A DNA stretch of 64,000 nt from Miltoncostaea oceani (lineage in GTDB: Bacteria > Actinomycetota > Thermoleophilia > Miltoncostaeales > Miltoncostaeaceae): assembly GCF_018141545.1 (NCBI RefSeq), contig NZ_CP064356.1:1749001-1813000 (forward strand), written 5' to 3'. How positions within the stretch are numbered: position 1 is the first letter of the stretch; each line of letters opens with the position of its first letter. The translations under genes and the position numbers were made by a program. A model generated the notes under the pieces. That model ran no database searches. It had not been told where the DNA came from and saw nothing but the letters and a program-made list of their open reading frames with translations. This document shows, piece by piece, positions 1 to 64,000 of this stretch.

Positions 1-67
1 CGCCGCCCAGGGCGACCTTCTCGCCGAACCTCTTGACGAGGCCCTCGACCTCGATCGCGTCGTTCAT
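1..67 (-). CDS. ABC transporter ATP-binding protein, N-terminal fragment
   Basis: Only the first 22 codons lie in the window and the rest runs off the left edge. The peptide starts MNDAIEVEGLVKRFGEKVAL, the usual first strand of an ABC ATPase (xxVxxLxKxFGxxxAL) as seen in DrrA-type drug or lipid exporters. A GGGAGG ribosome site (72-77, minus strand) precedes the ATG. It is divergent from a tetR gene with a palindromic operator between them, so the regulator probably controls this transporter. The ABC assignment is likely; the substrate cannot be inferred. Confidence 0.7.
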   Translation of the reverse strand, partial: MNDAIEVEGLVKRFGEKVALGG

Positions 68-139
68 GGTGCCTCCCGAGGTGGAACGTGGCCCGGGCGC
101 CCCCGGGGCATCCGTCCAGGCTCCCAGAGCCGCGCTCGT

Positions 140-156
140 TTTACAACCGGTGTAAA
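140..156. promoter_or_regulatory. TetR operator-like inverted repeat
   Basis: TTTACA-ACCGG-TGTAAA is an inverted repeat in the intergenic space between the divergent ABC transporter and tetR genes. A further half-site TGTAAC lies at 168-173, 17 bp from the right arm. The A/T-rich arms stand out in this GC-rich DNA. The arrangement fits autoregulation by the adjacent TetR protein (inference). Confidence 0.6.
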
Positions 157-181
157 CATCGTTCGGCTGTAACTTCGGCGG

Positions 182-187
182 TAGGAT
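182..187 (+). promoter_or_regulatory. -10 box of tetR
   Basis: TAGGAT ends 12 nt before the tetR ATG. No clear -35 is seen. It lies just downstream of the operator-like repeat, so a bound repressor could block it. Confidence 0.45.
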
Positions 188-199
188 GGGCCGAGGACG

Positions 200-871
200 A
201 TGACGGACCCATCGGACGACACCCCGGACCCCGGCCTGCGCGCCCGCAAGAAGGCCCGGACGCGCACGGCGATCTCCGACGTCGCCACCCGCCTGTTCGT
301 GGAGCGGGGGTTCGACGCGGTGACGGTCGCCGACGTCGCGGAGGCGGCGGGCGTCTCGATCAAGACGGTGTTCAACTACTTCGGCTCGAAGGAGGAGCTG
401 TTCCTCGACCGGGACGGGGCGATCCGCGACCTGGTGGTGGAGCGCATCGCGTCGCGGGCGGAGGGGGAGACCCCGACCGCCGCCCTCGGCGCCCTCATGC
501 GCGACAACGCGATCCTCGACCTGCCGGGCTGGGATGCGATCGAGGGTCCCCGCCGGGGGGACTTCGCGGCGTTCCTCGCCACCTGGGAGGCGGCGCCGGC
601 CCTGCAGGCGCGCCAGCTCACCGGCAACGAGCGCCTCGCCGCGGCCCTCGCCGTGGTGCTCGCGGGCGAGAACCCGGACGCCTCGCCCCACGCGGTCGAC
701 GCGTTCGCCGCCGCCCTCGTCGCGGCGCTCCACCTGCGGCAGCGGGCGATCTCCGCGGGCGCCATCGGCGGCGTACCGGCCGACGAGATCCGCGCCCGCG
801 CCGTCGCGATCGCCGACGAGACGATGGCCCGCGCCGCCCGCGCCTTCCCCGACCTGGACCGCCCGGCCTGA
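200..871 (+). CDS. TetR/AcrR family transcriptional regulator
   Basis: 223 aa. Residues about 16-65 form the classic N-terminal TetR helix-turn-helix, with TRLFVERGFDAVTVADVAE followed by AGVSIKTVFNYFGSKEELF. The C-terminal two thirds is a helical ligand-binding domain without recognisable specificity. It is divergent from an ABC-type ATPase, and the gap contains a TTTACA-N5-TGTAAA palindrome, so it probably represses the exporter and itself. The ATG at 200 is chosen because the HTH follows at the normal distance. Confidence 0.9.
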   Translation: MTDPSDDTPDPGLRARKKARTRTAISDVATRLFVERGFDAVTVADVAEAAGVSIKTVFNYFGSKEELFLDRDGAIRDLVVERIASRAEGETPTAALGALMRDNAILDLPGWDAIEGPRRGDFAAFLATWEAAPALQARQLTGNERLAAALAVVLAGENPDASPHAVDAFAAALVAALHLRQRAISAGAIGGVPADEIRARAVAIADETMARAARAFPDLDRPA

Positions 872-959
872 CCAACCGGGGGCGGCGGACCGGGCGAACG
901 TGGAGACTGGCCTCCGCGCCCCGGCCGCCCGGCGGGCGCCACGCGACGGGGGAGACGCC

Positions 960-2012
960 ATGCGGATGAGGTTCCTGGGACGGACGGGGCTGCAGGTGTC
1001 GGCCATCTCGTTCGGCGCGATGACCTTCGGTGGCGCGTCGAGCGAGTTCTTCCGGCCGGTCGGCACGACGGAGCTCGACGAGGCCCGCCGCCAGGTCGAC
1101 CTCTGCCTCGACGCGGGGGTGAACCTCTTCGACACGGCCGACGTCTACTCCGACGGCCGCTCGGAGGAGATCCTCGGCGCCGCCCTCGGCGCCCGCCGCG
1201 CCGACGTCCTCGTCGCGACGAAGCTCCACGGGGCGATGGGCGGCCCGAACGACCGCGGCCAGTCGCGCCACCACATCGTCCGCGCCGTCCACGCGAGCCT
1301 GCGGCGCCTCGGCACCGACTGGATCGACGTGCTGCAGGTCCACGCCATCGACGGCCTCACCGACCCCCAGGAGACCCTGCGCGCCCTCGACGACCTCGTC
1401 CGCGCGGGGACCGTCCGCTACACGGGCTGCTCCAACCACAGCGCCTGGCACCTCATGCGCGCGCTCGGCGTCTCGGAGCGGGAGCACCTGGAGCGCTACA
1501 GCGTCCTGCAGGCCCACTACTCGCTCGTCTCGCGGGAGCTGGAGCACGAGCTGGTGCCGCTCTGCCTCGACCAGGGCGTCGGGATCCTCGTCTGGAGCCC
1601 CCTCGCGGGCGGGTTCCTCACCGGGAAGGTCCGCCGCGGCGAGCGCGGCCCCGAGGGGTCGCGCCAGTCCGTGATGGGACCCCCCGGGGGCCTCGCCGAC
1701 GAGGACCGGGCCTTCGACGTCGTCGACGCCCTCGTCGAGATCGGCGCGGCCCACGGGGTGAGCGCCGCCCAGGTCGCCCTCAACTGGCTGAGCGGCCGGC
1801 CGGGCGTGTCGTCGCTGATCGTCGGCGCCCGCACCGAGGAGCAGCTCGCCGACAACCTCGCCGCGACCGGTTGGGACCTCACCGACGCCGAGGCGGCCCG
1901 GCTCGAGGAGCTGTCGGCCCTCCGCCTCCCGTACCCGTACTGGCACCAGCTCCGCTACAACGCGGAGCGCCTCGACGAGCCGTGGATCGTGGAGCGGCGC
2001 GCCCGGGGCTGA
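960..2012 (+). CDS. aldo/keto reductase (potassium-channel beta-subunit-like group)
   Basis: 350 aa TIM-barrel NAD(P)H-dependent oxidoreductase. The AKR tetrad is visible: Asp58 in the FDTADVY motif, Tyr63, Lys88 in VATKLHG and His128 in VLQVHAID. The C-terminal NADP site includes GARTEEQLADNL. The ATG at 960 is preceded by a GGGGGAG ribosome site (948-954); an internal ATG six bases on is possible. It lies alone, 88 bp after tetR on the same strand. The substrate is unknown. Confidence 0.9.
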   Translation: MRMRFLGRTGLQVSAISFGAMTFGGASSEFFRPVGTTELDEARRQVDLCLDAGVNLFDTADVYSDGRSEEILGAALGARRADVLVATKLHGAMGGPNDRGQSRHHIVRAVHASLRRLGTDWIDVLQVHAIDGLTDPQETLRALDDLVRAGTVRYTGCSNHSAWHLMRALGVSEREHLERYSVLQAHYSLVSRELEHELVPLCLDQGVGILVWSPLAGGFLTGKVRRGERGPEGSRQSVMGPPGGLADEDRAFDVVDALVEIGAAHGVSAAQVALNWLSGRPGVSSLIVGARTEEQLADNLAATGWDLTDAEAARLEELSALRLPYPYWHQLRYNAERLDEPWIVERRARG

Positions 2013-2086
2013 CGGGCGCGCGGTTTCGGGCCGGCCGCGGGCGGGCACGTCCACGGCCGACGCGGCGACGGAGGGGTGGACGGGTC

Positions 2087-2926
2087 ATGGGTGTCACGGA
2101 GGCGCAGGGCCAGGCGGAGCGGGCGGCGGACAACCCGTGGGTCGAGCGGCTGTTCCGCGCCGGCCTCGTGGCGAAGGCGGTCCTCTACGCGGTCGTCGGC
2201 GTCCTGGCGCTCGGCGTCGCGATCGACGTGGGCGGGCGGACGACGGACACCGGCGGCGCGCTGCAGACGCTCGCGGACCAGCCGTTCGGGCGCGTCCTGA
2301 TGGTGCTGCTCGCGATCGGCCTGCTGGGGTACGCGGCGTGGCGGATCGCCCAGGCCGTCCTCGACACCGACGACGAGGGCGACGGCGCGAAGGCCGTCGT
2401 CACGCGGATCGGCGCCGCCGCCAGCGCCCTCATCCACCTGGGGCTGATGGTCCTCGCGATCCGGCTCGTCGCCGACTCCGGTTCGGGGTCCGGCGGCGCC
2501 GGGGGGTCCGGCAGCCGCGCGGACCAGGAGTCGCAGGCCACCGCCGGCGTCTTCGACTGGCCGGCGGGGCGCTGGATCGTGCTGGTCGCCGCCGCCGTCG
2601 TGATCGGGGTCGGCGCCTACAACGTGTACGAGGGGATCAGCCGGGGCTTCATGGACAAGATGCGCGTGGCCGGCTCCCGGCGGCGCCTCGTGGAGCGCCT
2701 CGGCGTCGTCGGCTACGTCGCCCGCGGCGTGGTGTTCGGCATCGCGGGCGTCTTCCTCGCGAAGGCCGCGATCGAGTACGACGCGAAGGAGGCCGTCGGC
2801 ATCGACGGCGCCCTCGCCGAGCTCGCCGACCGGTCCTTCGGCCCGGTGCTGCTCGGGATCGTCGCGGCCGGCCTCATCGCGTACGCCCTCACCTGCCTCG
2901 CCTGGGCGCGGTACCGCGAGTTCTAG
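2087..2926 (+). CDS. DUF1206 family membrane protein
   Basis: 279 aa with six predicted membrane segments arranged as three pairs, each pair resembling the repeat of DUF1206 proteins: a Gly/Ala-rich helix, a short loop around DQPFG or DRSFG, then a second helix. A Gly/Ser-rich linker (about residues 127-145) follows the second pair. The ATG at 2087 has a GGAGGGG ribosome site 8 nt upstream. Its TAG stop lies inside the left end of an inverted-repeat element. The function of the family is unknown. Confidence 0.85.
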   Translation: MGVTEAQGQAERAADNPWVERLFRAGLVAKAVLYAVVGVLALGVAIDVGGRTTDTGGALQTLADQPFGRVLMVLLAIGLLGYAAWRIAQAVLDTDDEGDGAKAVVTRIGAAASALIHLGLMVLAIRLVADSGSGSGGAGGSGSRADQESQATAGVFDWPAGRWIVLVAAAVVIGVGAYNVYEGISRGFMDKMRVAGSRRRLVERLGVVGYVARGVVFGIAGVFLAKAAIEYDAKEAVGIDGALAELADRSFGPVLLGIVAAGLIAYALTCLAWARYREF

Positions 2927-3087
2927 TGTCCCGATGCAGCAGTTCGGTGGCGCTTCCCGGCTGCATCGCGGCGCGATGCTGCGTCCTCGGCAGACCCGGT
3001 ATGCCCGATACCGGGCCTGACCTGCGTCCTTGCCTCGCTTGCGATTCGCTCGGGAACCGCATACGAACTCCTGAATCGGGTCACTAG
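2923..3087. repeat. 165-bp structured element with 37-bp imperfect terminal inverted repeats
   Basis: Left end 2923-2959 and the reverse complement of right end 3051-3087 match at 30 of 37 positions, both beginning CTAGTG and CCCGAT. The core holds two perfect hairpins, GCATCGC/GCGATGC (2963-2979) and CCCGGTAT/ATACCGGG (2995-3015). The TAG stop codons of both flanking convergent genes lie in the terminal CTAG. It resembles a non-coding MITE or palindromic mobile unit, and may also act as a bidirectional terminator (inference). Confidence 0.65.
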
Positions 3088-3713
3088 CCCCCGTCGGGGC
3101 CGGGCGCCCCGGCGCGCGTGGACAGGAAGATGCGGAGTTCCTCCTTCGCGCCCCCGCAGACCGGGTGGCCGTGGGCGAGGAGCAGGTGGTCGAAGTCGAG
3201 GTCGAGCAGGCGGGTGTACGCCGCCGTGAGGGCCGCGCGTGTGCGGTCCGGGTCGTGCATCAGGTCGTCCGGGACGTAGCCGAGCGGCGCGTCGGCCGGC
3301 ATCCGCACGAGGCCGTCGGCGACCGCGATCGCCCGGTGGGCGGGTGCGAACAGCGCCGTCTCGTCGGCGCAGATGCCGCCGACCTCGACCGCCGTCACCC
3401 CACCCGGCAGGTCGTCGCCGGCGGAGAAGAACTCGACGGGCTCGCCCGCGGTGAACTCCTGCGCCCCGAGGCGGTTGACCAGCACCCGGGTGCCGAAACG
3501 CTCGGCGAACAGGCCGGCGTCGCGGTAGTGGTGCCGGTTCGTGAGGAGCGCGGCCACCGGCGCGCCGGACCCCTCGAACCAGTCGAGGCCCTCGGCGGGG
3601 ACGCGGGGGTCGATGAGCACCCGCTCCTCCACGAGGTAGTAGGAGCTGAGCTCGATGCCCCACTTCGGATGGAGGGCGGTCCACCACATGACGCCGGGGA
3701 GGATGGTCTGCAT
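3084..3713 (-). CDS. metallo-beta-lactamase-fold protein with degenerate metal motif
   Basis: 209 aa. The pattern of short strands, an LLTNRHHYRDA segment where the HxHxDH motif belongs, PAHRAIAVADG (the usual second His/Asp region) and a final HGHP loop suggest the MBL fold. At the key motif only one of the four ligands (about His61) is kept: the first His is Asn59, the Asp is Tyr63 and the last His is Arg64. It may be a non-catalytic or altered hydrolase. The stop is inside the inverted-repeat element shared with the converging DUF1206 gene. Confidence 0.7.
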   Translation of the reverse strand: MQTILPGVMWWTALHPKWGIELSSYYLVEERVLIDPRVPAEGLDWFEGSGAPVAALLTNRHHYRDAGLFAERFGTRVLVNRLGAQEFTAGEPVEFFSAGDDLPGGVTAVEVGGICADETALFAPAHRAIAVADGLVRMPADAPLGYVPDDLMHDPDRTRAALTAAYTRLLDLDFDHLLLAHGHPVCGGAKEELRIFLSTRAGAPGPDGG

Positions 3714-3832
3714 GGGCCCATCCTCTCACCGCGCCCCGACGGCGGCCCGGCGGGGTGGTGACGCACCTCCGGGGCCCCCGCGCTTCACGCGGGCCGCGCG
3801 GAGGGCGATGATGGGGGGATGCCGGTGACCAC

Positions 3833-4078
3833 GTGAGACGACGCCCCCTCGAGCCGATCGAGGTGGCCTGCCCGACCTGCGGGCTGATCGCCGAGCTGTT
3901 CCGCCCCGTCGGCACCCGCCGCCCCAAGCTGTGCCGCTGCCCCGCCCCGGAGCGCGTCGCCAAGGCGACCCGGCCGCGGGTCTGCATCAGCTGCCCCACC
4001 ATCCTCAACCGCTACAACGCCGGCGTCGAGTGCGGCGCCTGCGCCCGCGCCCGGGCCGCCGGGAGGCCCCGGAGCTGA
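3833..4078 (+). CDS. small cysteine-rich zinc-ribbon-like protein
   Basis: 81 aa, basic, with paired cysteines: CPTCG near residue 13, LCRC near 33, CISC near 51 and CGAC near 67. The spacing of four Cys pairs suggests two zinc-binding knuckles. GTG at 3833 is the only in-frame start after an upstream stop; a G-rich stretch about 14 nt upstream is a poor ribosome site, so the start is uncertain. It converges on the serine hydrolase gene. No family is recognised. Confidence 0.5.
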   Translation: MRRRPLEPIEVACPTCGLIAELFRPVGTRRPKLCRCPAPERVAKATRPRVCISCPTILNRYNAGVECGACARARAAGRPRS

Positions 4079-4096
4079 CGGCTCGGTCCCCGCGGG

Positions 4097-5491
4097 TCAG
4101 GGCCCCGCGGCGACCCCCGCCACCCGCGCCCCGACCGCCCGGGCACGCGGAAGGGAGACACCCCGGTCGTCGTAGGTGAGGAGCACCGCGATCACCGGCC
4201 CGCGCGGCGTGTAGGCGATCCCCGCGCCGTGGCGTGCCGCCCGGACCCACCCGTTCTTCTGGGCGACCGGCGTCCCCGCCGGGAGCCCGGCGGCGAGGAG
4301 GCTCGCGTTGTCGCCGCGCTGCTCCGACCCGAGCAGCCAGCCGATCCCGAGCCGCGCGGCGTGCGCCGTCAGCCCCGTCTGCGCACGGGCGCCGGGCGCG
4401 CCGACCGCGGCGGCGTGGAGCGCGAACAGCATCCGTCCCAGGTCCTGGGCGGTCGTCACCCGCCGGGACACCCGCGGCGGCGCCGCCCCCGCACCCGGCG
4501 CGGGCAGGGCCGGCTGCAGCTCGGTGCCGACGATGTACTCGCCCGGGAACGTGCTCGACCGGGCCCCGAGGCGGCGGAGGCCGTCCGCCGCCGTCGCCGC
4601 GCCACCGAGCCGGCGCAGCACCCGGTTCGTCGCGAGGTTGCTCGACCAGCCCGCCATCGCCCGCAGGTCGTACGCGAGGGGTGCGCGCTCGGGCGCGGCG
4701 CCGAGGCGGGCCAGGGCGCCGACCAGCAGGCCGATCTTCACCGTCGAGGCGGCGGGGAACGGCGCGCCCGCCGCGACGCCCGCCGTGGCGCCCGTCGCGA
4801 GGTCCTGCACCCAGGCGGCGCGGTACGCCGGCGCGCCCGACAGCGCCCGGGTGAGGGCGGCGGCGCGGGCCGGGTCGACCCGGTCGCCGGGGACGGCGGC
4901 CGCCGCGGAGCGGGGGAGCAGCCACGCCCCCGCCGCCCGCGAGGACCCGGCGGGGGCGCCCGCGCGGGTGAAGTCGACGCGCAGTGCGTGGCGGCCGGGG
5001 GAGGCCGACACGGTGAACCGGGCGCGGCCACCGCGTACCGCGACCTCCCCGGCGGGGCGGCCGTCGACCGTGAGGCGCGCCGCGTCGGCCCCCGCCGGCG
5101 CGCGGGCCACGACGACGCCGAGGAACGCCTCGCCGTCGGAGGGGGACATGGCCGCCGGCGCCGCCGCCGCGCGCCCGCCGGGACCGCGGCACAGGCCCCG
5201 CGCGGCACCGGCCCGCACCGGCGCCCGGGCGGCCTCGGCGGCCCGCCGGCCCGCCGCGACGTCGCCGGCGCTCGGGCGGTCGATCCCCTCCATCTGCCGC
5301 ACCCTGCCCGCCGCGTAGCGCGCGAGCGCGACCTGCAGCGGCCGGCAGCGGGCGCTCACGGGACCCGCGGCCCGCAGGGCCTCCTGCAGGTCGCGCGCCG
5401 CGTCGTAGGCGGCCTGCCACCCGTCCGGGTCGGCCGCCCGCAGGGCCGCGAGCTCGGCGGCGGGCTGGAGCGTCGACGCCGCGCGCGCCAC
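4097..5491 (-). CDS. class A beta-lactamase-like serine hydrolase
   Basis: About 464 aa. The C-terminal half (from about residue 215) carries the penicillin-recognising serine hydrolase motifs: SxxK as S249-TV-K252, SxN as S283-S-N285 and KNG at 412-414 in the KTG position. The N-terminal 200 residues are an Ala/Arg-rich helical region followed by a beta-sandwich-like stretch, not part of the family. No signal peptide is evident although such enzymes are usually exported. GTG 5491, 18 nt after the upstream mscS stop, is the chosen start; later ATGs are possible. Confidence 0.75.
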   Translation of the reverse strand: MARAASTLQPAAELAALRAADPDGWQAAYDAARDLQEALRAAGPVSARCRPLQVALARYAAGRVRQMEGIDRPSAGDVAAGRRAAEAARAPVRAGAARGLCRGPGGRAAAAPAAMSPSDGEAFLGVVVARAPAGADAARLTVDGRPAGEVAVRGGRARFTVSASPGRHALRVDFTRAGAPAGSSRAAGAWLLPRSAAAAVPGDRVDPARAAALTRALSGAPAYRAAWVQDLATGATAGVAAGAPFPAASTVKIGLLVGALARLGAAPERAPLAYDLRAMAGWSSNLATNRVLRRLGGAATAADGLRRLGARSSTFPGEYIVGTELQPALPAPGAGAAPPRVSRRVTTAQDLGRMLFALHAAAVGAPGARAQTGLTAHAARLGIGWLLGSEQRGDNASLLAAGLPAGTPVAQKNGWVRAARHGAGIAYTPRGPVIAVLLTYDDRGVSLPRARAVGARVAGVAAGP

Positions 5492-5508
5492 GCCCGCATC
5501 GGCGGCCG

Positions 5509-6570
5509 TCAGGTGGCGAGCGATAGCGGCGACCCCGCGCCGAGGTCGGCGCGGACACGGGGCAGGCTGTCGGGGTGGTGCTCGCGCAGGAAGGCCAGCA
5601 ACGCCTCCCGCACCTCGCAGCGCAGGTCCCACGCCCGGGGTGCGTCGCTCGCGCTCACCAGTGCCCGCACCTCGACGGTGTGGGGGTGGCTGTCGACCAC
5701 CTGCAGGCCCGACTGGCGCCCGTCCCACAGCGGCGACGCCTCCAGCACCCGGCTCAGCTCGTCGCGGAGCTCCCCCATCGGGACGGCGTGGTCGAGGTGC
5801 AGGTGCACGGCGCCCGTCATCCGCGATCGGGAGCGCGTCCAGTTCTCGAACGGGGTGCTCGTGAAGTACGAGATCGGCAGGATCAGCCGCCGCTCGTCCC
5901 ACAACGCCACCACCACGTAGGTGAACGTGATCTCGTCGATGCGGCCGTACTCGCCCTCGAGGACGACGACGTCGTCGAGGCGGATCGGCTCCGTGAGGGC
6001 GATCTGGATCCCCGCCAGCAGGTTCCCGAGCGCCTGCTGCGCCGCCAGGCCGATCACGATCCCCGCGATCCCCGCCGACGCCAGCAGGCTCGCCCCGAGG
6101 GTCCGCACCGACGGGAACGTCGTGAGCATCACCGCCGCCGCGACCACGCCGATCAGGACCGCCGCGATGCGCCGCAGGATCGCCGCCTGGGTGTGCACCC
6201 GGCGGGCACGCAGGTTGTCCGCCGACGCGACGTCGAACCGGTTCGCCACGACCTCCGCCGCCGCGCCGACCAGCCCGATCAGCATCCACGCCACCGCCGC
6301 GATCGTCACCAGCGCGAGCGCGTGGCGGGCGACGCCGAGGTCGTCGTGGACCTCCTCCAGGACCCTCAGGCCGGCGAGGGCGGTCAGCGACGCGACCAAC
6401 AGCAGCGACGGCCGGCGGCAGTGGTCGACGAACGCGCGGCCGGCGCCGGCGCGACCGGAGACGTGGGCGATCAGCGCCATCAGCGCCATGTGGGCGGCGA
6501 CGGCGAGGGCGACGGCGGCGATGACGGCGCCGGCGGCGAGCAGGGCGTTCTGGCGGACGGCGTCGCTCAG
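5509..6570 (-). CDS. MscS-family mechanosensitive channel
   Basis: 353 aa. Four N-terminal hydrophobic segments precede the pore helix, ASLLASAGIAGIVIGLAAQQ followed by ALGNLLAGI, then the beta-domain sequence DDVVVLEGEYGRIDEI and a cytoplasmic alpha/beta domain. It should act as a tension-gated inner-membrane channel releasing solutes on hypo-osmotic shock. The start is taken as CTG at 6570 because a GGAGGAGG ribosome site lies 5-6 nt upstream and no ATG, GTG or TTG fits. The serine hydrolase gene follows 17 nt downstream and is probably cotranscribed. Confidence 0.85.
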   Translation of the reverse strand: MSDAVRQNALLAAGAVIAAVALAVAAHMALMALIAHVSGRAGAGRAFVDHCRRPSLLLVASLTALAGLRVLEEVHDDLGVARHALALVTIAAVAWMLIGLVGAAAEVVANRFDVASADNLRARRVHTQAAILRRIAAVLIGVVAAAVMLTTFPSVRTLGASLLASAGIAGIVIGLAAQQALGNLLAGIQIALTEPIRLDDVVVLEGEYGRIDEITFTYVVVALWDERRLILPISYFTSTPFENWTRSRSRMTGAVHLHLDHAVPMGELRDELSRVLEASPLWDGRQSGLQVVDSHPHTVEVRALVSASDAPRAWDLRCEVREALLAFLREHHPDSLPRVRADLGAGSPLSLAT

Positions 6571-6746
6571 GGGGTCCTCCTCCGTGGGGTGCGGGGGGGC
6601 GCGGCGGGCGCGCCCGGCGACGACACGACTACCACAGGGCCGGCGGCCGGCCGGGACGCGCCGGGCCGCCCGGCACCGCCCCGGGCGGGTGGGGACCGCC
6701 CGATTCGGGCAGACTCGGCGCGAGGCACCCGAGACGGGGGGACGGC

Positions 6747-6932
6747 ATGAGCGGTGGGACCGACAGGGGACGCCCGGCGGAGGACGGCCCGGGCACCGAG
6801 GACCAGGAGCACCGGCTGCAGCGGGAGCGGGAGAAGGCGGCGCCCTCCGACCACGACGACGCGTCGGGACCCGGGTACACCGCCCGCCCGAGCGACGAGG
6901 AGCCCGAGACCCGGGAGGGCGGGGACGGCTGA
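6747..6932 (+). CDS. small hydrophilic protein of unknown function
   Basis: 61 aa, almost entirely charged and polar (many Asp, Glu, Arg, Gly, Pro), predicted disordered, with no Cys or membrane segment. The ATG is preceded by a G6 tract (6736-6741) at usable ribosome-site distance. It precedes the BI-1 family gene on the same strand by 67 bp. No family recognised; being short and low-complexity it could be spurious. Confidence 0.4.
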   Translation: MSGGTDRGRPAEDGPGTEDQEHRLQREREKAAPSDHDDASGPGYTARPSDEEPETREGGDG

Positions 6933-6999
6933 GCGGGGCTCGGCGGGGCCCCCGCGCCGGAGTACCCTGACCCCGTCGGCGTCGATGAGGAGGGGAGCC

Positions 7000-7695
7000 G
7001 TGGCGGAGACGCCCGAGCAGTACGGGTACGAGCGGGAGACGTGGGAGCGGGGGACCGCCGCGGCGGCGCAGGACGACGCCCGGGCGATCTTCGGCAAGGT
7101 CATGTTCCTCGTCGCGGTGACCGCCGGGTTCGCCGCCGCGGGCGCCTACGTGGCGCGCGACATCTCCGGCGGATGGGCCCTCGCCGCGTTCATCGGGGCG
7201 ATCGCGCTGACGTTCGCGATCGGCCTCGGCGGCCGCAAGGAGGAGGCGACCCCCCTCCAGATGGGCCTGCTGTTCCTGATCGGGCTGCTGCTCGGCGTGG
7301 GGATCGGACCGACGATCGACGCCTACGCGAGCGTCGAGGGCGGCGGGACCCTGGTCGCCCAGGCGGCAGGCCTGACGGCGCTGTTCATGGCCGTCCTCGG
7401 GACGATCGGCTACGTGACGAAGCGCGACCTGAGCGCGATCGGCCGGATCTCGTTCATCGGCCTCATCGCCCTGCTGGTGTTCGGCATCGTCGCGATCTTC
7501 GTGAACATCCCGAACGAGGACCTGATCTGGTGCATCGGCGGCCTCGTCGTGTTCGCCGGGCTCACCCTGTTCGACTTCTGGCGGCTCCGGCGCGCCGGCA
7601 ACGGCGACGTCGCGCTGATCGCGCTGTCGATCTTCCTCGACGCGTTCAACGTCTTCCTGTTCATCCTCCGCCTCCTCGGAGGCAACCGGGGCTAG
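7000..7695 (+). CDS. Bax inhibitor-1/YccA family membrane protein
   Basis: 231 aa with about seven membrane helices after a 40-residue polar N-terminus. The last helices contain FAGLTLFDFWRLRR and a C-terminal LDAFNVFLFILRLLGG, the hallmark end of BI-1/YccA proteins that form pH-sensitive ion-leak channels. GTG at 7000 is chosen because AGGAGGGG (6988-6995) sits 4-5 nt upstream; the ATG at 6985 overlaps that site. A strong hairpin follows the stop. Confidence 0.88.
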   Translation: MAETPEQYGYERETWERGTAAAAQDDARAIFGKVMFLVAVTAGFAAAGAYVARDISGGWALAAFIGAIALTFAIGLGGRKEEATPLQMGLLFLIGLLLGVGIGPTIDAYASVEGGGTLVAQAAGLTALFMAVLGTIGYVTKRDLSAIGRISFIGLIALLVFGIVAIFVNIPNEDLIWCIGGLVVFAGLTLFDFWRLRRAGNGDVALIALSIFLDAFNVFLFILRLLGGNRG

Positions 7696-7704
7696 GTCGG
7701 GACG

Positions 7705-7732
7705 GGGCGGGCCGGCACATGCCGACCCGCCC
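7705..7732. terminator. hairpin terminator
   Basis: GGGCGGG-C-CGGC, loop ACAT, GCCG-A-CCCGCCC: a 12-position stem with one C/A mismatch, 10 nt after the BI-1 gene stop. There is no T tract. Further hairpins at 7755-7775 and 7797-7809 lie before the converging Rpf-like gene. Confidence 0.6.
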
Positions 7733-7754
7733 GAGCCTCTTCGGCGGCCGTCCC

Positions 7755-7809
7755 CGGCGGCAGCCGGTGCCGCCGTCCGCGGCGTGCTCGCGATCAGCGG
7801 CGAAGCCGC
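7755..7809. terminator. two hairpins between convergent genes
   Basis: CGGCGGCA/TGCCGCCG (7755-7775, loop GCCGG) and GCGGC-GAA-GCCGC (7797-7809) lie just past the 3' end of the minus-strand Rpf-like gene and could terminate it. Confidence 0.4.
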
Positions 7810-7830
7810 CACGAGAGCCGCTTGAGACGC

Positions 7831-8682
7831 TCAGAGCAATCCGCACATCCGGGCCGTGTTCGGCCACGGGGTGAAGCCGCGGGTCGCGATCGCCTTCTCG
7901 GCGGTCCGCATCTGCTCCTCGCGCGTCCAGTTGTCCGCCGTCCCCTTCGCCCGGTAGAGCCCGGGGGAGTAGGTCTGCTGGAAGGTGCGGTCCATCTGCA
8001 GGCCGCCGTAGTAGCCGTTGCCCGTGCTGATGTCCCACGTGCCGTGCGACTCGTGCTCGGCGATGCAGGTCAGCGCGTCGTAGTGCCGCAGGCGCTCCGA
8101 GAGGGGGCGCTCCGCGGGACGCACCCGTTCGGTGCGGGCGCGCAGGAAGCTCGTGACCGTCCGCCAGTGGGCGAGCTGGGCCACCCGCTCCGGACGCGTC
8201 GGGGCGATGCGGAGGGCGCCGGGGCCGTCCACGCCGAGGGCGGTCGACCGGCGCACGGCGAGGGAGTGCTGGCGCGCGATGCGCGCCGCCAGTCCGCGCC
8301 CGCCGGGTCGGACCGCGGGTGCGGTGCGCTCGTCGACGGCGATGGGGACCTCGCGGGTGCGGGTCAGGAACCCGAGGACGCTGACGAGCCGCCGCTCGCG
8401 GCGGACGAGGAGCTCGGGTCGGTCCGGGACCGCCCCGATCGTCGACGACAGCCCCAGGCGCCGGGCCTGGGCGCGCGTGCGGGCGGTGAGGCGCGCGACG
8501 CGCTCGCGCAGCTCCCCGTCGGCGGTGGCGACCGCGGTGGACGCCACGGGGGCCATGCCCGGCGGTACCGGTACATGGGTCGCGGCGACCGCGAGGGCGG
8601 GGGGAGGGGGGGCGGTCGCGGCGGCGTGGCCGGCCGGGATCACCGTCAGCGCGACGGCGAGCGAGATGAGTGCCTTCAACAT
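7831..8682 (-). CDS. secreted Rpf/transglycosylase-like muralytic protein
   Basis: 283 aa. Residues 1-21 (MLKALISLAVALTVIPAGHA) are a signal peptide, followed by a helical middle region. The C-terminal 80 residues match the transglycosylase-like fold of resuscitation-promoting factors, CIAEHESHGTW then GNGYYGGLQM, with Glu211 as the likely catalytic acid. It should cut peptidoglycan glycan strands outside the cell. The ATG at 8682 is fixed by the signal peptide. An unusually long upstream gap (8683-9014) may be its leader. Confidence 0.85.
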   Translation of the reverse strand: MLKALISLAVALTVIPAGHAAATAPPPPALAVAATHVPVPPGMAPVASTAVATADGELRERVARLTARTRAQARRLGLSSTIGAVPDRPELLVRRERRLVSVLGFLTRTREVPIAVDERTAPAVRPGGRGLAARIARQHSLAVRRSTALGVDGPGALRIAPTRPERVAQLAHWRTVTSFLRARTERVRPAERPLSERLRHYDALTCIAEHESHGTWDISTGNGYYGGLQMDRTFQQTYSPGLYRAKGTADNWTREEQMRTAEKAIATRGFTPWPNTARMCGLL

Positions 8683-9014
8683 GGGCCTTTCGGCAGGGAA
8701 CGGGCCCGCACCGTCCGTGCACGGGATCGACCCCGTGCGGACTGTCGCCGCCGGGGTCGCGTTGCGGGCGAGCCGGACCCGCCCGGGATGGGCCGCGGTC
8801 GCTCGCGTCGGCATCGGTGCCGTCCGCCTGGGGATGCGCCGCGTTGTCGCCGGGATCGGCGGGGCACATCCGGCCGGTGATGGAAGCCCACCACGACCGG
8901 GCGCGCAAGTACCCGTTCGTCATGTGCCGAAAACACAGAACCTGCTACCGGCGTCCCCGCGCGGCCGTCGCGACGCCGTCGATGTGGGCCCGTGCCGTCC
9001 ACTAGGCTGCGGAC
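8683..9014. other. 332-bp intergenic region between divergent genes
   Basis: Divergent space between the Rpf-like gene and the J-like/TPR gene. The latter has its -10 at 9003-9008. The remainder would be promoter and leader of the Rpf-like gene. It contains local dyads such as CACGGGATCGACCCCGTG (8720-8737) but I could not match it to a known riboswitch consensus. Confidence 0.4.
9003..9008 (+). promoter_or_regulatory. -10 box, leaderless promoter of J-like/TPR gene
   Basis: TAGGCT ends 6 nt before the GTG start at 9015, so the predicted transcript would begin at or within a base or two of the start codon. Confidence 0.55.
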
Positions 9015-10007
9015 GTGGCCGACGACGACGCACGCGCACGCCGGGCCCGGTTCCTGAAGGAGCTGGCCGCCCGCGACCTCTACGCCTGGTTCGGCATCCC
9101 GCCCGACGCCGACGACGACGCCATCCGCGCCGCCGCGGAGGCGAAGCGCAGCCAGCTCGCCCACACGCCGATGCCGCAGCACAACCGCTCCATCGAGCGC
9201 GCCTACTGCGACCAGGGCGAGAAGGCGTTGCTGCGTCCCGCCGTCCGCCGCGAGTACGACGCGCTGCTGGCGGCGCGGATCGCCCCGGCCGCCGGCCCGC
9301 GCACGAGCGCCGAGCGCGGCGTCGCGGAGCGCGAGGAGCGGCTGCGGATCGCCCGTGAGCGGGTCGAGCACCACACCGCCGACGACGCCCGCATGGCGCC
9401 GGGCGACGCCATGTTCCTGGGGTCGGAGGACGTCGAGGTCGAGCTCGCCGGCGAGCGCCGCGCCGCCGCGAAGCGCACCGACTTCGCGGAGACCCTCGCC
9501 GAGGCCCGCGCCGCGCGCGTGCAGGGCGCCCCCCTGCGGGCCCTCGCGCTCGCCGAGAAGGCGAAGTCGCTGCGCACCACGGCCGGCTCCCTGAACACGC
9601 TGGGCGGCGCCCGCCGCGACGTCGGCGACCTGGCGGGCAGCGAGACCGCACTGCGGGAGAGCGTCGCGATGCTCCCCAGCGTCCGCGAGAACGCACCGGG
9701 CTGGATCGCCCTGTCGGCCACGTTGCGGGCCCGCGGCGACCTGGACGGCGCGGAGCAGGCCGCGATGAAGGTGATCGAGGAGGACGAGGACGACCCGCAC
9801 GGGTGGCACGCCCTCGCCTTCGTCCTGACGGACCGCGGCGAGACGATCCGCGCCGGCGACGCCTGGGAGCGGATGGCGAAGCTCGGCCTCGACGTGCCCG
9901 GGGTGCTCGCCGGCCTCCAGGTGCTCCGCAAGGACAGCCTCGCCCGCAACGACCAGCTCGGCGCCGCCAACATCGACGACCGCATCGCGCGGATCAGGAG
10001 GGGCTGA
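9015..10007 (+). CDS. J-domain-like and TPR-repeat protein
   Basis: 330 aa. Residues about 21-85 resemble a J domain (DLYAWFGIPPDADDDAI, then REYDALL), but the HPD tripeptide that activates DnaK is HTP (50-52). The C-terminal half (about 155-300) is built of TPR-like helical pairs, e.g. LNTLGGARRDVGDLAGSE and WIALSATLRARGDLDGAE. No signal or membrane segment, so cytoplasmic. GTG at 9015 follows a -10 by 6 nt. Possibly a co-chaperone-derived scaffold; function not established. Confidence 0.7.
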   Translation: MADDDARARRARFLKELAARDLYAWFGIPPDADDDAIRAAAEAKRSQLAHTPMPQHNRSIERAYCDQGEKALLRPAVRREYDALLAARIAPAAGPRTSAERGVAEREERLRIARERVEHHTADDARMAPGDAMFLGSEDVEVELAGERRAAAKRTDFAETLAEARAARVQGAPLRALALAEKAKSLRTTAGSLNTLGGARRDVGDLAGSETALRESVAMLPSVRENAPGWIALSATLRARGDLDGAEQAAMKVIEEDEDDPHGWHALAFVLTDRGETIRAGDAWERMAKLGLDVPGVLAGLQVLRKDSLARNDQLGAANIDDRIARIRRG

Positions 10008-10704
10008 GCCCCTCCCGGCGCGCGGCGTCCCGCCAGGCGGGGCCGCGGTGGAGCAGGACCCCGTGGTCGCGGAGCCACGCGCGCGCCTCCGCGTGACGGG
10101 GATCCGCCTCCTCCACCAGCGCCCAGAAGGCGGGGGAGTGGTCGGGGCGCCGCAGGTGGCAGACCTCGTGAACGACGACGTGCTCGAGGACGTGCTCGGG
10201 GGCGAGCATCAGCCTCCACGAGAACGAGAGCCGCCCCGTCGCCGCGCAGCTGCCCCACCGGGTGCGGGGGTCGCGGACGGCGACGCCCGCCACCCGGACG
10301 CCCATCGCGGCCGCCCGCGCCCGTGCCCGCTCGCCGGTCTCGCGCAGTGCCTCGGCGCGGTACCAGGCCTCGACGCGCGCGTCCGCCCGCTCGGCGGGCA
10401 CGTGGAGCTCGTCGCCGCGGCGGGCCACGCGACCCCGGCCGCCCGCGTGGAGCCGGAGCACGAGGGTGTCGTCGAGCCACGCCAGCCGGTCGCCGTCGGC
10501 GAGCGGGGCGGGCGGCGGGGCGAGGCGCGCCGACTGCTCGGCCACCCACGGCGCCGAGGCGCGCAGGAATGCGTCGACCCGGCCGGCGGGCGCCCGCGCC
10601 GGCACCGTGAGGCGCACCCCGGCGTCGCTGACCCGCAGCGTCATCCGCCGGGCGCCCCGGTGGCGCACGACCCGGCACGGAAATGGCGATTCGCGATGCT
10701 CCAT
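9994..10704 (-). CDS. YgjP/DUF45-type zinc metallopeptidase
   Basis: 236 aa. The HExxH motif is HEVCH (His179, Glu180, His183) followed by LRRPDHSPAFW, the third-ligand region typical of this family; RTRWGSC upstream is also diagnostic. The family is SprT-like and predicted to be a cytosolic zinc protease. ATG 10704 is favoured over GTG 10713 because a -10 TACCGT lies exactly 7 nt upstream. The 3' end overlaps the converging TPR gene by 14 bp. Confidence 0.85.
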   Translation of the reverse strand: MEHRESPFPCRVVRHRGARRMTLRVSDAGVRLTVPARAPAGRVDAFLRASAPWVAEQSARLAPPPAPLADGDRLAWLDDTLVLRLHAGGRGRVARRGDELHVPAERADARVEAWYRAEALRETGERARARAAAMGVRVAGVAVRDPRTRWGSCAATGRLSFSWRLMLAPEHVLEHVVVHEVCHLRRPDHSPAFWALVEEADPRHAEARAWLRDHGVLLHRGPAWRDAARREGLSPS

Positions 10705-10711
10705 CGCGGCC

Positions 10712-10717
10712 ACGGTA
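10712..10717 (-). promoter_or_regulatory. -10 box, leaderless promoter of DUF45 gene
   Basis: TACCGT on the minus strand ends 7 nt before the ATG at 10704; it shares the divergent gap with the lipid kinase promoter. Confidence 0.5.
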
Positions 10718-10742
10718 CCGGCCGTCCCGGCCGGCGGCCCGG

Positions 10743-10748
10743 TACGCT
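10743..10748 (+). promoter_or_regulatory. -10 box, leaderless promoter of lipid kinase gene
   Basis: TACGCT ends 6 nt before the ATG at 10755, and no ribosome site is present. Confidence 0.55.
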
Positions 10749-10754
10749 CGCCGG

Positions 10755-11600
10755 ATGCACATCACCCTCCTGGTCAACGAGAGGTCCGGCTCCGGCGGGG
10801 GTCCCTCGCCCGACGAGCTGACCGCCCTGCTGGAGGGCGCCGGCGCCGACGTCACCCGCCTCCCCGTGGACGCGGCCGGACGCGCCGCCGAGGGCGGCCC
10901 CGAGCGGATCGTCGTGGCGGGCGGCGACGGCAGCATCGCCCCCGCCGCCGACGCCGCCGGGGCCGCGGGGATCCCCCTCGCGGTCGTCCCGAGCGGCACG
11001 GCGAACGACTTCGCCCGCCGCATGGGCGTCCCCGACGACCCCGCGGAGGCCTGCCGCCTCGCCGTGACGGGGCCGGGGCGGCACGTGCTGGACCTCGGCC
11101 GCATGGACGGCCGCCCGTTCGTGAACGTGGCGACGGCGGGGTTGTCGGTCATGGCCGCCCGCGCCGCGCAGCCGCTGAAGGGCGCCATGGGCCCCGCCGC
11201 GTACCTGGCGGGCGCCGTCCGCTCGGCGGTCACCGGCCGCCCCCTGCAGGCGACGGTGCGCTGCGACGACCGGGAGGTGTTCAGCGGTCCCGCCTGGCAG
11301 GTGATGGTCGCCTGCTCCGGGGCGTTCGGGGCGGGTTCGCGCATCGCGGAGGCCGACCCCACCGACGGGCTGCTCGACGTGGTGGTGCTGGAGGCCGGCC
11401 CGCGCCTGCGCCTCGTGCGCCACGCCCGCGCGCTCCGCGCCGGGATGATCACCGGGCAGCCGGGCGTCCACGCCGACCGGGGGTCGCGGATCACGCTCAC
11501 CCTGCCGGGCGGCGCCGGGGTCAACATCGACGGCGAGCTGGTCGACGCGGCGCCCGGCTTCACCGTCGAGCCCGCGCACTTCTCCCTGGTGACGGCGTGA
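10755..11600 (+). CDS. diacylglycerol/lipid kinase (DgkB/YegS family)
   Basis: 281 aa. The catalytic nucleotide-binding loop GGDGS is at residues 56-60 and is followed by VVPSGTANDFARRMG, both family signatures; INIDGEL-like VNIDGELVDAAP closes the second domain. It should phosphorylate diacylglycerol or a related lipid using ATP at the membrane. The stop overlaps the GTG of the cardiolipin synthase gene (GTGA), so the two act in one phospholipid operon. Confidence 0.9.
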   Translation: MHITLLVNERSGSGGGPSPDELTALLEGAGADVTRLPVDAAGRAAEGGPERIVVAGGDGSIAPAADAAGAAGIPLAVVPSGTANDFARRMGVPDDPAEACRLAVTGPGRHVLDLGRMDGRPFVNVATAGLSVMAARAAQPLKGAMGPAAYLAGAVRSAVTGRPLQATVRCDDREVFSGPAWQVMVACSGAFGAGSRIAEADPTDGLLDVVVLEAGPRLRLVRHARALRAGMITGQPGVHADRGSRITLTLPGGAGVNIDGELVDAAPGFTVEPAHFSLVTA

Positions 11601-12889
11601 ACCGGCGCTGGCCGGCCGGGATCCTCGCGACCGCGGCGCTCTGGTACGCGAGCGACTCGCTGCGGCACCGGCGCGAGGGGGGCCGCGGCTACGAGCTGGA
11701 GGACTCACCCGAGGTCGGCTCCGAGGGCTTCCTGCGGGCCGCGGAGGCGCTGACGCAGGCCCCGATCACGCGCGGCAACGCCGCGGAGCTGCTCGTCAAC
11801 GGCGACCAGATCTTCCCGGCGTTCCTCGAGACGATCGCCTCGGCGGAGCGCACCGTGAACCTGCTGACCTACGTCTATTGGACGGGGGACATCGCCCAGC
11901 AGGTCGCCGCCGCCGTCTGCGAGCGGGCGCGCGCCGGGGTCACGTGCCGGGTGCTGCTCGACGCGATGGGCGCCTTCAAGATGGACTCCGCGCTGATCGA
12001 CGAGATGGAGGAGTGTGGCGTGCTCGTGCGCCGCTTCCGCCCGCCGAAGCCGTACGCGCTGAAGCGGATGAACAACCGCACCCACCGCAAGATCCTCGTC
12101 GTCGACGGCACCGTCGGCCTGACGGGTGGCGTCGGGATCGCGGAGGAGTGGACGGGCGACGCCCAGGACCCCGACCACTGGCGCGACACCCACGTGCGGG
12201 TCCGCGGGCCGGTGGTGCGCGGCCTGCAGGGCGCGTTCGCCGAGAACTGGCTGGAGGCGACGGGCCAGGTGCTGGCCGGCGAGGACGACCTGCCGTACCT
12301 GCCGCCGGCCGCGGACGGCGACGGCGACCACGCCGCCGGGGCGGCGATGCAGGTGATCCGCTCGAGCGCGGGTGTGGGGGACACCAACATCGAGACGCTC
12401 TACTACCTGGCGATCGCCGCGGCGCGGACCTCCATCGACCTGACCTCCGCCTACTTCGCCCCCCGCCCCGCGTTCCTCGGCGCCCTGGTCGACGCGGCCC
12501 GCCGCGGCGTGGCGGTGCGGGTGCTGGTGCCGGGGGAGCACATCGACAAGGACGTGGTGCGGCACGCGGGGCGCGCGACGTACGGGGAGCTGCTGCGCGG
12601 CGGCGTGCGGGTGTTCGAGTACGGGCCGACGATGCTCCACGCGAAGGGCCTCGTCGTCGACGGCATCTGGTCGGCGCTCGGCTCGGCGAACTTCGACAAC
12701 CGCTCGTTCCAGCTCAACGACGAGGCCGTCCTCTGCACCCAGGACCGCGAGTTCGCGGGGCACCTCACCGCCGCGTTCGAGCGCGACCTGACGGTGTCGC
12801 GCGAGATCATGCTGGAGGACTGGAGCGGACGGCCGCTGCTCGAACGGGGTCGCGAGGTCGCCGCCCGCCTCCTGCGTCGCGAGCTCTAG
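11597..12889 (+). CDS. cardiolipin synthase, phospholipase D superfamily
   Basis: 430 aa. An N-terminal membrane helix (about residues 5-20) precedes two HKD motifs: HRKILVVDG (His163, Lys165, Asp170) and LHAKGLVVDG (His348, Lys350, Asp355), with GSANFDNRSF after the second. It makes cardiolipin or transfers phosphatidyl groups at the inner membrane. Translationally coupled to the lipid kinase through a GTGA overlap, which fits joint control of anionic phospholipid synthesis. Confidence 0.92.
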   Translation: MNRRWPAGILATAALWYASDSLRHRREGGRGYELEDSPEVGSEGFLRAAEALTQAPITRGNAAELLVNGDQIFPAFLETIASAERTVNLLTYVYWTGDIAQQVAAAVCERARAGVTCRVLLDAMGAFKMDSALIDEMEECGVLVRRFRPPKPYALKRMNNRTHRKILVVDGTVGLTGGVGIAEEWTGDAQDPDHWRDTHVRVRGPVVRGLQGAFAENWLEATGQVLAGEDDLPYLPPAADGDGDHAAGAAMQVIRSSAGVGDTNIETLYYLAIAAARTSIDLTSAYFAPRPAFLGALVDAARRGVAVRVLVPGEHIDKDVVRHAGRATYGELLRGGVRVFEYGPTMLHAKGLVVDGIWSALGSANFDNRSFQLNDEAVLCTQDREFAGHLTAAFERDLTVSREIMLEDWSGRPLLERGREVAARLLRREL

Positions 12890-12905
12890 CGCCCACCCGG
12901 GGGCG

Positions 12906-12924
12906 GGGTCCCGGACCGGGCCCC
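12906..12924 (+). terminator. short hairpin after cardiolipin synthase
   Basis: GGGG-T-CCCGG, A, CCGGG-CCCC: a nine-pair stem with a bulged T, 17 nt after the stop. Weak as a terminator because of its minimal loop. Confidence 0.35.
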
Positions 12925-12929
12925 TCGCC

Positions 12930-12935
12930 TAAGCT
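12930..12935 (+). promoter_or_regulatory. -10-like box of small helical protein gene
   Basis: TAAGCT lies 33 nt before the ATG at 12969, which also has an AGGAG ribosome site, so this transcript would be leadered. Confidence 0.4.
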
Positions 12936-12968
12936 GGACTCCGGACACATCGAGCCAGGAGCGCACGG

Positions 12969-13211
12969 ATGAACATCGGCAAGCTGTCGGGCATGGCCAA
13001 GGACCTGATCGACAAGCGCGGTGGGATGGACGCCCTCAAGAAGGACGCCGCGGAGCTGAAGGACATCGCGACGAGCAAGGGCAGCGTCGCCGACAAGGCC
13101 AAGCGGGCCGCCGACGCCCTGAAGGACCCGGGCGGTCCCGGCGCCGACGCCGGCACCCCGCCCACGGGCACGCCGCGGGCCGACGAGAAGCCCGCGCCGC
13201 CCGCCTCCTGA
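12969..13211 (+). CDS. small Lys/Ala-rich helical protein (MT0933-antitoxin-like)
   Basis: 80 aa. Residues 1-55 are an amphipathic Lys/Asp/Ala-rich helix pair (KLSGMAKDLIDKRGG, DKAKRAADALKDPG); the tail is Pro/Ala-rich and disordered. The composition resembles MT0933-type antitoxin or stress proteins of actinobacteria, but no toxin gene adjoins it. An AGGAG ribosome site (12957-12961) supports the ATG. Function uncertain. Confidence 0.6.
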   Translation: MNIGKLSGMAKDLIDKRGGMDALKKDAAELKDIATSKGSVADKAKRAADALKDPGGPGADAGTPPTGTPRADEKPAPPAS

Positions 13212-13223
13212 CCCCCGTCGCGT

Positions 13224-13243
13224 CCCCCGGCGCCCGCCGGGGG
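13224..13243. terminator. bidirectional hairpin between convergent genes
   Basis: CCCCCGGC-GCCC-GCCGGGGG, an 8-bp perfect stem with a 4-nt loop, sits between the small helical protein gene and the converging cupin gene and can serve both. Confidence 0.65.
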
Positions 13244-13255
13244 GCCGGACCGGTC

Positions 13256-13687
13256 TCAGCCCCGCAGGTCCGCGGCCGGCAGGTCGTCGGGCAGGGGGAT
13301 CTCCTGGGGCGCCCCGCCGACGGCGTCGTCCCAGTCGGCGAAGGCGCGGCCGTCGCGGCCCTGGTGCTCGCCGGACCCGCCGAGCGCGACGATGCTGCAG
13401 ACACCGGGGCCCAGGTTGACGAGGCGCCGCCGCACCTCGGGCGCGACGCGCATCAGTTCGCCCTCGGCGAGGTCCCGTGCGCCGTCCTCGGTCTCGACGG
13501 TCAGCGTGCCCCGCAGCACCAGGTAGACCTCCTCCTGGTGCGCGTGGGAGTGGATGCGTCCGCGCTCGCCGGGGCGCAGCAGCATGTGGTTGATCCCGAA
13601 GCTCGAGACCCCGAGCGCGCGACGCAGCGAGACGAAGCGATCGGGGGCGTCGTGGTCGAGTCGGGTGACGGCGGTTCCGGTCTCCAT
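13256..13687 (-). CDS. cupin-domain protein
   Basis: 143 aa single cupin. Motif 1 is RIHSHAHQEEVYLVLRG, with two His, Gln and Glu positions able to bind a metal; motif 2 follows near LVNLGPGVC. The role could be a dioxygenase, isomerase or sensor and cannot be decided. The ATG at 13687 follows a TATCCT -10 by 7 nt with no ribosome site, so it is probably leaderless and divergent from metX. Confidence 0.82.
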   Translation of the reverse strand: METGTAVTRLDHDAPDRFVSLRRALGVSSFGINHMLLRPGERGRIHSHAHQEEVYLVLRGTLTVETEDGARDLAEGELMRVAPEVRRRLVNLGPGVCSIVALGGSGEHQGRDGRAFADWDDAVGGAPQEIPLPDDLPAADLRG

Positions 13688-13694
13688 GGCGGCC

Positions 13695-13700
13695 AGGATA
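13695..13700 (-). promoter_or_regulatory. -10 box, leaderless promoter of cupin gene
   Basis: TATCCT on the minus strand ends 7 nt before the ATG at 13687. Confidence 0.55.
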
Positions 13701-13706
13701 CCCCGG

Positions 13707-13735
13707 TTGACACCCGCCGGGCGCCCCTCTAGCGT
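13707..13735 (+). promoter_or_regulatory. metX promoter, consensus -35 and -10
   Basis: TTGACA (13707-13712) and TAGCGT (13730-13735) are separated by exactly 17 bp. The -10 ends 9 nt before the GTG at 13745, so the mRNA should have almost no leader. This is the clearest sigma-70-type promoter in the window. Confidence 0.75.
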
Positions 13736-13744
13736 CACCGCGCC

Positions 13745-14890
13745 GTGGGGGCTTCCATCGGACGGGTCGAGACCGAGAGCGCCGTCCTGTTCGGTCCGGA
13801 CGGTCCCCTGCTGCTCGATTCCGGGGCGCTGCTCGCCCCCGTCGAGGTGGCCTACGAGACCTACGGCACGCTCGACGCCGACCGCTCGAACGCGGTGGTC
13901 ATCTGCCACGCCCTCACCGGCGACGCCCACGCCGCCGGGTACCATGACGGCGCCGACCGCCCCGGGTGGTGGGACACCATCATCGGCCCCGGCCGCCCGC
14001 TCGACACCGACCGCTTCTTCGTCGTCTGCTCCAACCTGCTCGGCGGGTGCCGGGGCACGACGGGGCCGTCGTCGATCGATCCCGCGACGGGCGTCCCCTA
14101 CGGGCTGCGGTTCCCTCTGTTCACGGTCAGCGACCTCGTGAAGGTGCACCGCGCCCTGATGGCGCACCTCGGCATCACCCGCCCCCTCGCCGCGGTCGGC
14201 GGGTCGCTCGGCGGGATGCAGGTGCTGCAGTGGGCGCTGGACGCCCCCGGCGAGCTCGGCGCCGCCGTGGTCGTCTGCGCGAGCAGCCGCCTCTCCGCCC
14301 AGAACATCGCCTTCTCGGCCGTGGCGCGGGAGGCGATCATGGGCGACCCCGACTTCCGGGGCGGCGACTACGCCCAGGCCGGGGTGCGACCCGACCGGGG
14401 CCTGTCGACGGCGCGGATGCTGGCGCACATCACGTACCTCTCCGAGGAGTCGATGCGCGACAAGTTCGGCCGGCGGCTGCAGGACCGCGACACGCCGCGG
14501 TTCGGCTTCGACGTCGACTTCCAGGTGGAGAGCTACCTCCGCCACCAGGGGGAGTCGTTCCTGCGGCGCTTCGACGCGAACAGCTACCTGTACCTGACGC
14601 GGGTGATGGACTACTTCGACGCGTTCGCCGACCCGGTGGCGGTGGCGCGCGCCCTGGACGGGACGTCCACGCGGTTCCTGGTGGTCTCGTTCGACAGCGA
14701 CTGGCGATTCGACACCGCCCACTCGCGGGAGATCGTGCGGACGCTCGCCGCCCACGGCGCCCCCGTCACGTTCCGGGAGGTGTCGTCGCCGTACGGCCAC
14801 GACTCGTTCCTGCTCGACATCCCCGACTACCACCGGACCGTCGGCGCGTTCCTGGAGCGCGCGCGGCGATCCGCGGCGGCCGCGGCATGA
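13745..14890 (+). CDS. metX: homoserine O-acyltransferase
   Basis: 381 aa alpha/beta hydrolase. The catalytic triad is Ser154 in GGSLGGMQ, Asp319 in VSFDSDW and His352 in YGHDSFLLD; NLLGGCRGTTGPSS is the MetX signature. It activates homoserine with acetyl-CoA (or succinyl-CoA in some lineages) as the first step to methionine. The GTG start is almost at the predicted transcription start. metW follows with an ATGA overlap, the usual metXW pair. Confidence 0.95.
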   Translation: MGASIGRVETESAVLFGPDGPLLLDSGALLAPVEVAYETYGTLDADRSNAVVICHALTGDAHAAGYHDGADRPGWWDTIIGPGRPLDTDRFFVVCSNLLGGCRGTTGPSSIDPATGVPYGLRFPLFTVSDLVKVHRALMAHLGITRPLAAVGGSLGGMQVLQWALDAPGELGAAVVVCASSRLSAQNIAFSAVAREAIMGDPDFRGGDYAQAGVRPDRGLSTARMLAHITYLSEESMRDKFGRRLQDRDTPRFGFDVDFQVESYLRHQGESFLRRFDANSYLYLTRVMDYFDAFADPVAVARALDGTSTRFLVVSFDSDWRFDTAHSREIVRTLAAHGAPVTFREVSSPYGHDSFLLDIPDYHRTVGAFLERARRSAAAAA

Positions 14891-15483
14891 GGCCCGACCT
14901 GCGGGTCGTCGCCGGGATGATCCCGGAGGGGTCGCGGGTGCTCGACCTCGGCTGCGGGGCCGGGGACCTCCTGGTGGAGCTGATCGCGAACCGCGGATGC
15001 CGGGGCCAGGGCGTCGAGGTGTCGACGGAGGCGTTCCACGCATGCGTCGCGCGGGGCATACCCGTGGTGCAGGCCGACATCGACGAGGGCCTGCCCGACT
15101 TCGAGGACGGCGCGTTCGACGTGGTGGTGCTCTCCCAGACGCTCCAGGCGACGCGGCGGCCGGTGCCGGTCCTCCGGGAGATGATGCGCGTCGGACGCGT
15201 CGGCATCGTCTCGTTCCCGAACTTCGGCCACTGGCGGGTGCGGTTCGACCTGGGGGTGCGGGGGCGGATGCCCGTCAGCGCGACGCTGCCGTACCGGTGG
15301 AGCGAGACGCCGAACATCCACCTGTGCACGATCCGCGACTTCGAGGAGCTCGCCGCGACCGAGGGCCTGCGGGTCGCGGAGCGGGCGCTGCTCGCACCCG
15401 ACGGGCGCGCCGCCGCCGCCCGCGTCGCCCGCCGACCGAACCTGCTCGCCGCCGGGGCCGCGTACCTCCTGACGCGCGACTGA
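14887..15483 (+). CDS. metW: methionine biosynthesis protein MetW
   Basis: 198 aa. A class I methyltransferase-like fold with VLDLGCGAGDL (about 18-28), VEVSTEAF, and the family-specific VLSQTLQATRRP and FPNFGHWRVR motifs. It pairs with MetX in methionine synthesis; the start codon overlaps the metX stop (ATGA), implying translational coupling. The family is known to accompany metX, though its exact biochemical part varies. Confidence 0.93.
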   Translation: MRPDLRVVAGMIPEGSRVLDLGCGAGDLLVELIANRGCRGQGVEVSTEAFHACVARGIPVVQADIDEGLPDFEDGAFDVVVLSQTLQATRRPVPVLREMMRVGRVGIVSFPNFGHWRVRFDLGVRGRMPVSATLPYRWSETPNIHLCTIRDFEELAATEGLRVAERALLAPDGRAAAARVARRPNLLAAGAAYLLTRD

Positions 15484-15486
15484 TCC

Positions 15487-16431
15487 GTGGACTCCGTCCG
15501 CAGCTTCATCGACGCGGTCGAGGCGTTCGCGGAGCGCGTCGCGGCGGTGCACTGGGGGTGGCTGGCCCTCGCCGTGGGGTTGAGCCTCACGAACCTGGCG
15601 CTGCGGTCGCGGGGCTGGCAGCAGATCCTGCGCGCCGCCCTCCCGGGCGCGCCGATCCGCTACCGCACGGCGTTCGGCGCGTACTGCGCGGGCGTCGGCG
15701 TGAACGCGATCGTGCCCGCCCGCGTCGGCGACCTGACGAAGATGTTCCTGGTGCGCCGCGCCGTGCCGGGCGCCCGCTACCCGACCCTGGTGGGCACCCT
15801 CGTCACGGAGACGGTGTTCGACTTCTTCGTCGCCGGCGGGCTGCTGATCTGGGCGCTCTCCGCCGGCGTGCTCCCCGGCGTCCGCCTGCCGGAGCTGCCG
15901 GCGTTCGACCTGTCGCTGGCGTTGCGCCACCCGTGGCTGACGGCCGTCGTCGTGGCGGTCGCCCTGGTCCTGTCGGTGATGCTGGCGCGCCGCGTCCGAC
16001 GGTTCTGGGAGCAGTTCGGGCAGGGCCTCGCGATCCTGCGGAGCCCCCGCCGCTACCTCGTCTCGGTGGTGCCGTACCAGGCGGTCGGCTGGGTGTGCCG
16101 CGTCGGCGCCGCCGCCGCGTTCCTGTCGGCGTTCAACGTGCCGGCGAGCCTGGAGGCGGCGTTGACGGTGCAGGTGGCGGGGAGCGTGGCGAGCCTCTTC
16201 CCGGCGACGCCCGGCGGTCTCGGCCCGAAGCAGGCGCTGCTCGTGGTGATGCTCGCCGGCACGACGGGGCGCACCGACGTCCTCGCGTTCAGCGTCGGGA
16301 TGGAGCTCACCCTCGTCGTGATGAACGCGATCCTCGGCGCGACGTGCCTGGCCCTGATGCTCCGCAACCTGCGCTTCCGCGACGCCATCTCGCGGGCCCG
16401 TGCCGACCGGGGCGACCCCGCCCCGAGCTGA
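15487..16431 (+). CDS. lysylphosphatidylglycerol synthase TM-region / flippase-like membrane protein
   Basis: 314 aa with about seven to eight membrane helices and the UPF0104/AglD-type motifs: GVGVNAIVPARVGDLTKMFLVRR near residue 75 and FPATPGGLGPKQALLVVML near 238. No catalytic synthase domain follows, so it is the membrane half only, as in many lipid-carrier or flippase candidates. GTG at 15487 is 3 nt after the metW stop, so it is in the met operon by position only. Confidence 0.82.
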   Translation: MDSVRSFIDAVEAFAERVAAVHWGWLALAVGLSLTNLALRSRGWQQILRAALPGAPIRYRTAFGAYCAGVGVNAIVPARVGDLTKMFLVRRAVPGARYPTLVGTLVTETVFDFFVAGGLLIWALSAGVLPGVRLPELPAFDLSLALRHPWLTAVVVAVALVLSVMLARRVRRFWEQFGQGLAILRSPRRYLVSVVPYQAVGWVCRVGAAAAFLSAFNVPASLEAALTVQVAGSVASLFPATPGGLGPKQALLVVMLAGTTGRTDVLAFSVGMELTLVVMNAILGATCLALMLRNLRFRDAISRARADRGDPAPS

Positions 16432-16437
16432 CGGGGC

Positions 16438-17559
16438 TCAGACCGGGACGGCGTCCTCGCCGGTGATGCCGAGGGCGCGGGCGACGTCGCCGGCGGTGAG
16501 GAGGCCGACGAGCCGCTCCCCGTCGAGGACGAGGGCGCGCTGCAGGGGCGTCCGCTGCAGCGCGGCGACGGCGGCGGGGAGCTCGTCGTCGGGGCCGACG
16601 GCGGGGACGGCGGCGAGGGGCTCCATGTGGTCGGCGACCCGCTCGCCGGCCCAGTGGCGGCGGGCGACGCCCTCGAGGGCGGCGGCGCGGAAGAGGCCGA
16701 CGGCGACGCCGTCCCGGACGACGGGGTAGGCGGTGTGCCGGGAGCGCCACAGGACCTCGTCGGAGACCTCCCCGAGCGTCTGGGCGGGGGAGAGCGTGAC
16801 GGGGTCGGTGACCATCATCTCCCGCACCACGAACGCGCGCAGCCCGGTGCGGGGGGCGCTGACGTAGCGGGCCTCCGCGGAGGCGGCCTGCAGCAGGAAC
16901 CACCCGATGAACGCGAGCCAGATGCCGCTGATGCCGCCCTCCATGACGGTGAGGGCGAGGCCGGCGACGATCATGAGGATCGCGAGCACCCGGCCGGCGC
17001 CGGCCGCCCAGCGGGTCGCGCTCTGGAGGTCCCCCTTCCACTGCCAGAGCGCCGCGCGCAGCATGCGGCCGCCGTCGAGGGGGAGGGCGGGCAGGAGGTT
17101 GAAGATCAGGAGCGCCATGTTCGTGAAGCCGAGCCACGCGCAGACGGCGTCGGCGGGTTCGGGCAGCCCCGCCATCGCCCCGCCGATGAACGCGCCGGCG
17201 AGCAGCAGCGACACGATGGGGCCGGCGACGGCGATGCGGAACTCGGCGCCGGCGGTGGGGAACATGCCGCGGAACCGGGCGACGCCGCCGAACAGCCAGA
17301 GGGTGATGCCGTCGATCTCCATCCCGTCGCGGCGGGCCTGGAGGGCGTGGCCGAGCTCGTGGAGGAGGATCGACGCGAAGAACCCGAGCGACGAGATGAC
17401 CGCCATCGTGAAGTAGGCGTTGTCGCCGAGGCCGGGGTTGGTGGACGGGAACACCCCGCTCGCGAGCGTCCACATGAGGAGCGCGAGCAGCGCCAGGACG
17501 CTCCAGTTGATGCCGATCTCGATCCCCGCGATGCGGCCGAGGGTGTAGCTGTTCCTCAT
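16438..17559 (-). CDS. site-2 protease family zinc metalloprotease with CBS domains
   Basis: 373 aa. Membrane helices carry HELGH (His67, Glu68, His71) and LPALPLDGGR, the two halves of the M50 active site. The C-terminal 130 residues form a pair of CBS domains (MVTDPVTLSP, then VVRDGVAVGLF and VLDGERLVGLLTAGDVARAL) that probably sense a nucleotide. It cleaves within or near the membrane. ATG 17559 fits the family N-terminus. A -10-like TACACT lies about 35 nt upstream. The stop is 6 bp from the converging flippase-like gene. Confidence 0.92.
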   Translation of the reverse strand: MRNSYTLGRIAGIEIGINWSVLALLALLMWTLASGVFPSTNPGLGDNAYFTMAVISSLGFFASILLHELGHALQARRDGMEIDGITLWLFGGVARFRGMFPTAGAEFRIAVAGPIVSLLLAGAFIGGAMAGLPEPADAVCAWLGFTNMALLIFNLLPALPLDGGRMLRAALWQWKGDLQSATRWAAGAGRVLAILMIVAGLALTVMEGGISGIWLAFIGWFLLQAASAEARYVSAPRTGLRAFVVREMMVTDPVTLSPAQTLGEVSDEVLWRSRHTAYPVVRDGVAVGLFRAAALEGVARRHWAGERVADHMEPLAAVPAVGPDDELPAAVAALQRTPLQRALVLDGERLVGLLTAGDVARALGITGEDAVPV

Positions 17560-17594
17560 CGGGGCGGGGTCCGGCGCGCGGGGGTCATGGACGA

Positions 17595-17600
17595 AGTGTA
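17595..17600 (-). promoter_or_regulatory. -10-like box of site-2 protease gene
   Basis: TACACT on the minus strand, 35 nt before the ATG at 17559; a leadered transcript is predicted. Confidence 0.35.
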
Positions 17601-17713
17601 GGACCGCCGGGGGAAACTGGCCGCGCGGGGGGTCGACGGCCCCGCGACGGGACGGGGCGCGGCGCGGCCGGTGCTCGCACACTCACCACACGGGAACGGA
17701 GTCCGGAGGGACC

Positions 17714-18703
17714 ATGGCGCGGCGCACCGATGCGGTGAGGACGTTGACGGCGGCGATCGCCGGCGGGCTGGTGACGGGCCTGGTGCTCGCCGCCGCGGGC
17801 GTCCTCCTGGGGATCGGCCCGGCCACCGCGGGCGGCGCCCGGGGCGACGAGGTCCGCGCGGTGTACCGGTCGGCGTCGCCGGCGGTGGTGTCGGTGGTGG
17901 CGTCGGACCGGACGGGCTCGGGGTTCCTCGTCGACGACGCCGGACACGTGGTCACGAACGCCCACGTCGTCGGGGACGACACGGCGGTCGAGGTGGCGAT
18001 CGGGGGCCGGCGGGTGGGGGCGACGGTGCGGGGGGTGGAGCCGTCGGTCGATGTGGCGGTGCTGACCCTCGACGCCCCCGCCGGCGACGTCGCGCCCCTC
18101 GCGTTCGCCGACGGCGACCTGCGGGTCGGTGACCCGGTCGTCGCGATCGGGGCGCCGTTCGGTTTGCAGGGGTCGCTGTCGACGGGGATCGTCTCGGGCC
18201 TGCGGCGCCAGATCGACTCGCCGAACGGCTTCGCGATCACGGGGGTCATCCAGACCGACGCGGCGCTCAACCCGGGGAACTCGGGCGGGCCCCTCCTCGA
18301 CCTCTCGGGCCGCGTGGTCGGGGTGGCGACGCAGATCGCGACGGAGGGCGGCCGCAACGAGGGCATCGGCTTCGCCGTCCCCGCCCCCGTCGTCCGCCGC
18401 ACCGCCCTCCGGATCATCGCGACGGGGGACGCCAGCCTGCCGTACCTCGGGATCATGGGGCAGGACATCGACGGGGGCGTCCTCCTCGCCGACGTCCTCG
18501 ACAGCGGCCCCGCCGTCGGCGTGCTCCGGCCCCAGGACGTCATCGTCGCGATCGACGGGCGCCCCGCATCGACCAACACCGCCCTCGCCGCCGCCCTCGC
18601 CGACCGCGTCCCCGGGGAGACCGTCACCGTCGGCGTCATCCGCGGCGGCCGGGACGTGGACCTCCACATCCGGCTCGCCCCCCGTCCGGTGGGAGGCCCC
18701 TGA
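17714..18703 (+). CDS. HtrA/DegP-type trypsin-like serine protease with PDZ domain
   Basis: 329 aa. An N-terminal membrane anchor or uncleaved signal (about 9-36) is followed by a protease domain with His84 (TNAHVVG), Asp113 (SVDVAV) and Ser190 (NPGNSGGPL), then one PDZ domain (about 235-325). It should degrade or refold damaged envelope proteins outside the membrane. A GGAGGG ribosome site precedes the ATG. Divergent from the site-2 protease gene, which might point to a joint envelope-stress role (inference). Confidence 0.93.
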   Translation: MARRTDAVRTLTAAIAGGLVTGLVLAAAGVLLGIGPATAGGARGDEVRAVYRSASPAVVSVVASDRTGSGFLVDDAGHVVTNAHVVGDDTAVEVAIGGRRVGATVRGVEPSVDVAVLTLDAPAGDVAPLAFADGDLRVGDPVVAIGAPFGLQGSLSTGIVSGLRRQIDSPNGFAITGVIQTDAALNPGNSGGPLLDLSGRVVGVATQIATEGGRNEGIGFAVPAPVVRRTALRIIATGDASLPYLGIMGQDIDGGVLLADVLDSGPAVGVLRPQDVIVAIDGRPASTNTALAAALADRVPGETVTVGVIRGGRDVDLHIRLAPRPVGGP

Positions 18704-18732
18704 GAGGGGACGACCCGGGCGGGGACCGATCG

Positions 18733-18763
18733 CCGGGATCCCGGTGGGGGAGGGTGATCCCGG
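18733..18763 (+). terminator. GATCCCGG dyad after HtrA-type gene
   Basis: CCGGGATC (18733-18740) pairs perfectly with GATCCCGG (18756-18763) across a 15-nt G-rich loop, 30 bp after the protease stop; a candidate terminator. Confidence 0.4.
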
Positions 18764-18768
18764 GATGC

Positions 18769-19045
18769 GGCCGAATGGGCCTCGAGGTCGCGGCCGATTG
18801 GCCACCCCTCAGGGATGAGGTCCCGGTCAGACTGTCGACGTCCGATCGAACGTTGCGGTCGCCGCCAGGTGGACCACCCTCGGGCTCAGCCTCCGCCTGA
18901 GGCACCGACCGTCGAGTTAACCTCGACGCCGCGGCCACATCGCCACACGCTCCGCCGTGGCGGGCGGTGGCCGGAGGATCCGTTCCCTGCGGGGTTCCCC
19001 AGGAGGTGGCCGATTGGCCGGCGCACCGAGGTCCAATTGGACCTC
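18769..19045. repeat. cluster of CCRATYGG-type palindromes, copy A
   Basis: Four related short sites: GGCCGAATGGGCC (18769-18781), GGCCGATTGGCC (18792-18803 and 19008-19019) and the perfect 18-bp GAGGTCCAATTGGACCTC (19028-19045). A segment GATCCGTTC..GGGGTTCC (18977-18998) precedes the third site and recurs in the second cluster near 54000. They may be protein-binding sites or a dispersed intergenic repeat (inference). Confidence 0.55.
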
Positions 19046-19071
19046 AGCCCCCGCGCAGCCCCGCGACGACC

Positions 19072-20070
19072 TCAGGCGGAGGGGGCCTCGTTGAGCCTCA
19101 GGAGGGCGTCGCAGGCGCGGGAGACGGGGACGGGGACGCCGAGCCGGGCGCCCTCCCGGACGACGGCGCCGACGAGGGCGTCGCGTTCGAGGCGACGCCC
19201 GTTCTCGAGGTCGAAGAGGGTGGAGGAGCCGCCGTCGCGGGGGAGCCGGCGGCGGGCGTCCGCGATGTAGGCCTCGGCGGCGTCGGGGGCGACCGGCACG
19301 CCCGCCGCGCGCGCGACGGCGACGACCTCCCGTCCCAGCGCCAGCATCAGCTCCACGGCGGCGGGTTCGGCGAAGACCCGCCCCACCCGGGCGCGCCCGA
19401 GCGCCGTCACCGTGTTGAGGCAGACGTTCGCGACGAGCTTCGTCCACAACGCCGCGGCCGGGTCGTTGTCGACCCGCACCGGCACCCCGACCGCGGCGCC
19501 CACCGCCGCGAGGGCCGCCCCCGGCGCGCCGGCGCCGCCCCCCGCCAGCAGATCACGTAGCCGCCCCGTCGACGGGTCGCGGCTCGGGCGCCGCACCACG
19601 TGATCGGGGGCGAGGCGCTGGCACCCGAGGTACACCGCGACCCCGCCGACGGCGGCGTCCGGGCACTCCCGCGCGATCACGGCGGGGTTGCCGACGCCGT
19701 TCTGCAGCGACAGGACCACCGCGCCGCGGGCGAGGGCGGGGCGCACCGCCCTCGCCGCCCCCTCCGTGTCGAAGCTCTTCACGCACACCAGCGCCAGGTC
19801 CACCTCGCCCGCCTCGGCGGGGTCCGCGACGACCCGCAGCCGCACCTCACCCTCGACGCCACCGTCGGTCACCCGCAACGGCCGGTCGCGGAGCGCCTCG
19901 AGCGTCGCCCCCCGCGCCACCACCGACACCGGCCAGCCGGCGTCGGTGAGCCGGGCCGCGACGTAGCCGCCGATCGCGCCGGGGCCGACGACCAGCGTCC
20001 GCGGCGGGGCGGCGTCAGTCGAGGTCGAGCCCCAGCTGTCCCTGCCCGGGGACGAGGGGGACCTCGGCAC
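19072..20070 (-). CDS. panE: 2-dehydropantoate 2-reductase
   Basis: About 310-332 aa. The Rossmann motif VVGPGAIGGYVAARL, VCVKSFDTE, LQNGVGN and the C-terminal KLVANVCLNTVTAL are all ApbA/PanE signatures. It reduces ketopantoate to pantoate with NADPH in coenzyme A synthesis. The start is unresolved: GTG 20070 overlaps rnhA by 56 nt and gives a 25-residue extension; CTG 19995 would start inside the first strand. It follows rnhA on the minus strand and is probably cotranscribed. Confidence 0.85.
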   Translation of the reverse strand: MPRSPSSPGRDSWGSTSTDAAPPRTLVVGPGAIGGYVAARLTDAGWPVSVVARGATLEALRDRPLRVTDGGVEGEVRLRVVADPAEAGEVDLALVCVKSFDTEGAARAVRPALARGAVVLSLQNGVGNPAVIARECPDAAVGGVAVYLGCQRLAPDHVVRRPSRDPSTGRLRDLLAGGGAGAPGAALAAVGAAVGVPVRVDNDPAAALWTKLVANVCLNTVTALGRARVGRVFAEPAAVELMLALGREVVAVARAAGVPVAPDAAEAYIADARRRLPRDGGSSTLFDLENGRRLERDALVGAVVREGARLGVPVPVSRACDALLRLNEAPSA

Positions 20071-20527
20071 GCGGCTGGGCGTCGCGGGCGGCGTCCTGGG
20101 CGAGCCGGTCGGCCCGCTCGTTCGCCTCGTGCCCCGCGTGGCCACGCACCAGCACCGGCCGCACCCTCCGGTGGCGGGCGAGCTCCACGATCATCCGCTC
20201 CCACAGGTCCCGGTTCGCCACCGGCTGCTTGCTCGCGGTGCGCCAGCCCTTGCGCTGCCACCCCGCCAGCCAGCCCTTGCCGATCGCGTTCGCGAGGTAG
20301 CTCGAGTCGGTCACCAGGTCGATCTCGGAGCCGTCGGGCGCCGCCGCCAGCCCCTCCAGGGCCGCCATCAGCTCCATGCGGTTGTTCGTCGTCGGGAACT
20401 CACCGCCGGTCAGGACCTCCTCGGCCCCGTCCGGGGACGTGAGGATGGCCGCCCAGCCGCCGCGGGAGTCGTCGGTGCCGTTGCCGGAGCAGGCGCCGTC
20501 GGTGACGAGGGTGAAGGTGGAGGGCAT
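20015..20527 (-). CDS. rnhA: ribonuclease HI
   Basis: 170 aa. The active-site carboxylates are visible: Asp10 in TDGACSGNG, Glu52 in MELMAALEGL, Asp74 in TDSSYLANAI and Asp140 in NERADRLA, with the GHAGH loop at 129-133. It removes RNA from RNA-DNA hybrids. ATG 20527 is 6 nt after a TACGGT -10 without a ribosome site, so it is likely leaderless. Confidence 0.95.
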   Translation of the reverse strand: MPSTFTLVTDGACSGNGTDDSRGGWAAILTSPDGAEEVLTGGEFPTTNNRMELMAALEGLAAAPDGSEIDLVTDSSYLANAIGKGWLAGWQRKGWRTASKQPVANRDLWERMIVELARHRRVRPVLVRGHAGHEANERADRLAQDAARDAQPRAEVPLVPGQGQLGLDLD

Positions 20528-20533
20528 CGGAGG

Positions 20534-20539
20534 ACCGTA
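20534..20539 (-). promoter_or_regulatory. -10 box, leaderless promoter of rnhA
   Basis: TACGGT on the minus strand ends 6 nt before the rnhA ATG. Confidence 0.55.
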
Positions 20540-20574
20540 CCGTAAGGGACCGCAACCGAGACGAAGGAGCCGGG

Positions 20575-21372
20575 ATGGCCGAGGGAACACGCGTGGAGGA
20601 GAGCTTCGACCGCTCGGCGGGGGAGTACGACGAGATCCTCTCCCACAACCGCACCGGGGCGCGCCGCCTGGTGGAGGCGATCCCGCCCGGCGACTACGAC
20701 GAGATCCTCGACGTCGGCTGCGGAACCGGCTTCGTCACCGAGGAGATGGTCCGCCGCTTCGGCACGTCGCGCGTGACCGGCGTCGACCCCTCCGAGGGGA
20801 TGCTCGAGCGGTTCCGCGCCAAGCTGACGGACCTCGGCGCCGAGGTCACCCTGGTGCAGGCCGGGGTCCATGACATGCCGGTCCCCGACGGGGCGTTCGA
20901 CGCCGTCGTCAGCGGGATGGCGTTCCACTGGTTCCCCGACAAGCCCGGCGCGATCGCGGCGATGGCCCGCCGCCTGAAGCCCGGCGGGGTGATGGCGGTC
21001 CTCGCCTCCGGGACCGGGACCGACGCCGAGTTCCTCGACGTCCTCCGCGCGATCGACCCCCCCGTACCGCCCGGGTGGATCTCCGTGTTCGACGAGATCC
21101 AGCGCACCGGCGACCAGCTCGCCGGCTACATGGAGGACGCCGGCCTCGAGGTCATCGACGCGTGGGAGGAGCGGCGCGTGCGGCGGACCGATCCCGAGGC
21201 GTACATGGCGCGCATCAACGCCGTGGCGAGCCACCTGTCGTCCGGCCTCGACCCCGACGTCGCCGCCGCGCACGGCGCGCGGGTGGTCGACGCCGTCACG
21301 TCCGCCGCCGGGCCCCGCGGCTTCGAATACGCCTTCGTGAAGCTGTTCGGGGTGGCCCGCCGACCGGCCTGA
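20575..21372 (+). CDS. class I SAM-dependent methyltransferase
   Basis: 265 aa. Motif I is EILDVGCGTGFVTEE (about 43-57), motif II VTGVDPSEGML, and FDAVVSGMAFHWFPD and RRLKPGGVM follow, as in the BioC/UbiE/Tam group of small-molecule methyltransferases. The substrate is not apparent. A GAAGGAG ribosome site precedes the ATG. Divergent from rnhA with only 47 bp between. A strong hairpin follows the stop. Confidence 0.88.
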   Translation: MAEGTRVEESFDRSAGEYDEILSHNRTGARRLVEAIPPGDYDEILDVGCGTGFVTEEMVRRFGTSRVTGVDPSEGMLERFRAKLTDLGAEVTLVQAGVHDMPVPDGAFDAVVSGMAFHWFPDKPGAIAAMARRLKPGGVMAVLASGTGTDAEFLDVLRAIDPPVPPGWISVFDEIQRTGDQLAGYMEDAGLEVIDAWEERRVRRTDPEAYMARINAVASHLSSGLDPDVAAAHGARVVDAVTSAAGPRGFEYAFVKLFGVARRPA

Positions 21373-21382
21373 GAACCCGCAT

Positions 21383-21408
21383 GGCGGCGGCCGTCCCGGG
21401 CCGCCGCC
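21383..21408 (+). terminator. hairpin terminator after methyltransferase
   Basis: GGCGGCGGCC-GTCCCG-GGCCGCCGCC: a perfect 10-bp stem with a 6-nt loop, 10 nt after the stop; no T tract. Confidence 0.7.
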
Positions 21409-21436
21409 CCCGGCGGTCGCGCGGACGTTGTGGTCC

Positions 21437-21515
21437 ATCCCTAAAGGGATTGCCCATGTCGCTCGATGAGAGGTGTGAACCGCGGAGGCCCGCGTCACGG
21501 GCAGGAGGTCCGCGG
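21437..21515 (+). promoter_or_regulatory. structured leader of the pilin gene
   Basis: Upstream of the pilin gene lie ATCCCT-AA-AGGGAT (21437-21450) and a nested hairpin: outer CCGCGGA/TCCGCGG (21480-21486 with 21509-21515) enclosing GCCCG/CGGGC (21488-21502). The loop side holds AGGAGG, which resembles a ribosome site but has no start codon in position. It may stabilise or control a highly expressed pilin mRNA (inference). Confidence 0.45.
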
Positions 21516-21544
21516 CACGTCACGTTCTCATGGAGGAGAGCTAC

Positions 21545-21973
21545 ATGCTTGAGCGACTCCGCCGCCGCAGGGGGCAGGAGGGTTTCACCCTCATCGAGCT
21601 CCTCGTGGTGGTCATCATCATCGGCCTCCTGGCCGCGATCGCCATCCCGGCGTTCCTCGGCCAGCGCAACAAGGCCAACGACGCCGCCGCCAAGTCCCTG
21701 GTGCGTAACGGCGCCACGACGATGGAGGCCTACTTCACCGACGGCAACACGTACGCCGGCGCCGACGCGACCAAGCTGGCCGCGATCGAGCCGAACATCG
21801 TGTGGTCCGCGGCCAACATGGACGCCGGCGCCAACGAGGTGAAGTTCACGATCACCGGTACCGGCACGGGCTACACGCTCGAGTCGAAGAGCAAGTCCAG
21901 CACGATCTTCAAGTACGAGAAGCTGGCGAACTCCACGGTCCAGCGGACCTGTGGCACCGGCTGCACCTGGTAG
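21545..21973 (+). CDS. type IV pilin (major pilin-like prepilin)
   Basis: 142 aa. The leader MLERLRRRRGQEG ends at Gly13 and is followed by FTLIELLVVVIIIGLLAAIA, with Glu at +5, the class III signal cut and N-methylated by prepilin peptidase. The hydrophobic helix builds the pilus core. The C-terminus has a Cys pair (RTCGTGCTW) for a closing disulfide. ATG 21545 has a GGAGGAGA site directly upstream and gives a normal leader length; the ATG at 21530 does not. The peptidase and PilMNO genes lie downstream. Confidence 0.93.
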   Translation: MLERLRRRRGQEGFTLIELLVVVIIIGLLAAIAIPAFLGQRNKANDAAAKSLVRNGATTMEAYFTDGNTYAGADATKLAAIEPNIVWSAANMDAGANEVKFTITGTGTGYTLESKSKSSTIFKYEKLANSTVQRTCGTGCTW

Positions 21974-21990
21974 CACCGTCCGACCCGCGA

Positions 21991-22016
21991 GGGGGGCCTG
22001 CCCCGGCAGGCCCCCC
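21991..22016 (+). terminator. strong hairpin terminator after pilin gene
   Basis: GGGGGGCCTGCC-CC-GGCAGGCCCCCC: a perfect 12-bp stem, 17 nt after the stop. It probably separates abundant pilin mRNA from lower transcription of the downstream assembly genes. Confidence 0.75.
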
Positions 22017-22042
22017 GGTGGATCCGCACCACCCCTCTTCAC

Positions 22043-22063
22043 GAGGCGCCACGACGGCGTCTC
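22043..22063 (+). promoter_or_regulatory. small hairpin in leader of Fn3-like protein gene
   Basis: GAGGCGCC-ACGAC-GGCGTCTC, an 8-pair stem with one G-T wobble, lies in the 180 bp between the pilin terminator and the next gene. No other signal is clear in that stretch. Confidence 0.35.
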
Positions 22064-22196
22064 GGTACCGCCCCCCGACGCAAGGAAGCGCCCCGTGCCC
22101 ACGCCGGACCGGACTCGAGACCTGATGCGCCCGCGTCACACTCTCGGCACCGACGACGCGCCCCGTGTGCGTCCGGCGCGGACAGGATCGCGTGAC

Positions 22197-24713
22197 ATGC
22201 GTCGCGCCGCCGCCCTCGCCCTCGCCCTCTCGGCCTGCACCCTGGCCGCCCCCGTCGTCGCCTCCGCGCAGACGCCGGCCCCCGCCGCCCCGGTGACGTC
22301 GCCGTTCAAGGCCGACCGCCAGGCGAGCATCCCGAGCGGCCTCACGCCGAACACGGTGGCCACGCCCCTCGTGTTCCCCGACAAGCCCGTCGTGCTGACG
22401 TGGGGCGAGGTGCCCGACGCCGTCGGCTACACCGTCGAGATCAGCGACACGCCCGGGTTCAGCTCGATCATCTGGAAGGCCGAGACCGTCCAGGCGATCG
22501 CCGTCCCGGAGAAGCTGCTGCCCGACGGCCAGTACTGGTGGCGCGTCAAGGCCGTGGACAAGGCCGGCACCGTCGGCGTCTACAGCGACGTCGCCCGCTT
22601 CGCGAAGACCTGGCCGAGCACCATCACCGGCACGGTCCTGAGCGACACCCCGGGCGGCGCGCCCGTCAGCCACGTGCTGCGCAACCCGTACCTGTCGTGG
22701 ACGCCCGTCGCCGGCGCCACCAACTACGAGGTGCAGGTCGCCGCCGGCGACCAGTTCGCCACGAGCGCGTTCTCCGGCATCCACTTCCCCGAGGCGTTCG
22801 CGACGCCCGCGATCCTCGGCGCGCTGCCCGACGACGGCTACGGCTGGCGGGTCCGCGCCCGCGACGCGAACGACAACCCGGGTCCCTGGGCCACGGGCAA
22901 CGCCTTCACCAAGGGCTGGGTCGGCGCCCCCGTCGTCGCGCCCGCCGACGGCTCCGCCGGCCACGACCTCCAGCTCGTCTGGAGCCCCGTCGAGGGCGCC
23001 GAGGAGTACGAGGTCCAGGTCACCGTCCAGCAGTACACGTGGACGGGGAGCCCCCTCAAGATCGCCCGGACGACCAAGGCGACCTCCTTCACCCCCGACT
23101 TCACCGAGACGCGGGGGACCACCCTCACCTACGGCGACGTCTGGTGGCGCGTCCGCCCGAAGCTCGCCGGCGTCAACGGCACCTGGAGCTCGGGCCGCAA
23201 GTTCACGTGGCAGGCCCCGTCCGCCCCCGGCCCCGCCGCGGTGCTCACCCCGGCCGCCGACACCGACAGCGGCCTGATGCCGCGCCTCGAGTGGTCGCCG
23301 GTCACGGGCGCCACGATGTACCGCGTCGACGTCGCGACGGACCCCCAGTTCAACAACATCGTCGAGAGCCACGTCACGGAGAGCACCTCCTGGACCTCCC
23401 GCAGCCCGCTGCCCGACAACCAGGTCGGCACCGGCTACTGGTGGCGCGTCGTGTGGGGCAACGGCCCCAACCTCGACAACCCGGCCTGGATGGTGGACGA
23501 GGACCTCGTCGACAAGGACGTCTTCCGCAAGCAGACCCGGGTCACCCTCGGCACGCCCGCCACCGGCGGCGTCGTGCAGGCCCCCCCGCTGCTCACGTGG
23601 GGCTCCGTCCCCGGCATCGCCCGCTACGAGGTCCAGCTGAGCCAGGGCGGCCAGTTCGGCAGCTCCGCGCGCAAGGCGACCATCTGGGGCACCGGCGTCG
23701 TGCCGGGGACCACCCGCGACGGCGACACCCGCCTGCCCGACGGCACCTGGAACTGGCGCGTCCGCGCCATCGACGGGTCCGGTGAGGGCCAGACGTGGAG
23801 CCCGGTCGGGCAGTTCACGCTCGCCTCCCCGCGGCCCGCCCAGCGCGAGCCCTCCGACGGGGAGAGCGTCGTCTACTCGCCCCTCATCCGGTGGTCGCCC
23901 GTGCCGAGCGCGAGCGGGTACGAGGTCCAGGTCTCCCAGGACCCCGCCTTCACCACCGGAGCGACCGACACCGAGGGGCTGACCACGGCCCAGACGGCCC
24001 TCGTGCCTCCGCGGGCGATGATCACGACCCCCGGCGTCCACTACTGGCGGGTGCGCGCCCACTACGGCGACGAGGTCACGGGCCAGTGGTCGCCGACGCG
24101 CAGCTTCCGCAGCGTCTTCCCGCCGGACTTCAACCTCAACTCGCTGCCGTCGCGGGTCGACTTCCGCCGCCAGGTGGTGGTCAGCGGCCAGCTGAAGCAC
24201 AACGGGTCGACGGTCAAGAAGGCGCGCCTCTACCTCGAGCGCCGCCTCTACCCGGCCGACGCCTACCGGGCCGCCGGCCTCGTGCGGACCAACACCTCGG
24301 GCCGGTTCCGGTTCGCCCTGCGCATGACGCGCTCGGCCGACTACCGCCTGGTGTGGCGCGAGTCCGCGACCAACCCGGAGGGCACCGCCGCCTTCGGCAT
24401 CCAGGTCGCCCCGCGCGTCACGTTCCGCCTCGCCTCCAACCGCGTCGTGCGGCGCCAGGGCCTGCTCGTGAAGGGGAGCATCTACCCCAAGCGGCCGGCC
24501 GTGGTGCAGATCCGCACCTCCGACGGGTGGCAGACGGTGAAGAAGATCACGCCCACGAAGCAGCGCTTCGCGGTGGCGATCGGCACCGGCCGCCTCGACC
24601 CCGGCACGCACCGCCTGCGCCTCTGGGTGCCGCGTGACGCGCAGCGCAAGTACGCGAACGTCGCCAGCCGCCAGCGCGGGGTCCTCATCTACGACAAGTT
24701 CGTCATCCGCTGA
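22197..24713 (+). CDS. large secreted Fn3-like repeat protein of the pilus locus
   Basis: 838 aa. Residues 1-25 (MRRAAALALALSACTLAAPV plus VASAQ) form a signal peptide. Six modules of about 95 residues follow, each with a W-x-P/W-x-V opening, a YEVQV strand and a closing aromatic-WRV motif (YWWRVKA, YGWRVRARD, VWWRVRP, YWWRVVW, WNWRVRAID, YWRVRAH), typical of fibronectin-III-like surface proteins. The last 200 residues form Ig-like beta domains rich in Arg. Its stop overlaps the prepilin peptidase start (TGATG), so it is probably a pilus-associated adhesin or surface factor (inference). Confidence 0.75.
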   Translation: MRRAAALALALSACTLAAPVVASAQTPAPAAPVTSPFKADRQASIPSGLTPNTVATPLVFPDKPVVLTWGEVPDAVGYTVEISDTPGFSSIIWKAETVQAIAVPEKLLPDGQYWWRVKAVDKAGTVGVYSDVARFAKTWPSTITGTVLSDTPGGAPVSHVLRNPYLSWTPVAGATNYEVQVAAGDQFATSAFSGIHFPEAFATPAILGALPDDGYGWRVRARDANDNPGPWATGNAFTKGWVGAPVVAPADGSAGHDLQLVWSPVEGAEEYEVQVTVQQYTWTGSPLKIARTTKATSFTPDFTETRGTTLTYGDVWWRVRPKLAGVNGTWSSGRKFTWQAPSAPGPAAVLTPAADTDSGLMPRLEWSPVTGATMYRVDVATDPQFNNIVESHVTESTSWTSRSPLPDNQVGTGYWWRVVWGNGPNLDNPAWMVDEDLVDKDVFRKQTRVTLGTPATGGVVQAPPLLTWGSVPGIARYEVQLSQGGQFGSSARKATIWGTGVVPGTTRDGDTRLPDGTWNWRVRAIDGSGEGQTWSPVGQFTLASPRPAQREPSDGESVVYSPLIRWSPVPSASGYEVQVSQDPAFTTGATDTEGLTTAQTALVPPRAMITTPGVHYWRVRAHYGDEVTGQWSPTRSFRSVFPPDFNLNSLPSRVDFRRQVVVSGQLKHNGSTVKKARLYLERRLYPADAYRAAGLVRTNTSGRFRFALRMTRSADYRLVWRESATNPEGTAAFGIQVAPRVTFRLASNRVVRRQGLLVKGSIYPKRPAVVQIRTSDGWQTVKKITPTKQRFAVAIGTGRLDPGTHRLRLWVPRDAQRKYANVASRQRGVLIYDKFVIR

Positions 24714-25483
24714 TGCTGCTCGGCGCCCCCACCGCCTACTGGGCGTTCGTCGCCGGCCTGTTCGGGCTCTGCCTCGGCTCCTTCTCGACCGTCGTCGCCT
24801 CACGGTGGCCGGCCGAGCAGTCGCTGGTGCACCCGCGGTCGCACTGCACCACGTGCGACCGCACCCTCGGCCCGCTCGAGCTGGTGCCGGTCCTGTCGTG
24901 GCTGGCCCTGCGGGGCCACTGTCGCGGCTGCGGTGAGGGCGTCTCGTGGCGCTACCCGGCGATCGAGCTCGCCAGCGGCGGCCTCGCCGCCGCGGCGATC
25001 GCGGGCTTCGGCCCGACGTGGGAGGGCCTCGCGGCCGCCCTGCTCGGCGTCGCGCTCGTCCCGGTGGTCGTGATCGACCTCGAGCACCGCCTCATCCCCA
25101 GCATCATCGTCTTCCCGGCGTTCGCCCTCGCGATCGCCGCCACCATCGCCGCCGACCCGGCGCGCTGGTGGGTGCCGGTCGCGGCGGCCCTCGGGGCGTT
25201 CGCGTTCCTGTACGTCCTCTGGTTCCTCTACCCGGCCGGGATGGGCCGCGGGGACGCCAACCTCGCGCTCCTCCTCGGCGCCGTGCTCGGAGCGTCGGTG
25301 CTGCCGGCGCTGTTCATCGCCTTCGCCCTGGGCGCCGCCCTCGGCGTCGCACTGCTCGCGCGCTTCGGCGCGCGCGCCCGGAAGATGGCCGTGCCCTTCG
25401 GACCCTTCCTGGCGGCGGGCGCCCTCGTGGCGCTGTGGCTCGGTCCCTCGATGATCGGGTGGTACGCCGGAACCCTCGGCTGA
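24713..25483 (+). CDS. pilD: prepilin peptidase/N-methyltransferase
   Basis: 256 aa, polytopic. Two CxxC pairs (Cys45/48, Cys70/73) form the zinc-binding cytoplasmic loop; catalytic aspartates are Asp122 (VIDLEHRLIPS) and Asp181 (GMGRGDANL). It cleaves the leader of the upstream pilin after Gly and methylates the new Phe. Translationally coupled to the Fn3-like gene by TGATG. Confidence 0.95.
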   Translation: MLLGAPTAYWAFVAGLFGLCLGSFSTVVASRWPAEQSLVHPRSHCTTCDRTLGPLELVPVLSWLALRGHCRGCGEGVSWRYPAIELASGGLAAAAIAGFGPTWEGLAAALLGVALVPVVVIDLEHRLIPSIIVFPAFALAIAATIAADPARWWVPVAAALGAFAFLYVLWFLYPAGMGRGDANLALLLGAVLGASVLPALFIAFALGAALGVALLARFGARARKMAVPFGPFLAAGALVALWLGPSMIGWYAGTLG

Positions 25484-25530
25484 CCACCCCTTCCGCCTCC
25501 TCCTGCCCCCCAGACACGGACGTCACGAAC

Positions 25531-26604
25531 ATGAGCACCGTCGTTGCCCTCGACATCGGCTCCAGCTCCATCGCCGGAGTCGAGCTCAAGACCGCCCGTG
25601 AGCGCGTGACGCTCACGAAGGCGGCCGTCGAGCCCCTCCCGCCCGGCCTCGTCCACGACGGCGAGATCGTGCGCCCGGACGAGCTCGCCGGGGAGATCAA
25701 GCGCTTCTGGCGGACGGCCCGGTTCTCGGGCAAGCGGGTCCGCCTCGGGGTCGCGAACCAGCGGGTGGTCGTGCGGACCATCGAGCTGCCGGCCCTCGAG
25801 GACGCCCGCGAGCGCCGTGCGGCCGTGGAGTTCGAGGCGGCCGAGCAGATCCCGATCCCGCCCGACCAGACGGTGGTCGACAGCCAGCCGGTGCTCCGCT
25901 TCAGCAACGAGGCGGGCGACCGCGAGCGGCACGTCGTCGTCGCCGCCCACCGGGACATGGTGGACGGCCTCGTCGCGACGGTCCGCCAGGCGGGCCTCCA
26001 GCCCGTCGGCATCGACCTCGAGGCCTTCGCGATCCTGCGGGCGCTGCTCGCGCCGCCGCCGGTCATCGACGAGGGCTCCCAGGACACCGGCGCCGTGGCG
26101 GTCTGCCACGTCGGCGCCGAGGTCACGAACATGATCGTCGCGGTCGACCGGCGCTGCCACTTCACGCGCCTCGTCGGGTTCGGCGGCAGCCACCTGACGA
26201 AGGCCGTCTCGGAGCGCACCGGCCTGCCCGCCGAGGAGGCGGAGGCCGTCAAGACCGCCTGCGGCCTGCTCGGCGACCCGCTCGACGGGTGGGACGCCGA
26301 CACCGTCGCCGAGGTCCGCCACGCGCTGGCCCTCGGGGCCCGGCCGCTCGTCCGCGAGATCAGCCGGTCGCTCGACTACTACCGCGGCCAGAGCTTCGCG
26401 CGGCCGATCGACCGCCTCGTCATCTCGGGTGGCACGTCCCTCTGCGCCGGCATCGACCGGTACCTGCAGCAGGGCCTCGGCCTGCCCGTCGAGATCGGCG
26501 ACCCCCGTCGCCAGCTCGACGACAGCGGGGACATGGACGTCGATGTCGCGGCCCGCGCCGCGGTGGCCCTCGGCCTGGCGCTCGACGCGCCGGAGCGGTC
26601 ATGA
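25531..26604 (+). CDS. pilM: type IV pilus assembly protein PilM
   Basis: 357 aa actin-fold ATPase. Phosphate motif 1 is VVALDIGSSSIAGVEL, LPALEDARERRAAVEFEAAE is the PilM-specific segment, and VISGGTSLCAGI is the adenosine motif. It sits on the cytoplasmic face and binds the N-terminus of PilN, whose MKAVNLLPQTQR is directly downstream. ATG 25531 has little ribosome site; pilN overlaps the stop (ATGA). Confidence 0.93.
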   Translation: MSTVVALDIGSSSIAGVELKTARERVTLTKAAVEPLPPGLVHDGEIVRPDELAGEIKRFWRTARFSGKRVRLGVANQRVVVRTIELPALEDARERRAAVEFEAAEQIPIPPDQTVVDSQPVLRFSNEAGDRERHVVVAAHRDMVDGLVATVRQAGLQPVGIDLEAFAILRALLAPPPVIDEGSQDTGAVAVCHVGAEVTNMIVAVDRRCHFTRLVGFGGSHLTKAVSERTGLPAEEAEAVKTACGLLGDPLDGWDADTVAEVRHALALGARPLVREISRSLDYYRGQSFARPIDRLVISGGTSLCAGIDRYLQQGLGLPVEIGDPRRQLDDSGDMDVDVAARAAVALGLALDAPERS

Positions 26605-27278
26605 AGGCCGTCAACCTCCTCCCCCAGACCCAGCGGCGCACGCCGGGCGTCTCCGGGGCCCGCAAGCCGCTGGCGATCGCCGGCGCCGTGGTGGCCCTCG
26701 GCGCGATCGGCTACTGGGGCCACTCCGTCAACGGCCAGGTGGACCAGGCCCGCCAGGACGTCGCCGCGGCGACGGCCGAGCGCGAGTCGCTGCGCGGCCA
26801 GCTCGGCGCCTTCCAGCAGGCCCAGGCCCGCGACGCCGCCCAGGCGGTCCGCCGCGGCGCGGTCGTCGGCCTCGTGGCCGGACGCGTCAACTGGGAGCGC
26901 CTCGTGCGCGACCTGTCGGCGGTCATGCCGCGCCAGGTGTGGCTGACGAACCTCAAGGGCGAGACCGACCCGGTGACGGACGTCGCCGCGGCGGGCGCCG
27001 CCGTGCCGAACGTCGGCGTCTCGACCGTGCCCCGGGGCATCCACCTCGACGGCTACGCCTTCTCCCAGAAGCAGGTCGCCCTGCTGATGACCCGGGCGGC
27101 GACGGTGCCGGGCCTCGGTGAGCCCCGGCTCGCCTCGAGCGACGTGCAGCAGGAGGGCGCGCGCTCGGTCATCCACTTCGTCATCGACATCCCCATCGAT
27201 CAGCGGGCCCAGGACCGCCCGACGCTCACCCCCGTGAGCGCGGTGCCGGCCGGGGCGACCACCGGAGTCACGCCATGA
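26601..27278 (+). CDS. pilN: type IV pilus assembly protein PilN
   Basis: 225 aa. The N-terminal MKAVNLLPQ is the conserved PilM-binding peptide (xxINLLP), followed by one membrane helix (about 22-42), a coiled coil (about 45-80) and a small C-terminal alpha/beta domain (PRGIHLDGYAFSQKQVALLM). Part of the inner-membrane alignment complex. Start and stop overlap pilM and pilO. Confidence 0.9.
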   Translation: MKAVNLLPQTQRRTPGVSGARKPLAIAGAVVALGAIGYWGHSVNGQVDQARQDVAAATAERESLRGQLGAFQQAQARDAAQAVRRGAVVGLVAGRVNWERLVRDLSAVMPRQVWLTNLKGETDPVTDVAAAGAAVPNVGVSTVPRGIHLDGYAFSQKQVALLMTRAATVPGLGEPRLASSDVQQEGARSVIHFVIDIPIDQRAQDRPTLTPVSAVPAGATTGVTP

Positions 27279-28036
27279 AGCTCAGCAAGCGCGACATGAT
27301 CCTGCTCGCCGTCATCGGGGCGATCGCCGTGCTCGGTGGCGCGTACTGGTTCGTCGTCAAGCCCGCCAAGGCCGAGCTGTCGGCCCAGAAGGACGAGCTC
27401 GTCGTCATCCAGGGGGAGACCGCCGGGCTGCGCGACACCCTCTCGCGGCTCGAGGCCACCGCCACGGGCGAGGGCGCCCGGGTCGCCGAGCGGCTCCGGC
27501 TCGCGAAGGCGATCCCGGACAGCGTCGAGACCCCCGGCGTCGTCGTCCAGCTGCAGCGCCTCGCGGACCGCGCGAACGTCGAGCTGACGTCGATCAAGAC
27601 CAACACGTTCACCGACTACGGCGCGATCCGCGGGACGGAGTTCGAGGTCCGCGTGTCCGGCCGCTTCTTCGACGTGGACGACTTCCTCTACCGCCTCCAC
27701 CGCCAGGTGTCGGTCGACGAGAGGGACCGGCCGGTCATCGGCGGCCGCCTCTTCGCGACGACGTCCGTGGACCTCACCCTCTCGCAGGCCGACACCACCG
27801 GTGGCGGCGCCGACGACGGGGACATGGTCATCGGGACGGTGAAGGTCGTCGCCTTCTCGAGCGTCCCCGGCGGGGTCGCCTCGTCGGCGGCCGTCGCCCC
27901 CGGCACCCCCGTCGCGGCCACGACCACGACGGGTGGCGCCACGCCGGCCCCCGGCACCACCACCAACGAGCCGACGACCGCCCCCGCGGGCGGCGCGCAG
28001 GCCACGGCCACCCCGAGCTCCGGAGGTACCCAGTGA
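27275..28036 (+). CDS. pilO: type IV pilus assembly protein PilO
   Basis: 253 aa. A single membrane helix (about 8-28), a coiled coil (about 33-70) and an alpha/beta domain with FEVRVSGRFFDVDDFLYRLHR, the PilO hallmark. The last 60 residues are a Thr/Pro/Ala-rich tail, longer than in most PilO proteins. It dimerises with PilN to align pilus machinery. Coupled to neighbours through ATGA and GTGA overlaps. Confidence 0.9.
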   Translation: MKLSKRDMILLAVIGAIAVLGGAYWFVVKPAKAELSAQKDELVVIQGETAGLRDTLSRLEATATGEGARVAERLRLAKAIPDSVETPGVVVQLQRLADRANVELTSIKTNTFTDYGAIRGTEFEVRVSGRFFDVDDFLYRLHRQVSVDERDRPVIGGRLFATTSVDLTLSQADTTGGGADDGDMVIGTVKVVAFSSVPGGVASSAAVAPGTPVAATTTTGGATPAPGTTTNEPTTAPAGGAQATATPSSGGTQ

Positions 28037-28749
28037 TCCGCCGCAACCTGACCGCGGCCGCCGCGGCGGTCGCCGCCGCCGCGCTGCTGGCCGGCTGCGG
28101 CGGCGGTGGGGGCGGGGGGGACGCCCAGGGCGACATCCCGCCGCCCTCCGCGTCGCTGCCCGTCGCGACCGGCGTCGGGGCCGACCAGTCGGCCTCCCAG
28201 GCGATCGCCGCGCTCGGCGCCCCCGGCGGCGTCGCCGCGGACGAGGTCGGCGCCACCCTCGCCGGCTACGACAGCTTCGGCGCGCCGCACGACGCATTCG
28301 CGCAGCAGGTCGACCCGAACGCATCCGCCGACGCGGGGACCACCGACGCGCCGACGATCCCGGCCGACACGCCGATCAACGGCGACCCGATCATCGCGGT
28401 CCCCGACCCGGCCGCCGGCGGCGCCGGCGCCGGCGGGACGAACGGGGAGCCGGGCACGTCCGACCCGGGCGCGGGGGCGCCGATCCAGAACCCCCTGTCG
28501 CTCGAGGCCGACTTCGACGTCTCCGGCGAGCCCGTCGTGGCCCGCGAGGGCGACGCCATCCCGCCCGACACCCAGCAGTTCGTGGTCAAGACGGTCTCCG
28601 CCACCAGCGTCGTGCTGGAGCTGAGCGGCGGCCTGCTCCCCGACGGCAGCAGCACCGTCACGCTGGACGAGGGCGAGTCGATCACCCTCTACAACGCGAC
28701 CGCCAAGCGGAGCTACCGCATCAAGCTGGTGGACGTCCGCCGGGTCTGA
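28033..28749 (+). CDS. pilus-operon lipoprotein (PilP-position)
   Basis: 238 aa. The lipobox LLAGC ends a 21-residue signal, so the mature protein is lipid-anchored. A long Gly/Ala/Pro/Asp-rich disordered region (about 22-155) leads to a C-terminal beta-rich domain of 80 residues (VVKTVSATSVVLELSGG, then YRIKLVDVRRV). By position (after pilO) and by its C-terminal beta domain it could play the PilP role, but sequence similarity is not decisive. Last gene of the pilus operon. Confidence 0.7.
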   Translation: MIRRNLTAAAAAVAAAALLAGCGGGGGGGDAQGDIPPPSASLPVATGVGADQSASQAIAALGAPGGVAADEVGATLAGYDSFGAPHDAFAQQVDPNASADAGTTDAPTIPADTPINGDPIIAVPDPAAGGAGAGGTNGEPGTSDPGAGAPIQNPLSLEADFDVSGEPVVAREGDAIPPDTQQFVVKTVSATSVVLELSGGLLPDGSSTVTLDEGESITLYNATAKRSYRIKLVDVRRV

Positions 28750-28755
28750 CCCCCA

Positions 28756-28793
28756 CGCGCACCCGCCCGCCGCTCCCGGCGGGTGGGTGCGCG
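28756..28793. terminator. bidirectional terminator at end of pilus operon
   Basis: A 38-nt hairpin: CGCGCACCC-G-CCCGCCG, loop CTCC, CGGCGGG-T-GGGTGCGCG, with one G-T pair in a 17-pair stem. It lies between the lipoprotein gene and the converging mscS gene. Confidence 0.75.
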
Positions 28794-28797
28794 CCGG

Positions 28798-29628
28798 TCA
28801 CGCCGGCGGGGTGCGGGTGTCCGCCGGGTCGACGCCGAGCAGGGGGGCGGCGACGAGCATGTCGCCCGCCCGGTCGGCGACCGCGTCGGCGAGCCAGCGG
28901 GTCGCCTCCTCACGGGCCGCGTCGACCTCCACGATCGCGATCAGCCGCACGACGCCGTCGACCCCGTCGCGGCGCACGACCCGCGGCGCCGACCGCCACG
29001 GGCCGCCCGCCCCGGCGGTCGAGGCGCCCAGTTCGTGCAGGATCTCCTGCACCCCGTCCGGGTCGCGGGTCAGCAGCTCCAGGCGGTGGCGGCGCAGGCC
29101 CCCCGGGATCGTGCGGACCGCCGAGATCACGCCGTTCGGGATGATCATCCGCTCCCCCATGGGACCGGCGAGGACCGTCGTCCGCAGCCCCAGCGACTCG
29201 ACCTCGCCCGTGTAGCCGCTCGGCTCGAGGCGGATCACGTCGCCCACCCCGTACTGGTCCTCGAACAGGATGAAGAACCCCGCGATCACGTCGACCAGCA
29301 GTCGCTGGGAGGCGAAGCCGACGACGACGATCACCAGGGCCCCGCCGCTGAACGCCGCCGCCCCGCCGGCGCCCGCGAGGGAGAAGAAGATCGCGACGAC
29401 CGCCGCCACCAGCACCACGTAGCGGAGGCTCGTCGCGAGGGCGGAGATCGCCGTCTGGCGCTGCCGCGACCGGGGGCCGTCGACCGGTCCCGACCGGGCC
29501 ATCCACTTCGGCACCGCCCACGAGATCAGCCACAGCAGCAGGCCGGCGACGACGACCACCGCGCCGACGAGGACCAGGCGACCGGCCCACTCGGGCAGGC
29601 CGAAGATGGCGAGGGGGGCGAAGGGCAC
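28798..29628 (-). CDS. MscS-family mechanosensitive channel, second copy
   Basis: 276 aa. Two to three membrane segments, then the pore helix region GAAAFSGGALVIVVVGFASQ with LLVDVIAGFFILFEDQ, and GDVIRLEPSGYTGEVESLGLRTT of the beta domain. Shorter than the copy at 5509-6570 and lacking the extra N-terminal helices. GTG 29628 is chosen because a TAGGAT -10 lies 8 nt upstream; an upstream GTG (29667) would place that -10 inside the gene. Confidence 0.87.
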   Translation of the reverse strand: MPFAPLAIFGLPEWAGRLVLVGAVVVVAGLLLWLISWAVPKWMARSGPVDGPRSRQRQTAISALATSLRYVVLVAAVVAIFFSLAGAGGAAAFSGGALVIVVVGFASQRLLVDVIAGFFILFEDQYGVGDVIRLEPSGYTGEVESLGLRTTVLAGPMGERMIIPNGVISAVRTIPGGLRRHRLELLTRDPDGVQEILHELGASTAGAGGPWRSAPRVVRRDGVDGVVRLIAIVEVDAAREEATRWLADAVADRAGDMLVAAPLLGVDPADTRTPPA

Positions 29629-29636
29629 CGGGCGTG

Positions 29637-29642
29637 ATCCTA
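29637..29642 (-). promoter_or_regulatory. -10 box, leaderless promoter of second mscS
   Basis: TAGGAT on the minus strand ends 8 nt before GTG 29628. A CCGCGGCGGAGGT/ACCTCCACCGCGG hairpin (29648-29683) lies just upstream in the divergent gap. Confidence 0.5.
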
Positions 29643-29728
29643 GTGTCCCGCGGCGGAGGTCCGTCACGACACCTCCACCGCGGGGCGCTTGGGCAATGGG
29701 GCCGGAGACGGGTGCGCGGCGCGATGAC

Positions 29729-29734
29729 TAGGCT
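29729..29734 (+). promoter_or_regulatory. -10 box, leaderless promoter of nhaA
   Basis: TAGGCT ends 6 nt before the GTG at 29741; no ribosome site present. Confidence 0.55.
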
Positions 29735-29740
29735 CGCCGC

Positions 29741-31624
29741 GTGACGACCGACGCGCAGGTCGGGCGATCGACGCCCCGCGGCCGCCTCCTCGCCCAGCAG
29801 CTCGCCCGCCCGGTGCGCCGCTTCATCGCCACCGAGTCCGGGTCCGCGGGGCTCCTGCTGCTCGCCACCGTCACGGCCCTCGTGTGGGCGAACTCCCCGT
29901 GGTCCGACGCGTACGACTCCCTGTGGAGCACCGAGCTCACCGTCCGGCTCGGCGACCACGAGCTCAGCGAGGACCTCCGCCACTGGGTCAACGACGGCCT
30001 CATGGTCTTCTTCTTCCTCGTCGTCGGCCTCGAGGTGCGGCGCGAGCTCGCGATGGGGGAGCTCACCGACCGCCGCCGCCTCGCGCTCCCCACCATCGCC
30101 GCCATCGCCGGGATCCTGGTGCCGGCCGCCATCTACCTCGCGGTCAACCCGAGCGGGGAGGCGGCCCGGGGGTGGGGCGTCGCGATGTCGACCGACACCG
30201 CGTTCGTGCTCGGGGCGCTCGCCCTCGTCGGGCCCGCGTGCCCCACCCAGCTGCGCGTCTTCCTGCTCACCCTCGCGATCGCCGACGACGTCGGGGCGCT
30301 CGCGATCATCGCGTTCTTCTACTCCGACGACGTCCGCCTCGGGCCCCTCGTCGTCGCCGCCGCCTGCGTCGCCGTGATCGTCGCCCTCGGCCGCCTGCAG
30401 GTGTGGCGCGGCCCCGCCTACTTCCTCGTCGGCGCGGTGCTCTGGGTGGCGATGCTCGAATCCGGGGTCCACCCGGCGATCGCGGGGGTGCTGATCGCCG
30501 TCTGCATCGCCGTCTACACCCCGCGGGTCGAGGAGGTCGAGCGCGGGGCCCGCCTCGCCCGCGCCTTCCGGCAGTCGCCGCTGCCGTCGGTCGCGCGGTC
30601 CGCGAAGCTCTCGATCGAGCGCGCCGTGTCCCCGAACGAGCGCCTCCAGGAGCTGCTCCACCCGTGGACGAGCTACGCCGTCGTCCCGCTCTTCGCGCTC
30701 GCGAACGCCGGGGTGCCGCTCGGGGGCGACGTCCTCGCCGACGCCCTCACGTCACCCGTCACGCTCGGCGTCGTCGCGGGCCTCGTCGCCGGCAAGCTCG
30801 TCGGCGTCGGGGCCGTCACCCTCCTCGCCGTCCGGGCCGGGGTGGGGGCGCTGCCGCGGGGGATCACCCGGTCCGACCTGATGGCGGGCGCCGCGCTCAC
30901 CGGCATCGGCTTCACCGTGTCGCTCTTCATCGTCGACCTCGCGTTCACGCCGCCGGAGCTCCGCGACCAGGCGAAGATCGGCGTGCTCGCCGCGTCGACC
31001 GTCGCCGCGCTGCTCGGGTGGGGCCTCTTCCGCGTCTCCGCGGCCCGCGAGCGCGCCCGCGGCGTCGTCGCCGGGCCCGCGGTGCTCGACCCTCCCGTCG
31101 ACGTCGCCCGCGACCACGTGCGCGGCGACCCGGCCGCGCCCATCACCCTCGTCGAGTACGTCGACTTCGAGTGCCCGTACTGCGGCCGCGCGACCGGGGT
31201 GGTGCAGGACCTGCTGGAGGCCTTCGGCGGGCGCCTGCGGTACGTGTTCCGCCATCTCCCGCTCACCGACGTCCACCCGAACGCCGAGCTCGCCGCCGAG
31301 GCCGTCGAGGCGGCCGCCGCCCAGGGCCTCCTGTGGGAGATGCACGACCGCCTGTTCCAGCACCAGGACGCCCTGCTCCCGGACGACCTCGTCGCGCACG
31401 CACGCGCCGTCGGCGTCCCCGACCTGCCGCGCTTCGTGCGGGAGCTCGAGGACGGGGTCCACTCCGCCCGCGTGCGGGACGACGTCGCGAGCGCCGAGGC
31501 GAGCGGCGTGTCGGGCACGCCCACCTTCTTCGTCGGCGGCCGGCGCCACTCCGGCGCCTACGACGAGGGCACCCTCGCCCGCCGCCTCATGGAGGAGGCC
31601 GACCGGGCCGCCGGGCCGGCGTGA
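29741..31624 (+). CDS. nhaA: Na+/H+ antiporter NhaA fused to a DsbA-like thioredoxin domain
   Basis: 627 aa. Residues about 20-435 are a full NhaA with STDTAFVLG (Asp152) and IADDVGALAII (Asp182, Asp183), the proton/sodium-binding aspartates. After a short linker, residues about 465-620 form a DsbA/thioredoxin-fold domain with the redox motif CPYC (Cys478-Cys481) and the cis-Pro loop VSGTPTFFVGG. The antiporter exports Na+ using the proton gradient; the attached domain may sense or transfer thiol redox state. Such fusions occur in some actinobacteria; the functional link is unknown. Confidence 0.93.
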   Translation: MTTDAQVGRSTPRGRLLAQQLARPVRRFIATESGSAGLLLLATVTALVWANSPWSDAYDSLWSTELTVRLGDHELSEDLRHWVNDGLMVFFFLVVGLEVRRELAMGELTDRRRLALPTIAAIAGILVPAAIYLAVNPSGEAARGWGVAMSTDTAFVLGALALVGPACPTQLRVFLLTLAIADDVGALAIIAFFYSDDVRLGPLVVAAACVAVIVALGRLQVWRGPAYFLVGAVLWVAMLESGVHPAIAGVLIAVCIAVYTPRVEEVERGARLARAFRQSPLPSVARSAKLSIERAVSPNERLQELLHPWTSYAVVPLFALANAGVPLGGDVLADALTSPVTLGVVAGLVAGKLVGVGAVTLLAVRAGVGALPRGITRSDLMAGAALTGIGFTVSLFIVDLAFTPPELRDQAKIGVLAASTVAALLGWGLFRVSAARERARGVVAGPAVLDPPVDVARDHVRGDPAAPITLVEYVDFECPYCGRATGVVQDLLEAFGGRLRYVFRHLPLTDVHPNAELAAEAVEAAAAQGLLWEMHDRLFQHQDALLPDDLVAHARAVGVPDLPRFVRELEDGVHSARVRDDVASAEASGVSGTPTFFVGGRRHSGAYDEGTLARRLMEEADRAAGPA

Positions 31625-31643
31625 CGGGCCGCGGCGCCCACGT

Positions 31644-31663
31644 GTCCGCCACCGGTGGTGGAC
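31644..31663. terminator. 20-bp dyad between nhaA and ltrA
   Basis: GTCCGCCACC directly abuts GGTGGTGGAC; all ten pairs form if one G-T wobble is allowed. It could be a terminator for nhaA or an operator for the next gene. Confidence 0.4.
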
Positions 31664-31712
31664 GGCCCCGTCGTGGGGGAGAATGCCCGGCGTCGGCGAT
31701 CGGGGAGGCGAC

Positions 31713-32951
31713 GTGACGACGGAGGGGGGCTCCGCCCCGCCGCGGCTGTTCCGGCCGCGCGGCGGGGAGGAGGAGCAGAAGGCGACGACGCTCGAGCTGT
31801 TCTTCGACCTCGTCTTCGTCTTCGCCATCACCCAGATCTCGCACGCCCTCGTCGCCCACCTCACGTGGGCCGGCGCCGCCGAGGCCCTGTTCGTGCTGCT
31901 CGTCGTGTGGTGGGCGTGGACCTACACGACGTGGATGGCGAACTTCATGGACCCCGAGCAGGTGCCGGTGCGAGTGGTCCTGCTGCTCGTGATGCTCGCC
32001 AGCCTGCTGATGTCGATCGCGATCCCCGAGGCGTTCGGGGACCGGGCGCTCCTGTTCGCGGGCTCCTACGTCGCCCTGCAGGTGGTCCGCAACGCATTCA
32101 TCGCCCTCTCCGCCCCGGCGGGCTCCCGCACGCGGTTCAACTTCAGCGTGATCCTCGTCTGGTCGCTCGTGAGCGGCGCCCTCTACATCGTCGGCGCGCT
32201 GCTCCCCTCCGAGCCGCGCGTGGCCGTGTGGATCGCCGCGCTCCTGATCGACTACGCCGGCCCCGCGGCGCGGTACTGGGTGCCGGGCATGGGCCGCGCC
32301 ACGACGGAGGACTGGAGGATCGACCCCGGCCACTTCTCGGAGCGCTTCCAGCTCTTCGTGATCATCGCCCTCGGCGAGTCGATCGTCATCACCGGCGCCA
32401 CCGCCGCCGACCTCGACATCGACCTCGCCCGCGCCACCGCGATCGCCGTCGCGTTCATCGGCTCCGCCGCCCTCTGGTGGCTCTACTTCAACGCCACCGC
32501 CCGCATCGCCGGGCGGCGCCTCGCGGCATCCGACGACCCCGGCCGGCTGGCGCGCGACGCCTACACCTACGCCCACATCCCGATCATCGCGGGCATCATC
32601 GTCGTCGCCGTCGGCGACGAGCTCGTGATCGCCCACCCCGGCGAGACCCTCCATGGACCCGAGCTGATCGCCCTCGCCGCCGGCCCCGTGCTCTACCTCG
32701 CCGGCCACATCCTCTTCCGCTGGCGGATGGCCGGGTCGATCAGCGGCCGCCGCCTCGCCGGCGCCCTCGGGATCGCGGCGCTCGGGTTCGCGGGGCTCGC
32801 GATGCCGGCGCTGCTCGTGGCCACCCTGATGACCGCCGTGCTCGTCGCGGTGATCGTCGCCGACCTCCACGAGGCCCGCGGCCGGCGCCTGCGCGGCGAG
32901 CCCTCGCCGCTCGAGCGGTTCGAGGCGTCCCTCGGCGACCGGCCCGCCTGA
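31713..32951 (+). CDS. low-temperature-requirement protein A (LtrA) family membrane protein
   Basis: 412 aa with about ten to twelve membrane helices. The diagnostic opening ATTLELFFDLVFVFAITQ (about 24-41) and the later FQLFVIIALGESIVITG are LtrA family signatures. Molecular function unknown; first named from a cold-sensitive Listeria mutant. GTG 31713 is preferred over ATG 31683 because GGGGAGG (31702-31708) is 4-5 nt upstream. Confidence 0.9.
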   Translation: MTTEGGSAPPRLFRPRGGEEEQKATTLELFFDLVFVFAITQISHALVAHLTWAGAAEALFVLLVVWWAWTYTTWMANFMDPEQVPVRVVLLLVMLASLLMSIAIPEAFGDRALLFAGSYVALQVVRNAFIALSAPAGSRTRFNFSVILVWSLVSGALYIVGALLPSEPRVAVWIAALLIDYAGPAARYWVPGMGRATTEDWRIDPGHFSERFQLFVIIALGESIVITGATAADLDIDLARATAIAVAFIGSAALWWLYFNATARIAGRRLAASDDPGRLARDAYTYAHIPIIAGIIVVAVGDELVIAHPGETLHGPELIALAAGPVLYLAGHILFRWRMAGSISGRRLAGALGIAALGFAGLAMPALLVATLMTAVLVAVIVADLHEARGRRLRGEPSPLERFEASLGDRPA

Positions 32952-32967
32952 GGGCGGCCGACTTCTC

Positions 32968-32973
32968 TAGACT
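32968..32973 (+). promoter_or_regulatory. -10 box, leaderless promoter of the aro operon
   Basis: TAGACT ends 9 nt before GTG 32983 of aroC, the first gene of a run reaching at least to pepP. Confidence 0.5.
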
Positions 32974-32982
32974 CTCCGACCC

Positions 32983-34143
32983 GTGCCACTGACCTACCGC
33001 ACAGCCGGGGAGTCCCACGGCCCCGCGCTCTTCGCGATGGTCGAGGGGCTGCCCGCCGGCCTGCCGCTCGTCCCCGAGGACATCGACGACGACCTGGCCC
33101 GCCGCCAGCTCGGCTACGGCCGGGGCGGCCGGATGAAGATCGAGACCGACCGCGTCCAGGTGAAGACCGGCCTGCGGCACGGCCGCACGATCGGCAGCCC
33201 CCTGACGCTCGAGATCACCAACCTCGACTTCCCGAAGTGGTCGCAGGACCGGATGGCGATCTGGGAGCCGCACGACGAGGTCCCCCCGATCACGCTGCCC
33301 CGGCCGGGGCACGCCGACCTCGCGGGGATGCTCAAGTACGGCACCGACGACCTGCGGCCGATCCTGGAGCGCGCGAGCGCCCGGGAGACCGCCGCCCGCG
33401 TCGCCGCCGGCGGCGTGGCGAAGGCCCTCCTGCGCCGCTACGGCACGCAGATCCGCAGCCACGTCGTGCGCATCGGCCCCGAGTCGGTCCCGCTGCGCGA
33501 CGACCTCGCGGTCGACGACTTCGAGGGCGTCGACGCGAGCCCCGTCCGCTGCCTCGACCCCGAGGCGTCGGAGCGCATGAAGGCCGCGATCAAGGCCGCC
33601 GGCCAGGACCACAACACCCTCGGCGGCATCTTCGAGGTGTGGGCGTTCGACGCCCTCCCCGGCCTCGGCTCGCACGTCAGCGGCGACGCCCGCCTCGACG
33701 GCCGCTTCGCCCAGGCGATCATGGGCATCCAGGCGATCAAGGGCGTCGAGATCGGCGCCGGCTTCGAGCTGGGGACGATCCCCGGCAGCGAGGCCCACGA
33801 CGAGATCTACCACGACCCGGAGCGCGGCTTCTTCCGCCGCACGAACCGGTCGGGCGGCATCGAGGGCGGCATGACGCACGGCGCCCCCGTCGTGATCCGC
33901 GCCGTCATGAAGCCGATCAGCACCCTGACCCGTCCGCTCGCGTCGGTCGACGTCGCGACGAAGGAGGCCACGAAGGCCTTCAAGGAGCGGTCGGACATCT
34001 GCGCCGTGCCGGCGGCCGCCGTGGTCGCCGAGGCCGCCGTCGCGTTCGTGCTGGCCCAGGCGCTCCTCGAGAAGTTCGGGGGCGACTCGATCGCCGCCCT
34101 CGACGCGGCCGTCGAGCGCTACCGGGTCGAGATCTCCGGGTAG
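32983..34143 (+). CDS. aroC: chorismate synthase
   Basis: 386 aa, normal length. TYRTAGESHGPAL (signature 1), GRGGRMKIE, RASARETAARVAAGG and the late DICAVPAAAVVAEA are all AroC motifs. It converts EPSP to chorismate using reduced FMN, the last step of the shikimate pathway. First gene of aroC-aroK-aroB-aroQ; the GTG start follows a -10 by 9 nt. Confidence 0.97.
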   Translation: MPLTYRTAGESHGPALFAMVEGLPAGLPLVPEDIDDDLARRQLGYGRGGRMKIETDRVQVKTGLRHGRTIGSPLTLEITNLDFPKWSQDRMAIWEPHDEVPPITLPRPGHADLAGMLKYGTDDLRPILERASARETAARVAAGGVAKALLRRYGTQIRSHVVRIGPESVPLRDDLAVDDFEGVDASPVRCLDPEASERMKAAIKAAGQDHNTLGGIFEVWAFDALPGLGSHVSGDARLDGRFAQAIMGIQAIKGVEIGAGFELGTIPGSEAHDEIYHDPERGFFRRTNRSGGIEGGMTHGAPVVIRAVMKPISTLTRPLASVDVATKEATKAFKERSDICAVPAAAVVAEAAVAFVLAQALLEKFGGDSIAALDAAVERYRVEISG

Positions 34144-34149
34144 GCGCGG

Positions 34150-34680
34150 GTGTCCCGCTGGCTCGTGATCACCGGCTACATGGGCGCCGGCAAGACCTCG
34201 GTGGGACGGCGCGTCGCGACGCGCCTCGGCCGCGTGTTCGTCGACGCCGACCGTGAGATCGAGGCCCACGCCGGGATGCCGATCCCCGAGATCTTCTCCC
34301 GCCGCGGCGAGGTGTGGTTCCGCCGCACCGAGGAGACCGTGATCCGCGAGATCCTCGCGCGGGAGCCGCACGGCGTGCTCGCCCTCGGCGGGGGCGCCCT
34401 GGAGAGCGACCGCACCCGCGGCCTCGTGTCGCGGACCGCCGACGTGGTGTGGCTGAAGGCGAGCATCGACGTCGCCTGGGCGCGGGTCGAGGGCTCCGAC
34501 CGCCCGCTGGCGGCCGACCGTGGACGCTTCGAGCGCCGCGCCCGGGCGCGTGAGGCCGGCTACCGGGCCGCCGCCGCCCTCGAGGTCGACGCCGACGCCC
34601 CCGCGGACGTGGTCGCCGGGCGCGTCGCCGCATGGGCCGGCGGGCGCGAGGCCGCCGCGGCGGCCGAGACGCCGCGATGA
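34150..34680 (+). CDS. aroK: shikimate kinase
   Basis: 176 aa P-loop kinase. Walker A is GYMGAGKTS (9-17), FVDADREIE carries the shikimate-binding Asp, FRRTEE the Arg and LALGGGAL the Gly-rich loop; the lid region has DRPLAADR. It phosphorylates shikimate at O3. GTG 34150 is 6 nt after aroC; its stop overlaps aroB (ATGA). Confidence 0.95.
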   Translation: MSRWLVITGYMGAGKTSVGRRVATRLGRVFVDADREIEAHAGMPIPEIFSRRGEVWFRRTEETVIREILAREPHGVLALGGGALESDRTRGLVSRTADVVWLKASIDVAWARVEGSDRPLAADRGRFERRARAREAGYRAAAALEVDADAPADVVAGRVAAWAGGREAAAAAETPR

Positions 34681-35774
34681 ACGCAACGGTCCCCGCGCCC
34701 ACCCTGTGGGCCGAGATCGGCGCGACCCGCTACCCGCTGCACCTCGGGCCCGGCCTCGTCGACCGGCTCGGCGACCTGTGGCGCGACGCGCGCCCCGGCG
34801 GCGCGGCGCTCCTCGTCAGCGACGGCAACGTCCCCGAGCTGGCGCGCCGCGCCCGGGCGGCGCTGCAGGACGCCGGGATCCGCGTCATCACCGCCAGCGT
34901 CCCGCCCGGCGAGGGCTCGAAGACCCTCTCCCAGGTGGAGCGCCTCTGCCGCCTCGGCGCGGAGGCGGGCCTGCGCCGCGCCGACGCCGTCGTCGCGCTC
35001 GGGGGCGGGGTCGTCGGCGACCTCGCGGGCTTCGTCGCCGCCAGCTACCAGCGCGGCGTGCGCCTCGTGCACGTTCCGACGACGCTGCTGGCGATGGTCG
35101 ACTCCGCCGTGGGGGGCAAGACCGGCGTCGACCTGCCGGAGGGCAAGAACTACGTCGGGGCGATCTGGCAGCCCGAGATGGTCGTGATGGACACCACCAC
35201 GCTCGCGACCCTGCCGCCCCGCCAGCTCGCCTGCGGCTTCGCCGAGATCGTGAAGTACGGCCTGCTCGACTCGCCCGCGCTGTTCGACGTCGTCGAGCAG
35301 TGGCCGGAGCTGCCCGGCGCCCGCGACGCCCTCGCCGCGCTGATCCGCCGCTGCGTCGACCACAAGCTCGCCGTGGTCGCCGCCGACGAGCGCGAGACCG
35401 GGATGCGCGCGTCGCTCAACCTCGGGCACACGATCGGCCACGGCATCGAGGCCGCCGCCGGCTACGACCGCTACCACCACGGCGAGGCGATCTCCCTCGG
35501 CCTCCTCGCGGCCCTGCGCCTGTCCGAGCAGGACGCCGGGCTCGACCCGTCGTGGCGGACCCGCACGGCGGCCCTCCTGGAGCGCCACTGCCTGCCGACC
35601 CGCCTCGACCGCGAGGTGCGGCTCGACGAGATCCTCGCGGCGATGGGCCGGGACAAGAAGTCCGAGGCGGGGGCGCTGAACATGGTGATGATCGGCGCGC
35701 CGGGCGAGGTGCGGCTGCGCATGAACCCGTCCCACGACCGCGTGGTGGCGGCCATCGAGGAGCTGCGCGCATGA
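34677..35774 (+). CDS. aroB: 3-dehydroquinate synthase
   Basis: 365 aa. NAD-binding ALGGGVVGDLAGFVA, the VPTTLLAMVDSAVGGKTGVD segment and the metal-ligand motif LNLGHTIGHGIE are diagnostic. It cyclises DAHP to dehydroquinate using NAD and a divalent metal, the second step of the pathway. Overlaps aroK and aroQ by 4 nt each. Confidence 0.97.
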   Translation: MNATVPAPTLWAEIGATRYPLHLGPGLVDRLGDLWRDARPGGAALLVSDGNVPELARRARAALQDAGIRVITASVPPGEGSKTLSQVERLCRLGAEAGLRRADAVVALGGGVVGDLAGFVAASYQRGVRLVHVPTTLLAMVDSAVGGKTGVDLPEGKNYVGAIWQPEMVVMDTTTLATLPPRQLACGFAEIVKYGLLDSPALFDVVEQWPELPGARDALAALIRRCVDHKLAVVAADERETGMRASLNLGHTIGHGIEAAAGYDRYHHGEAISLGLLAALRLSEQDAGLDPSWRTRTAALLERHCLPTRLDREVRLDEILAAMGRDKKSEAGALNMVMIGAPGEVRLRMNPSHDRVVAAIEELRA

Positions 35775-36217
35775 GCCTGCCCCCGCTGCGGATCGCGCTG
35801 CTGCACGGCCCGAACATCGGCCAACTGGGCCGCCGCCCGTCGGCCCACTACGGCACCCTGACCCTGCGCGAGCTCGAGGACCGCGTGCGCGGGTGGGGGG
35901 AGGAGCGCGGGATGGCCGTCGGCTGCTTCCAGACCGATCACGAGGGGTCGTTCCTCGAGCACGTCCACGGGCTCGCGGGGATCGTCGACGGCGCCATCGT
36001 GAACCCGGGCGCCTGGACCCACTACGCCTGGTCGATCCGGGACGCGCTGGAGGTGATGGGCGCGCCGTTCGTCGAGGTGCACCTCTCCGACGTCGAGGCC
36101 CGGGAGCCGCACCGCCGGGTGTCGGTGGTGCGCGACATCGCCGCGCGGGCGGTGTGGGGCAAGGGGCCCGACGGCTACCGCGAGGCGCTCGACCACCTGT
36201 CGGAGGTGCTGTCGTGA
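35771..36217 (+). CDS. aroQ: type II 3-dehydroquinate dehydratase
   Basis: 148 aa. HGPNIGQLGRRPSAHYG contains the lid Arg and catalytic Tyr; VNPGAWTHYAWSIRDAL holds the catalytic Asn and His; EVHLSDVEAREPHR holds the His-Glu/Arg substrate contacts. Typical NGPN and HISN are HGPN and HLSD, modest departures. It dehydrates dehydroquinate in the third pathway step. Coupled to aroB and pepP by overlaps. Confidence 0.92.
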   Translation: MSLPPLRIALLHGPNIGQLGRRPSAHYGTLTLRELEDRVRGWGEERGMAVGCFQTDHEGSFLEHVHGLAGIVDGAIVNPGAWTHYAWSIRDALEVMGAPFVEVHLSDVEAREPHRRVSVVRDIAARAVWGKGPDGYREALDHLSEVLS

Positions 36218-37299
36218 GGGCGCCCCAGGTCGCCCGCCAGGCGCGCCTCGCCGGGGAGCTCGCGGCCCGCGGCCTCGGCGTGATGCTCGTGACGGGCACC
36301 GCGAACGTGCGGTACCTGACCGGCTACGTCGGCTCCAACGGCATCGCCCTCGTCGCCCCCTCGGGCGCGGTCCTGCTGACGGACTCGCGGTACGCGGTGA
36401 GCGCGCGGGAGCAGGTGACCGGCGCCGAGGTCGTGATCGGGGGGCGCGACCTGCTCGCCGACGTCGCGGCGCGGGCGGCGGAGATGGCCGGCGGCGGCGC
36501 GGTGGGGGTGGAGGCGGAGGACATGACGCTCGCCCGCCACGGCCGCCTGGTCGAGCTGCTCGGCGACGTCCCCGTCACGCCGACCCGCGGGCTCGTCGAG
36601 GACCTGCGCGTCATCAAGGACGCCGGCGAGGTCGCCGCCATGCGCGAGGCCGCCGCCGTCGTCGACCGCGCGCTCGAGACGGTGCTGGCGCGCGGCATCG
36701 TCGGCCGCACCGAGGGCCGCGTCGCCTTCGCGCTGCTCGAGGCGATGCTCGACGGGGGCGCCGAGGGGCCGAGCTTCGCGACGATCGTAGCCTCCGGGCC
36801 GCGCGGCGCGCGGCCCCACCACGTCCCCGGGTCGGAGGTGATCCCCGCGGACACGCTCGTCGTCATCGACATGGGCGCGATCGTCGGCGGCTACTGCTCC
36901 GACATGACCCGCACCGTCGCCACCGGCGACCTGCCGCCGCGCCTCGCGGAGATCCACGCGGTCTGCCTCGCGGCCCAGGAGGCGTCCCTCGCGGCGGCCC
37001 GTCCGGGCATCAGCGCGTCCGAGCTGGACGGCGTCGCCCGCGCGAGCATCGCCGACGCCGGGTACGGTGAGCACTTCGGGCACGGCCTGGGGCACGGGGT
37101 GGGTCTCGACATCCACGAGCGCCCCGGTGTGCGTCCCGGGTCGTCCGAGATGCTGCGGGCCGGGATGGCCGTCACGATCGAGCCGGGTGTCTACCTGGAG
37201 GGTGAGGGCGGCGTGCGGATCGAGGACCTCGTGGTCCTGGGGGACGGGGGGAACGAGGTGCTGTCGACCTCGCCCAAGGAGCTGAGGAGAGTCGATTGA
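36214..37299 (+). CDS. pepP: Xaa-Pro aminopeptidase (M24B)
   Basis: 361 aa pita-bread metallopeptidase. The two-metal site is complete: Asp219, Asp230 (CSDMTR), His294 (HGLGHGVG), Glu323 (TIEPGVY) and Glu337 (RIEDLV). The N-terminal creatinase-like domain (1-125) includes VTGTANVRYLTGYVGSNG. It removes N-terminal residues before proline in the cytosol. Placement between aroQ and efp is a conserved order in many bacteria. Confidence 0.93.
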   Translation: MRAPQVARQARLAGELAARGLGVMLVTGTANVRYLTGYVGSNGIALVAPSGAVLLTDSRYAVSAREQVTGAEVVIGGRDLLADVAARAAEMAGGGAVGVEAEDMTLARHGRLVELLGDVPVTPTRGLVEDLRVIKDAGEVAAMREAAAVVDRALETVLARGIVGRTEGRVAFALLEAMLDGGAEGPSFATIVASGPRGARPHHVPGSEVIPADTLVVIDMGAIVGGYCSDMTRTVATGDLPPRLAEIHAVCLAAQEASLAAARPGISASELDGVARASIADAGYGEHFGHGLGHGVGLDIHERPGVRPGSSEMLRAGMAVTIEPGVYLEGEGGVRIEDLVVLGDGGNEVLSTSPKELRRVD

Positions 37300-37309
37300 G
37301 GGGGGCGCT

Positions 37310-37864
37310 GTGATCACCACGAACGACCTGAAGAACGGGTACGTGCTGGACATCGACGGCGAGCTGGTGAGCGTCGTCAGCTTCCAGCACGTCAAGCCGG
37401 GCAAGGGCGGCGCATTCGTGCGCACCAAGCTCAAGAACATGACGAGCGGGGCGGTGGTCGAGAAGACGTTCCGCGCCGGCGAGAAGGTCGAGCGGGTGAC
37501 CACCGAGAGCCGCACGATGCAGTTCCTGTACCGCGACGGCGACGAGCTCCACCTGATGGACAACACGACGTACGAGCAGATCCCCGTCACGTCGAAGCTG
37601 GTCGAGAACGACGACCTCCTGGCGCCGAACACCGACGTCCAGGTGCTGTTCGTCCGCGACGCCCCGATCCGCGTGGAGCTGCCGACGTTCGTCGAGCTGG
37701 CCGTCACGCGTACCGACCCGGGCGTCAAGGGCGACACCGTCTCCAACGTCACCAAGCCGGCGGAGGTCGAGACCGGCGCGACGATCGACGTGCCGCTGTT
37801 CGTCAACGAGGGCGACCGGCTGAAGATCGACACCCGCACCCGCGAGTACTCTGCGCGGGCGTGA
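37310..37864 (+). CDS. efp: translation elongation factor P
   Basis: 184 aa, three beta-barrel domains. The tip loop FQHVKPGKGGAFVRTKLKN carries Lys32, the position modified in many species; VFVNEGDRLKIDTRT is the C-terminal signature. It relieves ribosome stalling at polyproline. GTG 37310 has a GAGGGGG ribosome site immediately upstream. Confidence 0.96.
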   Translation: MITTNDLKNGYVLDIDGELVSVVSFQHVKPGKGGAFVRTKLKNMTSGAVVEKTFRAGEKVERVTTESRTMQFLYRDGDELHLMDNTTYEQIPVTSKLVENDDLLAPNTDVQVLFVRDAPIRVELPTFVELAVTRTDPGVKGDTVSNVTKPAEVETGATIDVPLFVNEGDRLKIDTRTREYSARA

Positions 37865-37895
37865 GCATCAGTCCCGGATCGCCGAAGGGAGTCAA

Positions 37896-39668
37896 GTGAC
37901 GCACGTCTCGGGTGCCGTCGGCTACGTCGACGCGACCCTCCGCGACCTCGCCCCGTTCCCGTGGGGCACCGCGGTCGGAACCGACGATCTGGCCGCCGCG
38001 GCCGCCGCCCTCTCGGAGGTCGGCGCCCGGGTGCTGGAGGCCCTCGACGCACGGTGCGCACGCGCCGCGCTGGAGGCGCGCTCCGAGAGCCCGTGGGACC
38101 GCCTCCGGGCCGTCCTCCGCGAGGCCGGCGGGACGCCCGTCGGCGTCGTCGTCGGCGCGCGCAACCTGTGGGGCGACCTGCCCCTCGCGCCCGACGTGGT
38201 GCGCCGCTTCGTCCTGTGCGCGGTCGACTCGGGCGCCTCGCGCATCCGGGCCACCGACCCGCTGAACGACCCGGAGGCCCTGCTCGCCGTCGCCCGCGCC
38301 TGCGAGGAGGCCGCCGCCGAGTTCGTGCCGACCCTGATCGTCGGCCCGTCCCCGGCCATCGACGACGCCCGCTGGGTGCAGGAGGCCGTCGCGCTCGCCG
38401 CCCTGCCCGGCGCCGGGACGATCTGCGTCTCCGACGGCGCCGGCTACATCGCGCCGAGCACCCTCGGCCGCCTCGTCGCCGCCGTCGCGGAGGCGACCGG
38501 CCTGCCCGTCGAGGTCCAGGTCCAGGCCCCCGGCGGCCTCGCGCCGCTGTCGGCCACCGCCGCCGTCGGCGCCGGCGCCGCGTCGGTGCAGGCCTCGGCC
38601 GGCCCCGTCGCCCTGGTGTCGGCACGCCCGTCGGCCGAGACGCTGCGCGCCGCCCTCGTCGGCGGTGAGCGCACGCTCGACTGCAACGCGTCGGCGCTCG
38701 ACCGCGCCGCCCGCGTCGTCGGCCCGATGCTCCCGGCCGACCGGTTGCGCCAGGCCGCGGCGGCCGTGTTCGGCCCCGCCGTCGCCGTCCCGCCGGCCCT
38801 CGAGTCGGGCCTCATCTCCCGCCTCGGCCGTCTCGGGCTGTCGCGGAGCCTGGTGGCCGTCGCCACCGAGTCCGCCGCGGTGTCCCGCGACGTGGGCGGC
38901 GCGACGCTCGCATACCCGCTCGGCTCCGCCATCCTCGCGCAGGCCGCCCGGCACGTGATCGAGGGCCGCCGCTGGGCCGAGATCGAGCCGGAGCTGGTGC
39001 CGGTCGCCCTCGGGCGCGCCGGCCGCCTGCGCGGCCCGGTCGCCGAGGCCGTCATCGAGGTCGCGACCGCCGCGGACACCGGCGACCCGCCGCTCCGCGA
39101 CGTCGCGACCGTCTCCGACGAGGCCCCCGCCGGGCTCTCCGAGGAGGACCTGGTGCTGTGGGCGATGTTCGCCGAGGGCACCGAGTCGGTCGTCGCCCGC
39201 CGCCGCTCGCTCGGCGCCGAGGCCGCGAGCCGGCCCGGCCAGTCCGCGATCGACCGCGAGCTGCTCGAGACCCTGGTCGACGTGGTCGAGGCCTCCGACG
39301 AGGCCGAGGTCAGCGTCGAGATCTCCGGCGCCCGCGTGACGGTGCGCCGCAGCGTCGCCGCGCCCGCCGGGCCGGGTTCCGGCGCGTCCGAGGGTGGGGG
39401 CGGCGCCGCCGCCGCCGAGGAGGACGACGGCCTGGTGCGGGTCACGAGCCCGATGGTCGGCACGTTCTACCGCCGCCCGGGCCCCGACCAGGAGGTCTTC
39501 GTGGAGGAGGGCTCGCGCGTCGAGGCCGGCGACACCCTCTGCCTGATCGAGGCGATGAAGCTCTTCAACGAGATCGTCACCGAGGTCGCCGGCACCGTCC
39601 GGACCATCGCCCTCGAGGACGCGGCGCCCGCCGAGTTCGGCCAGCTCCTGTTCCTCATCGAGCCGTGA
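37896..39668 (+). CDS. accB: inactive-looking carboxyltransferase (PycB/OadA-like) fused to biotin carboxyl carrier protein
   Basis: 590 aa in the place where accB (about 150 aa) normally lies. Residues 9-260 follow the carboxyltransferase barrel of pyruvate carboxylase or oxaloacetate decarboxylase (VDATLRD, ESPWDRLR, DPLNDPEALL), and 300-440 the matching conserved domain (ESGLISRLGRLGL, LSEEDLVLWAMF). The active-site Lys of KDM is Ser179 (VSDGAG) and the metal HxH is Gln208-x-Gln210. Residues 450-590 are a complete AccB: the N-terminal helix/strand, a Gly/Ala linker and EAMKL with biotin Lys555. A GAAGGGAG site precedes GTG 37896; accC overlaps the stop. Confidence 0.85.
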   Translation: MTHVSGAVGYVDATLRDLAPFPWGTAVGTDDLAAAAAALSEVGARVLEALDARCARAALEARSESPWDRLRAVLREAGGTPVGVVVGARNLWGDLPLAPDVVRRFVLCAVDSGASRIRATDPLNDPEALLAVARACEEAAAEFVPTLIVGPSPAIDDARWVQEAVALAALPGAGTICVSDGAGYIAPSTLGRLVAAVAEATGLPVEVQVQAPGGLAPLSATAAVGAGAASVQASAGPVALVSARPSAETLRAALVGGERTLDCNASALDRAARVVGPMLPADRLRQAAAAVFGPAVAVPPALESGLISRLGRLGLSRSLVAVATESAAVSRDVGGATLAYPLGSAILAQAARHVIEGRRWAEIEPELVPVALGRAGRLRGPVAEAVIEVATAADTGDPPLRDVATVSDEAPAGLSEEDLVLWAMFAEGTESVVARRRSLGAEAASRPGQSAIDRELLETLVDVVEASDEAEVSVEISGARVTVRRSVAAPAGPGSGASEGGGGAAAAEEDDGLVRVTSPMVGTFYRRPGPDQEVFVEEGSRVEAGDTLCLIEAMKLFNEIVTEVAGTVRTIALEDAAPAEFGQLLFLIEP

Positions 39669-41032
39669 AGCTCCTCGTCGCCAACCGGGGCGAGATCGCC
39701 GTGCGCGTCCTGCGGACCGCACGCGAGCTCGGCATCCCGACCGTGGCCGTCTACTCGACGGCCGACGCCGACACCCTCGCGGTCGACCTGGCCGACGAGG
39801 CCGTCTGCATCGGGCCGCCCGCCGCCCGCGACTCGTACCTCAACATCGCGAACGTCCTCGGCGCCGCCGAGATCACGGGCTGCGACGCCATCCACCCGGG
39901 GTACGGGTTCCTCTCCGAGAACGCCGACTTCGCGCGCGCCTGCGCCGACGCCGGGATCACGTTCGTGGGGCCGTCGCCCGAGGTGATGGAGCGGATGGGC
40001 GACAAGATCCAGGCGAAGGCCGCCGCCCGCGAAGCCGGCCTGCCGGTGCTGGAGGGGTCCGACGGCCCCGTCAGCGACGTCGCCGCGGCCCTCGAGGCGG
40101 CGGAGCGCGCCGGGTACCCGGTGCTGCTGAAGGCCGCCGCCGGCGGTGGCGGCAAGGGCATGCGGCGCGTCGAGCGACCGGGCGACCTCGCCCAGGCGTT
40201 CGAGGTGGCCCAGCGTGAGGCCGAGGCGGCCTTCAGCGACGGCGACCTCTACGTCGAGCGCCTGCTGGAGGGCGCCCGCCACGTCGAGATCCAGGTGATG
40301 GCCGACGGCCTCGGCGGCGCCCTCGTCTGCGGTGACCGCGAGTGCTCGATCCAGCGGCGCCACCAGAAGCTGATCGAGGAGGCGCCGGCGCCGCACCTGC
40401 CCGACGCGACCCGCACCGCCATGCAGCAGGCCGCCCTCCGCGCCGTGAAGGCGTGGAACTACCGCAGCGCCGGGACCCTCGAGTTCCTGGTCGACGCGAA
40501 GGGCGACTTCTTCTTCCTGGAGCTCAACGCCCGCCTGCAGGTGGAGCACCCCGTCACCGAGCTCGTGACCGGCCTCGACCTCGTCGCCGAGCAGCTGCAC
40601 GTCGCCGCCGGCGGCCTGCTGTCCCGGACCGGCATCGCCGAGGCCAACGGCCACGCGATCGAGTGCCGGATCAACGCGGAGGACCCGTCCCGCGACTTCC
40701 GGCCGGGCGCCGGCCGCCTCGACGACTACCGCATCGCGCAGGGCCCCGGCGTCCGCGTCGACACCCACTGCGAGCCGGGCGAGGCGATCCCGCCCCACTA
40801 CGACAGCCTCCTCGGCAAGCTCTGCGTGTGGGCGTCGGACCGCCCGAAGGCGATCGCCCGGCTCCGCCGCGCGCTGCACGAGACCTCGATCACCGGGATC
40901 CCGACGACGCTGCCGCTCCTCGTGGACATCGCGCACGACGCGCCGTTCGTGGAGGGGCGCTACACGACGTCGTACCTGACCGACCGGGAGGCCCACCTGC
41001 CGACGCTCCAGCAGGCCGCCCGGGCGTCCTGA
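39665..41032 (+). CDS. accC: biotin carboxylase subunit of acetyl-CoA carboxylase
   Basis: 455 aa, normal length. LLVANRGEIAVRVLRTA opening, IHPGYGFLSENADFA, the ATP-grasp glycine loop AAAGGGGKGMR, and ELNARLQVEHPVTE with catalytic Glu, Arg and Gln residues. It carboxylates biotin on the preceding fused carrier protein using ATP and bicarbonate for fatty-acid synthesis. GTGA overlap with the fusion gene indicates coupled expression. Confidence 0.97.
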   Translation: MKLLVANRGEIAVRVLRTARELGIPTVAVYSTADADTLAVDLADEAVCIGPPAARDSYLNIANVLGAAEITGCDAIHPGYGFLSENADFARACADAGITFVGPSPEVMERMGDKIQAKAAAREAGLPVLEGSDGPVSDVAAALEAAERAGYPVLLKAAAGGGGKGMRRVERPGDLAQAFEVAQREAEAAFSDGDLYVERLLEGARHVEIQVMADGLGGALVCGDRECSIQRRHQKLIEEAPAPHLPDATRTAMQQAALRAVKAWNYRSAGTLEFLVDAKGDFFFLELNARLQVEHPVTELVTGLDLVAEQLHVAAGGLLSRTGIAEANGHAIECRINAEDPSRDFRPGAGRLDDYRIAQGPGVRVDTHCEPGEAIPPHYDSLLGKLCVWASDRPKAIARLRRALHETSITGIPTTLPLLVDIAHDAPFVEGRYTTSYLTDREAHLPTLQQAARAS

Positions 41033-41457
41033 TGGCCGCACAGGCCAAGGAGGGGGGCCGCCGCGCGGCCCGCCGCCAGGCGGTCTTCCTGCTGTACCAG
41101 CACGACGTCACCGGGATCGGACTCGAGGAGCTGGAGCGCAACGCCGAACGCGACGGCACCCCCGTCGACCCGTTCGCGCGCGGGCTGATGGAGGGCGTCG
41201 CCGCCGACCCGACGGGGCTCGACGAGCTCATCACCGCGGCGGCCGAGGGGTGGACCGCCGACCGCCTCGCCCCGCTGGAGCGCAACATCCTGCGGGTCGC
41301 GGTGCACGAGATCCTCGACTGGCCCGACATCCCGACGGCGGTCTCGATCAACGAGGCGGTCGACCTCGCCAAGCGCTACTGCCAGACCGAGGCCCCCGGC
41401 CTCGTGAACGGCATCCTCGGCCGGATCGCGGCCGACGAGCACGAGGTCGCGTCGTGA
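41032..41457 (+). CDS. nusB: transcription antitermination protein NusB
   Basis: 141 aa all-helical. RRAARRQAVFLLYQHDV opening, RNILRVAVHEIL and PTAVSINEAVDLAKRY are NusB signatures. It works with NusE in rRNA antitermination. The ATG overlaps the accC TGA; the efp-accBC-nusB order is conserved in many bacteria. Confidence 0.95.
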   Translation: MAAQAKEGGRRAARRQAVFLLYQHDVTGIGLEELERNAERDGTPVDPFARGLMEGVAADPTGLDELITAAAEGWTADRLAPLERNILRVAVHEILDWPDIPTAVSINEAVDLAKRYCQTEAPGLVNGILGRIAADEHEVAS

Positions 41458-41633
41458 CCGGCGTGGACGAGGCGGCCGCCCTGCGCGCCGCCGCGGAGCG
41501 CCTGGAGGAGGTCGCCGCCCGCATCCGCGAGGGCGACGCGGACCCCGAGGAGCTGCGCGCGCTCGCCGGCGAGGCGCTCGCCCTCGGCACCGAGATCACC
41601 GAGCGGGTCCCCCGGACCCTGCGGGACGGCTGA
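41454..41633 (+). CDS. small helical protein downstream of nusB
   Basis: 59 aa, Ala/Glu/Arg-rich, one long helix or coiled coil (AAALRAAAERLEEVAARIRE) and a short second helix. GTG 41454 overlaps the nusB stop (GTGA), which is good evidence that it is translated. The size and helical hairpin recall exonuclease VII small subunits, but the conserved XseB motif is not clear. Unknown function. Confidence 0.6.
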   Translation: MTGVDEAAALRAAAERLEEVAARIREGDADPEELRALAGEALALGTEITERVPRTLRDG

Positions 41634-41634
41634 C

Positions 41635-42066
41635 GTGGCCCGCGCCGACGACCTCCTCGACCCGCGCGTGCAGGTGATGGTCCTGCCGCCGAGCGACCCG
41701 TCCGCGGCCGGTCACGCGGAGCTGCAGGGCACCGGCAGCGGCGACGACCGCCCCGAGATGCCGATCCTCGCGGAGCGGCCGTGGCTCACCCAGGGCCCCG
41801 CGATGCGCGGCGCCGAGCTGGAGACGCTCGGCCTGACGCTCTACGCCGGGCACCCCGAGGTGTCGATGGTCAACGTGCCGACGGCGTTCGTCGCGGGCGC
41901 GGTGCAGCTCCTGAAGGAGCTCGGCACCTACGTCCTCACCGGCGGGGTGCTGGAGGACGGCGACATCATGCAGCTCCGGCACGACCTGCCGTACCTGGTG
42001 GGCATCCACGCGGTCGGGGACCCCGACTCCCCGGACGCCGCCCTGCGCGTGGTGATGCTGGCGTGA
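41635..42066 (+). CDS. conserved-looking protein of unknown function
   Basis: 143 aa, no membrane segment or Cys. The C-terminal half alternates strands and helices (ELETLGLTLYAGHPEVSMVN, LLKELGTYVLTGGV, HDLPYLVGIHAVG), suggesting a compact alpha/beta domain; the first 45 residues look flexible. GTG is 1 nt after the previous stop and the FMN reductase start overlaps its stop, so it is a genuine operon member. Family not recognised. Confidence 0.65.
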   Translation: MARADDLLDPRVQVMVLPPSDPSAAGHAELQGTGSGDDRPEMPILAERPWLTQGPAMRGAELETLGLTLYAGHPEVSMVNVPTAFVAGAVQLLKELGTYVLTGGVLEDGDIMQLRHDLPYLVGIHAVGDPDSPDAALRVVMLA

Positions 42067-42653
42067 GCACCCCGCCGCGGATCGCCGTGATCGTGGCGAG
42101 CACGCGGGAGGGCAGGATCGGCCCGGCCGTGGCGGGGTGGTTCATCGGGCTCGCCGGGACGCGCGACGACCTGCTGCTGGAGGTCATCGACCTCGCCCAC
42201 GTCCCCCTCCCCGCGCGCCTGCCGGCCGGGCACCCCTCGCGCGGCGAGTACCCGGAGGCGGTGCGCCCCTTCGCGGCCCGCATCGCCGCCGCGGACGGCG
42301 TCGTGATCGTCACCCCCGAGTACAACCACGGGTACCCGGGCTCCCTGAAGGACGCGCTCGACAGCGTCGGCCCCGAGTGGCGGGCGAAGCCCGTCGCGTT
42401 CGTCGGCTACGGCGGGGTGTCAGGGGGGATCCGCGCGGTGGAGCAGTTGCGGCAGGTGGTGGCGGAGCTGCACATGGCCTCGCTCCGGGACGCGGTCCTG
42501 GTCCCGTTCGCGGCGCGGGCGTTCCGTGACGGGGGCGTCCCCGCCGACGACGACGGCCGCCTCGCGGACTCCGTCGACCGGATGCTGGGGCGCCTCGGCT
42601 GGTGGGCGCGGGCCCTGCGCGCCGCCCGGGAGGCCGCGCCCTACGACGGCTGA
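42063..42653 (+). CDS. NADPH-dependent FMN reductase family protein
   Basis: 196 aa flavodoxin fold. IAVIVASTREGRIGPAVAGW is the phosphate-binding loop, and VIVTPEYNHGYPGSLKDALD is the family signature that contacts FMN. It likely reduces flavin, quinones or chromate with NADPH. Coupled to the upstream unknown gene by GTGA. Confidence 0.9.
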   Translation: MSTPPRIAVIVASTREGRIGPAVAGWFIGLAGTRDDLLLEVIDLAHVPLPARLPAGHPSRGEYPEAVRPFAARIAAADGVVIVTPEYNHGYPGSLKDALDSVGPEWRAKPVAFVGYGGVSGGIRAVEQLRQVVAELHMASLRDAVLVPFAARAFRDGGVPADDDGRLADSVDRMLGRLGWWARALRAAREAAPYDG

Positions 42654-42657
42654 CCGG

Positions 42658-42990
42658 TCAGGGGCATGCGATACGGCTCCGGAGGGCGGCCAGGGCCTCC
42701 GCCGTCGCGGGGTCGGCCGGCGGCGTCACGGGCCGGGGGACCTCGACGCATCCGGCGCGGGACCCGGGGTCGGGCGACCCGGCCTCCAGGACGGCCTGGA
42801 GGCCGAGGGCGGACGCGCCCAGGACCAGGCCGACGGCGATGATCACGAGGCGTGTCGCGGGGGTGTCGGCGAGCGGGATCTCGTCGTCGTCCGTGGCGGT
42901 GTCCCCCGCGATCGCGTCGCCCGCGTCCGCCCACGCGTTCAGCGCGAGGAACGCGGCGATCAGGCCGAGCGCGACCCAGGCGGCGATCAC
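42658..42990 (-). CDS. small membrane protein of unknown function
   Basis: 110 aa with two hydrophobic helices (about 2-20 and 45-70) separated by an acidic loop (DTATDDDEIPLADTP), then a Pro-rich segment with two Cys (GCVEV and the C-terminal RIACP). GTG at 42990 starts directly into the first helix; no clear ribosome site. Converges on the FMN reductase gene with 4 bp between. No family recognised. Confidence 0.5.
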   Translation of the reverse strand: MIAAWVALGLIAAFLALNAWADAGDAIAGDTATDDDEIPLADTPATRLVIIAVGLVLGASALGLQAVLEAGSPDPGSRAGCVEVPRPVTPPADPATAEALAALRSRIACP

Positions 42991-43138
42991 CGGGTCCCCG
43001 TCCCCGGCCCTCGCTCCGCGACCCGCGCGGCGATCGGCGTGTCCCCCGGGCCCATGGGTCAGTGGAGCACCCGCCGTCCCGGCCGTCCACTCGCGCCGCG
43101 TCCCGTCTCGGATCGCGCCGCGGGCGGGTGCCGCCCGC

Positions 43139-43771
43139 TCAGCCCACCGGGTCGGCGGCGAGGAACGACGGCCGCGTGGTGAGCGCCTCGCGCAGCGCGG
43201 TGAGGGTGGGGAAGGGGGAGAGGTCGAGCCCCGTGTGAAGGGTCCGGTGCAGCACCGGCGCGATCGCGCAGTCGGCGATGGTGAAGCGGCCGAGGACCGT
43301 CGCGGTGGGCCCGACGAGGTCGTCGAGCAGCGCCAGGGTCGGCGCGATCGACCGGGCCGCGACGGCCGCGGCCTCCGGGTCGCGCGGCACGGCGTCGAAG
43401 CCCCCGCGGTCGCGGGAGTAGCCGAGGGCCGGGACCTCGTGGCGGAAGAACGCCGCCCGGATCCCGGTGTGGAACCGGTCGAGGAACTCGTCGACCCGGG
43501 CCCGCTCGAACGGGTCGGCGGGGAGGAGGTCGTCGCGCCCCGCCCGCGCCGCCAGGTACCGCAGGATCGCGTGGGACTCGCTCAGGACGAAGCCGTCGTC
43601 GTCGAGCGTCGGTATCCCCCCGACGGGGTTGAGGGCGATGTAGCCCTCGGGGCGCGGCCGGGCGAGGTCCACGGTGCGGCGCTCGTGGGGCATCCCGAGC
43701 TCGGCGAGCAGGAAGCGGACCTTCAGCGCGTTCGACGAACGCGGGTTGTCGTAGAGGACGAGTCCGGGCAT
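43139..43771 (-). CDS. glutathione S-transferase family protein
   Basis: 210 aa. The thioredoxin-like N-terminal domain has NPRSSNALKVRFLLAELG with the catalytic Ser region (Ser12/13), GGIPTLDDDGFVLSESHAIL carrying the glutathione cis-Pro and Ser contacts, and a helical C-terminal domain with FTIADCAIAPVLHR. It likely conjugates or isomerises electrophiles with a thiol cofactor. Divergent from dxs; a TATCGT -10 and G6 tract lie upstream. Confidence 0.9.
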   Translation of the reverse strand: MPGLVLYDNPRSSNALKVRFLLAELGMPHERRTVDLARPRPEGYIALNPVGGIPTLDDDGFVLSESHAILRYLAARAGRDDLLPADPFERARVDEFLDRFHTGIRAAFFRHEVPALGYSRDRGGFDAVPRDPEAAAVAARSIAPTLALLDDLVGPTATVLGRFTIADCAIAPVLHRTLHTGLDLSPFPTLTALREALTTRPSFLAADPVG

Positions 43772-43832
43772 GGGCCCCCCTGACGATAGTCCCCCGGCGC
43801 ACCGGGGGTGACGTCGCGCGGGGGAGGTGCAC

Positions 43833-43838
43833 TAATAT
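43833..43838 (+). promoter_or_regulatory. -10 box, leaderless promoter of dxs
   Basis: TAATAT, one of the closest matches to TATAAT here, ends 7 nt before the dxs ATG. Confidence 0.6.
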
Positions 43839-43845
43839 CCATCGG

Positions 43846-45756
43846 ATGCCCGACACCCCGACGCGCTTCCCGCTCATCTCCGGACTGACGGCCCCGAACG
43901 ACATCCGGGCCATGAGCGACGCGGACCGCGAGGCCCTCGCCGCCGAGATGCGCGAGGCGATCATCGACACCGTCTCCCAGACCGGCGGCCACCTGGGCGC
44001 GAGCCTCGGCACCGTGGAACTGACGATCGCGCTCCACGCGGAGCTCGAGTCCCCGCGCGACCGCATCGTGTGGGATGTCGGCCACCAGGCCTACGGCCAC
44101 AAGCTCCTCACCGGCCGCCTCGGGGGCTTCGGCACCCTCCGCCAGCACGGGGGCATCAGCGGCTTCCTCCGCCGCGAGGAGAGCGAGCACGACGTCATGG
44201 GCGCCGGGCACGCGAGCACGTCGATCAGCTACGCCACGGGCCTCGCGGAGGCCGAGCGCCACGCCCGCCAGGGCAGCCGCGCCGTCTGCGTGATCGGCGA
44301 CGGCGCCCTCACGGGCGGAATGGCGTACGAGGGCCTCAACCAGGCCGGCGCGCTCGGGTCGCCGATCACGGTGATCCTGAACGACAACGGCATGAGCATC
44401 TCGGAGAACGTCGGCGCGCTCTCCAGGCTCTTCCAGCGCGCTCGCGTCGACCCGACGCTCACCCGGGTCCGCGAGGAGCTCGAGCGCGGCCTCGCCCGCC
44501 TGCCCGGCGCGACCGAGATCGGCGGGCACATCCGCGACGCCACCAAGGCGCTGTGGTTCGTCCCGGGGGCGTTGTTCGAGGCGCTCGGCTTCGCGTACAT
44601 CGGCCCGATCGACGGCCACGACATCGAGGGCGTCCGCCGCGCGCTGCGCACCACGCTGGAGATGAACCGCCCCGTCGTCCTGCACGTCAAGACGGTCAAG
44701 GGCCGGGGCTACGCGCCCGCCGAGGCCGACGGCGAGGCGATGCACGGCGCGACGCCCTTCGTCATCGAGAGCGGCAAGGCCGCCGGCAAGAAGGCGCCGG
44801 GTCCGCCGAACTACACCGAGGTCTTCGGCCACGCCCTCGTCGCCGAGGCGGAGCGCGACCCGCGCGTCGTCGGCATCACCGCCGCGATGCTCAAGGGCAC
44901 CGGGATGCAGCACATGATGAAACGCTTCCCGGAGCGGACCTACGACGTCGGCATCGCCGAGCAGCACGCCGTCGTCTTCGCCTGCGGCCTCGCGATCGCG
45001 GGCTACAAGCCGGTCTGCGCGATCTACTCGACGTTCCTGCAGCGGGCGTTCGACCCGATCGTCCACGACGCCGCCATCCAGGGCCTGCCGGTCGTGTTCG
45101 CCATCGACCGCGGCGGCCTCGTCGGCGACGACGGCCCGACCCACCACGGCGTCTTCGACCTGGCGTACCTCCGCGCGATCCCCGGCATGACGGTGATGGC
45201 GCCGATGGACGAGCGCGAGCTGGTCGACATGCTCCACACCGCCCTCCGGCTCGACGGCCCCGTCGCCCTGCGCTACCCGCGCGGCGCCGGCACCGGCGTC
45301 GCCCTGCCGGAGCGCCCCGAGCCGGTCGAGGTGGGCCGCGGGGTCGTGCTCGAGAGCGGCGAGCGCGTCGCCCTCGTCGGCTACGGGTTCGGCGCCACGC
45401 TCGCCGTCGAGGCGGCCGACCTGCTCGCCGACGCGATCGGCGTCCGCCCGACCGTCGTGAACGCCCGCTTCTGCAAGCCGATCGACGCGACGCTGATGCG
45501 CCAGCTCGCCGAGCGCCACGAGCTGCTCGTGACGATCGAGGACCACGCGACGCTCGCGGGCTTCGGCACCGCGGTGCTCGAGACCCTCGACGACGCGCCG
45601 GTGCGGGTGCTGCGCCTCGGGATCCCCGACCGGTTCATCGACCACGGCAAGCGGGAGGTCCTCCTCGACGAGGTCGGCCTCACCGCCACCCAGGTCGCCG
45701 CGCGCGCCGTCCGCGCCCTCGGCGCGCCGTCGCGCATGCTGGTGGCCGAGAGCTGA
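43846..45756 (+). CDS. dxs: 1-deoxy-D-xylulose-5-phosphate synthase
   Basis: 636 aa, full length. VWDVGHQAYGHKLLTGR, the thiamine-diphosphate motif GDGALTGGMAYEGLN with LNDNGMSIS, YDVGIAEQHAV and GDDGPTHHGVFDLAYLR are all DXS motifs. It condenses pyruvate and glyceraldehyde 3-phosphate at the entry of the MEP isoprenoid pathway. Translation probably begins on a leaderless mRNA. A terminator-like hairpin follows the stop. Confidence 0.97.
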   Translation: MPDTPTRFPLISGLTAPNDIRAMSDADREALAAEMREAIIDTVSQTGGHLGASLGTVELTIALHAELESPRDRIVWDVGHQAYGHKLLTGRLGGFGTLRQHGGISGFLRREESEHDVMGAGHASTSISYATGLAEAERHARQGSRAVCVIGDGALTGGMAYEGLNQAGALGSPITVILNDNGMSISENVGALSRLFQRARVDPTLTRVREELERGLARLPGATEIGGHIRDATKALWFVPGALFEALGFAYIGPIDGHDIEGVRRALRTTLEMNRPVVLHVKTVKGRGYAPAEADGEAMHGATPFVIESGKAAGKKAPGPPNYTEVFGHALVAEAERDPRVVGITAAMLKGTGMQHMMKRFPERTYDVGIAEQHAVVFACGLAIAGYKPVCAIYSTFLQRAFDPIVHDAAIQGLPVVFAIDRGGLVGDDGPTHHGVFDLAYLRAIPGMTVMAPMDERELVDMLHTALRLDGPVALRYPRGAGTGVALPERPEPVEVGRGVVLESGERVALVGYGFGATLAVEAADLLADAIGVRPTVVNARFCKPIDATLMRQLAERHELLVTIEDHATLAGFGTAVLETLDDAPVRVLRLGIPDRFIDHGKREVLLDEVGLTATQVAARAVRALGAPSRMLVAES

Positions 45757-45762
45757 CGGGGG

Positions 45763-45781
45763 GCCCGGCCGAGGGCCGGGC
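45763..45781 (+). terminator. hairpin between dxs and tlyA
   Basis: GCCCGGCC-GAG-GGCCGGGC, an 8-bp perfect stem, 6 nt after the dxs stop. It directly abuts the -10 of the next gene. Confidence 0.6.
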
Positions 45782-45787
45782 TATCAT
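45782..45787 (+). promoter_or_regulatory. -10 box, leaderless promoter of tlyA
   Basis: TATCAT ends 7 nt before GTG 45795; the -35 region would fall inside the dxs terminator hairpin. Confidence 0.55.
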
Positions 45788-45794
45788 CCGTCCG

Positions 45795-46538
45795 GTGCCC
45801 CGCTCCCGTCTCGACGTCGCGCTCGTCGCGCGGGGACTGTTCCCGACGCGCTCGCGTGCCCAGGCCGCGGTGATGGCCGGCCGGGTCAGCGTCGGGGGGC
45901 GCCCCGTCGACAAGCCGGGCACCGCCGTCGCCGACGACGCCGACCTCACCGTGAAGGCGACCGACGAGTACGTGTCGCGGGGCGGCGTCAAGCTCGCGGT
46001 GGCGCTCGACGCCCTGGCGGTCGACGTCGCGGGCGCCGCGGCCCTCGACCTCGGGGCGTCCACGGGCGGGTTCACCGACTGCCTCCTGCGGCGCGGCGCG
46101 GCGTCGGTGATCGCCCTCGACGTCGGGTACGGGCAGCTCGACTGGGGCCTGCGCCAGGACCCCCGCGTCCACGTGATGGAGCGCGTCAACGCCCGCCACC
46201 TGTCGCCCGGCGACCTGCCGTACGCGCCCGATCTGGTCACGTGTGACCTCTCCTTCATCTCGATCGGCACGGTCTGGGGCGCGGTGGTGGCCTGCATGGC
46301 GCCCGGCTGGCGTGCCATGGTGATGGTGAAGCCCCAGTTCGAGGTCGGCCGGGACAGGGTCGGCTCGGGCGGGGTGGTGCGCGACGAGGCGGCCCGGCAG
46401 GACGCGGTCCGCGGCGTCATCGACGTGATCCAGGAGCGGGGGGGACGAGTGATCGGGACGACCGACGCGGGGCTGCCGGGGCCGAAGGGCAACCGCGAGG
46501 TCTTCGTGCACTGCGCCGACGCCGGGGCGCCGGAGTGA
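45795..46538 (+). CDS. tlyA: TlyA family rRNA 2'-O-methyltransferase
   Basis: 247 aa. Residues 1-60 are an S4 RNA-binding domain (SRLDVALVARGLFPTRSRAQ); the rest is an FtsJ-like methyltransferase with ALDLGASTGGFTDCLLRRGA and VMVKPQFEVGRD. In mycobacteria TlyA methylates 16S and 23S rRNA and sets capreomycin sensitivity. GTG 45795 overlaps no other gene; nadK starts within its stop. dxs-tlyA-nadK-recN is a common order. Confidence 0.94.
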   Translation: MPRSRLDVALVARGLFPTRSRAQAAVMAGRVSVGGRPVDKPGTAVADDADLTVKATDEYVSRGGVKLAVALDALAVDVAGAAALDLGASTGGFTDCLLRRGAASVIALDVGYGQLDWGLRQDPRVHVMERVNARHLSPGDLPYAPDLVTCDLSFISIGTVWGAVVACMAPGWRAMVMVKPQFEVGRDRVGSGGVVRDEAARQDAVRGVIDVIQERGGRVIGTTDAGLPGPKGNREVFVHCADAGAPE

Positions 46539-47440
46539 CGCCCGGCGGACCGCTCGGCAGCGACGTGCCGATCTCGTTCGAGCAGGCCCGGCCGGTGGAG
46601 CGGGTGCTGCTGCTCACCCACCGCGAACCCGAGGTGACGGCCTCGTCGCTGCCCGCCGTGCTGTCGATCCTCCAGGACGCCGGCGTGCAGGTGCTGGTCC
46701 CCGCCGGCGAGGTGGTGAAGCACCGCTCGCTCGCCCCGTACTCGTCGGGCGACGGCATGAAGATGCGCCCCGGCGGCGAGGACCTGATCCTCGTGCTCGG
46801 CGGCGACGGCAGCATCCTGCGGGCCCTCGCCCGCGAGGCGGGGTCCGGCGCCCCCGTGATCGGCGTCAACTTCGGCCGCGTCGGGTTCCTCGCCTCGATC
46901 GAGCGCGAGACCCTCGAGCGGGACCTGCGCCGGGCGATCGCCGGGGAGTACGTGGTCCTCGGGCTGCCGTCGCTGCGCGCCGAGTGGGCCGAGGGCGAGG
47001 TGGAGGCCGTGAACGACCTCGCGCTCTTCCGCGGCGGCGACTCCCGCATCGCCGACCTCACCTACGCCGTCGACGGCGAGCTGGTCGCCACCGTCCGCTG
47101 CGACGGCGTCATCCTCAGCACCCCGGTCGGCTCGACCGCCTACAACCTCGCCGCCGGCGGACCGACCGTCTCGTGGCGGGTGCGGTGCTTCGTGCTCTCG
47201 TTCATCGCCCTGCACCACCTCGACAGCCGCCCCCTCGTGATCGGCGCCGAGGAGACCCTGACCGTGACCAACAGCGCGCTCGTCGGCGACGTCGACGTGC
47301 AGGCCGACGGCCAGCGCATCGGCGTGCTGCGGCCGGGGCGCTCGATCACGATCGGGCTCGGCGGCTCGGAGGTCCACCTCGCGACGTTCCCCGAGGCGTC
47401 CTTCTTCCGGCGCTACCGGGAGAAGTTCGGCCGGCCATGA
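46535..47440 (+). CDS. nadK: NAD kinase
   Basis: 301 aa. ILVLGGDGSILRALA carries the catalytic GGDGS, NFGRVGFLA and VNDLALF follow, and STPVGSTAYNLAAGGP is the second signature. It phosphorylates NAD to NADP. GTGA overlap with tlyA and ATGA overlap with recN. Confidence 0.95.
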   Translation: MTPGGPLGSDVPISFEQARPVERVLLLTHREPEVTASSLPAVLSILQDAGVQVLVPAGEVVKHRSLAPYSSGDGMKMRPGGEDLILVLGGDGSILRALAREAGSGAPVIGVNFGRVGFLASIERETLERDLRRAIAGEYVVLGLPSLRAEWAEGEVEAVNDLALFRGGDSRIADLTYAVDGELVATVRCDGVILSTPVGSTAYNLAAGGPTVSWRVRCFVLSFIALHHLDSRPLVIGAEETLTVTNSALVGDVDVQADGQRIGVLRPGRSITIGLGGSEVHLATFPEASFFRRYREKFGRP

Positions 47441-49122
47441 TCCGCGCCCTCGAGGTCCGCGACCTGGTCGTCATCGAGCGGGCGGAGCTCACGCCACCGC
47501 CCGGGCTGACGGCGATCACGGGCGAGACCGGCGCCGGCAAGACCGTGCTGGCGCAGGCCCTGGGGCTGCTGGCAGGCGCCCCCGCCGACCCGGGGGCGGT
47601 GCGGCCCGGGGCCCGGCACGCCCTGGTGCAGGCGACCCTGGCGCTGCCGCCCGGGTTCTGGGACCGCCTCGACGAGGACGACCCGGCGCGGACGCTCCGC
47701 GAGCTGGCGGAGGACGAGGACGAGGTCGTCATCGCCCGCCGGGTGCCGGCGGAGGGACGCGCCCGCGCCCTCATCGACGGCCAGGCCGCGCCCCGCGAGG
47801 CCGTCGCCGCGCTCGCCCGGGCCCTGGTGCGCTTCTCCGCCCAGCACGAGCACCGCCGCCTCGTCAGCCCCGCCAGCCAGCTGGCGGTGCTCGACGCGTT
47901 CACGGGCCCGGAGGCCGTGGCGGGGGCCGAGCGCCTCGGCGGGTTGCGCCGCCGCCTGGTCGCCCTCGACCGGGCCCTCGCCGCCGCCCGCGCCCGGCGC
48001 GAGAGCGCCGAGCGCGAGCGCGCCGACCTGGAGGAGCTGGTCGCCGCCGTCGACGAGGTCGCGCCCGACCCGGCGGAGGAGGACGCGCTGCGCGCCGAGC
48101 GGGAGCGCCTGATGCACGCGGAGTCGCTCGCCGCCGCGGCGTCGGCGGCGGCCGAGGCGCTGTCGCCGAGCGACGGCGAGGGCGGCGCCGTCGAGGACGT
48201 CGGCGGGGCCGTCGCGGCGCTCGCCGCGATGATCGCCGTCGACCCCGCCCTGGAGGCGCCGCACGGCGACCTGCTCACCGCCCACGCGTCGCTGCAGGAG
48301 GCGGGGATGGCGCTGCGCGCCTACCTCCAGGACATCGACGCCGAGCCGGGGCGCCTGGCGCAGGTGGAGGACCGCCTCGAGGCCTACTCGCGCCTCGACC
48401 GGCGGTACGGGCCCGGCACCGACGCGGTGCTCGCCGCGGCGGACGCCGCCCGGGAGGCCCTGCGGGGGCTGGACGAGGGGGCGGGGGAGGTGATGGAGCT
48501 CGCCCAGGAGCGCGAGGCGGTGCTCGACGAGGCGATCGGCGTCGCCATCGCGCTGCGGGAGGCGCGCGCGGAGGCCGCCCCCCGGCTCGCCGACGCCGTC
48601 CGGGAGCAGCTCGCCGACCTCGCCATGCCCCGCGCCGAGCTGCGCGTGGAGCTGATCGAGGACGACGCCGACCCGCCCGCCGACTCCTGCGTGATCTGGC
48701 TGCGCGCGAACCCCGGCCTGCCGGAGGCCCCGCTCGCCGCCACCGCGTCCGGTGGCGAGCTGTCGCGCGTGCTGCTCGCCCTGCACGGCATCGCCGCCGC
48801 CGGCGACGCCGCCGCCTGGGTGCTCGACGAGGTCGACGCCGGCATCGGGGGCGTCACCGCCACCGCCGTCGCGTCGCGCCTGCGGTCCTTCGCGGAGGGC
48901 CGTCAGGTGATCGTCATCACCCACCTGCCGCAGGTCGCCGCGATGGCCGACGCCCACTACCGCCTCGTGAAGGGCCTCGACGGCGACGGCCGCGCCACCA
49001 CCCGGATCGAGCCGGTCGAGGGCGACGAGCTGGTGGCGGAGCTGTGCCGCATGCTGGGCGCCGCGCCCGGGGACGCGGGCGCCCGCCGCCACGCCGAGGA
49101 GCTGCTCGCCCGCCGGGCCTGA
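47437..49122 (+). CDS. recN: DNA repair protein RecN
   Basis: 561 aa SMC-like ATPase. Walker A GETGAGKTVLAQ (about 29-40), a long coiled-coil centre (about 165-380), the ABC signature ATASGGELSRVLLAL, and Walker B VLDEVDAGIGG with ITHLPQVAAMAD. It acts in double-strand-break repair. Last gene of the dxs-tlyA-nadK-recN block. Confidence 0.96.
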   Translation: MIRALEVRDLVVIERAELTPPPGLTAITGETGAGKTVLAQALGLLAGAPADPGAVRPGARHALVQATLALPPGFWDRLDEDDPARTLRELAEDEDEVVIARRVPAEGRARALIDGQAAPREAVAALARALVRFSAQHEHRRLVSPASQLAVLDAFTGPEAVAGAERLGGLRRRLVALDRALAAARARRESAERERADLEELVAAVDEVAPDPAEEDALRAERERLMHAESLAAAASAAAEALSPSDGEGGAVEDVGGAVAALAAMIAVDPALEAPHGDLLTAHASLQEAGMALRAYLQDIDAEPGRLAQVEDRLEAYSRLDRRYGPGTDAVLAAADAAREALRGLDEGAGEVMELAQEREAVLDEAIGVAIALREARAEAAPRLADAVREQLADLAMPRAELRVELIEDDADPPADSCVIWLRANPGLPEAPLAATASGGELSRVLLALHGIAAAGDAAAWVLDEVDAGIGGVTATAVASRLRSFAEGRQVIVITHLPQVAAMADAHYRLVKGLDGDGRATTRIEPVEGDELVAELCRMLGAAPGDAGARRHAEELLARRA

Positions 49123-49254
49123 CGGGACCGGTTCCCCTCACGGGACGACCGTGCGGTCTCGCTCTGCGACCCCGCGGTGGCGCCCCGCCGAGCCGTCGGC
49201 ATAGCGTGGCAGCCGACGGGCCCGCCGGGCCCGCTCGACACGGAGGGAGGGATC

Positions 49255-50127
49255 ATGGAGCCGGAGGACATCTTCGGTGTGCGCGGACGCACGGCGGTGG
49301 TGACGGGGGCGTCGTCGGGCCTGGGCGTGGTGTTCGCACGGGCGCTCGCCGCGCGCGGGGCCAACGTGGTCCTGGCGGCGCGTCGCGTCGACCGCCTGCG
49401 GGAGGTGGCGGACGCCATCGCCGAGGACGGCGGCGCGGCGCTCGCGGTCGGGTGCGATGTCGCCGAGCACGAGCAGGTGGAGGGGCTGCTGGACGAGGCG
49501 ACGGCCCGGTTCGGACGGGTGGACGTCATGGTCAACAACGCCGGCACGGTCGGCGACGGCGGCCCGACGCCCGAGCGCCTGCCGCACGAACTCTTCGAGA
49601 ACACCATCAGGGTCAACCTGGTCGGCGTCTGGTACTGCTGCCGCGCCGCAGGGTCCCGGATGCTGGCCGACGGGAGGGGCGGGTCCATCATCAACGTGTC
49701 GTCCGTGCTCGGGACGGGCGGGCAGCAGAACTACCCACCCGCCTACCAGGCGTCGAAGGCGGGCGTCATCAACCTGACCCGCACCCTGGCGGTGAGCTGG
49801 GCCGACCGCGGCGTCCGCGTCAACGCGATCGCCCCGGGATGGTTCCCCAGCGAGATGACCGAGCCGTTCCTCGGCATGCCGCCGTTCCTGCAGTCGATCA
49901 TGGACCAGCAGCCGACCGGCCGGCTCGGCGATCCCGAGGAGCTCGTCGGGCCGCTCCTGTTCCTGGCGTCGGACGCATCGAGCTACGTGAGCGGGACGAC
50001 GCTCGTCGTCGATGGCGGCATGTCGGCGTCGTACGGGGCCGCGCGGCACCCCGCCGCCCTCGAGGACCTCTTCGCCGAGGTCATCCCGGACGGGCTGGGG
50101 CGCCGTATCACCGCCGAGGTGTCGTAG
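49255..50127 (+). CDS. short-chain dehydrogenase/reductase
   Basis: 290 aa classical [11 protein letters not shown] (NAD(P) loop), [19 protein letters not shown] (catalytic Ser) and [11 protein letters not shown] (Tyr-x3-Lys) are present, and [15 protein letters not shown] closes the site. Likely reduces or oxidises an alcohol or acyl group; substrate unknown. ATG 49255 has a strong GGAGGGAGG site. A long hairpin follows. Confidence 0.92.
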
Positions 50128-50138
50128 CGCCCGGGATC

Positions 50139-50175
50139 GGCGCCGGGTACTGACGGGTCGTCAGTGCCCGGCGCC
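50139..50175 (+). terminator. strong hairpin terminator before pyrG
   Basis: A 16-pair stem, GGCGCCGGGTACTGAC with GTCAGTGCCCGGCGCC, loop GGGTC, one G-T wobble; 11 nt after the SDR stop. Confidence 0.8.
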
Positions 50176-50195
50176 ATGCCCTCCGCCGGGGGCGC

Positions 50196-50201
50196 TAAGG
50201 T
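50196..50201 (+). promoter_or_regulatory. -10-like box of pyrG
   Basis: TAAGGT lies 32 nt before GTG 50234, which also has GGGAGGAC as ribosome site; a short leadered transcript is predicted. Confidence 0.45.
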
Positions 50202-50233
50202 GTGGTCCGTCCGCAGGGCGACGGGAGGACCAC

Positions 50234-51883
50234 GTGGTCGAGACGCCGGTGAAGTACGTGTTCGTGACCGGGGGAGTGGTCTCCGGACTCGGCAAGGGGA
50301 TCTCCGCCGCGTCGCTCGGGACGCTGCTGAAGGCCCGCGGGGTGCGGGTGTCGCTCCAGAAGTGCGACCCCTACCTGAACGTGGATCCGGGCACGATGAG
50401 CCCGTTCCAGCACGGCGAGGTCTTCGTCACCGAGGACGGCGCCGAGACCGACCTCGACCTCGGCCACTACGAGCGGTTCACCGACGAGATGCTGTCGCGC
50501 ATCTCGAACGTCACGACCGGCGCCGTCTACGACCAGGTCATCAAGAAGGAGCGCCGCGGCGACTTCCTCGGCGCGACGATCCAGGTGATCCCGCACGTCA
50601 CCGACGAGATCAAGGCCCGCATCCGCCAGGCGGCGGCGTCGAGCAACGCCGAGGTCGTGATCATCGAGATCGGCGGCACCGTCGGCGACATCGAGTCGCT
50701 GCCGTTCCTCGAGGCGATCCGGCAGTTCCGCAACGACGTCGGCCGCGAGCACGTCTGCTTCGTCCACGTCACCCTGGTCCCGTACCTCGACGCCTCCGGC
50801 GAGCTGAAGAGCAAGACGACGCAGCACTCCGTCAACGAGCTGCGGCGCATCGGCATCGAGCCCGACGTCCTGGTGCTCCGGTCGAACCGGCCGATCACGG
50901 ACGACATCCGCCAGAAGATCGCCCTCTACGGCGGCATCCCGACGCAGGCCGTCATCTCCGCGGTGGACGCGGGCGACATCTACGAGGTGCCGCTCAACCT
51001 GGAGGCCGAGGGCTTCGCCCGGGTCGTCTGCCAGCGGCTCGGCCGTCCCGCCCCCCCGCCGGACCTCACGGACTGGCGCGCCCTGGTCGAGCGCATCCAC
51101 GCGTGCGAGGGCAAGGTCCGCATCGCCCTCGTCGGCAAGTACGTCCAGCTGCACGACGCCTACCTGTCGGTCGCGGAGGCGTTGAAGCACGCCGCGATCC
51201 ACCATGGCATCGAGCTGGAGATCGACTGGGTCGACGCCGAGGCGCCCGACCTGGAGGCCCTGCTGCTGCAGGCCGACGGCATCCTCGTGCCGGGCGGCTT
51301 CGGCGGCCGCGGCATCGAGGGCAAGATCACGGCGACGCGGTTCGCGCGGGAGGGCCGGGTGCCGTTCCTCGGCATCTGCCTCGGGATGCAGATCGCGGTC
51401 ATCGAGTACGCCCGCCACGTGTGCGCGATGGACGGCGCCAACTCGAGCGAGTTCGACCCGGAGACGCCCTACCCGGTCATCGACCTGCTCCCCGAGCAGC
51501 GGGCGATCGAGGAGCGCGGCGGCACGATGCGGCTCGGCGCCGACCCCGTGCACCTCGCCGAGGGCACCCGCGCGCGGGCCGCGTACGGCGACCAGGCCGT
51601 CATCTACGAGCGCCACCGCCACCGCTACGAGGTGAACCCCTCGATGCGCGACGAGATCGAGCGCGCCGGCCTCGTCATGAGCGGCCGGTCGCCGAACGGG
51701 CGCCTCGTCGAGGTGGTCGAGCTGCCCGACCACCCGTGGTTCTGCGCCTCCCAGTTCCACCCCGAGTTCAAGAGCCGGCCCACCCGGCCGCAGCCGCTGT
51801 TCCGCGAGTTCGTGGGCGCCGCCGCCGAGCGCGCCCGCGTGCGCCCGGACGCCGCGCGCGAGCGCGCCCCGCTCGGCGGGTGA
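50234..51883 (+). CDS. pyrG: CTP synthase
   Basis: 549 aa. The synthetase domain begins [20 protein letters not shown] and holds [19 protein letters not shown]; the glutamine amidotransferase domain (from about 290) has LGICLGMQ with the catalytic Cys and QFHPEF with the His. It aminates UTP to CTP. GTG 50234 follows a GGGAGGAC site. The next gene overlaps the stop (GTGA). Confidence 0.97.
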
Positions 51884-53016
51884 GCCCGGAGGAGCGCGAG
51901 GCCCTGCCGCCCGTGGCGCGCCTGATGGCGCGCCTCTGCGAGATCCCGTCGCCGTCGCGGCAGGAGGGCGCCGTGGCCGAGGTGGTGCGGGCGGAGCTCC
52001 GGTCCCTCGGGGCGGAGCTGCACGAGGACGACGCCGCGACGACGCTGCCCGCCGGCTGCGGCAACATCGTCGGCCGGTTCCCGGCGACGGCTGCCGGCAC
52101 CCCGATCATGTTCGCCGCCCACCTCGACACCGTCCCGGTGACGGGGCCGATCGAGGTGCAGGCCGTCGACGGGGTCCTCTCGAACCGCCACGACGCGATC
52201 CTGGGTGGCGACGACAAGTCGGCGGTCGCGGTGATCATCGAGGCGATGCGCCGCGTCGTCGCGGAGGGGCGTCCCCACGCGGGGGTCGAGCTGGTGTTCA
52301 CCCCCTGTGAGGAGATCGGCCTGCGGGGGGCGCACGTCTTCGACCCGGCGCCGCTCCAGGCCCGCTTCGGGTTCGTCTACGACCACACCGGCCCCGTCGG
52401 CGACGTGGTGGTGTCGGCGCCGACGCTCCACCGCCTCACCGCGACCTTCGTCGGCCGCAGCGCCCACGCCGGCATCACGCCCGAGAGCGGGCGGAGCGCC
52501 GTCGTCGCCGCCGCGAAGGCGATCGCGCGGATGCCGCTGGGGCGCATCGACCCGGAGACGACCGCGAACGTCGGGACGGTCGCGGGGGGGACGGCGACGA
52601 ACGTGATCGCGGAGCGCTGCACCGTCACCGCCGAGGCCCGCAGCCGGGACGAGCGCGCCCTCACGGTGCAGTTGACGGCGATGCTCGACGCCCTCACGTG
52701 GGCGGCGAGCGAGTGCGAGGTCGACCTCGAGACGCACGTGGAGAAGGAGTTCACCGCCTACCGGCTCGGCGAGTCCGACCCCCAGGTGGCGTTGGCGCTC
52801 GGGGTGCTGCGCGGCCTCGGCCTGCCGGGGCGCCTCGTGGCGAGCGGGGGCGGCTCCGACGTGAACGCCTTCATCCGCAACGGGTTCCCCGCCGTGAACC
52901 TCTGCAACGGGATGGTCGACGTCCACACCCCCGACGAGAGCATCGCGATCGCGAGCCTCGAGGCGATGCTCGACGTCACCCTCGGCCTGATCGACGCGGC
53001 GCGGGACGGGGAGTGA
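51880..53016 (+). CDS. M20-family peptidase (PepT-like)
   Basis: 378 aa. Zinc ligands are in [19 protein letters not shown] and [11 protein letters not shown], with a dimerisation lid (about 185-290) and the final VDVHTPDE His. The order and spacing suit aminotripeptidase or related M20 di/tripeptidases in the cytosol. Overlaps pyrG and the NUDIX gene by GTGA junctions. Confidence 0.88.
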
Positions 53017-53558
53017 GCGGCGGGGAGGAGCTGGGCCCGCCGATCCGCACGGAGCGGATCCACGACGGGGTGATCGTGAACCTGCGGTCGTCCGACTACC
53101 GGCGTCCCGACGGCACCGTCGTCACCCGCGAGGTGATGGACCACCCGGGGGCGGTCGTGATGGTCCCCGTCGAGGGCGACCACGTCCTGCTGGTGCGCCA
53201 GCCGCGGGAGGCGGTGGAGCGGTTCACCCTGGAGCTGCCGGCGGGGAAGCTCGACCACCCCGGTGAGGAGCCGCTGGAGTGCGCGAAGCGGGAACTCGCG
53301 GAGGAGGTCGGCCGGGAGGCCGCCGTCTGGCGCGACGTCGGGGGCTTCTTCACGGCGCCGGCGATCCTCACCGAGTTCATCCACTGCTTCATCGCGACCG
53401 ACCTCAGCCCCGTCGACGGCGTCAGCGCCGACGAGGACGAGATGATCGAGGTCGTCACGTGGCCCCTCGACGACCTCGGCACCCTCATCGACCGGGTGGA
53501 GGACGCGAAGACGCTGATCGGCCTGCTGCGCCTGGAGCGGGAGCTGCGCGCGCGGTGA
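53013..53558 (+). CDS. NUDIX hydrolase, ADP-ribose pyrophosphatase type
   Basis: 181 aa. The Nudix box is GKLDHPGEEPLECAKREL followed by AEEVG, and LELPAGKLD just before it is typical of ADP-ribose pyrophosphatases. It likely hydrolyses ADP-ribose or a similar nucleoside diphosphate derivative with Mg2+. Coupled on both sides through GTGA overlaps. Confidence 0.92.
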   Translation: MSGGEELGPPIRTERIHDGVIVNLRSSDYRRPDGTVVTREVMDHPGAVVMVPVEGDHVLLVRQPREAVERFTLELPAGKLDHPGEEPLECAKRELAEEVGREAAVWRDVGGFFTAPAILTEFIHCFIATDLSPVDGVSADEDEMIEVVTWPLDDLGTLIDRVEDAKTLIGLLRLERELRAR

Positions 53559-53917
53559 GGCCTCGGGCGCCGCGTGATCGCATCGATGCGATCTGCGCCG
53601 CGCTGCCCGGGGTCACGGCCGAGGAGGCGGGCCGGCACGTCCGGTACGTCGTCCGCGGCCGCACCGTCGCCTGGTTCATGGACGACCACCACGGCGACGG
53701 CCGGGTCTCCCTCTGCGTGAAGGCGGGGCCCGGGGGCGCCGAGGCGATGGTCGCCGCCGACCCGGACCACCGGTGGGTCCCGGCCTACATCGGACGTCAC
53801 GGCTGGGTCGCGTGCGCCCTCGACCTCCCGGACGTCGACTGGGTCGACATCGCGGAGCTCGTGACGGACTCGTACCGGATCATCGCCCCGGCGCGGCTCG
53901 TCTCGCTCCTCCCCTGA
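53555..53917 (+). CDS. MmcQ/YjbR family protein
   Basis: 120 aa double-wing DNA-binding-like fold. LPGVTAEEAGRHVRYVVRGRTVAWF, SLCVKAGPGGAEAMVAADPD and WVDIAELVTDSYRIIAP match the YjbR pattern. Function of the family is not established. GTG overlaps the NUDIX stop; last gene of the pyrG operon. Confidence 0.82.
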   Translation: MRPRAPRDRIDAICAALPGVTAEEAGRHVRYVVRGRTVAWFMDDHHGDGRVSLCVKAGPGGAEAMVAADPDHRWVPAYIGRHGWVACALDLPDVDWVDIAELVTDSYRIIAPARLVSLLP

Positions 53918-54228
53918 GGGGGGCGGGCCCGCTCCGGCCCCCCGTCCGGGGTCGGGTCCGATCGGACCACGGCGCGAGGTCCATTCGGCCGCCCCGCGAG
54001 ATCCCGTTCGCCAGGCGGGTTCCGGGCTATGCGCCAATTGGCGCACCACGCGAGCGTCGATCGACACCCGGCGGAGAGGGACGGCGGCGGGCCGTCGATG
54101 AGCCGTCGGGGACCCCCTGGGTGGAGGTCTCGCCGGGGCCAGGATGCGCCAATTGGCGCACGGCGTGAGCGCCAATTGGCGCACCCACCCCGGACCGGGG
54201 GGACCCGGCCCGGGATGGAGGGGGAGGC
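53918..54228. other. 311-bp intergenic region with perfect palindromes
   Basis: No plausible gene. It lies between the pyrG operon and the converging osmC-like gene and contains the second cluster of CCAATTGG-type palindromes, given separately. Confidence 0.6.
53955..54182. repeat. cluster of CCRATYGG-type palindromes, copy B
   Basis: GGTCCGATCGGACC (53955-53968, perfect), GGTCCATTCGGCC (53978-53990), TGCGCCAATTGGCGCA (54030-54045 and 54145-54160, perfect 16-mers) and GCGCCAATTGGCGC (54169-54182). The segment GATCCCGTTC..GGCGGGTTCC (54000-54023) also occurs in the cluster near 18977. The AATT cores are striking in this composition. Possible repressor or nucleoid-protein sites, or a dispersed repeat (inference). 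Confidence 0.6.
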
Positions 54229-54657
54229 TCAGCCCTCGAGCGTCGCCTTCACCGTGAACTCCGGCACGCCGGCGAGGGCGCGGCTGACGATGCAGCCGGT
54301 CTTCGTGTCCTCGGCGAACTTCTCGAACGTCGCCTGGTCGATCCCCGGCACCTTGCCGACGGTCTTCAGGTCGATCTTCGTGATCGAGGTGGCGTCGTCG
54401 ATCTTGCCGATCGAGACGACCGCCTCGGTGCGGACCGACTCCGGCACGTTCCCCTGCTGCGAGAGCGCGTTGGAGATCGCCATCGAGAAGCACGACGCGA
54501 GCGCCGCGCCGATCAGCTGCTCGGGGTTCGCCCCGGGACCGTCCTCGAACCGGGTGTGGAACGAGAACTCCCCGGCGATGCCGCTGTCGCCGGCCTGGAA
54601 CGTCCCACTGCCGCCCTTCAGGTCGCCCTTCCACTCCGCGTTGCCTCTCGCTGCCAT
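54229..54657 (-). CDS. OsmC/Ohr family peroxide-detoxifying protein
   Basis: 142 aa. The two catalytic cysteines are in AALASCFSM and DTKTGCIVSRAL, with the FEDGPGANPEQLI helix start between strands, as in OsmC. It reduces organic hydroperoxides with thiols. ATG 54657 has AGGAGG on the minus strand 6 nt upstream. Divergent from the helicase gene. Confidence 0.93.
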   Translation of the reverse strand: MAARGNAEWKGDLKGGSGTFQAGDSGIAGEFSFHTRFEDGPGANPEQLIGAALASCFSMAISNALSQQGNVPESVRTEAVVSIGKIDDATSITKIDLKTVGKVPGIDQATFEKFAEDTKTGCIVSRALAGVPEFTVKATLEG

Positions 54658-54728
54658 CTGTTGCCTCCTGGTGATCGTCCGTCCGGGTCCCCGGAAGAGT
54701 ACGGAGCCGGGACGTCCGAGGTCCCGGT

Positions 54729-54734
54729 TAGCCT
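54729..54734 (+). promoter_or_regulatory. -10 box of UvrD-like helicase gene
   Basis: TAGCCT ends 9 nt before ATG 54744; no ribosome site. Confidence 0.5.
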
Positions 54735-54743
54735 CCCGCGCCC

Positions 54744-56837
54744 ATGTCCACGGCCCCCGGCTACCCCCGCTGGCAGACGGCTCCGCCGACCGCGCCCCAC
54801 ATCGAGGCGCAGAAGGCGGTCCGCGACGCCCGCTCCCCCCGCGACCCCCTCGCGGCCGAGCCGTCGCGCCGCCGCGTCTACCGCCTGCGGCCACCCGACG
54901 GGGCCGGGCGGGGGGCCTCCGAGCGGCTCCGGGCGATGCTCGACGAGGAGCAGCTCGCCGCGGTCGAGGGCGCCCGCGGCCGCGCCCTCGTGCTGGCGTC
55001 GGCCGGATCGGGCAAGACCCGCACCATCGTCGCCACCGTCGCCCACCTCATCGAGACGGGCGTCCCACCCGAGGAGATCCTCCTCGTCACGTTCACCCGG
55101 CGCGCCGCCCGGGAGATGACCGACCGCGCCGAGCGCCTCGCGGGCGCCGACCTGTCGCGCATGACCGCCGGCACCTTCCACTCGGTGTGCCGGCGGATCC
55201 TCCGCCGGTACGGGCCGGTGGTCGGCGTGCCGTCGTCCTTCTCGATCCTCGACGCCGAGGACCAGGCGGAGGTCGCCGCGATGGCGCGCGACGCGATCCT
55301 CGCCGGCATGACGGAGCGGCCGGCGCTGCCGAAGCCCCAGGCCATCGTCGGCTGGGCGTCGCTCGCCGCGGAGAGCGGGCGGGGGGTGGGGGAGGTCGTC
55401 CTCGCGGCCAACCCCCGCCTCGGTGACCGGGTCGCGATCATCGAGGCCATCGCCGCGGGGTACGCGGAGCGCAAGGCGGCGATGGCCGCCCTCGACTACG
55501 CCGACCTGCTCGTCCTCGTCGCCCGTCTCCTCGACGAGCAGCCGCGGGTGCGCGCCCGCCTCGCCGCCACCCACCGGTGGGTCCTCGTCGACGAGCTCCA
55601 CGACGTGAACCCCGTCCAGGCGCGGATCGTCGAGTCGCTCGCCGCCGAGGGGGCGAACCTGATCGCGGTGGCCGACCCCGACCAGTCGATCTACTCGTGG
55701 CGGGGCGCCGACCCCGGGGTCGTCACCCGCTTCGCCGACGCCGCCGGCACGCGGGTGTTCCCGCTGCAGACCAACTACCGCTCCACGCCGGAGGTCGTCG
55801 CCCTCGCCCAGGCGACGCTGCCCGCCGGCAACCCCTTCGGCAAGCGCCTGCGGGCCCGGCGGCCCGCGTCGGGCGACGCGCCCGTCATCGCGCACCTCGC
55901 GACCGTCCAGGACGAGGCGCGGTTCGTGGTGCAGCGCATCGCCGACTGCATCACCGAGGGCCGCGCCCCCGGCGACATCGCCGTCCTCTACCGCGCCCAC
56001 CACCACTCCGTCGACCTTCAGCTCGCCCTCGCCCAGGCGGGGGTGGAGTTCGAGCTGTTCTCCGGCGCCCGGTTCGTGGAGAGCGCCCACGTCAAGGACG
56101 CCATGGCGTTCTGCCGCCTGCGCCACAACCCCCGCGACGAGCTCGCGTGGCACCGGGCGCTGCGCCTCTTCGACCGCGTCGGCGCGGCCACCGCCGCGAA
56201 GGTGTGGGAGCGGATCGGCGCGGAGCCCGACCCCCTCGCCGCCGCCGCGGCGCTGCGTCCGGCCGGCGCGGCGGGGTCCGGCCTGCGGCGGTTCGCGGAG
56301 ACCATCGCCGCCGTCGCCGCCACCACGCGTCCCGACGAGATCGTGCTGCACGTCGCCCGCGCCGACTGGTACCGCGACCACCTGCAGCGGACCTACCCCA
56401 ACTGGCGGGACCGCGAGGGCGACCTCGCCCGGCTCGCCGAGCTCGCCGCCCGCGCCCCCGGCCTCGACCGGTTCCTCGGCGACCTCCAGCTCGCGGAGCG
56501 CCTCGAGGCCGACGAGGACGTCTCCGGACCCGCCCGGCGGGTGGCCCTGTCCAGCGTCCACCAGGCGAAGGGCCTCGAGTGGCCGGTGGTGTTCGTGCTG
56601 CAGGTCGAGCCGGGGTCGTTCCCCTCGGGGTGGGCGGTGAGCGAGGGCAACCTCGACGAGGAGGAACGCCTCTTCTACGTCGCCGTCACCCGGGCCGCCG
56701 ACGAGCTGTACCTGTGCCGCCCGATCGCGGCGCGGCGCCCCTGGGACACCGGCGCCGACGCGATGGTGCTGAACTCCGGCCAGGGGTTCCTCGACCGCGA
56801 CCTCGGCGACCTGGTCGAGGAGTGGTCGGTGCGCTGA
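54744..56837 (+). CDS. UvrD/Rep-type superfamily I DNA helicase
   Basis: 697 aa. Motif I LASAGSGKTRTIVA, Ia VTFTRRAAREM, III ADPDQSIYSWRGAD, IV QTNYRSTPEV, V SSVHQAKGLEWPVVFV and VI FYVAVTRAADELYL are complete. Motif II is VDELHD where DEFQD or DEYQD is usual. A 70-residue basic, Pro/Arg-rich N-terminal extension precedes the helicase core. It should unwind DNA 3' to 5' in repair or replication restart. Probably leaderless. Confidence 0.92.
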   Translation: MSTAPGYPRWQTAPPTAPHIEAQKAVRDARSPRDPLAAEPSRRRVYRLRPPDGAGRGASERLRAMLDEEQLAAVEGARGRALVLASAGSGKTRTIVATVAHLIETGVPPEEILLVTFTRRAAREMTDRAERLAGADLSRMTAGTFHSVCRRILRRYGPVVGVPSSFSILDAEDQAEVAAMARDAILAGMTERPALPKPQAIVGWASLAAESGRGVGEVVLAANPRLGDRVAIIEAIAAGYAERKAAMAALDYADLLVLVARLLDEQPRVRARLAATHRWVLVDELHDVNPVQARIVESLAAEGANLIAVADPDQSIYSWRGADPGVVTRFADAAGTRVFPLQTNYRSTPEVVALAQATLPAGNPFGKRLRARRPASGDAPVIAHLATVQDEARFVVQRIADCITEGRAPGDIAVLYRAHHHSVDLQLALAQAGVEFELFSGARFVESAHVKDAMAFCRLRHNPRDELAWHRALRLFDRVGAATAAKVWERIGAEPDPLAAAAALRPAGAAGSGLRRFAETIAAVAATTRPDEIVLHVARADWYRDHLQRTYPNWRDREGDLARLAELAARAPGLDRFLGDLQLAERLEADEDVSGPARRVALSSVHQAKGLEWPVVFVLQVEPGSFPSGWAVSEGNLDEEERLFYVAVTRAADELYLCRPIAARRPWDTGADAMVLNSGQGFLDRDLGDLVEEWSVR

Positions 56838-56841
56838 GGGA

Positions 56842-56847
56842 TACGCT
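56842..56847 (+). promoter_or_regulatory. -10 box, leaderless promoter of DUF3891 gene
   Basis: TACGCT ends 6 nt before GTG 56854, just after the helicase stop. Confidence 0.55.
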
Positions 56848-56853
56848 CGCGGG

Positions 56854-57645
56854 GTGATCGTCTCGCCCCGCGACGGCCGCCTGGTGATGGTCCGCCAGGT
56901 CGACCACCAGGACCAGTGCGCGGCCATGGCCGACGCCTGGGGCAACGCCGCCTTCGCCCGCCCGGAGCCGTTCGCGCCGCTCCGCGACGCCGCCGCGCTG
57001 CACGACGAGGGGTGGCGCGACTGGGAGCGGGCGCCGACGGTCGACGACGGCGCCCCCGTCGACTTCCCCCACATCGACCGGGCGACGCACGTCGCCCTCT
57101 ACCGCGAGGGCATCCGCCGGGCGCGGGAGGTGGGGGACCGGTGCGGCCTGCTGGTCAGCCTGCACGGCGCCGGCCTCTACGAGGGCCGCGGCGGCCTCGA
57201 CCCGGGGCCCGTCACCCGGCGGGCCGACCGCCCCCCCGTGGTGCAGCGGTTCCTCGCCGACCAGGACGCGCTGCAGGCGGAGCTGCGCGCCCGGATCACC
57301 GACGCCGCGGACGCGGGGTGGGAGTGGGCCGCCTACCGGCTGCTGCAGACGTGGGACGCCCTCAGCCTGCACCTCACGTGGCGGGCCGGCCCCTCGGGCC
57401 GCGACGGCGCATTGCCGCAGGTGCCGCGGGCGGCGGGCGACCCCGGCGTGACGCTGCGGATCCGGCCGGACGGGGACGCCGGCGACCACACCATCGACCC
57501 GTGGCCCTTCACCGGCGACCACGTCGAGCTCCCCGTGCGGGTGCGGGAGATCCCCGACCGGCGCTACGCGTCGGACGCCGACCTGCGGGACGCCCTGTCG
57601 GCGGCTCCGTGGCGCACCGTCACCCACGTGGTGCGCCCCGCCTGA
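56854..57645 (+). CDS. DUF3891 family protein
   Basis: 263 aa cytosolic protein. His/Asp-rich motifs (VRQVDHQDQC, ALHDEGWRDWE, VDFPHID, LLVSLHGAGLY) spaced like metal-dependent HD-type phosphohydrolases match the DUF3891 pattern. Enzymatic role unknown. Starts on a predicted leaderless transcript; a bidirectional hairpin separates it from the converging dodecin gene. Confidence 0.82.
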   Translation: MIVSPRDGRLVMVRQVDHQDQCAAMADAWGNAAFARPEPFAPLRDAAALHDEGWRDWERAPTVDDGAPVDFPHIDRATHVALYREGIRRAREVGDRCGLLVSLHGAGLYEGRGGLDPGPVTRRADRPPVVQRFLADQDALQAELRARITDAADAGWEWAAYRLLQTWDALSLHLTWRAGPSGRDGALPQVPRAAGDPGVTLRIRPDGDAGDHTIDPWPFTGDHVELPVRVREIPDRRYASDADLRDALSAAPWRTVTHVVRPA

Positions 57646-57646
57646 C

Positions 57647-57675
57647 CGGGCGGCGGCGGGAGCCGCGCCGCCCGG
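57647..57675. terminator. bidirectional terminator
   Basis: CCGGGCGGCG (57647-57656) pairs with CGCCGCCCGG (57666-57675) between the converging DUF3891 and dodecin genes. Confidence 0.65.
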
Positions 57676-57693
57676 CCGGGGAGCCGTCCGGAC

Positions 57694-57909
57694 TCAGTCG
57701 TCCTGGTACTTGAACGACACCGACAGACGGGTGCGGTACTGGTCGACCGTGCCGTCGTCGTTGATGGTGACGTCCTGCTTCACGACCTCGGCGACGCGCA
57801 GGTCGCGCAGGGTCTTCGCGGCGGTCGCCACGGCGGCGGCCGTCGCGTCCTCCCACGACGACTCGCTGGTGCCCACGATCTCGATCACCTTGTAGACGCT
57901 GTTGCCCAT
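57694..57909 (-). CDS. dodecin
   Basis: 71 aa. MGNSVYKVIEIVGTSESSWE opens the single-domain dodecin fold, with the flavin-stacking Trp19 and the small helix ATAAAVATAAKTLRDL; RTRLSVSFKYQDD is the closing strand. Dodecins assemble into 12-mers that store flavin or coenzyme A. A GGACGG-type site precedes the ATG. Confidence 0.95.
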   Translation of the reverse strand: MGNSVYKVIEIVGTSESSWEDATAAAVATAAKTLRDLRVAEVVKQDVTINDDGTVDQYRTRLSVSFKYQDD

Positions 57910-57982
57910 GGGGGACCGTCCTTTTCCGGGTTGGGGTCACGGTGCCCGCGAGGGGCTCGTGTGGATCATCACGGTGGCCGGG

Positions 57983-58001
57983 GCCCGGGGCAACCCCGGG
58001 C
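57983..58001 (-). terminator. hairpin terminator of DUF429 gene
   Basis: GCCCGGGG-CAA-CCCCGGGC, a perfect 8-bp stem, 4 nt beyond the minus-strand stop at 58006. Confidence 0.6.
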
Positions 58002-58005
58002 GGGC

Positions 58006-58788
58006 TCAGACCGCGATCGCGCCCTCCGCCCGCAGGCGGACGAGGGTCGCCTCGATCCGCGCCCGCAGGTCGGCGCCGGCGGGCACGGCCACCATGCCCC
58101 GCGCCGGGGTCCCGACGAGGAGGCCCTCCCCCCGCGCGACCCGCAGGCCCGCGTAGGCGCCGCACACGGCGTCGATGACGGCGGCGTCGGCGATGGCGCT
58201 CCAGTCGTCCGCCGCCGCGGAGGGACGCCACCCCGCCAGGTCCACCACCCCGGCGAGCAGGTCCCACGCCGCCCGCACGCCGTCGGGGCGCGCGCGGCCC
58301 GTGCCCTTCGGCCGGTACACGGGGGCGCGGACGCCGATCCACGCGGCGCGGTAGTCGCCGAGGTCGAGGGCGGGCGCGCCGGGCGGGTGGTCCCGCTCCC
58401 ACGCGATCTGGCGGAGCACGAGGTCGGGGAGCCCCTCGGCGAGGAGCCGGCCGGGTCGCTCCAGCGCCGCGGCGAGCAGGGGCCCGCGGGCGCCCCCCGT
58501 CACCTGCACCAGCCGCCGCCGGGACACCGGGAAGGCGGTGACGTCGCACCAGGCGAGGACGGCCTCGACGTCCCGCCGCCCCGCGTCGCCGGGCACCACG
58601 AGCGGCGCGTCGACGACCAGCACGCGCCCCTCCGCCGCGGCCGCCGCCGCGGTCACCTCGTCGTCGCCGGCGGCCTCCACCAGGTCGGTCAGCCGGCCGT
58701 CGTCGTCGAGGCGCGCCAGCACGGAGCGGCGGGGCGAGTCGACGAGGGCGACGTGCTGCAGCAGGTGGAGGCCGAGGGCGCCGGTCAC
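58006..58788 (-). CDS. DUF429-like protein
   Basis: 260 aa. VVDAPLVVPGDAGRRDVEAVL, CDVTAFPVSRRRL, YRPKGTGRARPDG and DAAVIDAVCGAYAGL recall the DUF429 RNase H-like predicted nucleases, but the first Asp-containing strand is weak. GTG 58788 follows a TACGGT -10 by 6 nt. Moderately sure of the family, not of activity. Confidence 0.65.
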   Translation of the reverse strand: MTGALGLHLLQHVALVDSPRRSVLARLDDDGRLTDLVEAAGDDEVTAAAAAAEGRVLVVDAPLVVPGDAGRRDVEAVLAWCDVTAFPVSRRRLVQVTGGARGPLLAAALERPGRLLAEGLPDLVLRQIAWERDHPPGAPALDLGDYRAAWIGVRAPVYRPKGTGRARPDGVRAAWDLLAGVVDLAGWRPSAAADDWSAIADAAVIDAVCGAYAGLRVARGEGLLVGTPARGMVAVPAGADLRARIEATLVRLRAEGAIAV

Positions 58789-58794
58789 CGCACC

Positions 58795-58800
58795 ACCGTA
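58795..58800 (-). promoter_or_regulatory. -10 box, leaderless promoter of DUF429 gene
   Basis: TACGGT on the minus strand ends 6 nt before GTG 58788. Confidence 0.5.
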
Positions 58801-58843
58801 CCGGCGGCGGGGTCCGTGCTGGACGACGGGGACCGCCGCCCAC

Positions 58844-58849
58844 TACGCT
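58844..58849 (+). promoter_or_regulatory. -10 box, leaderless promoter of mini-ORF and membrane protein
   Basis: TACGCT ends 6 nt before the ATG of a 13-codon ORF at 58856. Confidence 0.5.
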
Positions 58850-58855
58850 CCCGCG

Positions 58856-58897
58856 ATGGCCGTTCCCGTCCCGGCACGCACCTGGAGCGCCGCGTGA
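58856..58897 (+). CDS. 13-codon leaderless upstream ORF
   Basis: MAVPVPARTWSAA then TGA. Its ATG is at leaderless distance from a TACGCT -10, and its stop overlaps the GTG of the next gene (GTGA), so ribosomes finishing here could restart on the membrane protein gene. An internal GGAG (58884-58887) is in place as the downstream ribosome site. It could act in translational coupling or attenuation (inference). Confidence 0.45.
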   Translation: MAVPVPARTWSAA

Positions 58898-59199
58898 GCA
58901 CGATCCTCCTGCTGATCATCTCGATCCTCGCCCCGTGGGTGGTGCACCTCGCCGCCCCGCGGCAGAGGGCGCTCGCCCTCGTCGGGGTGCTCGCCGTCTT
59001 CCTGCTCTACGGGATCTTCGCCGAGAACCCCCTCACCCAGTGGGAGATGTGGGCCGGCCTCGCGGCCGGCGTGCTGACCGTCCTGTTCCTGGTCGGCGGG
59101 ATCGGCGGCGGTGGCGGCGGCCGCACCCGCGCGCCGCGCACGCGTCGTCCCCGCCCGTCCACCTACGACGAGGGCAACGAGCCGACCGGCGAGATCTGA
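58894..59199 (+). CDS. small membrane protein of unknown function
   Basis: 101 aa with two or three hydrophobic helices (about 1-20, 27-43 and 53-70), then a Gly6 stretch and a basic, Pro/Arg-rich tail ending EGNEPTGEI. GTG 58894 overlaps the stop of the 13-codon ORF. No family recognised. A palindromic terminator follows. Confidence 0.6.
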   Translation: MSTILLLIISILAPWVVHLAAPRQRALALVGVLAVFLLYGIFAENPLTQWEMWAGLAAGVLTVLFLVGGIGGGGGGRTRAPRTRRPRPSTYDEGNEPTGEI

Positions 59200-59207
59200 G
59201 GCGGGGC

Positions 59208-59225
59208 GGTCCCCCGCGGGGGACC
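59208..59225. terminator. bidirectional palindromic terminator
   Basis: GGTCCCCCGCGGGGGACC, a perfect 18-bp palindrome between convergent genes, 9 nt after one stop and 7 nt before the other. Confidence 0.65.
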
Positions 59226-59231
59226 ACGCGC

Positions 59232-60593
59232 CTACGGGTCGGTGGGGTCCAGGTGCTCGGAGATCAGGCGGCTCGCCCGGTCGGGCTCCTCCAGCAGGAG
59301 CAGGCCGCGACGCAGGAACCGCACGCCGTTCGGCTTGTCGCCGGTGGCGAGCAGCGCGATGCCGAGCGGCAGGAAGCCGTCGGCGTACCGGGGGTCGAGG
59401 CGCACGGCCTTCTGGGCCTCGGTGACGGCGTCGGCGGCGCGGTCGGTCTGCTGCAGCAACGCGTACGCCCGGAAGCCGAACGCCGCGGGGTCGGACGGGT
59501 CGAGCCGGCCGGCGGCGGCGAAGGCCAGGGCCGACGGGACGACCTTGTCGAGCTCCGACAGGGCGACGCCACGGCCGAACTCTGCGGCGGCGAGCGACGG
59601 GTCCTTCGCGCGGGCGCGGTTGTAGGCCCCGAGGGCCTGCTTCCAGCGCTCCTGCTTCACCAGGATCTCGGCCTGCACCAGCTGGCCGGGTGCGCTCGCG
59701 CGCCACGCGGCCGGCCAGGCGGCGACGGCGGCGCGCGCCTCGACGAGCTTGCCCGCCTCCGTGAGCTGCCGCGCCTGCGCCACCCGGTACGCGATGGTCT
59801 TCGGCTCGCGGCGCACCGCGACGACCAGCGACTTCGCGTAGTCCGGGGCGGCCTCCCAGTCGGGGCCGGCCTTCATCGTCACGGAGAGGGGGGCGCCCGC
59901 GCGGACCAGCTCGACGGCGACGTCCTTCTCGGCGGGCAGCGACCGCAGCGCGGTGCTCCACGCCCCCGGCGTCGCGACGGGGCGACCGTCGACCGACGTG
60001 ATCACGTCGCCGCGGCGGATGCCGGCGACGGCCGCGGCCGACTTCGGGCCCACGACGACGACGAGCTGCCCCGGGGTCGTCGTGCCCGCCTGCCGCTGGA
60101 AGGTCCTCCAGAGCGGGATCGTGTACGCGGGGAACAGGCCGCGGGGGGTCGTCAGCTTCAGCGTGAAGGGCGCCTCGACGGCGGCGGAGACGCGGCCCTG
60201 ATCGTCGGTCGCCTGGATGCGGACGCGGTAGGCGCCGCGCAGGAGCTGGAAGCCGGAGCTGTCGATCGCCTCGACGCGCAGGTAGGCGCGCCCGGCGGCG
60301 CGGGCCGTCGCATCGGTGCTGGTCTGCACCACCGAGTCGTCGCGGGCCTTGATGACCTGGACCGTGAGCTTCGCGGGGGTCGCCAGGCGGACGCCGACGA
60401 GGAACCGGGCGTGCCCCTGCTGGGCGGTGACGACCCGCGGCATGCGCAGGCCGTCGAGCTTGGGGGCGGCGGCGGGGGCGGTCGGGGTCGGCGCGGGGGC
60501 CGTCGTCGGCGGCGCCGGGGCCTGGGCGAGCGCCGCCGCGGGCACGAGGGCCACCAGGCAGAGCGCGAGCGCGGTTGTGGACCCCCTCGGCAC
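59232..60593 (-). CDS. secreted PDZ and TPR repeat protein
   Basis: 453 aa. MPRGSTTALALCLVALVPAA plus ALAQ is a signal peptide, followed by a Pro/Thr/Ala linker, a beta-sandwich domain (about 50-150), a PDZ domain (AAAVAGIRRGDVITSVDGRP, about 185-255) and TPR-like repeats to the end. No protease domain, so likely a scaffold or adaptor outside the membrane. GTG 60593 gives a proper signal peptide and is 7 nt after a TAGGGT -10. Confidence 0.75.
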   Translation of the reverse strand: MPRGSTTALALCLVALVPAAALAQAPAPPTTAPAPTPTAPAAAPKLDGLRMPRVVTAQQGHARFLVGVRLATPAKLTVQVIKARDDSVVQTSTDATARAAGRAYLRVEAIDSSGFQLLRGAYRVRIQATDDQGRVSAAVEAPFTLKLTTPRGLFPAYTIPLWRTFQRQAGTTTPGQLVVVVGPKSAAAVAGIRRGDVITSVDGRPVATPGAWSTALRSLPAEKDVAVELVRAGAPLSVTMKAGPDWEAAPDYAKSLVVAVRREPKTIAYRVAQARQLTEAGKLVEARAAVAAWPAAWRASAPGQLVQAEILVKQERWKQALGAYNRARAKDPSLAAAEFGRGVALSELDKVVPSALAFAAAGRLDPSDPAAFGFRAYALLQQTDRAADAVTEAQKAVRLDPRYADGFLPLGIALLATGDKPNGVRFLRRGLLLLEEPDRASRLISEHLDPTDP

Positions 60594-60600
60594 GGCCGCC

Positions 60601-60606
60601 ACCCTA
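60601..60606 (-). promoter_or_regulatory. -10 box, leaderless promoter of PDZ/TPR gene
   Basis: TAGGGT on the minus strand ends 7 nt before GTG 60593. Confidence 0.55.
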
Positions 60607-60654
60607 CCAGCGTACGGCCCCCGCACCCGCGGTCCCGGTCCGGGTGCCCCGGAG

Positions 60655-60660
60655 TAGAGT
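60655..60660 (+). promoter_or_regulatory. -10 box of thymidine-phosphorylase-like gene
   Basis: TAGAGT ends 11 nt before ATG 60672; no ribosome site. Confidence 0.45.
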
Positions 60661-60671
60661 GCCGCGCGATC

Positions 60672-61991
60672 ATGGCCGCCCCTCTCGCCCCCGTCGAGGT
60701 GCTCGAGCGGAGCCGGCGCGGGGAGCCGGTCGACGCGGCGAGCGTCGAGGCCTTCGTCCGCTCCTGGCTCGGCGGAGACTCCTCCGACGCCCTCATGTCC
60801 GCCTGGTGCATGGCGGCGTGCCTGCGGGGGATGGAGCCGGAACACGCCGAGGCGATGGCGCGGGCGCTCGTCGGCGGCGGTGAGCGCCTGGAGCTCGGCG
60901 CGCTCGGGCCGGTGGGGGAGATCGGGGCGACGGGGGCGGTCGGCGACGCGGCGCCGCTGGTGGCGGCCCCCCTCGCCGCCGCGCTCGGGGTGATGGTGGC
61001 GACCACCGCCGAACGGGGCCTCGGCCACACCGGCGGCATGATCGACAAGCTCGAGGCGATCCCCGGCTTCGACGCCGACCTGTCGCTCGCCGCCTTCGTC
61101 CGCCAGGCCCGCGACACCGGGATCGCCGTGACGGCGCCCGGCGACCGCCTCGCCCCCGGCGTCCGCCGCCTCGCCGCCCTGCGCGACGCGACGGGGACGA
61201 TCTCGGCGCCCGGACTGGTGGCGGCGTCGATGGCCGCGGGACTGGTCGCGGGGGGCGCCCCCGCGATCGCGCTGCAGGTCGGCTGCGGGTCCGGGGCGCT
61301 GCTGGCGACCCGCGACGAGGCCGAGGAGGCCGCGCGGCGCGTGGCGGCCGTCGTCGCCCCCTGGGGGCGCACCCTCCGCTGGACGGTCGTCGACGCCGAC
61401 GGCCCCCTCGGCCGCGCCGTCGGCAACGCCCTCGAGGTCGCGGAGGCGGCGGAGGTCCTGCGGGGGGCCGGCCACGCGGGGGTGCGCGAGCTCGCGACCC
61501 GCCTGGCGGGGGACCTCGCGGAGGCCGCCGGGGTGGCGCCGGTGGGTGAGGGCCGTGCGCGGGCGCGCGCCGCCCTCGGCGACGGGACGGCCCTCGCGAC
61601 GGCGGAGCGGTGGGTGACGGCGCAGGGCGGCGACCCGGCCGTCTGGACCGACCCCGGGGCCCTGCCGGCGGCGCCCCTGCGCATCGACGTCGAGGCGCCG
61701 CGCGACGGCCACGTGCACCGCGTCGACGGGCGCGCCGTCGGCGAGGTCGCCCGGTGGCTCGGGGCGGGGCGCCTGCACCCGATGCAGTCCATCGACCCGG
61801 TGGCGGGGCTCGAGGTCCTCGTCGCCGCCGGCGACACGGTCGACGAGGGCCAGCCCCTCGCCGTGGTGCACGCCCGCGACGACGGCGCCGGGGCCCGCGC
61901 CCGCGACATGGCCGAGGCCGCGTTCCACATCGGCGAGACGGCGGCCGACGCGCGGCCGCTGGTGCTGGGGGAGGGGGGTGGGGATGCCTGA
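60672..61991 (+). CDS. thymidine/pyrimidine phosphorylase homologue with altered phosphate site
   Basis: 439 aa, the length and domain order of DeoA: helical start, alpha/beta core with ERGLGHTGGMIDKLEAIPGF, and a C-terminal alpha+beta domain. Aligned without gaps to E. coli DeoA numbering, phosphate contacts Lys84, Ser86, Ser95, Ser113 and Thr123 are Ile84, Ala86, Pro95, Ala113 and Met123; Lys190 is Gly. Arg171 and Ser186 remain. It may lack phosphorolysis or use another acceptor. Its stop overlaps the fpg start by 8 nt. Confidence 0.85.
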   Translation: MAAPLAPVEVLERSRRGEPVDAASVEAFVRSWLGGDSSDALMSAWCMAACLRGMEPEHAEAMARALVGGGERLELGALGPVGEIGATGAVGDAAPLVAAPLAAALGVMVATTAERGLGHTGGMIDKLEAIPGFDADLSLAAFVRQARDTGIAVTAPGDRLAPGVRRLAALRDATGTISAPGLVAASMAAGLVAGGAPAIALQVGCGSGALLATRDEAEEAARRVAAVVAPWGRTLRWTVVDADGPLGRAVGNALEVAEAAEVLRGAGHAGVRELATRLAGDLAEAAGVAPVGEGRARARAALGDGTALATAERWVTAQGGDPAVWTDPGALPAAPLRIDVEAPRDGHVHRVDGRAVGEVARWLGAGRLHPMQSIDPVAGLEVLVAAGDTVDEGQPLAVVHARDDGAGARARDMAEAAFHIGETAADARPLVLGEGGGDA

Positions 61992-62832
61992 GCTGCCCGA
62001 GGTCGAGACGATCCGCGCCCAGCTCGCCGACCGGGTGCCGGGGCGCGCGTTCGCGCGCGTCGAGGTGCACGACCCGAAGCTCGTCTCGCCCGCGACGCCG
62101 GAGGAGTTCGTCCGGGAGGTCACCGGCCGCCGGATCGCGGGCCTCGACCGGCGCGGCAAGTACCTCCTCATCGACCTCGACGGGCGGGACACCCTCGCCG
62201 TCCACCTGAGGATGACGGGGCGGCTGCACTGGCGGGCGGCGGGCGACGAGGGGGAGCCCGAGCGCTTCCTCCGCGCCCGGTTCCACCTCGACGACGGCAG
62301 CACCCTCACCTTCGGGGACATGCGGCGCTTCGGCCGGGCGTGGATCGTGCCCGGCACCCCCGCCGAGCGGGAGGGCTACTGGACCGCCCGGGTCGGCGTG
62401 GAGCCCCTGACGCCGCGGTTCACCGCCCGGGTGCTCGGCGACCTCCTCGACGGGCGGCGCGGGCCGATCAAGGCCGTCCTCCTCAACCAGGCGCTCGTCG
62501 CGGGCCTCGGCAACATGTACGTCGACGAGGCGCTGTTCCAGGCCCGCGTCCACCCCCTGCGCCCCGCGGGCGACCTCGACGCCGACGAGGTCCGCCGCCT
62601 GCACCGCGCCATCCGGGACCGGCTCGCCGCGGCCGTCGCCGCCGGCGGGGCGTCGATCGACTCCTACCGGGACGGCCTCGGCGAGAAGGGGCGGATGCAG
62701 GACCTCCTGCGCGTCCACCTGCACCGCGACGAGCCGTGCCCGCGCTGCGGCACCCCGATCGTGAAGACGCGGGTCGCCCAGCGCGGCACCTACTGGTGCC
62801 CCCGCTGCCAGCCGGAGCCCGGCCCGTGGTGA
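61984..62832 (+). CDS. mutM: formamidopyrimidine-DNA glycosylase (Fpg/MutM)
   Basis: 282 aa. MPELPEVETIRAQL gives the catalytic N-terminal Pro after Met removal, with Glu3; RRGKYLLIDL holds the Lys. The helix-two-turn-helix has PIKAVLLNQALVAGLGNMYV, and the C-terminal zinc finger is CPRCG with YWCPRCQ. It excises oxidised purines such as 8-oxoguanine. ATG 61984 is fixed by the MPELPE start; the zinc-less plant or Nei2 types are excluded. Confidence 0.96.
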   Translation: MPELPEVETIRAQLADRVPGRAFARVEVHDPKLVSPATPEEFVREVTGRRIAGLDRRGKYLLIDLDGRDTLAVHLRMTGRLHWRAAGDEGEPERFLRARFHLDDGSTLTFGDMRRFGRAWIVPGTPAEREGYWTARVGVEPLTPRFTARVLGDLLDGRRGPIKAVLLNQALVAGLGNMYVDEALFQARVHPLRPAGDLDADEVRRLHRAIRDRLAAAVAAGGASIDSYRDGLGEKGRMQDLLRVHLHRDEPCPRCGTPIVKTRVAQRGTYWCPRCQPEPGPW

Positions 62833-63803
62833 GCGCCGTCGAGGGCGTCCGGGTCGGCCACTGGACGGACGCGGAGGCCGGGACGGGCTGCACCGTGATC
62901 CTGCCCCGGCCCGGGACCGTCGGCGCCGTCGAGGTGCGCGGCGGCGGGCCCGCGACCCGCGACGTCGACGTGCTCGCCCCCCTCGCGTCGGTCGGCTCGG
63001 TCACCGCCCTGCTCCTGTCGGGCGGCAGCGCGTTCGGGCTCGACGCCGCGTCGGGCGTGGTGCGGTGGTGCGAGGAGCGCGGCCTCGGTCACGCGGCGGG
63101 GCCGGCGACCGTCCCCATCGTCCCGACCGCCTGCATCTTCGACCTCGGCATCACGGGCAACGCCCGGCGCCCCGGCCCCGCCGAGGGGTACGCCGCCTGC
63201 GAGGCCGCCGCACCGGGGCCGCACGCCGTCGGCAGCGTCGGCGCGGGGACGGGCGCGACGTGCGGGAAGCTCCGCGGTCAGGACGGCTGGTGCAAGGGGG
63301 GGCTCGGCGCGGCGACGTTGCGCCTGCACGACGGCGTCACCGTCGCGGCGCTCGCGGTCGTGAACGCGTGGGGCGACGTGCTCGACGAGCGCAACGAGGT
63401 GCTCGCCGGCGCGTGGGACGCCGAGGCGGGTTTCCTCGGCGCCGCCGGGCGGGTCGTGACCCACCCGCCGGAGCACCCCCGCCTCGCCGCGGGCGGCAAC
63501 ACCACCCTCGTCTGCATCGTCACCGACGGCGCCCTCACCAAGACCGATGCGGCGGTCGTGGCGCGGATGTCCCACGCCGGCATGGCGCGGGCGATCTCGC
63601 CGGTGCACACCACGATCGACGGCGACGCGGCGTTCTGCCTCGCCACCGGCGCCCGGCCGGCGAGCGCGTTCGCGTGCGGGGTGGCGGCGGCCGAGGCGGC
63701 GGCGGCGGCGATCCGCGACGCCGTCCGCTCCGCGACGACCGTCCGCGGCGTCCCGACCGGCGCGGAGCGGCGCGCCTCCCTCGGGGGCCCCGGCGGGGGC
63801 TGA
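62829..63803 (+). CDS. P1/DmpA family N-terminal-nucleophile aminopeptidase (S58)
   Basis: 324 aa. VGHWTDAEAGTGCTVIL opening, LSGGSAFGLDAASGVVRW, GAGTGATCGKLRG and GGLGAATLRL are family motifs; AAGGNTTLVCIVTDGALTK contains the self-cleavage site with Thr as likely nucleophile. MSHAGMARAISPVHTTIDGD is the closing signature. It matures by autocleavage and removes N-terminal residues or cleaves beta-peptides. GTG 62829 overlaps the fpg stop; GTG 62826 is an alternative. Confidence 0.9.
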   Translation: MSAVEGVRVGHWTDAEAGTGCTVILPRPGTVGAVEVRGGGPATRDVDVLAPLASVGSVTALLLSGGSAFGLDAASGVVRWCEERGLGHAAGPATVPIVPTACIFDLGITGNARRPGPAEGYAACEAAAPGPHAVGSVGAGTGATCGKLRGQDGWCKGGLGAATLRLHDGVTVAALAVVNAWGDVLDERNEVLAGAWDAEAGFLGAAGRVVTHPPEHPRLAAGGNTTLVCIVTDGALTKTDAAVVARMSHAGMARAISPVHTTIDGDAAFCLATGARPASAFACGVAAAEAAAAAIRDAVRSATTVRGVPTGAERRASLGGPGGG

Positions 63804-63849
63804 CGCCCCGTCCGTGCTTGGATGGGGTCCCGCCGACAGGAGGCAGACC

Positions 63850-64000
63850 ATGACCGCCGACGCCCATGCGCGCGACGAGACGCTCGACTACGACGCGACG
63901 CTCGCCCGGCTCGAGGACCTGGCAGGCCGCGAGGTGCTGGTGGAGCTCCGGGTCGGGGACCGGCACGGCCCGTTCCGCCTCGCGGCGAAGGGCGTCCTCG
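63850..64000 (+). CDS. protein of unknown function, N-terminal fragment
   Basis: The first 50 codons: MTADAHARDETLDYDATLAR, a helix LEDLAGREVLVELRV, then RHGPFRLAAKGVL. An AGGAGG site (63839-63844) supports the ATG. The gene continues beyond the right edge; the visible part looks like a small beta-barrel start but no family is recognised. Confidence 0.6.
   Translation, partial: MTADAHARDETLDYDATLARLEDLAGREVLVELRVGDRHGPFRLAAKGVL

Follow-up and report, generated by a model that had tools for sequence, protein, structure and literature searches.

Within a short intergenic stretch of the Miltoncostaea oceani chromosome lie several AATT-centred palindromes, which raises the question of what such sequences are doing there: whether they are a repeat family or the binding sites of a protein and, if the latter, to what end. 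The DNA analyzed here (the window) is a stretch of 64,000 nucleotides, C1:1,749,001-1,813,000 of a 3,679,875-bp contig; positions without the contig prefix are those of the window.

Two-Box Elements between Convergent Genes

The two 16-bp copies and one 14-bp core reported in the preliminary description fall inside 153 bp, exactly where they had been placed, and the two variants upstream are also present, although one of these, CCATTCGG, is an imperfect palindrome (Table 1). That such a cluster is improbable by chance is borne out by counting: CCAATTGG has four occurrences in the window where 0.08 would be expected, a number reached in none of 100 shuffles, and the 14-mer with up to two mismatches occurs three times against 0.54 expected (2 of 100 shuffles reach three). 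One lone CCAATTGG, with core TCCAATTGGA, resides at 19033-19040, outside any two-box element.

A feature that had been overlooked is the spacing. A distance of exactly 23 bp separates the second copy from the third, and likewise one variant from the other. All three palindromes prove to be boxes belonging to a two-box element, of which the window contains two well-scoring examples. The variants constitute a putative further element, possibly decayed, that is matched by neither of the models R1 and R2. The sites are flanked by a YjbR-family gene on the plus strand and an OsmC-family gene on the minus strand, both directed towards them, and thus lie between convergent genes. The tie to the pyrG operon is incidental.

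Table 1. Palindromes, two-box elements and neighboring genes (window positions unless prefixed C1)
Feature	Position	Strand	Description
TGCGCCAATTGGCGCA, 16 bp	54030-54045 and 54145-54160		Perfect palindrome, two copies
14-bp core	54169-54182		Within AGCGCCAATTGGCGCA at 54168-54183
Best-scoring element	54145..54183		Boxes 54146-54159 and 54169-54182, each a perfect GCGCCAATTGGCGC, centers 23 bp apart; R1 38.5 bits, E 4.4e-9 (whole genome); matrix score 49.0, top of the 64 kb
Second element	54028..54069		Perfect box 54031-54044 and, 23 bp on, degenerate partner (GTCGATCGAC core, 54056-54065); R1 35.6 bits, E 3.6e-8 (whole genome); matrix score 38.9, second best of the window
Possible weak third box	54008..54021		Precedes 54031 by 23 bp; the pair register from 54004 scores 8.7; below threshold in the whole-genome model search
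Degenerate, possibly decayed element	53955..53991		CCGATCGG (53958) and CCATTCGG (53981); matrix score -10.2, best of the window after registers 54142, 54027 and 54004
YjbR-family gene (PF04237)	53555..53917	+	Left of the sites; start taken from the gene call; ORF 53279-53917, YjbR stretch at residues 108-200
OsmC-family gene (PF02566)	54229..54657	-	Right of the sites
ORF with pyrG (CTP synthase)	50012..51883	+	Domain match from residue 81
Weak candidate binder, 187 aa	C1:1,926,661-1,927,224		Adjoins a site; orthologue in G003 adjoins an array

Anatomy of the Element

The element consists of two GCGCC-AATT-GGCGC palindromes placed exactly 23 bp center to center around an unconserved spacer. 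Its consensus, GCGCCAATTGGCGC followed by nine unconserved bases and a second GCGCCAATTGGCGC, was drawn from 45 aligned pairs of five genomes (A2, 45 of 59 pairs, overlapping array members being omitted and loci L105 and L118 providing no pair); a separate alignment, A1, comprises 14 hand-chosen sites. When up to three mismatches are allowed, the terminus region of M. oceani (G000) contains nine pairs of boxes at 23 bp and a single pair at either of 60 bp and 64 bp; in that of its congener G003 there are 26 pairs at 23 bp, with every other spacing represented by at most eight; 23 bp is the sharply favored spacing in the terminus of both single-contig chromosomes. Several sites in the congeners G001 and G002 are composed of two perfect boxes, and in G002 and G003 there are three to five boxes in a row at 23-bp steps. 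Also present in G003 are tandem arrays with units of ~60 bp (C1:1825579-1825975) and ~48 bp (C1:1585706-1585958), which suggests local amplification of sites.

Spacer and flanks vary freely, and no conserved sequence is found outside the two boxes. The arms within a box vary independently of one another, the observed percentage paired being reached in 497 of 500 shuffles, and pairing between boxes displays a weak excess (15 of 500 shuffles reach its covariation score). The absence of hairpin-like covariation in the box arms favors a protein that reads duplex DNA.

Confinement to the Replication Terminus

Three exact copies of the 16-mer are present in the genome, two in the window and the third 123 kb away at C1:1,926,580. 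With at most one mismatch to the 14-mer there are 12 places, 10 of which lie in a 163-kb stretch opposite the origin (C1:1,803,031-1,966,033), and with at most two mismatches this stretch holds 19 of 42. The genome-wide count named in the preliminary description as a refuting test would by itself have overlooked what matters: the 42 places do not exceed the 56 of the reversed-pattern control, and plain enrichment was rejected as a measure, but the position of the places is extraordinary, and it is their distribution alone that is special.

The same picture emerges from model R1, which detects 18 places at E<0.02, all within C1:1,803,028-1,953,606, or 151 kb of the 3.68-Mb chromosome. Outside this interval the best match in the whole genome has an E of 0.11, which is chance level, and the other contigs contain no match at E below 0.1. 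The places form 11 clusters, for which the chance of so small an arc is 1e-13. R1 was trained on terminus sites of this genome and is to that extent circular; the independent evidence is provided by the model-free counts and by the congeners in which R1 found sites. In addition, among palindromic 10-mers GCCAATTGGC shows the strongest over-representation in the terminus of G000 as well as of G003, with 10 occurrences in each versus none in 200 kb of far stretches.

The location of the origin can be read from dnaA (C1:1,125), parB (C1:3,674,215, opposite strand) and, among the stretches read, parS-like sites with one to three mismatches (C1:3,676,294 and 3,676,338; in G003, 3,366,792 and 3,366,820). 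From these positions oriC is at the two ends of the contig and its antipode at ~1.841 Mb, so that the site cluster lies opposite the origin. Besides the ordinary ParB, the genome encodes four long ParB-domain proteins of 583-691 aa (C1:637490, C1:218213, C1:3182021 and C2:764977).

The coding strand, mostly plus up to ~1.95-1.97 Mb, switches there to mostly minus. A comparison of non-coding DNA between G000 and G003 revealed an identical 24-bp sequence, CGCACGGGAACTGATGTTATGTCG, at C1:1951591-1951614 and C1:1589957-1589980, respectively, with a TTATGTC arm, a word that is unique in both regions read. This sequence, which lies at the coding-strand switch, is the putative dif of the genus, an assignment made from its conservation and the TTATGTC arm only; a search with the E. 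coli, B. subtilis and Streptomyces consensus sequences yielded nothing convincing as dif. The cluster in G000 is one-sided about this putative dif, reaching 150 kb on one side and ending 2 kb past it, beside the coding-strand switch, with the edge at 1,803 kb closer to the antipode than to dif. Beside the terminus sites there is also a conserved inverted repeat, TTTACAC...GTGTAAA (G000 C1:1954273-1954315, G003 near C1:1584191-1584231), which is flanked by a small serine-recombinase gene on one side and a highly conserved gene on the other.

Conservation of Places in a Congener

G003 belongs to the same genus and is assembled as one contig of 3,370,274 bp, with dnaA at 1,171. It contains at least 112 matches (E<=0.05) at no fewer than 60 places, numbers that are lower bounds from 150 scored candidates. 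All matches listed fall within 983,120-2,385,610, and none of them is in the origin-proximal 58% of the chromosome. Among these matches the places form 26 clusters, and the chance of an arc this small is 8e-9. Their circular mean (1,599,842) is ~10 kb from the putative dif (1,589,968), and two single sites reside 0.6-0.8 Mb from it.

The terminus regions of the two chromosomes are syntenic in inverted orientation, sharing 271 collinear ortholog pairs, and the median protein identity over all 289 pairs is 76%. This permits a comparison of places, for which the 18 places of G000 were merged to 14 and the 58 of 60 G003 places in the 800 kb from 1.2 to 2.0 Mb were used. For eight of the 14, a G003 site is located no more than 500 bp from the orthologous position, where 0.67 are expected (6 of 5000 shifts of the G003 sites reach eight). 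The window's place is without a counterpart, the nearest G003 site being 3.8 kb off, upstream of pyrG and thus at its other end; G001 and G002 also carry a site upstream of pyrG. Some places have thus been retained and others shifted, without leaving the region.

Sites are predominantly intergenic in both chromosomes (14 of 18 places in G000 and 54 of 58 in G003, where only ~11-12% of the DNA is non-coding). Eight of the 14 intergenic sites in G000, including the window copies, lie between convergent genes, but only nine of 54 do so in G003, so that no rule of orientation holds generally. Contrary to the intergenic preference, sites also lie inside an orthologous called gene of both genomes (G000 C1:1906533, G003 C1:1641643-1641758). 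The genes that flank sites have unrelated functions.

Taxonomic Range

Nine of 300 genomes of the class contain a match at E<=1e-4, and more than four matches are found only in the four members of the genus (G000-G003) and in one further genome of the family, G007. Among 41 relatives and the 300 class genomes, strong site sets are likewise limited to these five; between two and four matches apiece are found in G010 and in G181, G195 and G237, three members of another family. Of the 15 loci that bear sites in the drafts G001 and G002, 10 have genes matching (>50% identity) the terminus stretches of G000 or G003, L111 matches them partially, and L102, L105, L107 and L113 have no such genes. L105, in G002, looks like a false match. 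The one mappable locus of G007, L117, corresponds to 1.02 Mb of G003. In G038, from another family, a comparison of 200 kb near the antipode with 200 kb on the origin side detected no comparable palindrome. A report of a terminus-specific motif in Actinomycetota was not found in the open literature, PMC7188993, PMC6549158, PMC8242196 and PMC4889656 included.

Comparison with Known Site Systems

The closest parallel is matS, a 13-mer with the consensus GTGACRNYGTCAC. In both cases, many short palindromic sites are confined around dif, opposite oriC. According to PMC7188993, MatP and matS organize the Ter macrodomain of Enterobacteriaceae and Vibrionaceae. The present elements occur in a different phylum and differ in box sequence, the 45-site consensus GCGCCAATTGGCGC-N9-GCGCCAATTGGCGC being distinct from the matS 13-mer, and in having two boxes at a fixed 23 bp. 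MatP itself (PF06303) is not matched at E<=1 anywhere in the window's genome, in a search where the E. coli control scored over the cut-off.

In Caulobacter, the MerR-type protein ZapT acts with the partners ZapA and ZauP, and resembles the present case in offering terminus-biased places of DNA binding (here presumed) in a bacterium without MatP. PMC7188993 describes 10 ChIP peaks for ZapT, mostly in ORFs and with no consensus motif, whereas the sites described here have a strong motif and are mostly intergenic. Like parS, they are palindromes clustered on one part of the chromosome, but their sequence is another and they are situated opposite oriC, which has parS-like sites of its own in G000 and G003.

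Alternative Explanations

REP and BIME elements, which are linked with the RAYT transposase, are dispersed over the genome. The main rival is a repeat of this or of a minisatellite-like kind that spreads in the terminus, or is best tolerated there, without having a function; we consider it unlikely. Such a repeat would share with the present elements their form as short palindromes between genes and, as in the arrays of G003, a capacity to multiply locally. REP-like dispersal, however, is not what is observed: copies are lacking from the origin half of either chromosome (in G003, among the matches listed) and from the other contigs of G000 (E<0.1), and neither conserved flanks nor the covariation of a folded hairpin accompany the boxes. 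The strongest opponents of this explanation are the retention of orthologous places at the protein divergence noted above and the freedom of spacer and flanks, nothing being conserved beyond the two boxes. Slightly less probable still is some other terminus or segregation device, such as a fork barrier without polarity, another centromere-like site, or sites that keep out a division inhibitor or an SMC complex. The same positional data would suit it, and the 23-bp box arrays of G003 and G002 could load many molecules. Tus/ter and RTP/ter also have their sites around the terminus, but according to PMC6549158 the sites of these known fork traps are non-palindromic and polar, whereas the boxes here are symmetric and matched on both strands; moreover, parS-like sites of the ordinary kind are already present near oriC.

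Operators of an ordinary dimeric transcription factor, with a regulon that lies near the terminus by accident, would also appear as palindromic boxes in intergenic DNA, and some sites do precede genes (for example, those at G000 C1:1,894,333-1,894,546, in front of a gene at C1:1,894,613). We regard this as improbable: a regulon would not keep to one arc, the flanking genes are functionally unrelated, the majority of intergenic sites in G000 lie between convergent genes, and several places shift between species, that of the window being empty in G003. Least credible of all, and very improbable, are RNA hairpins or intrinsic transcription terminators. Several sites are at gene ends, and both the boxes and the box pairs are inverted repeats, but pairing within a box does not exceed that of shuffles and between boxes the signal is weak, no U-run follows the window copies, and terminators would be expected genome-wide.

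A Putative Terminus-Marking System

The near-exclusive location in the terminus, together with the presence in congeners, indicates that the elements are probably docking sites for a putative protein that marks or folds this region. The elements are best read as a site system of the matS type, unrelated to MatP, that marks the terminus of replication in Miltoncostaeaceae (Thermoleophilia) and in which both the binding protein and the function are presumed. The preliminary description, which had suggested either a repeat family or sites bound by a dimeric protein, was correct in direction, as evidenced by the fixed two-box geometry, the mostly intergenic siting, the orthologous conservation and the duplex palindromes without hairpin covariation, although the binding protein is putative. 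That the window copies are the outermost of these terminus-marking sites, each with two boxes read by a putative sequence-specific protein, seems to us rather likely. Counting against it are the one-sided cluster of G000, the two outlying single sites of G003 and the narrow taxonomic range. With somewhat less assurance, but still on the favorable side, it is proposed that a putative actinobacterial protein reads the 23-bp-phased double palindromes only around dif, forming a terminus domain unrelated to MatP.

In such a scheme, a DNA-binding protein would recognize the two-box sites, and the 23-bp spacing, about 2-2.2 helical turns, could seat two dimers (or one tetramer) side by side. By analogy with MatP/matS, the resulting nucleoprotein sites may bridge or mark Ter, and thereby serve compaction, sister cohesion up to the time of division, or a connection with the division machinery. 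Conceivably, the bound protein could bridge sites, exclude loop-extruding complexes, or tie Ter to the division ring, as PMC7188993 and PMC8242196 would suggest for MatP/matS.

A doubtful candidate for the binder is a 187-aa protein encoded next to a site (Table 1). It appears HTH-like and coiled-coil by eye, has no Pfam match, and its sole PDB match, an engineered protein (E 0.0019), is uninformative; for its homologue in L128, an all-helical structure is predicted at low confidence (mean pLDDT 71, pTM 0.34). Relatives are encoded in all five genomes of the sampled family with strong sites (E<1e-4; G000-G003 and G007) and also in four of 20 others, one of these four having an internal stop. 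L128, a MAG locus with the same neighborhood around the 187-aa gene, contains no site above chance. The co-occurrence of protein and sites may reflect shared ancestry only.

The DNA half of a putative terminus-marking system outside the enteric bacteria and Caulobacter is thus readable from sequence, with a precise geometry, and the protein half is approachable with a 40-bp bait; Miltoncostaea is culturable. If the proposal is true, these bacteria would possess a motif-defined system of terminus-organizing sites outside the MatP-bearing groups.

Follow-up and report, generated by a model that had tools for sequence, protein, structure and literature searches.

An fpg-linked thymidine phosphorylase homologue in Miltoncostaea oceani with most catalytic-site residues replaced and a probable non-enzymatic role

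The stretch of Miltoncostaea oceani DNA analysed here (64,000 nucleotides, referred to as the window) carries a deoA-like gene whose product is predicted to fold as a thymidine phosphorylase and has lost most of the residues that define the active site. The explanation favoured here, and held to be fairly likely, is that a vertically inherited, fpg-linked PyNP has repeatedly turned into a pseudoenzyme within the family, its scaffold being conserved, coupled to fpg and given a non-catalytic job. Residue comparisons suggest that phosphate-dependent nucleoside cleavage has gone and that the protein has been kept for such a job; the copy in the window is now probably non-enzymatic. Structural or regulatory use is ranked first, translational coupling alone second and rebuilt catalysis third.

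Fold and active site of the deoA-like protein

The gene and the codons that bear on its active site are as follows, numbered from the first letter of the window and, for residues, as in E. coli DeoA.

60672..61991, plus strand: deoA/PyNP-family pseudoenzyme of 439 aa, ATG start (Pfam, PDB, AlphaFold2)
60918..60929, plus strand: codons 83-86, canonical DKHS altered by D83E, K84I, H85G and S86A (alignment with 40 canonical copies)
60954..60956, plus strand: codon 95, Ser/Thr to Pro, phosphate ligand lost (alignment)
61008..61010, plus strand: codon 113, Ser to Ala, phosphate ligand lost (alignment)
61038..61040, plus strand: codon 123, Thr to Met, phosphate ligand lost (alignment)
61173..61175, plus strand: codon 168, Tyr to Ala, equivalent to Y199A, which abolishes human TP activity (alignment, PMC2719695)
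61182..61184, plus strand: codon 171, Arg retained, base binding (alignment)
61227..61229, plus strand: codon 186, Ser retained, base binding (alignment)
61239..61244, plus strand: codons 190-191, K190G and K191L (alignment)
61275..61283, plus strand: codons 202-204, DxK to QVG (D202Q, K204G) (alignment)

The protein contains the Glycos_trans_3N, Glycos_transf_3 and PYNP_C domains in that order, each above its Pfam cut-off, and the best-matching solved structure in the PDB is 1brw (E 7.8e-74). An AlphaFold2 model (mean pLDDT 93.4, pTM 0.92) gave TM scores of 0.94 against 1brw and 0.91 against E. coli TP (1tpt); since the input was an alignment of ten family members whose remaining rows were canonical, the model speaks for compatibility with the fold and is not proof of it. 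The predicted structure is that of an NP-II protein. Length, three-domain architecture, glycine-rich loop and PYNP_C are all common to the deoA-like protein and the NP-II enzymes represented by 1brw (PyNP) and 1tpt (DeoA); the difference lies in the catalytic site, where 11 of 13 invariant residues are replaced. Elsewhere in the protein only 12 of 78 invariant residues are lost (Fisher p=1.7e-6). A conserved fold lacking the catalytic motif of its family marks a pseudoenzyme; the frame is open, and the gene shows neither the broken frame nor the dN/dS near 1 expected of a pseudogene.

E. coli DeoA numbering fits the pocket exactly, as an earlier sequence-only reading of this DNA had proposed, and the alignment bore out each of the residues it had named. 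None of the five phosphate ligands is left, Lys84, Ser86, Ser/Thr95, Ser113 and Thr123 being Ile, Ala, Pro, Ala and Met, whilst in the base-binding trio Arg171 and Ser186 are retained and Lys190 is Gly. The alignment added losses beyond that reading, namely Asp83 to Glu, His85 to Gly, Tyr168 to Ala, Lys191 to Leu, Asp202 to Gln and Lys204 to Gly. Mutants of human TP help to weigh these changes. H116F and H116K (at the position of His85) and Y199A (Tyr168) are inactive, R202S/E and S217G abolish activity too, and K115A (Lys84) keeps most of it (PMC2719695). Because the human K115A enzyme is still active, K84I alone would prove little, and because of the human mutants the loss of His85 and Tyr168 weighs more against phosphorolysis than that of Lys84. 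With both of these residues gone along with the five ligands, the suggestion that the deoA-like protein has lost classical phosphorolysis appears well supported.

A protein that still worked as a phosphorylase, with phosphate binding taken over by other residues, would accord with the activity of human K115A and with the NCBIfam model NF004490 (thymidine phosphorylase), which the protein passes at 324.5 bits against a cut-off of 269. It scores far below the cut-offs of TIGR02644, TIGR02643 and NF004747. Nevertheless this alternative is highly improbable: not only are His85, Tyr168 and every ligand gone, but the alignment, gap-free at the phosphate-ligand positions, places no Lys, Ser or Thr there, so that the substitute Lys or Ser residues that would have told against the earlier reading did not appear, and the replacements seen in relatives are variable rather than compensating. 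Having passed NF004490, the protein would be named thymidine phosphorylase by automatic annotation, a name that probably misdescribes the majority of the family's fpg-linked copies.

Origin of the locus, fpg linkage and a second PyNP

The deoA-like gene runs into the gene for a DNA repair glycosylase.

61984..61991, plus strand: 8-nt stop/start overlap ATGCCTGA between the deoA-like gene and fpg (sequence)
61984..62832, plus strand: fpg/mutM, formamidopyrimidine-DNA glycosylase, with MPELPEVE start, H2TH and zinc finger (Pfam PF01149, PF06831, PF06827)

The overlap noted in the sequence-only reading is real: the fpg ATG lies at 61984, and the TGA of the deoA-like gene ends at 61991. In bacterial operons a stop/start overlap makes termination-reinitiation plausible. 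It is thus plausible, from the arrangement of the two genes, that they are translationally coupled, translation of the deoA-like gene feeding the downstream fpg start by termination-reinitiation. The 42 genomes compared from the window's order all belong to one family, and 39 of them have a match. Of 35 family loci, 33 have an overlap of 8 nt or 1 nt, as do 6 of the 33 loci from the class's other families, counts which are descriptive, the loci being related. Furthermore, the deoA-like gene lies directly upstream in all 36 family genomes with a close fpg orthologue, and no such orthologue lacking it was found among them. Both observations suit a rival explanation in which decay has left the protein functionless and the open reading frame persists because fpg translation needs ribosomes that terminate at the overlapping stop. 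The overlap can account for the kept frame, but not for kept amino acids, a point taken up with the selection results below. Downstream, an S58 (DmpA-like) peptidase gene (window 62829-63803) shares 4 nt with the 3' end of fpg, and coupling may extend to this third gene. The genome also has a paralogue of fpg, 45% identical, on a different contig (G000:C2:51772-52644).

Among the other families of the class, examination of about 57 PyNP sequences showed all to be canonical, the sole departures being at Lys204 in L112, which has no adjoining fpg, and a cut-off start in L128. In 33 loci of these families fpg follows the PyNP on the same strand. Because canonical copies are paired with fpg in this way, the deoA-fpg pairing is ancestral and older than the loss of the active site. 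Canonical enzymes such as L047, L077, L080 and L094 are of the same enzyme family as the protein of the window and likewise lie directly upstream of fpg; they carry the full DKHS..S/T..S..T..Y..R..S..KK..D.K set and fpg overlaps are rare among loci of their kind (the 6 of 33), whereas in the window the set is lost and the overlap present. Judged by this comparison, the deoA-like gene of the window is an old, vertically inherited copy. It had been suggested from the fpg overlap that the protein acts around damaged bases or nucleosides; the same adjacency is shared by canonical copies across the class, and it was rejected as a specific clue to such a role.

A canonical deoA, the presence of which had been thought worth checking, does occur elsewhere in the window's genome, at G000:C1:285300-286538 (L002/L010). 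Its residue set is complete, and a match to cytidine deaminase (cdd) begins 33 bases from it on the same strand. The two proteins belong to the same enzyme family and are 39% identical, but the second PyNP has an intact active site, falls in a separate clade and has no fpg link, whilst the deoA-like protein is fpg-linked and has lost its pocket. Indeed the unlinked PyNP copies of the family form a clade of their own in the tree, apart from the fpg-linked clade. The second PyNP is the presumed salvage enzyme of the window's genome, in which pyrimidine salvage would be carried out by the canonical PyNP beside cdd.

The linked copy is decayed in all nine genomes with a second copy, and the four genomes with near-intact linked copies have no second one. 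Gain of a second PyNP was nevertheless found insufficient as the only cause of decay, since no second PyNP was found in the genera g12 and g2 or in G007, G018 and G020, where the linked copy is decayed. Redundancy alone fails as an explanation because in g12, where no second PyNP was detected, the altered pocket is distinct and conserved, and for the same reason a backup enzyme is no general precondition for keeping a decayed copy. No cdd match was found in g12, g2 and some others, which fits a loss of pyrimidine salvage there and separates no hypotheses. PF01048 phosphorylases are nearly universal among the genomes examined.

Repeated decay within the family

Scored by residue, the linked copies of the family form a range: L013 and L017 are intact, L073 of G001 (with Ser84) and L012 (with Thr84 and His168) nearly so, most of genus g2 is partly decayed, and L037 of G018 keeps not one of the phosphate and base ligands scored. 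Congeners of the window's genome have V/S/P/G/M-or-A at the five phosphate positions, or an almost intact site. As a set the altered residues are not conserved in close relatives, a point on which the sequence-only reading had sought evidence: the set I/A/P/A/M is unique to the window's genome, and was rejected as a conserved new signature. Replacements vary by lineage, those of Lys190 by Arg, Lys191 by Ala and Lys204 by Thr being recurrent.

A single clade of decayed copies was rejected by the AU test (p-AU 0.0017), with 4-5 changes on the tree, and with it one ancestral inactivation; the tree was built without the pocket columns and has long branches, and the rejection of a single origin depends on it. 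The near-intact L073, L012, L013 and L017 are interleaved with decayed copies in the trees. In the fpg tree the intact G017 stands next to the decayed g12, the near-intact G021 next to the decayed G020 and the near-intact G001 next to the window's genome, placements which also point to parallel loss. The favoured explanation would accordingly have the PyNP scaffold retained and the catalytic pocket dismantled several times independently. Within the window's genus the number of losses is uncertain because the fpg and deoA trees disagree over whether G001 or G002/G003 is nearest to the window's copy.

Two individual copies may be mentioned here. L065 (G016) shows a mirror image of this decay, in that all five phosphate ligands are kept and the base site has lost Tyr168, Arg171, Ser186 and Lys190. 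L073 (G001:C1:1724360-1729172) has an apparent 1-nt deletion near codon 290, in a very GC-rich stretch of a single-contig genome, and the shifted frame continues in frame into fpg as one open frame of 741 codons. The deletion is either an artefact of assembly or a break of recent date, and the G001 genome yielded no further PyNP.

The pocket of g12 has a character of its own. Ile84, Arg85, Leu95, Gly113, Val/Ile123, Ala126, Arg171, Arg190 and Pro204 are consistent across 16 species (L020-L023, L025, L026, L028-L036 and L053). Their genomes are small (about 1.5-2 Mb) and gave no match to cdd and no second PyNP. The replaced positions Arg85, Leu95, Gly113, Ala126 and Arg190 are nearly invariant, and mean entropy in the altered pocket is 0.42 compared with 0.83 overall (p=0.03, an optimistic value as the sequences are related). 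Such conservation speaks for a pocket rebuilt for another reaction, for example hydrolysis, transfer to a non-phosphate acceptor or action on another nucleoside-like substrate, and the recurrence of Arg190 in many lineages points the same way. So does the retention of Arg171 and Ser186 in the window, which tells against the favoured reading in that the protein might still bind a base or carry out a changed reaction. Set against this, no new signature is shared across lineages, the set in the window being its own, and the window's protein has lost His85, Tyr168 and lysines 190-191 together. Altered catalysis is therefore considered distinctly improbable.

Selection on the gene and a possible role for its product

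Selection was measured on pairs of these GC-rich genes by NG86 dN/dS and by a neutral relocation test. In close pairs where both copies are decayed, dN/dS was 0.17 for G002/G003, about 0.08-0.17 within g12 and 0.10 in g4. The most diverged pair tested, g6, gave 0.48. Between G002 and G003 there are 49 amino-acid changes, compared with a mean of 118 and a minimum of 103 in 500 random relocations of the substitutions; in close decayed pairs overall, changes are 2-3 fold below the neutral expectation. The amino-acid sequence is thus under purifying selection in the close pairs. Along the window branch the deoA-like gene has a dN/dS of 0.35-0.37, compared with 0.12-0.14 for fpg, so that constraint there is relaxed yet still present, and the window's protein may have gone further toward uselessness than the g12 copies.

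The faster evolution of the window branch relative to fpg would be in keeping with a functionless protein whose frame is locked by fpg. The G001 assembly, with its deletion within the gene, can be read likewise, though the frame that results enters fpg. Coupling, however, would guard the frame and not the amino acids, which are conserved in close decayed pairs to the degree just described; structural invariants are preferentially retained, and no large deletions were seen. Maintenance of the frame for the sake of fpg alone is thus regarded as unlikely.

Under the favoured explanation, a scaffold kept for a non-catalytic job, the deoA-like protein would most likely be a stable dimer of the NP-II type, the dimer being assumed from the family, and would serve as a scaffold or binding partner. 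A more specific proposal, to which a low probability is given, is that the PyNP scaffold has become a non-catalytic partner or regulator made together with Fpg, such as a nucleoside or base sensor or an Fpg binder, with parallel origins, and that g12 represents a form with a conserved, arginine-bearing pocket. No description of a pseudoenzyme of the NP-II family was found in the literature searched, a search to which most subscription papers were closed, and nothing bearing on the gene came from papers in which Miltoncostaea is named. A nucleoside phosphorylase paralogue of a eukaryotic parasite, the subject of a paper cited in PMC7226091, has reportedly diverged from its canonical function; it belongs to the NP-I family, unlike the NP-II protein described here.

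The family offers a natural replicate experiment, in which the active site of one enzyme at one locus has been lost on several occasions whilst near-intact copies persist in sister species. It allows one to ask why a metabolic scaffold outlives its catalysis, and to what extent a gene is preserved by being translationally coupled to a neighbouring repair gene. As a minor point for annotation, the deoA-like frame is open over 1018 codons (window 58935-61991), running antisense through an upstream PDZ/TPR-like gene, a GC-rich artefact which could mislead gene callers.
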